Source: a virus
Length of the DNA: 23,142 bases
Strand: one strand, 5' to 3'
Virus record (IMG/VR): IMGVR_UViG_3300031857_001458
Span: 1 to 23,142 of that record
This document shows, in pieces, positions 1 to 23,142 of this stretch. Made by a program: the position numbers and the translations under genes. Numbering within the stretch: the stretch's first letter is position 1; each line of letters starts with the position of its first letter. The notes beneath the pieces are model-generated. The model did no database searches. It was not told the DNA's origin and worked only from the letters and a program-made list of their open reading frames with translations.

Positions 1-7
1 ATACATT

Positions 8-21
8 TGTCAACGTTGACA
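8..21. promoter_or_regulatory. 14-bp perfect palindrome containing TTGACA on both strands
   Basis: TGTCAACGTTGACA reads the same on both strands. TTGACA occurs at 16-21 on plus and at 13-8 on minus. A minus-strand promoter serving genes beyond the window edge is possible; its -10 would lie outside the window. Confidence 0.35.
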
Positions 22-45
22 TATCAATCCTTCAATTGAAAGCAA

Positions 46-62
46 GGGAGCCGAAGCCCCCC
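46..62 (-). terminator. UUCG hairpin, copy B, possible terminator
   Basis: The same 17 bases as copy A (GGGAGCCGAAGCCCCCC on plus). Here it is four bases after the stop of the 215-aa gene and is followed on the minus strand by TTGCTTT, so a Rho-independent terminator is plausible. Confidence 0.55.
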
Positions 63-66
63 TGAC

Positions 67-714
67 CTACTTTACTTTGCCACCACGCTTGAAAGTACCA
101 GCTAAACGATCAACATGAACTGGTGCAGATGCAGCTTTTTTAGGCATTGCTACGGGAGCGCCCGACTCAACAGTCCCCCCCGTAGCGAAAGGCTTTTTTG
201 CCGCACCGCCTTTTTTGAAGCCACCCGGACCATTAACGACGCCGCCAGTCTTGAAGCCACCCGGACCATTAACCACACCGCCGGTCTTCAAGCCTTTATG
301 GGCTTTGGATGCTTTCATCGACTCGTGATGCTTCATCTCTTTTTCGAGATTCGACATCTTTTTAGCTTCCTTGGCGTGCATCTTAGGAGTCTCACCACCG
401 TTTTTCATAGGTGCCGGTGGAATCATCGGACGACCTTCCATTGGAGGGCGACCCGCCATCGGAGGGGAATCCGACATTGGAGGACGACCAGCCGCCGGTG
501 GAAGTGTAGGTGGCGAAGGACGGCGACCCTTACGAGCTGCCATACGACGTGCGGCACCCGCTGAAGGCATTGCTGGACCACCCGCTGCTGGAGCATTAGC
601 CAATGCCCCCATGATGCCGCCGTCCATCTTCTTGACGGTACCACCCTTTTTGAGCTTAAGCGTTATGCTTGGCTCAGTGGTCATCATTTTGACCATTGGT
701 TTAAATTGACCCAT
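67..714 (-). CDS. 215-aa low-complexity protein with GG repeats
   Basis: Begins MGQFKPMVKMMTTEPSITLK. The protein is built of Lys-Gly-Gly motifs (KLKKGGTVKKMDGG near residue 21), an Ala/Pro/Arg-rich middle with PPM and GRPPM repeats (about 60-100), a charged helix rich in Met, Lys and His (EAKKMSNLEKEMKHHESMKA), and a C-terminal part of KTGGVVNGPGGF repeats (two perfect copies, encoded by 36-bp units at 215-286), followed by KKGGAAKKPFATGG and FKRGGKVK. Very basic; it could bind DNA inside the head or be part of the head-tail joint, but this rests on composition only. AGGAG lies eight bases before the ATG at 714. Similar GG-x-V motifs occur in the 1313-aa protein. Confidence 0.68.
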   Translation of the reverse strand: MGQFKPMVKMMTTEPSITLKLKKGGTVKKMDGGIMGALANAPAAGGPAMPSAGAARRMAARKGRRPSPPTLPPAAGRPPMSDSPPMAGRPPMEGRPMIPPAPMKNGGETPKMHAKEAKKMSNLEKEMKHHESMKASKAHKGLKTGGVVNGPGGFKTGGVVNGPGGFKKGGAAKKPFATGGTVESGAPVAMPKKAASAPVHVDRLAGTFKRGGKVK

Positions 715-726
715 GATTATGTCTCC

Positions 727-1176
727 TTAAACTTTTTGAGCGTATGTAACGGTCAAGCGAATTACACCTTGAGTCGTTACAATCGTGCCGTTAGGGTCAA
801 GTGTGATGACAACAGAGGTATTGCTACCAATGTCAGCCATTGCGCTCAACTGTGCGGCAGTAAAGGATAAGGCAATCCGGCCACCAGCAAACACATCGGT
901 CGAAGATACATACTGAGTACCTGCGGCGGCGGTGCCAATGGTCATGGGGATTGTTGTAGCGGTACCTGCGCCCACTACTTCATCCACAGTCATATCCACA
1001 AAAAAATCGAGAATCTGTGAAGAAGCAGGTAGGGTAATTGTTGCACTAGTTGCGGTTCCAGCGGCGGCGGTAGTAACAGTAGTTGTCTGACTTAAAACGA
1101 CGAAACCGCCATTTGTAGTGTCAGACAATGCATCAGAACCGGAGCGCAAAGCAGAACCGAAGTAGGTTTGTGCCAT
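727..1176 (-). CDS. 149-aa Thr/Ala-rich structural protein
   Basis: Begins MAQTYFGSALRSGSDALSDT and is rich in Thr, Ala, Val and Gly, with many alternating hydrophobic positions (SATITLPASSQILDFFVDM, GGRIALSFTAAQLSAMAD, VIRLTVTYAQKV). This composition suggests a beta-sandwich, as in head fibres, decoration proteins or tail-related proteins. The position right after the MCP supports a virion protein. I do not recognise a more precise family. AGGAG lies seven bases before the ATG at 1176, but it can pair with CUCCU just upstream. The two identical UUCG hairpins flank this gene and the next on the 5' and 3' sides. Confidence 0.72.
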   Translation of the reverse strand: MAQTYFGSALRSGSDALSDTTNGGFVVLSQTTTVTTAAAGTATSATITLPASSQILDFFVDMTVDEVVGAGTATTIPMTIGTAAAGTQYVSSTDVFAGGRIALSFTAAQLSAMADIGSNTSVVITLDPNGTIVTTQGVIRLTVTYAQKV

Positions 1177-1196
1177 TTTCGTTCTCCTGTGAGGAG

Positions 1197-1213
1197 GGGA
1201 GCCGAAGCCCCCC
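1197..1213 (-). promoter_or_regulatory. UUCG hairpin behind the MCP gene (copy A)
   Basis: GGGAGCCGAAGCCCCCC on the plus strand; in the minus-strand RNA GGGGGC and GCUCCC pair around a UUCG tetraloop. It lies nine bases after the MCP stop. CUCCUCACAGGAG follows (1196-1184), so the RNA continues into a second short stem that includes the ribosome-binding site of the next gene. There is no U run, so it is more likely a mRNA stabiliser or partial terminator than a full stop. Confidence 0.55.
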
Positions 1214-1220
1214 GACCAAT

Positions 1221-2135
1221 TTAAACGCCCGGTGTGCCGTACATCGCACGCCAGTCGGTGAAGCCAACGTCGTAACGCTCGGTCGCCTTATAGCGCATCG
1301 AGTCAGTTTCGAAATCGCCTTCCATAGTTTTTTCCAGCTTACGACGCATCATGAGCTTCATACCTTCTGGAGCGTCGGTCTGTACCCACCAAGCTGTAGC
1401 CGATGTCAGACGTGACATAACTGTCGCGCCGTCAGCCAATAAGCCGATTGACTTAATTGGGTTAACGTCGTTGTTTGCAGTACCAGCACGCAAGACAGAC
1501 TTCAACAGAACTTCAGCTTGGAATACGTTACCGGGGGCAACTACGAGTTGCTTAGGTACCAAACGGATTTTCTTGCCGTTGTTGTCTACTGCTTGGCGAA
1601 TCTGAATCAACATTTGTTCCAGAGAAGTCTGGGACAAGTTAGCAGCAGTTGATAACAGGTTAGATGTAACACCATTGACGATCGGGTGTGAAGCCGAGTT
1701 CAATTGTACGCCATCACCGCCGGGATAAGAACTATTGAAGGCCACGTTCAGAACGTTAGCCGACAGCGTTTCTTTAGTCTCAATCAGAGATTGTGCCAAG
1801 TGCTTAGCATAAGTCTGGCCGATACGGATATGATCACCGTCTTCAACCAACACTTTAGTCAGCGCGAAAGCCAAACCATAGACGTTGTACACGTAACGCT
1901 TCAGGAATAACACGCCACCTTGTTGATAGGTAACTGGAGTACCATCAGGCAATTGTGGGGCCACGCCGAAGCCGTACAATACTGGCTCTTCGTGGTAGTT
2001 ACGTGGAATACCTTGTTGCTCACGGAAAACGCGTGACCATTCATCTGCACGTTGATCGTAGATACCATCGAAGCACTCATTCAGAATCGGCTCGACGATA
2101 CTACGAAAGTCGGTACTTCTCATTGGAGCTGCCAT
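1221..2135 (-). CDS. Major capsid protein
   Basis: A 304-aa protein at the position expected for the MCP, after scaffold. It begins MAAPMRSTDFRSIVEPILNE and has a charged N-arm and helix, then YVYNVYGLAFALTKVLVEDG and a long helix, LAQSLIETKETLSANVLNVA. SSYPGGDGVQLNSASHPIVN then LSQTSLEQMLIQIRQAVDNN, KIRLVPKQLVVAPGNVFQAE and DWRAMYGTPGV at the end follow the HK97-fold capsid order of phages with this type of portal; the A-x-S-H-P...L-V-P-K-x-L-V-V-x-P strings are usual landmarks. AAGGGAGAGTAAAC leads to the ATG at 2135. A UUCG-looped hairpin follows the stop. Confidence 0.88.
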   Translation of the reverse strand: MAAPMRSTDFRSIVEPILNECFDGIYDQRADEWSRVFREQQGIPRNYHEEPVLYGFGVAPQLPDGTPVTYQQGGVLFLKRYVYNVYGLAFALTKVLVEDGDHIRIGQTYAKHLAQSLIETKETLSANVLNVAFNSSYPGGDGVQLNSASHPIVNGVTSNLLSTAANLSQTSLEQMLIQIRQAVDNNGKKIRLVPKQLVVAPGNVFQAEVLLKSVLRAGTANNDVNPIKSIGLLADGATVMSRLTSATAWWVQTDAPEGMKLMMRRKLEKTMEGDFETDSMRYKATERYDVGFTDWRAMYGTPGV

Positions 2136-2150
2136 GTTTACTCTCCCTTA

Positions 2151-2726
2151 TTAAATGGCTGTGCCAGCAGCAGGAGCAAACTGGTACTCACTGATGTTGA
2201 CGCGGACGATCGTATATGCATCGCCCCATGCGTTACCGGGATATGGTGCCAAATCAATAATACGCATTTGCGCACTATTACCAGCACCGACTAGAGTTGT
2301 GGATATAGTAGCCTGAGATAACCCAGTTACATTTGATCCAGCAGTCGCGTTTGTGAAGTCAGCTTCGTCGCCAATGCTAGACTGAGCTAATGAACCGTCA
2401 GCTTGGATTTCATAAACGATTTGTTGATCGGCATAAAAATATGCGACGCATGAACCAGTCTGGTATGCAGTATTTGCTGGCCAGTAATTGGAGACACGAC
2501 GACGACCAGTAGTATCAGTAAACTCTACACCAGCAAATGCGCCAACGAAGGCATCACCAGCTGCTGCAGGATTAATAACGCCACCAGTGACATATTTCAC
2601 GGGTTGACCCTTAAGAATATCGGACGAATAGGCCGATACGATACCGCCAGCCAGCGCCTGAGCACGGTCCAGACCCGAAGGGTGGAATGCTGGGCGAAGG
2701 CCAAATGGTGCGCTTGTAGCAGACAT
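2151..2726 (-). CDS. Capsid decoration-like structural protein, 191 aa
   Basis: Begins MSATSAPFGLRPAFHPSGLD and is rich in Ala, Gly, Ser and Thr with few lysines. ILKGQPVKYVTGGVINPAAA then FVGAFAGVEFTDTTGRRRVS and NYWPANTAY show the typical plan of head-associated structural proteins found next to phage MCPs. The last third is likely beta-rich (GSNVTGLSQATISTTLVGAG). It may decorate the capsid surface or stabilise it; a role as a head completion protein is also possible. TAGGAG lies eight bases before the ATG at 2726. It lies directly upstream of the MCP with a gap of 15 bases. Confidence 0.75.
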   Translation of the reverse strand: MSATSAPFGLRPAFHPSGLDRAQALAGGIVSAYSSDILKGQPVKYVTGGVINPAAAGDAFVGAFAGVEFTDTTGRRRVSNYWPANTAYQTGSCVAYFYADQQIVYEIQADGSLAQSSIGDEADFTNATAGSNVTGLSQATISTTLVGAGNSAQMRIIDLAPYPGNAWGDAYTIVRVNISEYQFAPAAGTAI

Positions 2727-2755
2727 TTAGTACTCCTAATTTGGATAGTACCGCG

Positions 2756-3298
2756 TCACTCGAAAGTGGGAACGGCAACGTGTTTATCAAGTTGATTCAT
2801 GCCATCGCCTTCAACTATACCAAGTCGCTTACCGTTGCTGTCTCGTACCGATTGTAACTCTTGGACTTGAACACGGATTTTATCCGCTTCATCTCTAGGA
2901 GCATAGTGGTGAACTTCTGCCATTAACGATTGGTAAATATCGTCAGGCATCTTGTACAGCACCATTTCGTTACAAGCAACAAATCCAACATGCTCACCCG
3001 CCTTAACTTTGTACGTATCAAAGCCCGGTAATTCCTCGGCTTTTACTGGTTCGTACCCTAGACGCATGCGCTTATGAATTGGGTCATAGCCATTTGTTGT
3101 TGAAAGCCAGCACAAATGATACCCCGGTATTGCTGGGGGAGTGGGCAGCGCCTCTTGAATCCACTCGTTGCGGAACATCTTACGACGCTCATCGCTGCTC
3201 ATCAATGCATCATCCGCTGAAACCCGACGGTCATCTTGCTCTGCGCGAGATTCACGGTTTCCAGCTGAATTATTCTTCTTCAATCGATCATCTTTCAT
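2756..3298 (-). CDS. 180-aa head-module protein of unknown role
   Basis: Begins MKDDRLKKNNSAGNRESRAE with a highly charged N-terminal tail. The folded part has PAIPGYHLCWLSTTNGYDPI then HKRMRLGYEPVKAEELPGFD, VKAGEHVGFVACNEMVLYKM, and a C-terminal segment RDEADKIRVQVQELQ. The string P-G-Y-H-L-C-W-L-S-T-x-N...D-P-I-x-x-R-M-R-L-G-Y is known to me from a protein next to the capsid genes in several podophages, where it is called a virion or structural protein without further role. AGGGAG lies seven bases before the ATG at 3298. It overlaps nothing but starts two bases after scaffold's end region, in one operon. Confidence 0.72.
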   Translation of the reverse strand: MKDDRLKKNNSAGNRESRAEQDDRRVSADDALMSSDERRKMFRNEWIQEALPTPPAIPGYHLCWLSTTNGYDPIHKRMRLGYEPVKAEELPGFDTYKVKAGEHVGFVACNEMVLYKMPDDIYQSLMAEVHHYAPRDEADKIRVQVQELQSVRDSNGKRLGIVEGDGMNQLDKHVAVPTFE

Positions 3299-3300
3299 GC

Positions 3301-4284
3301 TTATCTCCCTTGACTACGGTCATATTCAACATACTTACGGATCATTTTTTGGCGTTCGATGGGATCATCCCATTTACCGGCATCTTTCATTGCTTTGACT
3401 CGGTCGGGCGAAATTTTATATTCTCCCGGCCTACTCGATGCGCTAGATGCCTCACGCCCTGACCCTGTAACTACTGAACGGGGTGACTTACCCGATGAGC
3501 GATTTTCAGTACCGCGATTATACCTGTGTGGCATGTATTTTGTCAAGCGTTCGTCAAGTTCGGCCCAGTATTCATCGGTCGTGGGGTCCCATCCTTCGGC
3601 AGCTAAAGACTCGTCGATTTTAACTGCGACCGCTGAGTCGGTATCTTTCCCGTCAGGGTCGTACCAAGGATTTCGCTCCATCCAGACCGCCGCTTTCCGC
3701 TGCATCCGGACGTCGTTTCCATTTGGAACCGGTTGTCTAGGTGCGTCGGTAATGGCTCTCTTTTTAACGGCATCAAGTGATTCGGCTTGACGTCGAGCGT
3801 CGTACCACATCTCTTGAGCTTCAGCCAAAGCTTTACCATCCATCACCGAAGTGGCCTCGGCTATCTTGGATTTCGCATACTGCATCCGAAGGTTCGCGTC
3901 TTCGATGGATTTGTCTAGACGGGCCATATCGGCACCAACCGACTTTTTCTCCAGCAGCGAAAGACGCTCAGCAAGGTCTGAATTTTGCCGACGTAAAGAG
4001 TCGATCAGGTGGTTGGACTCCCTGACTTTACCCTTATGAATCTGCTTCTTCAGCTTTCGCTCTTCCCGACGGGCAGCACGAATTTCCTCGCGCTCCTCTT
4101 CGGTGCGACCCGCTACTTGGGCCTCAGCCTCGTCATCTGCCGCATGTTTCGCATCATCGTCATCATGATCACGGTCTTCGGCATCTACGACGCCACCTTC
4201 TTTTAATTCCTCGTCCAGAATGACGGTGGCTGAGCCATCGACATCCTCGGCGACCTGCAATTCTAACTTATCAGTATTGTTCAT
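3301..4284 (-). CDS. Capsid scaffolding protein
   Basis: A 327-aa protein typical of phage scaffolds: very acidic N-terminal third (DAEDRDHDDDDAKHAADDEA), long charged coiled-coil regions (REEIRAARREERKLKKQI and LIDSLRRQNSDLAERLSLLE, about residues 65-115), a linker with PRQPVPNGN, and a basic C-terminus with DRVKAMKDAGKWDD and MIRKYVEYDRSQGR that would bind the capsid protein. The stretch NPWYDPDGKDTDSAVAVKID in the middle is shared by scaffolds of several short-tailed phages. Position between portal and capsid genes agrees. GAGGA lies five bases before the ATG at 4284. No protease is encoded nearby, so the scaffold is probably released intact. Confidence 0.82.
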   Translation of the reverse strand: MNNTDKLELQVAEDVDGSATVILDEELKEGGVVDAEDRDHDDDDAKHAADDEAEAQVAGRTEEEREEIRAARREERKLKKQIHKGKVRESNHLIDSLRRQNSDLAERLSLLEKKSVGADMARLDKSIEDANLRMQYAKSKIAEATSVMDGKALAEAQEMWYDARRQAESLDAVKKRAITDAPRQPVPNGNDVRMQRKAAVWMERNPWYDPDGKDTDSAVAVKIDESLAAEGWDPTTDEYWAELDERLTKYMPHRYNRGTENRSSGKSPRSVVTGSGREASSASSRPGEYKISPDRVKAMKDAGKWDDPIERQKMIRKYVEYDRSQGR

Positions 4285-4294
4285 ATATCCTCGC

Positions 4295-4720
4295 TTACAA
4301 GAACGCTTTAACCTTCAACGGGTCAGACGTGACTTTAGCAATCACCTCATGATCATTGAAGATTGAAAATAGTGCCGTCTCTTCATCATTCATTGGCACT
4401 TCCCATCGATCGCCGCCCCACTTGGGCATACGAACAAAATCTCCGACTTCGACCCAGCTACCTTCCGGCCAAGGCTCCATCGTATCGCGTTTTTTGAAAG
4501 CAAGGGGGCCAACCGCTATCACTTTCGCGACTTGGTTATTCCACTTTTCGGTTTCTTTGGTTTCCTCAACCAGTACGATTCCGGATTTGGTAACTGTACG
4601 CGGGGTTTGCCTCCACTGTACCAAAACACGTCCACCTACTGGTGCTGCGCCGGGGTCCACCTCAGGAAATGCTTCCTTTAACGCGGCTTCATTCGAAGCT
4701 ACCGGTTCATTCATCTTCAT
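4295..4720 (-). CDS. GroES-like co-chaperonin (Cpn10 family)
   Basis: This 141-aa protein has the GroES beta-barrel order: GGRVLVQW at 29-36, then the mobile loop with TKSGIVLVEE (44-53), VAKVIAVGP (about 64-72), GSWVEVGDFVRMPKWGGDR near 88-106 and FNDHEVIAKV near the end. The tripeptide IVL at 48-50 is the same as the part of E. coli GroES that binds GroEL, so the loop is likely functional. Phage co-chaperonins such as T4 gp31 help host GroEL fold the capsid protein, and this gene sits among the head genes, close to scaffold and MCP. About 25 extra residues precede the barrel. The ATG at 4720 has AGGA five bases upstream; an ATG two codons later is also possible. Confidence 0.87.
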   Translation of the reverse strand: MKMNEPVASNEAALKEAFPEVDPGAAPVGGRVLVQWRQTPRTVTKSGIVLVEETKETEKWNNQVAKVIAVGPLAFKKRDTMEPWPEGSWVEVGDFVRMPKWGGDRWEVPMNDEETALFSIFNDHEVIAKVTSDPLKVKAFL

Positions 4721-4898
4721 CTCTATCCTTTTCTTCCAAAAGGTCGTTTATAATGTCTAGAGCCAATTGCAGCCCTTGACGCTGTCCTACAAGCTGTTTG
4801 TAGGATTCAAAAGAGGACGCGTGACCGTCCCCTAGTGATTCGGATATCGCAGTCTTACGCTTTTCAATCAAAGCGATGATTTGCTCTACGTAATTCAT
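4707..4898 (-). CDS. Unknown 63-aa helical protein
   Basis: Begins MNYVEQIIALIEKRKTAISE and ends LQLALDIINDLLEEKDRDED. Two helices with regularly spaced hydrophobic residues suggest a helical hairpin or short coiled coil. It lies between the portal and the co-chaperonin genes and overlaps both neighbours (ATGA at the start, 14 bases at the end), so it is translated with them. No homologue is recognised; a small head-assembly factor is possible. Confidence 0.7.
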   Translation of the reverse strand: MNYVEQIIALIEKRKTAISESLGDGHASSFESYKQLVGQRQGLQLALDIINDLLEEKDRDEDE

Positions 4899-5074
4899 GC
4901 GTTGCTTTTGTCAATGCCTTTGTTCTTGGTGAAATCACCGTGGTCGCTGTTTGCTTTCGGCATGGTAGCAGTACCTTGTTCGGTATATGTATCACCGGTT
5001 ACCCATGCACCTGCGGCCACACGAGTGCGTTGACGAACTTGCTCGGATTGTAATTCTTTAACTTCCTTGTCCAT
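4895..5074 (-). CDS. Unknown 59-aa protein after the portal
   Basis: Begins MDKEVKELQSEQVRQRTRVA and continues AGAWVTGDTYTEQGTATMP, ending with a basic HGDFTKNKGIDKS. The ATG at 5074 has a very strong AGGAGG six bases upstream, inside the portal gene, which it overlaps by 17 bases. The stop overlaps the next ATG as ATGA. Neither membrane segment nor domain is visible. A virion or assembly role is suggested by its position only. Confidence 0.72.
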   Translation of the reverse strand: MDKEVKELQSEQVRQRTRVAAGAWVTGDTYTEQGTATMPKANSDHGDFTKNKGIDKSNA

Positions 5075-7562
5075 TTGGACCTCCTAGATTGTTTTGTGCT
5101 TCTTGAAGTACAGATAATGCGGTTTTCTCTTGTTCATGCTGCAATACCGCAGCATTATGAGAAATTTCCGCTGCGTGAATGCGTTCATCAGTGAGGTTAT
5201 CCACTGAATTTAACGCTACTTTCACTTGCTGATCTTTGATGGCCTTCATAGTGTCGTCTTCCTGCTTCTCACGACGAAGTCCCATCTCGATCTCATCGCG
5301 TTTAGCGCGACGCTGAGTCTCAGCAAGAGATGTTTCTTTGAGTACCTGATCACTCGGACTCATTGGGGGCTGCGGTTTGTACTGCGCAGCTTGTTGTGCC
5401 ATATGCTGAATCACCGGCAATACTTTGCTGAATATCTGTTGAGCATCCAGATTGGTATGCTGAGAAGATAATGCGAATAGCTTGTCGATTTGTCCAACGA
5501 CTTCCGGTGATACGTAATCCTCTACTGATTCACCCACTGAACTCTCAACATATTTCCGCATATTCTCCGAATACCACAAGACCAAATGCTGCTTAACGTG
5601 TTCAATTGCATGAGGCATGTAAATAGGCGCGATAATAGGATTTGAACCATAAATCGGGTTCTGAGCGTAGTCAAATAACGTCTGCAAATGCGCCAAATGG
5701 TTCTGATGGGCGTATGCAAATGCCGGGCGACCCAACGACATTGCCACATTTTCCTCTGCAGCATTGATCTCCACCGGTTCGGGTGAATGAGGCATCAATT
5801 CCTTGATATTCGGCACCTTCATCTGCTTCAGAACACGCTTTACGATAGCTTGCGGGTCCATCACACCGGGGTAAGCTTTATCGAGCGCTATTACTGCTTG
5901 GTTCTGCGCCATTCTCTGGGTTTCCGAGAATATGTGCGGGTCACTCACTGGTATTACGTCGGTATTCTTGACGAAGTCTTCACGTGATATCTTGAGGTCA
6001 ACCACCGCATCGCCCTTGCGTTGATCATCCAAATACCATCGATTGATACGTCCGAGTACCCTGAGCAAACGTCCTTGGGAGTGGTGAAGGCGTGCGTGAA
6101 TACTGGAGAATACCGCCGCACCTTGCTCGATTAACGCTTGGGTAGTTCCGACCGGTGCGTTAGATGTGATGTCGGCTATTTTTTCTTCCGACGTGGTCAC
6201 TACACCCTTTGCCGCATTGGTTAACCACCCCAAAAGTTCCATCAGAACCGGTGAAGGTGGGTTGAATGGCATAGGCATAGCTATCTTGCGAATATCATCA
6301 ACACCCGGAGCACCCTCGATCTCAGCGATTTGGGTAACTTCAACTGTCTGCGATTGGCCCGAAATCTTCGCGCCTTTAAGCTTGAGCATCGTCGCGGCAT
6401 TGTTGATATGCGCCGAATCTAGCAATGCACGTAAAGAACCGGTCAACGCTGCGGCCAAACCGCCAATCAAATGCGGGAAACCGATCGCAAGTGCGCCACG
6501 CCATGGGATGAACTTGAATTCGATGACGTGGTCCAGCTTCGTCATTGTCTCGTCGCCTTCTTCCCAGTTACGATAAAGACCTACGACCGTATCATCGATC
6601 TCGTCGATCATCATGATGTACGGTGCGATTTCGCCTTTCGACACTTCGTCGTCGTCTTCTTCCATCGTGACGTACACGTGGTACAAGCGGCGCAGTCCGT
6701 CGATGTTCTCATCAGGCTGCACACCCTCGACTTTATTATTCGCTTTTTTCGCGGCACTGGCCTCAGGTTCCGCAGTGGCACGGATGATCTCAATGTCGCG
6801 ATACATGCCGGATGACACCCGGCGCTCGAATTCGAGCTGCGTGATATCCTGGACTTCAGACGCCCGTTGCGCAGTATAGAAATTGGCCGCTGAAAACGGC
6901 AAAATCATGTTGTCTACTGGGATGAATTCTGCACATGGACGCTTCTTTTGCTCGTCATACCAGAGCTTCATGTATTGAGACCCGCCAAGTGGTAGCTGAG
7001 TAAGCAGCTGCTCCATCTCGTCGCGGAATTCTTCAATCTGTTCGGTCAACTGCCAATTCATCCAGTCGCGCTTGCGTTCAGCGGTCTTGGTCTTATCATC
7101 ATCATTTTCGCCGAGAATGTTAGTTCGCACCGGACCGTCTGGTGGGAATAACTCCTTGATGGCGCGAGACATGAAATCGACACATGCTTCAGCCATGACC
7201 GGGTGCACAACACGAGAGGCACCTTGGAACATCGCGCCACCGGGCGCGTCATTACCCAGACCTGTACGTTTAATGCCTTCTTCGTACTGCTTATCACGCT
7301 CTTTACGGGCTTCGCGATCTTTATCAATCAACGAGAGCATCGTGGTAGCCATCGTCTGTAGTCTGCTTGCCGAAATGTCCTCGGCCAGATTACGATAAAA
7401 ATCGTCATCCTCCATCGGACCTTCTTCCATCTTAACTATGGCCGACCCGTCAGGCAGTTCTTCTACATCCGATTCCATCAAATCGATGTCTACAATCAGA
7501 CCTTCTTCGTCTTCAGGTCCCATCGGTAAATCCATTTGCGGCTGTGGGAATGGTTCATCCAT
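5058..7562 (-). CDS. Portal protein
   Basis: This 834-aa protein is the portal, the ring at the capsid vertex through which DNA passes. The start is acidic (MDEPFPQPQMDLPMGPEDEE). GAMFQGASRVVHPVMAEACV and FMSRAIKELFPPDGPVR are at about residues 110-150. The core has PVDNMILPFSA, FKFIPWRGALAIGFPHLIGG and LRALLDSAHINNAA. The segment ITSNAPVGTTQALIEQGA then FSSIHARLHHSQGRLLRVLGR is the characteristic stem and crown part of this portal type. The last 170 residues are Gln/Ala-rich and helical. The gene order, just after terminase and before scaffold and capsid, supports it. AGGA lies seven bases before the ATG at 7562. The 3' end carries the ribosome-binding site of the next gene. Confidence 0.9.
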   Translation of the reverse strand: MDEPFPQPQMDLPMGPEDEEGLIVDIDLMESDVEELPDGSAIVKMEEGPMEDDDFYRNLAEDISASRLQTMATTMLSLIDKDREARKERDKQYEEGIKRTGLGNDAPGGAMFQGASRVVHPVMAEACVDFMSRAIKELFPPDGPVRTNILGENDDDKTKTAERKRDWMNWQLTEQIEEFRDEMEQLLTQLPLGGSQYMKLWYDEQKKRPCAEFIPVDNMILPFSAANFYTAQRASEVQDITQLEFERRVSSGMYRDIEIIRATAEPEASAAKKANNKVEGVQPDENIDGLRRLYHVYVTMEEDDDEVSKGEIAPYIMMIDEIDDTVVGLYRNWEEGDETMTKLDHVIEFKFIPWRGALAIGFPHLIGGLAAALTGSLRALLDSAHINNAATMLKLKGAKISGQSQTVEVTQIAEIEGAPGVDDIRKIAMPMPFNPPSPVLMELLGWLTNAAKGVVTTSEEKIADITSNAPVGTTQALIEQGAAVFSSIHARLHHSQGRLLRVLGRINRWYLDDQRKGDAVVDLKISREDFVKNTDVIPVSDPHIFSETQRMAQNQAVIALDKAYPGVMDPQAIVKRVLKQMKVPNIKELMPHSPEPVEINAAEENVAMSLGRPAFAYAHQNHLAHLQTLFDYAQNPIYGSNPIIAPIYMPHAIEHVKQHLVLWYSENMRKYVESSVGESVEDYVSPEVVGQIDKLFALSSQHTNLDAQQIFSKVLPVIQHMAQQAAQYKPQPPMSPSDQVLKETSLAETQRRAKRDEIEMGLRREKQEDDTMKAIKDQQVKVALNSVDNLTDERIHAAEISHNAAVLQHEQEKTALSVLQEAQNNLGGPNGQGS

Positions 7563-7563
7563 A

Positions 7564-10500
7564 TTAATATCCTAAATAATGGGCGCGTAAGTTTACTGTG
7601 CCGCCATCGGCATAATAACGCTGTTTGATTTTCTCCTGCCGACGTAACCCCTGCGGGTCCCAATCACTCGTCATAGTGTCCATGCTGTTGGGTTTGTATG
7701 GATTATCACGAATTTGGTTGCCGATATCTGTCTCTACATGATTAAACTTAAAATCACCCGGCATATCTTCGATCGGTTGTTCAAATGGACTCGGTGAGTT
7801 AATCGCGCTGTCTTGGCCAGACGGGAACTTACCGGTTTTATATCTATCATGCTTATCCAGTCTCAGAGCTAATCTCATTGTTTCCAAATCCACCGGACTT
7901 AAATTATCAATTTGCTCACGTGTTTGCGTTTTTAGGTCCTGTTCAGCACCCCATTCATCCAATATGTCTAGTAAATCAGGTGACATCGATTCTGCACTAA
8001 CCTTGGTCATCGGAGTACCAAGATAGTGTGACCGCAGATTAACCGAACCGCCTTCTTTCATCTCTGGTGGGGTGTAATCGCGAATCGCATCGAGCATCAT
8101 CTTATCGGATTCACTGAGGATGTTCGGGTCTTTGCGTGACATATCATTGAAATGATTTCTGCCGCCTATTCCCTCCGCATAGCCCAAATCGTACCCGACT
8201 TGATCAGCGATTTCTTGCAACTCCGACCTACGGATTGGCTTACCCCCGATTAAAATCATATCAGTATGATGAGCGTCACCTATCACCGGATGGAAATCAC
8301 CAGTGCGCACGAAATCCGCCACGTATGCTTGGTAATCATCAGCAGGTCGAGCATTCTGCTTGCCTTTGATCTGGGAAATCACTCTATTGGCACTTGGGTC
8401 GATACCCTTACTGACTAAAAATTCGTTTATCGCTTCTGAAGTCGGGTCTGGGCCGGTGGATTTGTCTGGAGTCGTAGTACGATATGTACTACCGAATTCA
8501 TCCCATAATTGCTTGGCTTTATCCCGACCTATCAGCCGGGTCACGTCATCCCACGTTCTAATCTCGGGCGTGAACGATTCAACCGTCACATGAGGGTGAC
8601 CTTTTTCATCCACTAGCGAGTGTACTTTGGCCTTACCGCTCTTGATGGCATCCCAACCACCATGACCATAAGTAGCATATCCGTGGCCAGCCGAATCTTC
8701 TACCCAATCCGCGTGACCTTTTGGTGGTTCGTACCCACGCACCGAATGGCCCATCGCATCCGATTCTGCAGCAAACGAACCGGGTTTGTTAAGCTCTATC
8801 CACTTGTAACCAGTGTTGTACTCTTTATGGACGGGCAGACCCTCACGACGTGCGGCTTTTGCGGCTTCCATTTTAGCCGCCATTTCCAAATCCCATTGAT
8901 GAGTGCGACGCACTGCATCTTCCATCGATATTTTTGACATTTGCTCAGGACGCAAACGGCCAGCCGCTAATTCTGAATGTAAAACATCGATGATGTGGTC
9001 CATTCCTAAGCTCTGGAGTCGCGGCTCATAAACTTTAGTGCCTTCAGGTAAATTCTTATACCAATCGGGTGTCGGTAAATTATTTAATTCGAACGGGTCG
9101 GCATAGTAACTGCCAGCCATATGCGGCTCAGATACAGCTTGATCTGCCATTGCCTCCCATCTTTTCGCCTCAGGTGAAACACCCATACCTTCTTTAGGGT
9201 AACCGGCTAAACCTCTTTCATGCTGCACCCACGGACTGGCGGTTGCGTAAGCATCGTTAAATTGGGTATGCACGATCCCTTCTTCTGCCAATTTACGTAA
9301 TGGGTCTTCAGGTGTCGCCATATCTCGTTTTACGTACTTGGACAGAGTGCCTCGGACCCAATCATCTACTGCTAAATCGTTTTTAATGCGACTGATCAAA
9401 TTCGGCAAGTCTTCAGCAACCCGACCCGTCAAATTCCCTTGTGCCAAAAGATTTTCATATTCAGCTAAGCGTGCACGAGATACATCAGGGGCAGGTCGCT
9501 CAATAAGACTACTATCGATATCCCTATTTAGCTGCATATCAACGTTTTGCGACCCTCGTGGGCGCACGACATTCGACGTAGTACCGGCTGATGCTTTGGC
9601 GAAAGACGTCGCGCCATGTTTCAATGCGCCCGGAATCGACTTGATGACTTTAATTCCGAGATTGGTGGCCACACCAGCAGGTACCGACGAAAGACCGTCG
9701 ACCGCCCAATCCTGGAGTTTAAGCGTTTCGCCTTTGCCCTTGAACATCGAATCGCCATACGATAAACGGTCCATCATATCGGCAAATGCAGGAACACCGG
9801 CCAGATTCGATATCGCGTCGGTTACCGGGTTCGAATATCCGCCTTGCGCCTTCAGATAATTCTCATGCAAGTACTTGGTCGCATCAGCGATTTTACCAAG
9901 CGCACCCGATCGAGGAGTGGATTTGAATGACTGACGGTCTTCGGTACGCTCAGGCTTACCACCCTCTTTCATGCCGACTGCACCACCGACTGCGAAACCG
10001 GGGAAAGCTTGGCCCTTCCCACTCAGAATCTCTTCAATAGCCTCGGGCGAAAAATTAAGCTCATGATACGCAACACCCCGCCCAGCTTCAGGTGACATAA
10101 TAGGTACAACATCTACACCCTCCATTTTAGAGAGCGGAGCTAGCCCATAATTAACAACTTCTTGATCGTAGATCGGTGCAAACGACTCTGCCGACTTATT
10201 ACGAATATGAGCAATCGCGTCTGCAGACGGCAAGTAGACAGTAGTGTGACCTTGTTCGAGTGCATGCTGTACTGCAGCTTTAAACGCAGTGGCGTGTGCT
10301 TGGTGTAGTGCACCTTCTTGCTTCACACCCTTTTGTGCGTCAGATTGTAATTCTTCGATCACGAACGAATTGGGCTTCAATTCATGCTTGTAAAGGTCGA
10401 CATTATCCTTGTACCTTGTCGGGAGATAGACTTCTTCCGCGTTACCGGTACCACGAAAATGGGCGACCATCGGTTCAGGTGAATTAGGATAATGGCCATA

Positions 10501-11505
10501 AAAATCAGGAGCGTCTGGGTGGCTAACACCCTTTTCGACGTAATCACCAACTCTGATATCTGGATTTAGCCGTTGAAATTCTTCGTGTGCATACCCACCA
10601 TCCGACGGATCATAATTTGTACGTAAATACTCAAGGGTTTCGTCCATCCTAAGTGAATTGTATTCTTCTTGCAAGTCAGCAAATTTACCGGGGTTAATTT
10701 CACCGGCACCATCAATGACACCTAACTTTTGTAATGCTTGTTTAAGTTCAGGTTCTAAACCATTCGCTACAATTTGCATCTCATCGGTAGCGTATGTGTG
10801 AGCTAATCTATCTAATTGTCTTTCAAAAACCGAATTAGGTTCGACGTCGATAAAACTGGAAAAGTTATTCCAGTAATCGGGATCATCGTGCACCAAATCC
10901 TGAGCTTGATTAAAAAGATGTTCTTCAGCATCATCAGCAGCACCACGTAAATCAATCGTGTTGTATTTCGATGGTGTGAACGAATCTTCGATGAACTGCT
11001 TGGTAACGACGGTGCTTGGGTCCATCGCCTCCAGTTCGACCATCGCAGCTTTTTTGCCTTCCTTGGTCAGGCCTTGCATACCTTTCACCTGCTTGATGAA
11101 GTCACTTACCTTTTGCTTTTCTGGACCCTTTAGGCTCTCGGCGATGACCGAGTGTCGCAGATTTAAATTACCGACTGGTTTGACTGTCAGGCCGACCGGC
11201 ATGCCCTTGGTGGCCTTGGCCAACGCAGAAACGGCAGGTATGAAATTCATAGCACCGAACAGCCCAGCTTTTGTGTCATCCGTCATTTGACGGGCTATGC
11301 CGGTACCACGCGTTAAAGGTGAGCCATAATTAATGTTCTCAGCCGTTTTGTACACGCCGGGGATGTCGAGGAAATCCGAAATCATCGCTGCCGGTGGATT
11401 TTCATAACCGAACGGTTTACGAGCGAAATCGTCCACCTTTTTCAGGGTTTTACCCAAGGCACCAATGGCCGGGTATTTCTCAGGTCGATTTCTGAATTCT
11501 GGCAT
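7564..11505 (-). CDS. 1313-aa large polyvalent-type virion protein with internal duplication
   Basis: The biggest gene in the window, between terL and portal. Two segments start alike: residues 15-100 (GALGKTLKKVDDFARKP, GYENP, DIPGVYKTAE, YGSPL) and residues 534-625 (GALGKIADATKYLHENY, GYSNP, LAGVPAFAD, YGDSM), so an ancestral repeat is likely. Residues 381-490 contain FVIEELQSDAQKG, HTTVYLPSADAIAH and YHELNFSPEAIEEI, resembling the E-E-(L/I)-Q-S-D domain of phage large polyvalent proteins. Residues 918-978 (MGHSVRGYEPP, GHGG, KVHSLVDEKGHPHVTVE) resemble a second domain of that class, although the usual Cys is Ser. Three short motifs carry GG: VGGAVGMKEGG (506-516), MKEGGSVNLRSHYLG (1149-1163) and DGGTVNLRAHYLGY (1300-1313). 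It may be carried in the virion and injected. No signal or membrane segment is clear. The ATG at 11505 follows the terL stop by one base. Confidence 0.72.
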   Translation of the reverse strand: MPEFRNRPEKYPAIGALGKTLKKVDDFARKPFGYENPPAAMISDFLDIPGVYKTAENINYGSPLTRGTGIARQMTDDTKAGLFGAMNFIPAVSALAKATKGMPVGLTVKPVGNLNLRHSVIAESLKGPEKQKVSDFIKQVKGMQGLTKEGKKAAMVELEAMDPSTVVTKQFIEDSFTPSKYNTIDLRGAADDAEEHLFNQAQDLVHDDPDYWNNFSSFIDVEPNSVFERQLDRLAHTYATDEMQIVANGLEPELKQALQKLGVIDGAGEINPGKFADLQEEYNSLRMDETLEYLRTNYDPSDGGYAHEEFQRLNPDIRVGDYVEKGVSHPDAPDFYGHYPNSPEPMVAHFRGTGNAEEVYLPTRYKDNVDLYKHELKPNSFVIEELQSDAQKGVKQEGALHQAHATAFKAAVQHALEQGHTTVYLPSADAIAHIRNKSAESFAPIYDQEVVNYGLAPLSKMEGVDVVPIMSPEAGRGVAYHELNFSPEAIEEILSGKGQAFPGFAVGGAVGMKEGGKPERTEDRQSFKSTPRSGALGKIADATKYLHENYLKAQGGYSNPVTDAISNLAGVPAFADMMDRLSYGDSMFKGKGETLKLQDWAVDGLSSVPAGVATNLGIKVIKSIPGALKHGATSFAKASAGTTSNVVRPRGSQNVDMQLNRDIDSSLIERPAPDVSRARLAEYENLLAQGNLTGRVAEDLPNLISRIKNDLAVDDWVRGTLSKYVKRDMATPEDPLRKLAEEGIVHTQFNDAYATASPWVQHERGLAGYPKEGMGVSPEAKRWEAMADQAVSEPHMAGSYYADPFELNNLPTPDWYKNLPEGTKVYEPRLQSLGMDHIIDVLHSELAAGRLRPEQMSKISMEDAVRRTHQWDLEMAAKMEAAKAARREGLPVHKEYNTGYKWIELNKPGSFAAESDAMGHSVRGYEPPKGHADWVEDSAGHGYATYGHGGWDAIKSGKAKVHSLVDEKGHPHVTVESFTPEIRTWDDVTRLIGRDKAKQLWDEFGSTYRTTTPDKSTGPDPTSEAINEFLVSKGIDPSANRVISQIKGKQNARPADDYQAYVADFVRTGDFHPVIGDAHHTDMILIGGKPIRRSELQEIADQVGYDLGYAEGIGGRNHFNDMSRKDPNILSESDKMMLDAIRDYTPPEMKEGGSVNLRSHYLGTPMTKVSAESMSPDLLDILDEWGAEQDLKTQTREQIDNLSPVDLETMRLALRLDKHDRYKTGKFPSGQDSAINSPSPFEQPIEDMPGDFKFNHVETDIGNQIRDNPYKPNSMDTMTSDWDPQGLRRQEKIKQRYYADGGTVNLRAHYLGY

Positions 11506-11506
11506 T

Positions 11507-12862
11507 TTACACCGCGTAAGGGTTAACTCTCGGGGTCTCGACGTCATAAAGATCGTCGTCGTCTGGTACGGGGTCGATGTTGATCAGGCCCATGTCGCGT
11601 AACAGGCGTAAAGCCTGTGACGTGGTATCTATTAAATCATCCCTGTCGCTTTCTGGGAAGGAGCAGATTTGCGAAATGAGCTTGTCGGCCCAGTCTCGGG
11701 GTTGCCCACGCTTCAGCGTCGATTCGGGTACGTAGACTCGACCGCGCTCGATGATGTTGGCGATGATCACCAATCGCTGCGTTTTGTCGGCGCGTCCCGG
11801 GTTGTAGCCCCTGACCGGCAGGTTAGCACGCTGTAAATCCTGGATGAGCGAAAGGCCCGACGCCTTCTCTTCGATGAGAATCTGATCGACTTTCTTGCCG
11901 GGTTCGCCGTACACCGACTCGTACTCATCGATCATTTTGCGTTTCAGGTCCGGGTAGATCATGAATTCTTCAAAGCAGTCGATGAGCATGACCGACATCG
12001 GCTTATCAGGCGATGGACGAAACACGCCCCAGACCGAACACGCCGTAGGGTCGTTGATCGTCTTGTCGGTGTAGGCCGGGTCGTACGACTGCAAAATGTA
12101 AACGAATTCGGGCAGCTCTTTTTCAGCGGGCCACAAGCGGAACCAGTCACGCCGGATGATACCGTAATCTTCGGGGTCGATAAGCTCGGCGTACAGCTCC
12201 TGCCGCCCGATTCGGGTGCCCTCGTACTCCGAAATGATTTCGTCTCTGAACGTCGGGGCTAGGTTACTGAAATTCTCGTGGGTGGTGCCGGTGGTGACTA
12301 GAACACGCGGGTCGTCGGCCAGCTTGCGAATCATGGGGACGGGCTTGGGCGTCGTGGTGACGCACACTCGTGGCTTTTGCCCCAGTCGTAGACCGAACAT
12401 CAGGTTGGACCACATCGCATCGATGTTGCGGAATTTTGCAAGCTCGTCTACCCACGCCAAGTCATGCTGTGGGCCGCGAAGCGTTTCGGGGTCGTTGTCT
12501 GAGTAGATGGTGGCAATTGCACCGTTTGGCCACTCGAGTCGCCGCTTCGATGGCATGAAAATCGGCCGCATTTTGGGGTGCGAAACGGCCAAAATTCCGG
12601 ACTCGCCTTCAATCATAACGTCGCGGGCGTCACCTGCATCCTCAGCGATTAACGCAATGCGACCGGCTAGGCCATTTTCAACGTGATAACGCACGAATTC
12701 GGCACCACACCGGGTTTTGCCCCAACCACGACCGGCCAAGATAAGCCAGATGGTCCACCACTCTTGAGGAGGAATGCACTGGTTGGGTCTGGCCCAAGTA
12801 TCCCAGTCGTAGTAAAGCTCTAAGGCTTCAGCGTCGGTAAGCTCGGTGACAAACTCGTCCAT
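11507..12862 (-). CDS. terL: Terminase large subunit
   Basis: This 451-aa protein is the ATP-driven DNA-packaging motor and nuclease. The N-terminal ATPase domain shows a Walker A motif GRGWGKT at residues 44-50, and a Walker B motif LAWVDE at 135-140 that ends with the catalytic glutamate. TTTPKP near 170 is the coupling motif. The C-terminal RNase H-like nuclease domain begins near QSYDPAYTDKTINDPTA, which carries the first metal-binding Asp, continues with LIEEKASGLSLIQDLQ, and ends with SDRDDLIDTTSQALRLL. The ATG at 12862 lies 11 bases after the terS stop; an in-frame GTG at 12940 would overlap terS and add 26 basic residues, and neither has a strong ribosome-binding site. The downstream gene starts one base after the stop. 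Confidence 0.95.
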   Translation of the reverse strand: MDEFVTELTDAEALELYYDWDTWARPNQCIPPQEWWTIWLILAGRGWGKTRCGAEFVRYHVENGLAGRIALIAEDAGDARDVMIEGESGILAVSHPKMRPIFMPSKRRLEWPNGAIATIYSDNDPETLRGPQHDLAWVDELAKFRNIDAMWSNLMFGLRLGQKPRVCVTTTPKPVPMIRKLADDPRVLVTTGTTHENFSNLAPTFRDEIISEYEGTRIGRQELYAELIDPEDYGIIRRDWFRLWPAEKELPEFVYILQSYDPAYTDKTINDPTACSVWGVFRPSPDKPMSVMLIDCFEEFMIYPDLKRKMIDEYESVYGEPGKKVDQILIEEKASGLSLIQDLQRANLPVRGYNPGRADKTQRLVIIANIIERGRVYVPESTLKRGQPRDWADKLISQICSFPESDRDDLIDTTSQALRLLRDMGLINIDPVPDDDDLYDVETPRVNPYAV

Positions 12863-12872
12863 ATTGGACGGG

Positions 12873-13556
12873 TCAATTATCGTCGTCGGCTTCTTGTTCC
12901 GATTTGGCTTTCGCCTTGAGACGGTCGGCGAGACGATCACGGATTCCCTCTATGTTCACATTGGTATCTACTGAACCGGAGTGGTTCATGCTAATGTCCT
13001 GCTTACGGAATTTTGCGTCATAGCCCATCAATGTAAACTGAAGGAGCGTATCTGAGAATTTCTTCACGTGGTCGCCAGTCCTAAGGCCTTGATGAACCAG
13101 TGGCTCGGAATGGCCAACGACCGCACGGCGGTAAACCTCTTCACGCAGCGTGTCGACCATTTCGGCTTGGACCGAATCGCAGATGCCACCAAACAGCGGG
13201 TACGTTTTGCGCCAATGACTGACGGTCGCTGCAGTGACGCCCACCTTGTTGTAACCGGCACTAATGGAAAAGCGTCTTTCGCCTTCAGCGTTTGTACCGC
13301 GAAATTCGGACAAAATCTGGAGCATCATCCATGCCCGGGTATCCTCACGCTTCTTTAGCGGACCTTCAGCAGTGACGGTCGGGTCGTTGCATGACAAAGA
13401 GACGGGATTTTTCGACGAGTCGTTTTCAGGAATGTTGGCCCTCGCGGCCACAACGTCGGAGAGTAGCGCAGCGAGTGTGACACCGGCGCGTTCTTCATGA
13501 AACTGAACGGTTTCGGCACCCAACTCGTCGATCGTGATGAGTTCATATTTAGCCAT
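12873..13556 (-). CDS. terS: Terminase small subunit
   Basis: A 227-aa protein directly before the large terminase, with which it overlaps or nearly abuts. Residues 98-122 (ISAGYNKVGVTAATVSHWRK) form a helix-turn-helix of the kind used by small terminases to bind the packaging site. The later segment SVQAEMVDTLREEVYRRAV, then LRTGDHVKKFSDTLLQFTLMG and DAKFRKQ, follows the familiar TerS order in which R-R-A-V-x-G is followed by S-D-T-L-L-x-F. The final 40 residues are charged and probably flexible. TerS would recognise phage DNA, perhaps the adjacent iteron region, and regulate the TerL motor. No ribosome-binding site is visible before the ATG at 13556, and a promoter is placed for a leaderless transcript. 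Confidence 0.82.
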   Translation of the reverse strand: MAKYELITIDELGAETVQFHEERAGVTLAALLSDVVAARANIPENDSSKNPVSLSCNDPTVTAEGPLKKREDTRAWMMLQILSEFRGTNAEGERRFSISAGYNKVGVTAATVSHWRKTYPLFGGICDSVQAEMVDTLREEVYRRAVVGHSEPLVHQGLRTGDHVKKFSDTLLQFTLMGYDAKFRKQDISMNHSGSVDTNVNIEGIRDRLADRLKAKAKSEQEADDDN

Positions 13557-13562
13557 GACCGA

Positions 13563-13591
13563 ATTAAAACACTGCGTGAAACCATTGTCAA
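13563..13591 (-). promoter_or_regulatory. Promoter of the packaging genes, predicted leaderless start
   Basis: Minus strand: TTGACA (13591-13586), exactly 17 bases, TTTAAT (13568-13563). The predicted start, seven bases after the -10, is 13556, which is the A of the terS ATG. No Shine-Dalgarno site precedes that ATG, so a leaderless mRNA is the simplest reading. ACCGTGGTATA just upstream (13602-13592) resembles part of the operator-like spacer of the early promoters. Confidence 0.6.
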
Positions 13592-13657
13592 TTCTATACC
13601 ACGGTAAAATCTTTGTATCCGTTGTATCCGTATTGCAAGATTACTAACGGATACAGA

Positions 13658-13677
13658 AAGTTAGTGACTCCTAACTT
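13658..13677. repeat. Inverted repeat AAGTTAG/CTAACTT
   Basis: AAGTTAG (13658-13664) and CTAACTT (13671-13677) are separated by six bases, directly after the single inverted iteron. An imperfect palindrome around CACACGTATGTG follows near 13691-13702. Confidence 0.5.
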
Positions 13678-13763
13678 CAAGCCTTAATTCACACACGTAT
13701 GTGAGAAGCCTAAGAATTATTTGTATCCGTTGTATCCGCCGTTCTGGCGTCTAGCGGCATTTG

Positions 13764-13781
13764 TGTCGCAAGCTTGCGACA
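13764..13781. repeat. Perfect 18-bp palindrome
   Basis: TGTCGCAAGCTTGCGACA is identical to its reverse complement. It lies in the middle of the iteron region, between the TTGTATCCG pair and the CGGATACAG pairs. It is followed by no T run on either strand, so it is more like a protein-binding site or nuclease target than a terminator. Confidence 0.75.
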
Positions 13782-13911
13782 GGAAAATCACCCTCACGCG
13801 TGCGGATACAGCGGATACAGAGTGTCTTTTTTCGACTGGAGAAGCTGTTCTGTGGGGTGTTCCATCGGGGTATTCGGTGCCGGATACGGCGGATACTGAC
13901 TTGGTGCGGGG

Positions 13912-13930
13912 ACTCCCCGTTAGGGGGAGT
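13912..13930 (-). terminator. GC-rich hairpin after the nuclease gene
   Basis: On the minus strand ACTCCCC (13930-13924) pairs with GGGGAGT (13918-13912) around a five-base loop, ten bases after the TAA stop. Seven strong pairs, but no U-rich run follows, so it may be a weak or factor-dependent terminator or a mRNA 3'-end stabiliser. Confidence 0.4.
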
Positions 13931-13939
13931 GATTCCATT

Positions 13940-14374
13940 TTACCTTGCCTGAAGCAGCGCGTCAACTATCTTCAGGTTATCCATCTTTTTCAATTCGACG
14001 ATTCGGGCCGATTTCCGGAAATCTCTGACCGACATTCCTTCGAATAATGCCAGTGCCATGCGTGCCGCGAAGAAAAAGACCTCCTCTTCGACTAGCACGA
14101 CGATCCAGGATTTCGTACCGAAGTCGCGGTGGGTCCAGTGCCAGTTGGCTTGGTATGGGGTGTAATGCGGAATCCGAACCATGTGGTGATCGCCTTTCGG
14201 GAATTGCTTGATTACTTTAAGCTCTAACCACCCGGTCAGACCCGAAGATACCGAGAAGTAGACGTCGGGCATCCCTTGCAGGATTTTGTTCTCCACCCGA
14301 TCGGCCCTCCATTGACCCGCCATGATGTCTCTGATCTTGTCCCACAATACTTGCTCTGGTTTTCTCATACTCAT
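13940..14374 (-). CDS. VRR-NUC domain nuclease, 144 aa
   Basis: This protein matches the VRR-NUC branch of PD-(D/E)XK nucleases. Glu7 in the first helix, Asp37 in QGMPDVYFSV, and Glu51 with Lys53 in GWLELK form the expected catalytic set, and G-x-P-D and G-W-L-E-x-K are the diagnostic strings. Stand-alone VRR-NUC proteins in phages are thought to act on replication or repair intermediates, including Holliday junction-like structures. The ATG at 14374 has AAGGAGA seven bases upstream; a second ATG at 14368 is less well placed. It lies at the edge of the iteron-bearing intergenic region, which fits a role in DNA processing at that site, though this is only inference. A GC-rich hairpin lies just after its stop. 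Confidence 0.85.
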   Translation of the reverse strand: MSMRKPEQVLWDKIRDIMAGQWRADRVENKILQGMPDVYFSVSSGLTGWLELKVIKQFPKGDHHMVRIPHYTPYQANWHWTHRDFGTKSWIVVLVEEEVFFFAARMALALFEGMSVRDFRKSARIVELKKMDNLKIVDALLQAR

Positions 14375-14420
14375 GCGGCGGTCTCCTTGGTATCTTCGTT
14401 ACGCTTCGGGGGGTGGGTAG

Positions 14421-14726
14421 CTATAGAAGTAGCCCATGTGACGCCAACAGTGCTTCTCGGGCTTCTTTTTCACTCATCGCTACCTTGAATGGCGATTCTT
14501 TGTTCCCTTTACGATCTACAAAGCGTGCCAACCAAGAGCGGGAAACCGTATCGTGGACCATAGCGATGGCCACTGAATTGATGTCATCGACCGCGTGGCA
14601 GTCCGGGCACACCGGCAGCGTCCCATCGGTCGCAGTCGGGTCCGGGCCTTTGATGATGTCGTCCCAATAATTGATTGAGCCGCAATCGGTGCATTTTGCA
14701 AATTCATACATGTCTTTCGCATTCAT
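14421..14726 (-). CDS. 101-aa zinc-ribbon-like protein
   Basis: Begins MNAKDMYEFAKCTDCGSINY. Two cysteine pairs, CTDC (12-15) and CPDC (39-42), are separated by 23 residues and would form a zinc ribbon. The second half, VHDTVSRSWLARFVDRKGNK followed by FKVAMSEKEAREALLASHG, is helical and has no recognised domain. The start at 14726 overlaps the preceding stop as ATGA but has only a weak ribosome-binding site, so it is probably coupled. A longer frame up to 14837 lies over the previous gene and is rejected. The stop is followed by 46 bases with no gene before the nuclease gene. Confidence 0.7.
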   Translation of the reverse strand: MNAKDMYEFAKCTDCGSINYWDDIIKGPDPTATDGTLPVCPDCHAVDDINSVAIAMVHDTVSRSWLARFVDRKGNKESPFKVAMSEKEAREALLASHGLLL

Positions 14727-14866
14727 GGGGCGCACCCGTCCTTTCCACACCACAATTTTACCATTGCGGACCGAAGTCCGTGCTCTTGTAAAAAATGGCC
14801 AGCTTCGCTCATACTGCCGACCGTAGCCACAAACCATATTGCCAATAGGATAATTATGAATTTCAT
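14723..14866 (-). CDS. 47-aa protein with N-terminal membrane segment
   Basis: Begins MKFIIILLAIWFVATVGSMS. Residues 2-17 are strongly hydrophobic after one lysine, which suits either a signal peptide or a membrane anchor; A-T-V-G-S-M-S-E-A could include a signal peptidase site. The remaining 25 residues, with two cysteines near the end (KLWCGKDGCAP), would face the periplasm. The start overlaps the previous stop as ATGA, and the stop overlaps the next start as ATGA. No function can be assigned. Confidence 0.66.
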   Translation of the reverse strand: MKFIIILLAIWFVATVGSMSEAGHFLQEHGLRSAMVKLWCGKDGCAP

Positions 14867-15096
14867 GCTGCCACCGTCCATTTCACTTGGCGAATCGGGG
14901 TCACATCGTCCACCTGCCAATCGGGCTGCAGGTATTCGGGGAAGAGGCTCACGTGGGTTTCGTCGTCCATCATGTTGCGGGTCATGTGCATGGCGATTTT
15001 GACTGCTTCTTCTTGCGTCGTGGCCATCACGGTCGCGGTCGCGTATTGGGTGCGGACAAAGGTCACGTCGAATTGCTTTTCGGGTAATTGGTTCAT
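14863..15096 (-). CDS. Unknown 77-aa protein
   Basis: Begins MNQLPEKQFDVTFVRTQYAT and continues ATVMATTQEEAVKIAMHMTR. The first 30 residues are likely two beta strands followed by a helix that starts with T-T-Q-E-E-A-V-K-I-A, an arrangement seen in small beta-alpha phage proteins. The C-terminal part, WQVDDVTPIRQVKWTV, is probably a further strand pair. AAGGAGA lies six bases before the ATG at 15096. The stop overlaps the next ATG as ATGA. Confidence 0.72.
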   Translation of the reverse strand: MNQLPEKQFDVTFVRTQYATATVMATTQEEAVKIAMHMTRNMMDDETHVSLFPEYLQPDWQVDDVTPIRQVKWTVAA

Positions 15097-15107
15097 TTCC
15101 GGTCTCC

Positions 15108-15311
15108 TTACCAGTCAAATGCTGTGCACACAAGGCCGCATTTCGCAGCCTTGCAATCGTGGGCGCGGATTTGCGCCATGACGTCTTCGCGGGGATTGTA
15201 TCCCTTCATGTTCCAGCGCACGGCTGGTGCGCCCTTGTTCATCTCTTCGCATCGTGGGCATCCCGCCTCGCGGCGTCCGAAGACCATCGGGTGATTGTGC
15301 TTGGTCGTCAT
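15108..15311 (-). CDS. Conserved small phage protein with CPRC and CGxVCTAFDW motifs, 67 aa
   Basis: Contains HPMVFGRREAGCPRCEEMNK, PAVRW and, at the end, AKCGLVCTAFDW. The combination F-G-R-R-x-x-G-C-P-R-C-x-E-x-x-x-G-A-P-x-V-R-W...H-x-C...C-G-x-V-C-T-x-F-D-W is common in phages of many hosts. Four or five cysteines and a histidine could bind one zinc ion. The function is unknown to me. The ATG at 15311 has AGGAGG seven bases upstream; the ATG at 15317 is too close to that site. Confidence 0.78.
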   Translation of the reverse strand: MTTKHNHPMVFGRREAGCPRCEEMNKGAPAVRWNMKGYNPREDVMAQIRAHDCKAAKCGLVCTAFDW

Positions 15312-15313
15312 GA

Positions 15314-15559
15314 TCATGCCTCCTTCGCTGCGGTGATGATGGCTTTCATCTGCGGTGACTTGTATGCGGCCATCGCTTCTTCGATGGTGCGGAAGTGGCG
15401 TCCACCTTTGCCCCATACGCGGTTCGACGCATTTTGGCAGCAGACTGTCACGAAACCGGATTTCGCGCCGATCCAGACGTATCCTGCTGTCTTGCCGACT
15501 GCAGCTTCGAAGTATTTGCCAGATGGGGTATTCTGATTGCTGATGATTTGGAGTTCCAT
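15314..15559 (-). CDS. Unknown 81-aa protein
   Basis: First gene behind promoter copy 4. Begins MELQIISNQNTPSGKYFEAA and contains AGYVWIGAKSGFVTVCCQNA, followed by RHFRTIEEAMAAYKSPQM. The first 55 residues look like an antiparallel beta-sheet and the last 25 like a helix. I have seen similar small phage proteins ending G-R-x-F-x-T-I-E-E-A-x-A-x-Y-K, with unknown function. The ATG at 15559 has AGAGG seven bases upstream in the conserved leader. The stop is two bases before the next start. Confidence 0.73.
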   Translation of the reverse strand: MELQIISNQNTPSGKYFEAAVGKTAGYVWIGAKSGFVTVCCQNASNRVWGKGGRHFRTIEEAMAAYKSPQMKAIITAAKEA

Positions 15560-15604
15560 GGTATCCTCTATTGTCTATATCCGGTGCCGATCACCGTAAG
15601 ACCA

Positions 15605-15633
15605 ATTATACCACCGGTGCTACAGGCTGTCAA
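15605..15633 (-). promoter_or_regulatory. Sigma-70 promoter, repeat-module copy 4
   Basis: Minus strand: TTGACA (15633-15628), 17-base spacer, TATAAT (15610-15605), all consensus. The spacer contains TAGCACCGGTGGTA, the most symmetrical version of the shared operator-like site (only one mismatched pair over 14 bases). Predicted start is 15598. A hairpin CGGTG-ATCGG-CACCG (15596-15582) begins two bases later, and AATAGAGGATACC leads to the ATG at 15559. Confidence 0.88.
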
Positions 15634-15653
15634 GTATTTCAACATTTGTCGTT

Positions 15654-15893
15654 TTAAAATGCATTCTTTTCTTTCAGCATGGCTTCAACAAGACGAACGA
15701 CGTCAATCAACGTAACAGGCCACAATGTATTTACTAAATCATCCTCAGTCAGTCCAACCCATTCGTGCTGTGATGGAAGGGTGTACAAAGCAATCGGCTT
15801 GTACGTACTTGGCGGCTTCTTCCATCTAAAGTATTTATGTCCCACTGCGTTTTCACATAAGTACGCCATAGGCTCAAGTCGTTTGTCGTTCAT
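15654..15893 (-). CDS. Small phage protein with an ALYTLP motif, 79 aa
   Basis: Begins MNDKRLEPMAYLCENAVGHK and contains PIALYTLPSQHEWVGLTEDD, then VVRLVEAMLKEKNAF. The order P-M-A-Y...K-x-P-P-x-x-Y-x-P-I-A-L-Y-T-x-P...H-E-W-V-G-L-T-x-x-D...V-x-x-L-V-E-A-x-L-K-E-K-N is a recurrent small protein in many phages of Gram-negative bacteria. Its function is not established as far as I know. The ATG at 15893 overlaps the preceding stop as ATGA. It is the last gene of the long operon that starts at promoter copy 3; the promoter copy 4 sequence follows 20 bases after its stop. Confidence 0.75.
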   Translation of the reverse strand: MNDKRLEPMAYLCENAVGHKYFRWKKPPSTYKPIALYTLPSQHEWVGLTEDDLVNTLWPVTLIDVVRLVEAMLKEKNAF

Positions 15894-16045
15894 GCTCCGT
15901 CTCCCCAATACAGTTCTAACCAATCGTCATACGCGGCCCAGCAGAGCAGCCAATCCCACATCAATTTTTCATTCTTGGATACATCGCAGTAATACTGAGC
16001 CATTCTCAAGCAAGTTTCTCTAGGTGGTGGTGGACTCTTAGTCAT
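15890..16045 (-). CDS. Unknown 51-aa Trp-rich protein
   Basis: Begins MTKSPPPPRETCLRMAQYYC and continues with LMWDWLLCWAAYDDWLELYW. Six tryptophans in 51 residues is unusual; the C-terminal helix with W-D-W-L-L-C-W-A-A-Y-D-D-W-L-x-L-Y-W would have a strongly aromatic face. It is not long enough or hydrophobic enough to be a clear membrane segment because of the aspartates. The ATG lies within the end of the previous gene, and the stop overlaps the next ATG as ATGA. Function unknown. Confidence 0.65.
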   Translation of the reverse strand: MTKSPPPPRETCLRMAQYYCDVSKNEKLMWDWLLCWAAYDDWLELYWGDGA

Positions 16046-16205
16046 CTTTTAACTCCCAAATTACTGTTGTACCCGGTGGCATAAGTGCATTAGGGTTGCA
16101 CTTACATGGCATACCCGCACCCTCACAAAAAATACATTCATGCGCTTCTTTGTTTGGGTGGTTCTCACAAACCCACAGTGTCCCATTGCAGTTAGGGCAA
16201 GTCAT
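16038..16205 (-). CDS. 55-aa cysteine-rich (zinc-binding) phage protein
   Basis: Begins MTCPNCNGTLWVCENHPNKE. Cysteines at 3, 6, 13, 24, 27, 34 and 36 fall in pairs (CPNC, CxFC, CKC), with H16 and H22 in between, which suggests one or two small zinc knuckles. The order C-P-x-C...W-V-C-E-x-H-P...C-x-x-C-x-G-A-G-x-P-C-x-C-N-P is, from memory, widespread in phage genomes as a hypothetical protein. The ATG at 16205 overlaps the preceding stop as ATGA. The end, VIWELKDD, runs into the next gene by eight bases. Confidence 0.75.
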   Translation of the reverse strand: MTCPNCNGTLWVCENHPNKEAHECIFCEGAGMPCKCNPNALMPPGTTVIWELKDD

Positions 16206-16462
16206 GCGTTTCTCTCGGCTTCTAATACTCGTAAATCATTAGCGGCATCAGATACCCCATGCCAGTCGCCTCTAGTAATCATCACCCGCAGATAATCAAT
16301 TAGAACAGCACGTTGTGTAGAGTAATCAGCATAATTTTTACCGTCGTGTAAAAATTTCATGTTGTCCATCAGCTCTTCAGACATACGGCATACATACTGA
16401 TCACCTTCTTTTATCCATCGAATTGTTCCAGATGGAAAATCAATTTCTTCATAAGCTTTCAT
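16202..16462 (-). CDS. Unknown 86-aa protein
   Basis: Begins MKAYEEIDFPSGTIRWIKEG and continues DQYVCRMSEELMDNMKFL, then a helical C-terminal half with VLIDYLRVMITRGDWHGVSD and AANDLRVLEAE. The last part, an alternation of D-Y-L-R-x-M-I-x-R-G-D-W and D-A-A-N-D-L-R-x-L-E-A, is familiar from small phage proteins of unknown role. GAGGAAGA immediately precedes the ATG, and the start overlaps the previous stop as ATGA. The stop again overlaps the next ATG. No function proposed. Confidence 0.73.
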   Translation of the reverse strand: MKAYEEIDFPSGTIRWIKEGDQYVCRMSEELMDNMKFLHDGKNYADYSTQRAVLIDYLRVMITRGDWHGVSDAANDLRVLEAERNA

Positions 16463-16650
16463 TCTTCCTCCAATGGAACGTCACGCCATTCGATGTAGTA
16501 TTTACCAGTAATAACGTCGAATTTAGTTTCGCTTTCCCACATCTGCTGAAGAATGTTTACCACTTTACCTACCATACCGTGTGGGCTATATGGTTCGCCT
16601 TGTATAGGTACAGTTCGTTTAACAAACCGTAATCTTGCTGTAGGTATCAT
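16459..16650 (-). CDS. Unknown 63-aa protein
   Basis: Begins MIPTARLRFVKRTVPIQGEP and ends DVITGKYYIEWRDVPLEEE. The F-D-V-I-T-G-K-Y-Y-I-E-W-R-D-V-P segment near the end is reminiscent of small phage proteins that finish with a W-R-D-V-P/I string. The protein is probably beta-rich, with one amphipathic helix in the middle (GMVGKVVNILQQMW). The ATG at 16650 overlaps the previous stop as ATGA, with GGAG six bases upstream; an in-frame ATG at 16662 would add four residues. The stop overlaps the next ATG as ATGA. Confidence 0.72.
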   Translation of the reverse strand: MIPTARLRFVKRTVPIQGEPYSPHGMVGKVVNILQQMWESETKFDVITGKYYIEWRDVPLEEE

Positions 16651-16778
16651 AAAACGCTCCATAACCATTTCACATACTTCGCCAATAAAACACCCACGGT
16701 GACTAAAATAGCTCCCGCTGCACATAGTACTAACATGCCGTAGAGATGGAATGCCATCCACCTTAGTTCGTCTTTCAT
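16647..16778 (-). CDS. 43-aa single-pass membrane protein
   Basis: A tiny gene that encodes MKDELRWMAFHLYGMLVLCA followed by AGAILVTVGVLLAKYVKWLW. Residues 13-34 are one long hydrophobic segment flanked by charged or aromatic residues on both sides. The ATG at 16778 overlaps the preceding stop as ATGA, with AGGGAG five bases upstream. It is the third short membrane protein within 700 bases. Holin, superinfection or host-envelope roles are all possible; nothing in the sequence decides. Confidence 0.68.
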   Translation of the reverse strand: MKDELRWMAFHLYGMLVLCAAGAILVTVGVLLAKYVKWLWSVL

Positions 16779-16987
16779 CCCTGCTCCCTTGCGCGGATAG
16801 CTGCGGCAGCTTTTATATATGTTTTGGCGTTGAAAGCAATAACAGCACACGCCTCGCGTTCTTCCGCACGGGCTATTTCAACAAGCTTTTTTGCGTATGC
16901 AAGAGCAATAATTGGCATCCAATCATGATCAGTTGCTATATGCAATCCAGCCTCACGCGCCATGCGGATAATGTCTTCGTTAGTCAT
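16775..16987 (-). CDS. Small phage protein with an EREACAVI motif, 70 aa
   Basis: The protein starts MTNEDIIRMAREAGLHIATD and ends ERLIKE-type helices: KKLVEIARAEEREACAVIAF then TYIKAAAAIRAREQG. I recognise the general plan (M-x-x-E-D-I-I-R-M-A-R-E-A-G, then E-R-E-A-C, then A-A-x-I-R-A-R) from many phage genomes, where it is annotated as hypothetical. GAGGAG lies nine bases before the ATG at 16987. An in-frame ATG at 17005 is less well placed. The stop overlaps the next ATG as ATGA. It shares the E-R-E-A-C motif with the 86-aa protein at 17313-17573. Confidence 0.75.
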   Translation of the reverse strand: MTNEDIIRMAREAGLHIATDHDWMPIIALAYAKKLVEIARAEEREACAVIAFNAKTYIKAAAAIRAREQG

Positions 16988-17187
16988 TAGATTCTCCTCT
17001 GGCATACGAATGCTTCATGATTAACGCGGAATGCTCCTGCATACTTGCAATCACCGATCACGCGGATTTCGGTCTGTACTGAACCTATCCATAGTCCGAT
17101 GACGAATAGCAGGACCGCGACCAACGATTTGGCCCACACAGCGTTAATCCAGTCCAGGATTTTGCGGTAATCGATGTTATCAATCAT
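16987..17187 (-). CDS. 66-aa membrane protein
   Basis: The protein starts MIDNIDYRKILDWINAVW and has one clear membrane segment at about residues 21-36 (SLVAVLLFVIGLWIGS), followed by a C-terminal part with two cysteines (GDCKYAGAFRVNHEAFVCQR). The arrangement suggests an N-in topology with the cysteine part in the periplasm, where a disulfide could form; this is inference. A GTG lies just before the ATG at 17187 and could also start translation. No strong ribosome-binding site is seen, so coupling with the upstream gene is likely. The TAA stop shares one base with the next ATG. Confidence 0.68.
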   Translation of the reverse strand: MIDNIDYRKILDWINAVWAKSLVAVLLFVIGLWIGSVQTEIRVIGDCKYAGAFRVNHEAFVCQRRI

Positions 17188-17302
17188 CACGTTTGTTCAT
17201 CCATCGATAGGATATAAATGCGAGTAATGCCATGGTGATGCCGCCGCCCATAATACACCCGGCGACTAAAAGCATTAACATGGCTGCGGACGGTCCGACC
17301 AT
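17180..17302 (-). CDS. 40-aa single-pass membrane protein
   Basis: A very short gene whose product begins MVGPSAAMLMLLVAGCIMGG and is hydrophobic through residues 8-30, ending in a basic tail (SYRWMNKRDD). This is one membrane segment with a positively charged C-terminal end, expected to stay in the cytoplasm. V-A-G-C resembles a lipobox, but there is no basic N-terminus before it and the hydrophobic stretch continues past it, so lipidation is unlikely. AGGAGA lies six bases before the ATG at 17302. The stop is inside the start of the next membrane-protein gene. Too small to assign a role. Confidence 0.68.
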   Translation of the reverse strand: MVGPSAAMLMLLVAGCIMGGGITMALLAFISYRWMNKRDD

Positions 17303-17312
17303 GATGATTCTC

Positions 17313-17573
17313 CTATTGACGTTGCGACGGGATACGCTCAACCAACGCTACAGCGATCGCATTGAGGTCTAATTCACCGGTCCATTCGGATACGATCTTG
17401 GCGCACGCTTCACGCTCCATCACTACTGCGGTTTTAGACGCCTCAATTGCCATAGCCATGATTTCGGCTTTAGCGAATGCTAATGCGTCATCGAATTCCT
17501 TTTGTGTGAACAGGGTGCTTTGTGTACCCTTGGCAAGGAATGCTTTTTGGAAGTCACTCAGGTCTTTTTGCAT
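17313..17573 (-). CDS. Small phage protein with an EREACAKI motif, 86 aa
   Basis: The protein starts MQKDLSDFQKAFLAKG and is almost entirely helical. Residues 31-70 contain EFDDALAFAKAEIMAMAIE and VVMEREACAKIVSEW. The E-R-E-A-C-A-K motif appears in many small phage proteins of unknown function and also in the neighbouring 70-aa protein at 16775-16987 (AEEREACAVIAFNAK), so the two are probably distant relatives. The ATG at 17573 has AAGGA five bases upstream; a GTG at 17597 in frame has no better site. Function unknown. Confidence 0.73.
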   Translation of the reverse strand: MQKDLSDFQKAFLAKGTQSTLFTQKEFDDALAFAKAEIMAMAIEASKTAVVMEREACAKIVSEWTGELDLNAIAVALVERIPSQRQ

Positions 17574-17727
17574 CGATTTCCTTAATGTAGGATTCACTCA
17601 TAAAATTTAACTGGTCCAAATGTGCCAGTAACCCTTCAAGCTGGCCGCGTGTGTACCAACCAGCTTCAAGATACAGCTTGCCCATCTCGTACTTCGTGTA
17701 CGTAAGGTCGTGTTTAATGGTAGTCAT
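17554..17727 (-). CDS. Unknown 57-aa protein
   Basis: A short gene that begins MTTIKHDLTYTKYEMGKLYL and continues with EAGWYTRGQLEGLLAHLDQL. The protein looks helical, with a possible helix-turn arrangement at Y-T-R-G-Q-L-E-G-L-L, but no domain can be claimed. The ATG at 17727 overlaps the previous stop as ATGA, and the 3' end runs 20 bases into the next gene. These precise overlaps are the main evidence that it is real. Confidence 0.68.
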   Translation of the reverse strand: MTTIKHDLTYTKYEMGKLYLEAGWYTRGQLEGLLAHLDQLNFMSESYIKEIDAKRPE

Positions 17728-18044
17728 AATTTCGCAATCGCATTTTTAACCCGCATAGTAGCCACACCCACATTAGGCGCGTCCTCGTAGATGCTGGCCG
17801 GTAGCCCATGCAGAGAGCACAGTGTGGCCAGCTTGATTGATACGATCTTCTTCGGTTCGTCCGGTTTCGGCTTGGACCCAACGATCTTGCCGTGCTTGAC
17901 TACCACCCCGGATTCAGTGGTATATTCATGCTTATGTGTTGCCGCGAATGCACCCTGCGCCCACCACGGCACGTAGTGCTTACCCTTTTCGGGCCAGCGG
18001 GAATCGAGTGCCGCTTGGACTTCTTCAATTGCCGTCTTCGCCAT
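17724..18044 (-). CDS. Unknown 106-aa protein
   Basis: The protein begins MAKTAIEEVQAALDSRWPEK and has a middle part rich in aromatic and basic residues (HYVPWWAQGAFAATHKHEY, then VVVKHGKIVGSKPKP). The C-terminal third, VSIKLATLCSLHGLPAS, could be helical, ending TMRVKNAIAKL. No known family is recognised; the basic stretches fit a nucleic-acid or host-protein binder but do not show it. The ATG at 18044 has GAGGAG seven bases upstream, the best ribosome-binding site in this cluster. The stop overlaps the next ATG as ATGA. Confidence 0.73.
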   Translation of the reverse strand: MAKTAIEEVQAALDSRWPEKGKHYVPWWAQGAFAATHKHEYTTESGVVVKHGKIVGSKPKPDEPKKIVSIKLATLCSLHGLPASIYEDAPNVGVATMRVKNAIAKL

Positions 18045-18237
18045 ATACTATCTCCTCGAGTGCATTGAACAGTTCGTAGTCAGACGGCAAATCTACATAT
18101 TGATTTTCGGAAGTATCGAATGACACTGACAGTCCAAATTCGCTTCTGATCGCCGAGAATGGAATGACTTTACCTTGGTACAGTAACTCACCCTCAAATT
18201 CACCCTTTATGATGCGCATTTTGTTAACTTTAGTCAT
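18025..18237 (-). CDS. Unknown 70-aa protein
   Basis: The protein starts MTKVNKMRIIKGEFEGELLY and contains GKVIPFSAIRSEFGLSVSF, which suggests a small beta-sheet fold, then an acidic C-terminus (ELFNALEEIVYGEDGN). I do not recognise it. The ATG at 18237 has GGGAG seven bases upstream and lies within the end of the preceding gene. Its stop is 20 bases inside the next gene, consistent with translational coupling along one short operon from promoter copy 3. Confidence 0.7.
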   Translation of the reverse strand: MTKVNKMRIIKGEFEGELLYQGKVIPFSAIRSEFGLSVSFDTSENQYVDLPSDYELFNALEEIVYGEDGN

Positions 18238-18424
18238 CGCCGTGCTCCCTGACGTAAGCTTCATATGCACGTTCGGCGCGACGCTCGATGCGCTCTTCAT
18301 GCAGGTGCCATTCGAGATTGGATTTCGCGGTCTCATACGAATCGTATCGAGCGACGAAGTTATTAAATAGGCCGCGTACTATGTCGAATTTGCCATCCGG
18401 GGTGGGTTGTATCGAGTATCTCAT
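18230..18424 (-). CDS. Unknown 64-aa charged protein
   Basis: First gene behind promoter copy 3. It begins MRYSIQPTPDGKFDIVRG, continues with NNFVARYDSYETAKSNLEWH and ends in a highly charged helix, EERIERRAERAYEAYVREHG. The N-terminal part suggests a small beta hairpin with I-x-x-x-P-D-G-K-F-D-I, and the rest is helical. No family is recognised. The ATG at 18424 has AGAGG eight bases upstream in the conserved leader; the longer frame to 18532 would run back through the promoter and is rejected. The stop overlaps the next ATG. Confidence 0.73.
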   Translation of the reverse strand: MRYSIQPTPDGKFDIVRGLFNNFVARYDSYETAKSNLEWHLHEERIERRAERAYEAYVREHGDD

Positions 18425-18445
18425 GTATATTTCCTCTATAGATTC

Positions 18446-18474
18446 TTGGAGTGTCGGACCAGCCAACACCCCAA
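18446..18474 (-). promoter_or_regulatory. 5'-end hairpin of the transcript from promoter copy 3
   Basis: On the minus strand GTGTTGG (18469-18463) pairs with CCGACAC (18457-18451) around the loop CTGGT, giving seven pairs with one G-U. At DNA level the inverted repeat extends to 12 pairs (18474-18463 with 18457-18446). With the start near 18467, most of the stem would be at the extreme 5' end of the RNA, where such hairpins are known to protect phage mRNA from decay. Confidence 0.6.
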
Positions 18475-18502
18475 TTATATCACAGGTGCTATACCCTGTC
18501 AA
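18474..18502 (-). promoter_or_regulatory. Sigma-70 promoter, repeat-module copy 3
   Basis: Minus strand: TTGACA (18502-18497), 17-base spacer, TATAAT (18479-18474), all consensus. The spacer contains TATAGCACCTGTGATA. The upstream AAATACTTGACAGGG is almost identical to copy 1. Predicted start is about 18467, at the beginning of a strong hairpin, and CTATAGAGGAAATATAC precedes the ATG at 18424. Confidence 0.88.
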
Positions 18503-18506
18503 GTAT

Positions 18507-18977
18507 TTAGTTCGCTTGCTTGGCTTGTTCACGGAGGGCCTTCCGGATCATATTGCCCAGATTCATGCGCTGCATACCCACGTTCAGGTGGTCGAAGCGG
18601 TCACGGAGGCCCTTTTCGGCGGTCCGGCAGACATTCGCCGCGAATAGGTACACTTCATCCAAATCCATTGGGCGCAGACGGGACGCGATTTCGTCGCCGC
18701 AGTCCAATGCACGCTTCAGATTCCCGGATTTGGTGGTGACTGGGGTAGCCACGTATTGTGGCAGGTAGAGCGTATCGACCACGCCGTTTTTGCGGGTGTT
18801 GATATCGATGGCTTTCTTTTCCTTGGCGGGTTTGGCTTCGACCTCGCGGATTTCGGCGATTTCAGTGCTTCTCACGGATAATTCCTTCTTGTCGTGTTGA
18901 CGGATTTTTATCCAGCCGCGAGTTACATTGATGATTTCGACTGGGCGATTTGTCTTGGTGTATGTGGCGATTTGCAT
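18507..18977 (-). CDS. Unknown 156-aa early protein
   Basis: First gene behind promoter copy 2, and the longest of the small-gene region. Residues 1-45 (MQIATYTKTNRPVEIINVTR and on) look like a small beta-rich domain that includes WIKIRQHDKKE. A Lys/Glu/Ala-rich linker follows (EVEAKPAKEKKAID), and the C-terminal 90 residues are helical with LFAANVCRTAEKGLRDRF and NMIRKALREQAKQAN. I do not recognise the family. The basic C-terminal helices could suit nucleic-acid binding, but this is only a composition argument. The ATG at 18977 lies eight bases after GAGGA. The stop at 18507 sits just in front of promoter copy 3. Confidence 0.75.
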   Translation of the reverse strand: MQIATYTKTNRPVEIINVTRGWIKIRQHDKKELSVRSTEIAEIREVEAKPAKEKKAIDINTRKNGVVDTLYLPQYVATPVTTKSGNLKRALDCGDEIASRLRPMDLDEVYLFAANVCRTAEKGLRDRFDHLNVGMQRMNLGNMIRKALREQAKQAN

Positions 18978-19022
18978 TTTGTCTATCCTCTATTAAATGC
19001 TGGAGAAATCTCCAGTACAAGT

Positions 19023-19052
19023 ATTATACCACGGGTGCTACAGGTTTGTCAA
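19023..19052 (-). promoter_or_regulatory. Sigma-70 promoter, repeat-module copy 2
   Basis: Minus strand: TTGACA (19052-19047), 18-base spacer, TATAAT (19028-19023). The spacer contains TGTAGCACCCGTGGTA. It is the only copy embedded in coding sequence, overlapping the end of the 80-aa gene. Predicted start is 19016. A 16-base inverted repeat, CTGGAGATTTCTCCAG on the minus strand (19015-19000), starts one base later, and AATAGAGGATAGACAAA leads to the ATG at 18977. Confidence 0.85.
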
Positions 19053-19266
19053 TACCCTTTGTTAACGGGTCGAATTCGAACAGGCAGAGCTGGCCGAATC
19101 GCTTAGATGCACCCTCGCCGAACCACGCGTCGTAGTAGGCTTCGACCCGGGGTAAAGTCCAGCCGGACAGATTCGGGATTTCGACGTCTAAGGACCCGTC
19201 TTCGGCTTCGATTTCGTAGATTCGCTTTTCCATCCATACGCGACGCATTTTATTGGACATTTTCAT
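19024..19266 (-). CDS. Unknown 80-aa acidic protein whose end is built from a promoter
   Basis: The protein starts MKMSNKMRRVWMEKRIYEI and is otherwise acidic, with a GWTLPRVEAYYDAWFGEG region. No known domain is recognised. The ATG at 19266 has GAGGG six bases upstream. Its last eleven codons (KGIDKPVAPVV and stop) coincide with promoter copy 2: the -35 TTGACA encodes part of G-I-D-K, the operator-like block encodes P-V-A-P-V, and the TAA stop lies inside the TATAAT -10 hexamer. The C-terminal sequence may therefore reflect selection on the promoter rather than on the protein. Confidence 0.72.
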   Translation of the reverse strand: MKMSNKMRRVWMEKRIYEIEAEDGSLDVEIPNLSGWTLPRVEAYYDAWFGEGASKRFGQLCLFEFDPLTKGIDKPVAPVV

Positions 19267-19525
19267 TTTTAGCCCTCTTAGTAGTTGAATTGATAATTAA
19301 TTGTTTGTTATGGAGGTCCCGGATGCGGGTAGTTGGCCACCCGGTAGCCTCATGAATTGATAGTATGAATGATGGGGTCAAGTTATACCTACCATTCCGG
19401 TATTGAGACAATTGCGCCTGAGTCATATCTACCAATTTCGCTAGGGCCATGTCGTGATCGCAGTTGAATTCGATCTTCAACGTGTCTAGTAATAGGTTAT
19501 CAAACTTGCGCCAGTGTCTAGTCAT
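19250..19525 (-). CDS. Small helix-turn-helix regulator, XRE/Cro-like
   Basis: This 91-aa protein has a helix-turn-helix region at about residues 26-62: ALAKLVDMTQAQLSQYRNGR followed by LTPSFILSIHEATGWPTTRIRDL. The arrangement of a first helix, a turn, a recognition helix with Q-A-Q-L-S-Q-Y-R-N-G-R and a third helix ending in a P-x-x-R-I-R-D-L stretch is typical of Cro/C1-type DNA-binding domains. It lacks a C-terminal oligomerisation or protease domain, so it resembles a Cro-type or host-type XRE regulator. The ATG at 19525 shares one base with the preceding TAA stop. Because the neighbouring promoters have near-palindromic sites between -35 and -10, this protein is a natural candidate to bind them; that link is inference. 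Confidence 0.75.
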   Translation of the reverse strand: MTRHWRKFDNLLLDTLKIEFNCDHDMALAKLVDMTQAQLSQYRNGRYNLTPSFILSIHEATGWPTTRIRDLHNKQLIINSTTKRAKNENVQ

Positions 19526-19776
19526 TACTTGAACGCCCCCATTATCCGATGCCACCACGGGTTGCGGTCGATGCCGTCGCCCAGAATCGCCGCCTGTATC
19601 ACTGCTTCGTTATGCGTCGGGACGTAGAGTGGTGGTTCCCACCGACATCCGATTCTAACTTTACCGGTGTCATAGGGAACCGCCTTCGGCGCGTTGGTGC
19701 TGTATGCGCCGTGGTTCATGCCAGTTCCATCGTCTTGATATTCATCTGTTCGGAAGTCTTGGAAAGTTCTTTGCAT
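19525..19776 (-). CDS. Unknown 83-aa protein with a GKVRIGCRWEPP motif
   Basis: The C-terminal two thirds contain PYDTGKVRIGCRWEPPLYVP and then an Ala/Ile-rich helix, VIQAAILGD. I have the impression that this order is common in small phage early proteins of unknown function. The start is uncertain. The ATG at 19776 has AGGAGC six bases upstream but would overlap the preceding gene by 61 bases. The ATG at 19719 would give a 64-aa protein starting MNHGAYSTN and overlap the previous stop as ATGA, the pattern used by most neighbours. The stop TAA shares one base with the next ATG. No membrane or signal segment is visible. Confidence 0.68.
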   Translation of the reverse strand: MQRTFQDFRTDEYQDDGTGMNHGAYSTNAPKAVPYDTGKVRIGCRWEPPLYVPTHNEAVIQAAILGDGIDRNPWWHRIMGAFK

Positions 19777-20000
19777 AGATCTGCTCCTAAATGGGCGCGG
19801 ACCTTGTCGGTATCGAGGCGGGTCTGCGACGAAAAAGAAATCTCAACTGCTGCAAGTCTCGATGAATAGGTACCTGCTCCGGCTTCGCGGAAGTCCTCTT
19901 TCAGCTCTTTTTCTCGAGCGGTGAGTGCGCGAAGCTGCTCACGGACGGTTACCAATTCGTTTACCATCTCTTCAGTAATCACTACTTTTGACTTTGCCAT
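19716..20000 (-). CDS. Unknown 94-aa helical protein
   Basis: First gene behind promoter copy 1. The protein begins MAKSKVVITEEMVNELVTV and its residues 8-45 (NELVTVREQLRALTAREKE and on) look like a charged alpha-helix or coiled coil. This is followed by a short segment, SRLAAVEISFSSQ, that may form beta strands. The overall shape resembles small phage proteins that begin with an amphipathic helix, but I cannot assign a function. The ATG at 20000 has GAGGTG seven bases upstream, part of the conserved leader; the 12 extra upstream codons in the same frame lie in the leader and are rejected. It overlaps the next reading frame. Confidence 0.75.
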   Translation of the reverse strand: MAKSKVVITEEMVNELVTVREQLRALTAREKELKEDFREAGAGTYSSRLAAVEISFSSQTRLDTDKVRAHLGADLCKELSKTSEQMNIKTMELA

Positions 20001-20042
20001 CTTATCACCTCTATTATCTATCTGGGAAGTCCCCATACACGT

Positions 20043-20071
20043 ATTATACCACCCGTACTATACCCTGTCAA
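20043..20071 (-). promoter_or_regulatory. Sigma-70 promoter, repeat-module copy 1
   Basis: Minus strand: TTGACA (20071-20066), 17-base spacer, TATAAT (20048-20043). Both hexamers are perfect consensus. The spacer carries TAGTACGGGTGGTA, a variant of the near-palindromic site seen in the other copies. Upstream AAATACTTGACAG is shared with copies 3 and 4. Predicted start is 20036. A hairpin TGGGG-ACT-TCCCA (20035-20023, one G-U pair) begins immediately after it, and AGAGGTGATAAG precedes the ATG at 20000. Confidence 0.88.
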
Positions 20072-20080
20072 GTATTTCAG

Positions 20081-20099
20081 TATTTTAGCTTTTAAAATA
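20081..20099. repeat. AT-rich inverted repeat after the Z operon
   Basis: TATTTTA (20081-20087) and TAAAATA (20093-20099) are separated by five bases and lie between the stop codon at 20100 and the next promoter. The stem is seven A/T pairs and too weak for a convincing terminator. Confidence 0.35.
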
Positions 20100-20624
20100 T
20101 TACCTTGACAAGAACTCGGATATCGTCCCGGCACCACCCACCGAAGTGACGGTAGCACCCCCGGTACCACCCCCTCCGACGCCGTTATGTCTAAGTATCT
20201 TTGCAACGTCTTCCGAATTCAACGCTTGAGCGCCACCCAACACCGAAGTGACGACAGTCGTGCTTCCGTCTTGAGTTCGCGCAACATCACCTACCGTAGC
20301 AGCGGCTTCGGGGTTTCCCTCGACCCATTTTTGAAATGCTTCAATCGTCTTGCGATTCTCCGCGTCTTCGCGAATCCGTTCAAGCGCCAATTGGGCGTAG
20401 CCGATGACATCGACCCACGAATCCTCGTATGTCGGGTCGCCATTCAATATGCGGGCGATTTTATGCTGAATCATGTCGAGTGCTTCATGCATGTACGGTT
20501 GCATCTCGTTCCACGCAACACCCTCACGCATCACATATTTAAGACTCACTGATAAATCAGCTTGAAGACGAAAATCACCGTATTTGTCTTTACGATCACT
20601 TAGTATCTTTTGCATTTCTGTCAT
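20100..20624 (-). CDS. DUF6378-like protein with Gly/Thr-rich C-terminal tail
   Basis: This 174-aa protein closes the Z-synthesis operon. Residues 1 to about 95 include DRKDKYGDF, EALDMIQHKIARILNGD and YEDSWVDVIGYAQLALERI, a pattern I associate with phage proteins carrying DUF6378, an all-helical family found near nucleotide-metabolism genes. The E/D spacing is reminiscent of MazG-type folds but the ExxE...ExxD signature is not complete. The last 70 residues are different: Ala, Thr, Val and Gly rich (RHNGVGGGGTGGATVTSVGG) and probably flexible. The ATG at 20624 has AGGGAG seven bases upstream; the longer frame back to 20726 would run over the zinc-ribbon gene and has no ribosome-binding site. 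Function is unknown; a role in dNTP handling is suggested by position only. Confidence 0.75.
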   Translation of the reverse strand: MTEMQKILSDRKDKYGDFRLQADLSVSLKYVMREGVAWNEMQPYMHEALDMIQHKIARILNGDPTYEDSWVDVIGYAQLALERIREDAENRKTIEAFQKWVEGNPEAAATVGDVARTQDGSTTVVTSVLGGAQALNSEDVAKILRHNGVGGGGTGGATVTSVGGAGTISEFLSR

Positions 20625-20757
20625 CTTTTTTCTCCCTAGTAGTATATCTATGGCCACATTCATGATTTTTACACTCACGACGCCGACGGACTGTGTTATC
20701 GGCATTCTGGTAAGTGAGTAACACACGCGTTAACCAACCGCACTTCGGACACTTCAT
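20596..20757 (-). CDS. Small NrdR-like zinc-ribbon protein
   Basis: This 53-aa gene begins MKCPKCGWLT and continues with TVRRRRECKNHECGHRYTT. Cys3, Cys6, Cys29 and Cys34 can form a zinc ribbon, and the string RRRREC...CGHRYTTRE closely resembles the DNA-binding zinc ribbon of NrdR, the bacterial repressor of ribonucleotide reductase genes. NrdR is about 150 aa and carries an ATP-cone, which is absent here, and the second cysteine pair is spaced by four residues instead of two. It could be a stand-alone DNA-binding protein that mimics or competes with NrdR, or simply a general phage zinc-ribbon regulator. The ATG overlaps the datZ stop as ATGA; the 3' end overlaps the next gene by 29 bases. 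Confidence 0.8.
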   Translation of the reverse strand: MKCPKCGWLTRVLLTYQNADNTVRRRRECKNHECGHRYTTREKKDDRNAKDTK

Positions 20758-21290
20758 ATGCACATCTCCTTGCGTATACGCGCTACACCATCACGAATCA
20801 ATAAATCCGGGTATTCATTAGAATATTCATCCACCATTGCGTATAAATTATCGTATAAACCCTGCAGCACTTTCCTTGCATGCACGCCTAGACCGTTCTC
20901 GCTCAGGAACCAAACCGCCTCCATCATATCGGCCAATTTTACAATCATCCCATATTCGGTGCCATCGGCGGCGTCTGCCAGATCACCATACCCGGGCGCA
21001 AGATCATCTTCCACAGCTTCTATATCTGCTCCTCTACGCCTTAATTCACGTTTAAATGGAGTAGGTAAATCACCGGTGAACACCTCCGGAATGTCGTGCA
21101 TTAACGCCCACGTTTGCAGCTTCAGAAAGTTATCGCTGTTAATCACGATATCGTAACCTACCGCTTCAGCAAGCTTCTCCGCAATCATAGTGACATTAAA
21201 CAAATGCTCGGCCACAGTCTGCGTACGTGCGGTGCTAACTATCGTCCACCGTTTGGTGTGCGATGCACGCAGCAATTCATAGGTGTTCAT
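20754..21290 (-). CDS. datZ: DatZ, HD-domain dATP triphosphohydrolase
   Basis: This 178-aa protein is an HD-superfamily phosphohydrolase of the YfbR/DatZ size class. The metal-binding set is visible: His29 in VAEH, His65-Asp66 in ALMHDIPE, and Asp121 in VKLADMMEA. The stretch HDIPEVFTGDLPTPFK is the conserved core of this branch. In Z-genome phages DatZ strips triphosphate from dATP, so that adenine is kept out of the replicating phage DNA. Its place two genes after purZ and one after mazZ makes this role much more likely than that of a general 5'-nucleotidase. The ATG at 21290 has only a weak GAG six bases upstream and lies inside the end of the preceding 65-aa gene, so translation is probably coupled. 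The stop overlaps the next ATG as ATGA. Confidence 0.88.
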   Translation of the reverse strand: MNTYELLRASHTKRWTIVSTARTQTVAEHLFNVTMIAEKLAEAVGYDIVINSDNFLKLQTWALMHDIPEVFTGDLPTPFKRELRRRGADIEAVEDDLAPGYGDLADAADGTEYGMIVKLADMMEAVWFLSENGLGVHARKVLQGLYDNLYAMVDEYSNEYPDLLIRDGVARIRKEMCI

Positions 21291-21474
21291 TTTTCTCTAG
21301 CTCCCATAGCGGAATTCTCGCAGCGCATTCATCAACCATTACCTCTGATAATTTCAATAGATGATGTTCACTATTCATATCCGGACGGGTGGTTTCAGTA
21401 GCATGTTCAGCAATGTAACCACGAATGATTTCCACTATCCTTTTTTGAGGGACGAGTGGGACAAACGGTTTCAT
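21277..21474 (-). CDS. Unknown 65-aa protein between mazZ and datZ
   Basis: I do not recognise this 65-aa protein. It begins MKPFVPLVPQKRIVEIIRGY and is predicted to be mostly helical, with charged residues (EHATETTRPDMNSEHH) in the middle and no membrane segment. The ATG at 21474 is preceded by GAGG five bases upstream and overlaps the mazZ stop as ATGA. Its own stop lies 14 bases inside datZ. The longer start at 21513 has no clear ribosome-binding site. The tight coupling on both sides implies expression together with the Z-synthesis enzymes, so a helper role in dZTP supply or dATP removal is possible, but nothing in the sequence proves it. Confidence 0.75.
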   Translation of the reverse strand: MKPFVPLVPQKRIVEIIRGYIAEHATETTRPDMNSEHHLLKLSEVMVDECAARIPLWELEKNEHL

Positions 21475-21965
21475 ATATGCCTCATAATTCGAGTATTGGG
21501 GTCTACCTTCCACTCACGTTGCTCATTGACGTCCATCTTATCATTCACCGCTTTCGTGATGTCGATGTCGTTCATACGAGCTACATCAAGCAGCAGAATC
21601 ATGATGTCCCCGAATTCGGGTGCAGATTTCGGGTCTCTCGCATACTCTCCCAGCTCCTCGTAAAGCTTGAGTAGAATATCAGCTGTTGTACGATTGGGGA
21701 AGTTCTGGTCCGCCCAATCAACGATCCGATCTTGCAACTGCCGTGTATCTGCTCCAGCTCTTTTAGAATAGGCTTGGACGGCGCGAAGAGTAAAATCGGC
21801 GTTGAGGCTACAAGACGCGGTAACCCCTTTGTATATGTCTCGTGTCTCAAAATCTGCCACGGGTAACCCGTTCGCGTCAACCAGAAGCGCGTCATTTTCT
21901 TCGTGTTTACGCCACGGTAACGGATTTTGCTCATCATTATATCCTAACGCTTCATAGATCGGCAT
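21471..21965 (-). CDS. mazZ: MazZ, MazG-like dGTP pyrophosphohydrolase
   Basis: This 164-aa protein has the all-alpha NTP pyrophosphohydrolase signature in its C-terminal half: YEELGE at residues 102-107 followed by EFGD at 117-120 (the ExxE...ExxD metal-binding pattern of MazG), then NDKMDVNEQREW, a typical end for this domain. In Z-genome phages MazZ turns dGTP into dGMP, the substrate of PurZ; that specificity is inferred from the gene order, not from residues. The first 65 or so residues form a separate region with PWRKHEEND, VDANGLPVAD and NADFTLRAVQAY, resembling a small stand-alone phage domain, so the protein looks like a two-domain fusion. The ATG at 21965 has AGGGAG seven bases upstream; a start at 21992 would lengthen the overlap with purZ and has poorer spacing. 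The stop overlaps the next gene as ATGA. Confidence 0.85.
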   Translation of the reverse strand: MPIYEALGYNDEQNPLPWRKHEENDALLVDANGLPVADFETRDIYKGVTASCSLNADFTLRAVQAYSKRAGADTRQLQDRIVDWADQNFPNRTTADILLKLYEELGEYARDPKSAPEFGDIMILLLDVARMNDIDITKAVNDKMDVNEQREWKVDPNTRIMRHI

Positions 21966-22974
21966 GGTCAATCTCCCTAATATCTGCATCATCTGGTCCG
22001 AAGCAAAGGTACTGCACTGAGCGGCCAGTTCTGCTAATTTGTCGTAAAATGTCGGTCAATTTATCCTCACCGCAATAATCCGCGAATGTAAGAACCGTAT
22101 TAGTAATCAGCGTCTCGCAGTGCCACATCGCGTGTTCATACTGCTTATCTGAGAATTCGAAGATTCGACGCGGAAGCTTGGTCACTGTAGTGAGTTCAGG
22201 CTCTTGGCCGATGTCGCCCCAAGATATTTCTTTCTGTCCTGGATATGCCGGGCCTGACGAGCCATCACGATTATTCACGCGAATCGGGAATGTGCGCATC
22301 ACCATCCACACCACGATATCATTCGCCCACGTAAATGGGAGTCCACAATCGGCGGCGATTTGCCATGGCGTCACGTCTCTAGATGTGCAATAGGGCCAAT
22401 CACCATGATAGAGCGACAGACCGAATCCTTGCGCACCCTCGACCAGTAGATGACGCGATTCGCGCAGGGTCTTATCGTATTCGAATTTATCGACTACGAA
22501 TCGCTCCAATGGGTGACCCTTAAACCCAAGTCCAGCTACCGCATTAGAATCCGGGTCGCGCATAATACGATCAACCATCGCAGCGCCGACACCCTTGGTG
22601 GTCGAGCCGATTTTGGTCATGCCCATCTGCTTTTCACGGTCGGCATGTTCGTCGCGTACCACTGCTGCGTGCTCATGAATCACCAATCGCTGACCCGCTC
22701 TCAGGTACTTGTCAATCTCGCGCTGTAGCGTACCTGCATGGATGAGTGAGCCGGGACCTAGCATTACGGTTTTGACTGTCGGACCCGATACGCCTACCGG
22801 CAATTGCTGCACCATCATTTTCAAACCACGGGTGCGGTCGTTATAAGTGTGGCCCGCTTGCGTACCATAAGAGCACACCACGGTATCATAGTTGCGACGC
22901 TTGGCCAGCCAGCCAGATACGCCGCCTTTGCCACAGGAACCCCACATCCCGTCCATAGTTAAATCGATTTTCAT
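21952..22974 (-). CDS. purZ: PurZ, N6-succino-2-amino-2'-deoxyadenylate synthase (adenylosuccinate synthetase family)
   Basis: This 340-aa protein belongs to the PurA family. PurZ couples dGMP with aspartate, using a nucleoside triphosphate, to give the succinylated precursor of dZMP. The P-loop near residues 9-17 reads GMWGSCGKG. In ordinary PurA the equivalent segment is WGDEGKG, and the catalytic Asp (Asp13 in E. coli) is here Ser13. A Ser at this place is the recognised hallmark of PurZ, because it leaves room for the 2-amino group of dGMP. GTQAGHT around His42 corresponds to the second PurA active-site His. VEGAQG, then YCTSRD and the segment RTFPIRVNNRDGSSGP correspond to the nucleotide and aspartate-binding parts. 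The ATG at 22974 has GAGGTG five bases upstream; an in-frame TTG at 22989 lacks one. The 3' end overlaps mazZ by 14 bases. The product would be passed to host PurB, then to host kinases. Confidence 0.93.
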   Translation of the reverse strand: MKIDLTMDGMWGSCGKGGVSGWLAKRRNYDTVVCSYGTQAGHTYNDRTRGLKMMVQQLPVGVSGPTVKTVMLGPGSLIHAGTLQREIDKYLRAGQRLVIHEHAAVVRDEHADREKQMGMTKIGSTTKGVGAAMVDRIMRDPDSNAVAGLGFKGHPLERFVVDKFEYDKTLRESRHLLVEGAQGFGLSLYHGDWPYCTSRDVTPWQIAADCGLPFTWANDIVVWMVMRTFPIRVNNRDGSSGPAYPGQKEISWGDIGQEPELTTVTKLPRRIFEFSDKQYEHAMWHCETLITNTVLTFADYCGEDKLTDILRQISRTGRSVQYLCFGPDDADIREIDHADL

Positions 22975-22999
22975 TATCACCTCTATCAAGTGGAATTAC

Positions 23000-23026
23000 A
23001 TTATAACATAACGCTACCGGTGCTAC
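23000..23026 (-). promoter_or_regulatory. Promoter upstream of purZ, extended -10 type
   Basis: Read on the minus strand the region contains TGTTATAAT, an extended -10 element with perfect TATAAT at 23005-23000. No good TTGACA lies 16-18 bases upstream, unlike the four related promoters further down. The block GTAGCACCGGTAGCG just upstream (23026-23012) shares the TAGCACCGGT core found in the spacers of those promoters. The predicted start is near 22993. The leader could fold CACTT/AGGTG (22992-22978), which would cover the purZ ribosome-binding site. Confidence 0.6.
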
Positions 23027-23031
23027 ACTAT

Positions 23032-23142
23032 CTAACCTTTTGCCGTGTACCAGTCGGTACCCACACCCCAATCGCAGGTGATCGGCACTCGGAATTTCAT
23101 CTCGCATTTGACGCCATCGAAGCAGGTGTAAATGTCGGCGAT
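23032..23142 (-). CDS. dpoZ: C-terminal end of family A DNA polymerase, probable DpoZ (partial)
   Basis: Only the last 36 residues are inside the window; the gene continues beyond 23142 and stops with TAG at 23034-23032. The tail contains KFRVPITCDWGVGTDWYTAKG*, which matches the usual end of PolA-type polymerases: a short strand of the type (F/L)xVPL, then a few residues, then G-x-(N/D)-W before the terminus. The gene lies directly upstream of purZ. In known Z-genome phages such as PhiVC8 a family A polymerase (DpoZ) with preference for dZTP sits in the same neighbourhood, so that role is inferred from context. The catalytic residues are out of view. The stop is followed at once by the purZ promoter region. 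Confidence is moderate because the fragment is short. Confidence 0.62.
   Translation of the reverse strand: MADIYTCFDGVKCEMKFRVPITCDWGVGTDWYTAKG

Follow-up and report, generated by a model that had tools for sequence, protein, structure and literature searches.

A probable 2-aminoadenine (Z) gene cluster with DpoZ, and its apparently exchanged purZ, in an uncultivated phage lineage

Z-DNA, in which adenine is replaced by 2-aminoadenine (Z), is among the few natural cases of a standard base being wholly replaced. The locus described here raised the question of whether its operon, with purZ, mazZ, and datZ behind the end of a DNA polymerase gene, is that of a phage with such DNA. The stretch analysed (hereafter the window) corresponds to one IMG/VR record in full (23,142 bases), which ends inside the polymerase gene upstream of purZ. 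No near-identical named phage was found in the phage collection searched, the sole match being 66 bp of a Klebsiella phage, and the lineage is without a close isolate in that collection. We consider it very likely that the operon is a canonical Z-cluster with DpoZ, belonging to a phage that replaces adenine by Z. The kind of cluster and the roles of its three enzymes were known already; what is probably new is an apparent exchange of purZ within a retained operon. With a PurZ at most ~41% identical to that of any named phage, the uncultivated lineage broadens the known set of Z phages. It also offers diverged, complete enzyme sets that could serve the laboratory construction of Z-DNA, and it brings out two small genes (zinc ribbon and DUF6378) as testable candidate companions.

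Layout of the operon

All operon genes were located on the minus strand, in the order DpoZ tail, purZ, mazZ, a 65-aa ORF, datZ, a zinc ribbon gene, and a DUF6378 gene. The features of the region were as follows.

23032 to 23142, minus strand: tail of dpoZ (family-A DNA polymerase), the last 36 codons and the TAG stop, cut by the record end
22999 to 23010, minus strand: promoter-like extended -10 element TATGTTATAATG in the dpoZ-purZ gap, invariant across the window and 7 relatives
21952 to 22974, minus strand: purZ, predicted 2-amino-adenylosuccinate (N6-succino-2-amino-dAMP) synthetase, 340 aa; PDB matches and Ser for Asp13
21471 to 21965, minus strand: mazZ, predicted MazZ-1 type dGTP pyrophosphohydrolase, 164 aa; S-2L MazZ match and residues
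21277 to 21474, minus strand: 65-aa ORF, variable cargo slot; no family match, not in relatives
20754 to 21290, minus strand: datZ, predicted HD-domain dATP triphosphohydrolase, 178 aa; S-2L DatZ match and residues
20596 to 20757, minus strand: zinc ribbon of NrdR-N-terminal type, lacking the ATP cone, 53 aa; PF22811
20100 to 20624, minus strand: DUF6378 protein, a ~85-aa all-alpha domain and a low-complexity tail, 174 aa; PF19905
20043 to 20071, minus strand: perfect sigma-70-type promoter directly after the operon, TTGACA-17-TATAAT with TG, 12/12 consensus matches

The dpoZ stop and the purZ start were separated by a gap of 57 nt, and the successive junctions from purZ through mazZ, the 65-aa ORF, datZ, and the zinc ribbon to DUF6378 overlapped by 14, 4, 14, 4, and 29 nt respectively. 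Each gene start was preceded by a purine-rich Shine-Dalgarno-like stretch. For mazZ, a longer ORF beginning at 21992 was also listed. Within the extended -10 element, TATG and TATAAT, set apart by one variable base, were invariant in the window and the 7 aligned relatives, with varying flanks; a good -35 hexamer was absent, and the element was not picked up by the consensus promoter scan. Transcription of the next unit probably starts at the sigma-70-type promoter behind the operon. A related copy of this promoter sits at 18502-18473. Since the genes overlap, with the extended -10 element before purZ and the strong promoter after DUF6378, the six genes from purZ to DUF6378 probably form a single transcription unit begun at the conserved extended -10. 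The order dpoZ-purZ-mazG-(x)-HD-Zn-DUF6378 was kept in 16/16 of the first IMG/VR relatives, as far as record lengths allowed. Neither tRNA nor Rfam RNA was found in the window. Nine related records contained no contractile-tail genes (no sheath, no baseplate J), and a claim of a first Z myovirus was therefore dropped.

Enzymes and polymerase of the cluster

The PurZ protein matched phrog_1211 (E 1e-66) and the NCBIfam family amino_Aden_PurZ (E 8e-86). Against NF038379 it scored 287.8 bits, the best of all NCBIfam models and 12 under the curated 300-bit cut-off, which is a score threshold and implies no biochemical feature. The best PDB matches were the PurZ of phiVC8 (6FM1, E 2e-65) and that of S-2L (7ODX, E 6e-59), as against 4e-29 or worse for PurA structures. 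In its motif WGSCGKG (GS.GKG), Ser replaces the catalytic Asp13 of PurA and was invariant in 13/13 aligned PurZ sequences; a published tree reports Ser at this position in 100% of 147 phage PurZ (PMC12884076).

MazZ, whose gene product bears a ~70-aa N-terminal extension, matched the dATP/dGTP pyrophosphohydrolase family PF04447 (3e-9). Its best PDB match was S-2L MazZ (7ODY, E 1.6e-10), with every other MazG-type protein at 0.29 or above. It kept counterparts of E34, E35, E38, E50, and D53 (metal), I56 and D60 (guanine), and K76, N80, R83, and W85 in S-2L numbering; the residues marking MazZ-1, namely the metal ligands E35, E38, E50, and D53, the guanine-contacting I56/D60, and R83, were among them. 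We infer from these residues that MazZ would be specific for dGTP. DatZ matched the dATP triphosphohydrolase family phrog_7076 (1.5e-35), and its best PDB match was S-2L DatZ (6ZPA, E 4e-19), with YfbR second at 1e-8. Counterparts of R19, W20, I22, H34, H66, D67, P79, K116, and D119 were all identical in the window. The specificity residues for both enzymes were taken from published work, in which W20 of DatZ is assigned to the 2'-OH and I22 to exclusion of the 2-amino group (PMC8342488, PMC8065100). Among purZ clusters with room, datZ lay by purZ in 37/37, and a MazZ-1-like gene was present in 31/37. The order purZ-mazZ-datZ is reported to be always conserved (PMC8342488), and the window holds the three genes together with mazZ between the other two (purZ-mazZ-65aa-datZ).

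The 36 polymerase residues in the window were 100% identical to the C-terminal end of a complete 605-aa PolA in a near relative, L015. This is a family-A polymerase with a 3'-5' exonuclease (DNA_pol_A, E 2.6e-50), and its best PDB match was phiVC8 DpoZ (7PBK, E 1.6e-135, versus 8e-38 for Klenow). It also carries the long insertion in the fingers known from phiVC8-like DpoZ (PMC8599892); against Klenow, insertion 3 was clear and the other insertions less so. In a spread sample of 40 out of 248 annotated phage records, its identity was 40-47% to the polymerases of purZ phages and fell sharply to ~30% or less for others. The exonuclease, the grouping with purZ phages, and the fingers insertions were thus all found in L015, the window itself holding the tail alone. 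At the level of sequence, membership of the polymerase in the DpoZ clade is established as read from this near relative, as are the identity of the operon genes, the retention of catalytic and specificity residues, and the conserved gene order. Upstream of its polymerase, L015 encodes a primase-polymerase-like protein, an SNF2-type helicase, a Gp34-like protein, a UvrD-like helicase, and an SSB-like protein. A DpoZ-like polymerase has been reported in phiJL001, which has no Z genes (PMC8599892), and the polymerase clade alone is therefore no proof of Z.

An earlier note on this DNA had placed purZ, mazZ, and datZ in that order behind a polymerase end and had all six genes from purZ overlapping. 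The conserved order and the kept published specificity residues agree with the former, and the coordinates, with overlaps of 4-29 nt, bear out the latter. The note had also held that an upstream polymerase outside family A would count against its reading; the full-length polymerase of L015 is of family A.

By analogy with S-2L, phiVC8, and SH-Ab 15497, MazZ would convert dGTP to dGMP, and PurZ would join dGMP and aspartate into N6-succino-2-amino-dAMP, which host PurB and host nucleotide kinases would take on to dZTP. DatZ would degrade dATP to deoxyadenosine, clearing the competitor of dZTP, and the upstream family-A polymerase DpoZ would prefer Z over A opposite T. Because the relatives of these enzymes make Z-DNA, we strongly infer that the virion DNA contains Z.

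Conflict between the PurZ and polymerase trees

Between the window family and its sister group, the polymerase, helicases, Gp34, and MazZ were 54-75% identical, DatZ was 40-45%, and PurZ 43-47%. The long records of the sister group measured 48-59 kb. Compared with a second group (L107), the window family showed 49-53% identity in PurZ, 38-42% in the polymerase, and 26-32% in DatZ; datZ diverged faster than its neighbouring genes. The PurZ tree joined the window family to the L107 group (support 100/100) and rejected a clade of the window family and the sisters (p-AU 1.6e-6). The polymerase tree supported the window family with the sisters at 100 and rejected its union with the L107 group (p-AU 1.4e-4); the groups in these tests were named after the first tree was seen. 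Because the two trees conflict, purZ was probably replaced in place by the purZ of another Z-phage lineage, with dpoZ, datZ, and the zinc ribbon retained, as was mazZ in most members. Part of this signal could come from unequal rates on long branches. Two records in the same PurZ clade as the window (L013 and L014) carried a different, shorter MazZ. The apparent exchange of purZ alone, with the polymerase and other enzymes retained, suggests that PurZ, the central enzyme, may be interchangeable between Z systems, a point relevant to the origin and spread of Z-genomes.

Two other explanations of the operon were weighed against the Z-cluster. It might be a general nucleotide-pool operon, in which a phage PurA supplies precursors of ordinary dAMP alongside a housekeeping MazG and a 5'-nucleotidase of YfbR type, in a phage with normal adenine DNA. 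The PurA, MazG, and HD/YfbR families are indeed known in ordinary metabolism, and the Pfam names are generic. However, Ser stands in for the PurA Asp13 as in every aligned PurZ, and the MazG and HD proteins are closer to S-2L MazZ and DatZ than to any housekeeping enzyme in the PDB. With the guanine- and adenine-selecting residues also kept in MazZ and DatZ, and the near relative's polymerase in the DpoZ clade, we regard a nucleotide-pool operon as extremely improbable. The apparent exchange of purZ between lineages and the faster divergence of datZ would fit a decayed or borrowed Z-cluster, in which partial dZTP synthesis or a dead operon leads to mixed A/Z DNA. Nevertheless, no frame is broken, gene overlaps and ribosome sites persist, all catalytic residues are present, and the arrangement is maintained in 16 relatives, making such a cluster with mixed A/Z DNA very unlikely in our estimate.

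Companion genes and comparison with known systems

The earlier note had proposed that the three extra genes were locked into the operon as possible members of the system, and they fared differently. The 65-aa ORF had no family match in the profile searches. Its slot was empty in L002-L006 and filled by unrelated ORFs in L007-L012, L015, and L016, and the ORF was rejected as a conserved operon member. The zinc ribbon is strictly datZ-linked in its subfamily, and DUF6378 is enriched and positionally recurrent yet widespread outside Z phages.

The zinc ribbon matched the NrdR-type family PF22811 (E 5.9e-11) and PF04606 (E 3e-6). An NrdR repressor was rejected, as the ATP-cone is absent, the protein has 53 aa, and its NCBIfam NrdR score was 25.7 bits against a cut-off of 124.65. 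In the IMG/VR scan of the subfamily, datZ lay directly upstream in 53/69 places and within ~500 nt in 3/69, with no upstream room in 1/69; the remaining 12/69 were without datZ, and each of these matched weakly (E 2e-5 or worse). The scan started from one phage lineage, and shared descent is part of this linkage. The zinc ribbon is linked to datZ at essentially every place that holds a close relative. We take it to be a putative small nucleic-acid-binding regulator co-expressed with datZ. A PMC search combining aminoadenine and zinc ribbon returned no match.

DUF6378 matched PF19905 (E 6e-7, 30.0 bits versus a gathering score of 27.1), as did all 81 DUF6378 members of the alignment. It occurred in the purZ loci of 6/11 named purZ phages and, counting same-strand copies up to 7 kb away, in 13/37 purZ clusters (clustered at 70% identity), all 13 with datZ. 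By tblastn, which is less sensitive than a profile, it was found in ~0.4% of 50,697 phage records, counts not being dereplicated. A Gp34-anchored search serving as purZ-free control returned almost exclusively purZ phages (2 purZ-free loci with room) and gives no background rate. In a poorly resolved tree, the Z-cluster copies grouped beyond chance (9 changes versus 31 shuffled). The AlphaFold model, built from 81 sequences, was all-alpha with a pLDDT of 96.6. DUF6378 had no fold or sequence match in the PDB, its members matched no further Pfam family consistently, and the fold search gave marginal matches alone, to proteins named nucleotide kinase (E about 2-3). A relationship to MazG was rejected by profile comparison, and one to the T7 gp1.7 nucleotide kinase by an hhalign probability of 1.4%. 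Its invariant or near-invariant residues (R, E, K, R, D, W, D) suggest an enzyme or nucleotide binder, and DUF6378 may be an accessory nucleotide-metabolism domain.

It is somewhat more likely than not that a single phage backbone carries the zinc ribbon and DUF6378 along as neutral passengers, an explanation that concerns the extra genes only and is compatible with the Z-cluster. Neither purZ nor datZ was present at 74 of the 80 best IMG/VR DUF6378 loci (some of them short), the zinc ribbon was found in related backbones only, and the 65-aa gene, as a third neighbour, is plainly variable cargo. On the other side, the zinc ribbon has kept its place beside datZ despite the replacement of purZ and the 65-aa slot, and despite an HDAC-like gene that follows it in the sister group, and DUF6378 lies one or two genes past datZ in five phages with different backbones (phiVC8, ZP6, K300, BUCT555, and Bm1). 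A tentative and rather unlikely alternative is that the Z system has two undescribed, dedicated components in the zinc ribbon and the Z-cluster DUF6378; they might then act, for example, as a regulator of host or phage dNTP supply, and as a nucleotide-binding enzyme moving dZMP towards dZTP or discarding dAMP.

Among known systems, the Acinetobacter phage SH-Ab 15497 and the Pseudomonas phage PSA28 matched the window lineage in the order of the replication module (SF2 helicase, Gp34-like, UvrD-like helicase, PolA, purZ, N-terminally fused MazZ, datZ). They carry purZ, a DUF550-type mazZ, and datZ behind a DpoZ, and their polymerases are 46-47% identical to that of the window lineage. The N-terminal domain of MazZ differs from that of the window, being DUF5664 in SH-Ab 15497 (PMC12884076). 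In these two phages the single-strand-binding gene follows the polymerase and precedes purZ, in the window lineage it comes ahead of the polymerase, and neither zinc ribbon nor DUF6378, both present in the window, was detected in them. The cyanophage S-2L shares overlapping purZ-mazZ-datZ genes, a MazZ of type 1, and identical specificity residues with the window, whereas its mazZ is without the N-terminal extension. S-2L is also without DpoZ and is reported to replicate by a non-selective PrimPol (PMC8065100); L015, in contrast, combines a PrimPol-like primase with DpoZ. The Vibrio phage phiVC8 resembles the window in PurZ and DpoZ (each 40% identical) and in a DUF6378 gene shortly past datZ. 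It differs in having MazZ-2 (PMC8342488), which the MazZ-1 profile used did not recognise, a DNA primase gene between polymerase and purZ, and other small genes past datZ with no zinc ribbon. Finally, the zinc ribbon of the window resembles the N-terminal zinc ribbon of NrdR and the Ogr-Delta zinc finger in its motif CxxC...RRRREC..C..R.TT.E; unlike NrdR, it is complete at 53 aa without the nucleotide-sensing ATP-cone and is encoded beside datZ.

Head genes and promoters of the window

A GroES-like co-chaperonin gene was located amid the head genes of the window, and a 1327-aa ORF lay between the terminase and portal genes. The ORF was searched against Pfam and PHROG and nothing matched; certain relatives matched it in separate pieces. 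Four perfect promoters (TTGACA-17/18-TATAAT, each with 12/12 matches) carried a TG ahead of the -10 element, and at least two of them were near-copies of a single longer sequence.

4295-4720, GroES-like co-chaperonin gene (phrog_3188, E 2e-10)
7564-11547, 1327-aa ORF
20071, 19052, 18502 and 15633, minus strand, perfect promoters

The Z-cluster in related phages

An extension of about 70 aa at the N-terminus of MazZ (window 21965-21756; pattern PW....DA.G..VA...NAD...RAVNA) was common to the window and the sister group, the nearest loci by the polymerase tree. It was not present in the cyanophage S-2L or in L013 and L014, two members of the window family's PurZ clade with a different, shorter MazZ. 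Two genes separated the zinc ribbon from DUF6378 in the sister-group Z cluster (L131, L151): one of the histone-deacetylase family, the other about 390 aa long. A family for the second was looked for in L131 and none was found. In the L107 group, the Z phages nearest by the PurZ tree, a large gene lay behind datZ (L118, L110); compared by eye, the L110 gene looks like it encodes the same protein as that of L118.

L131 12614-13444, histone-deacetylase-family gene (PF00850, E 1e-22)
L151 13209-14042, histone-deacetylase-family gene (PF00850, E 1e-32)
L118 12325-14892, large gene behind datZ (VapE-like domain, E 9e-67)
L110 5244-7808, large gene behind datZ

The DUF6378 gene

When the whole window was searched against the phage collection, the only near DNA match was a 66-bp piece within the DUF6378 gene (window 20421-20486), with 91% identity to Klebsiella phage vB_Kpn_F14. 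A DUF6378 open frame was also found in S-2L (MW334946.1; L020 16661-16951, minus strand of the locus). Since this frame is antisense to the annotated gene S2L_16, the annotation of S-2L may include a spurious gene there and may have overlooked the DUF6378 gene.
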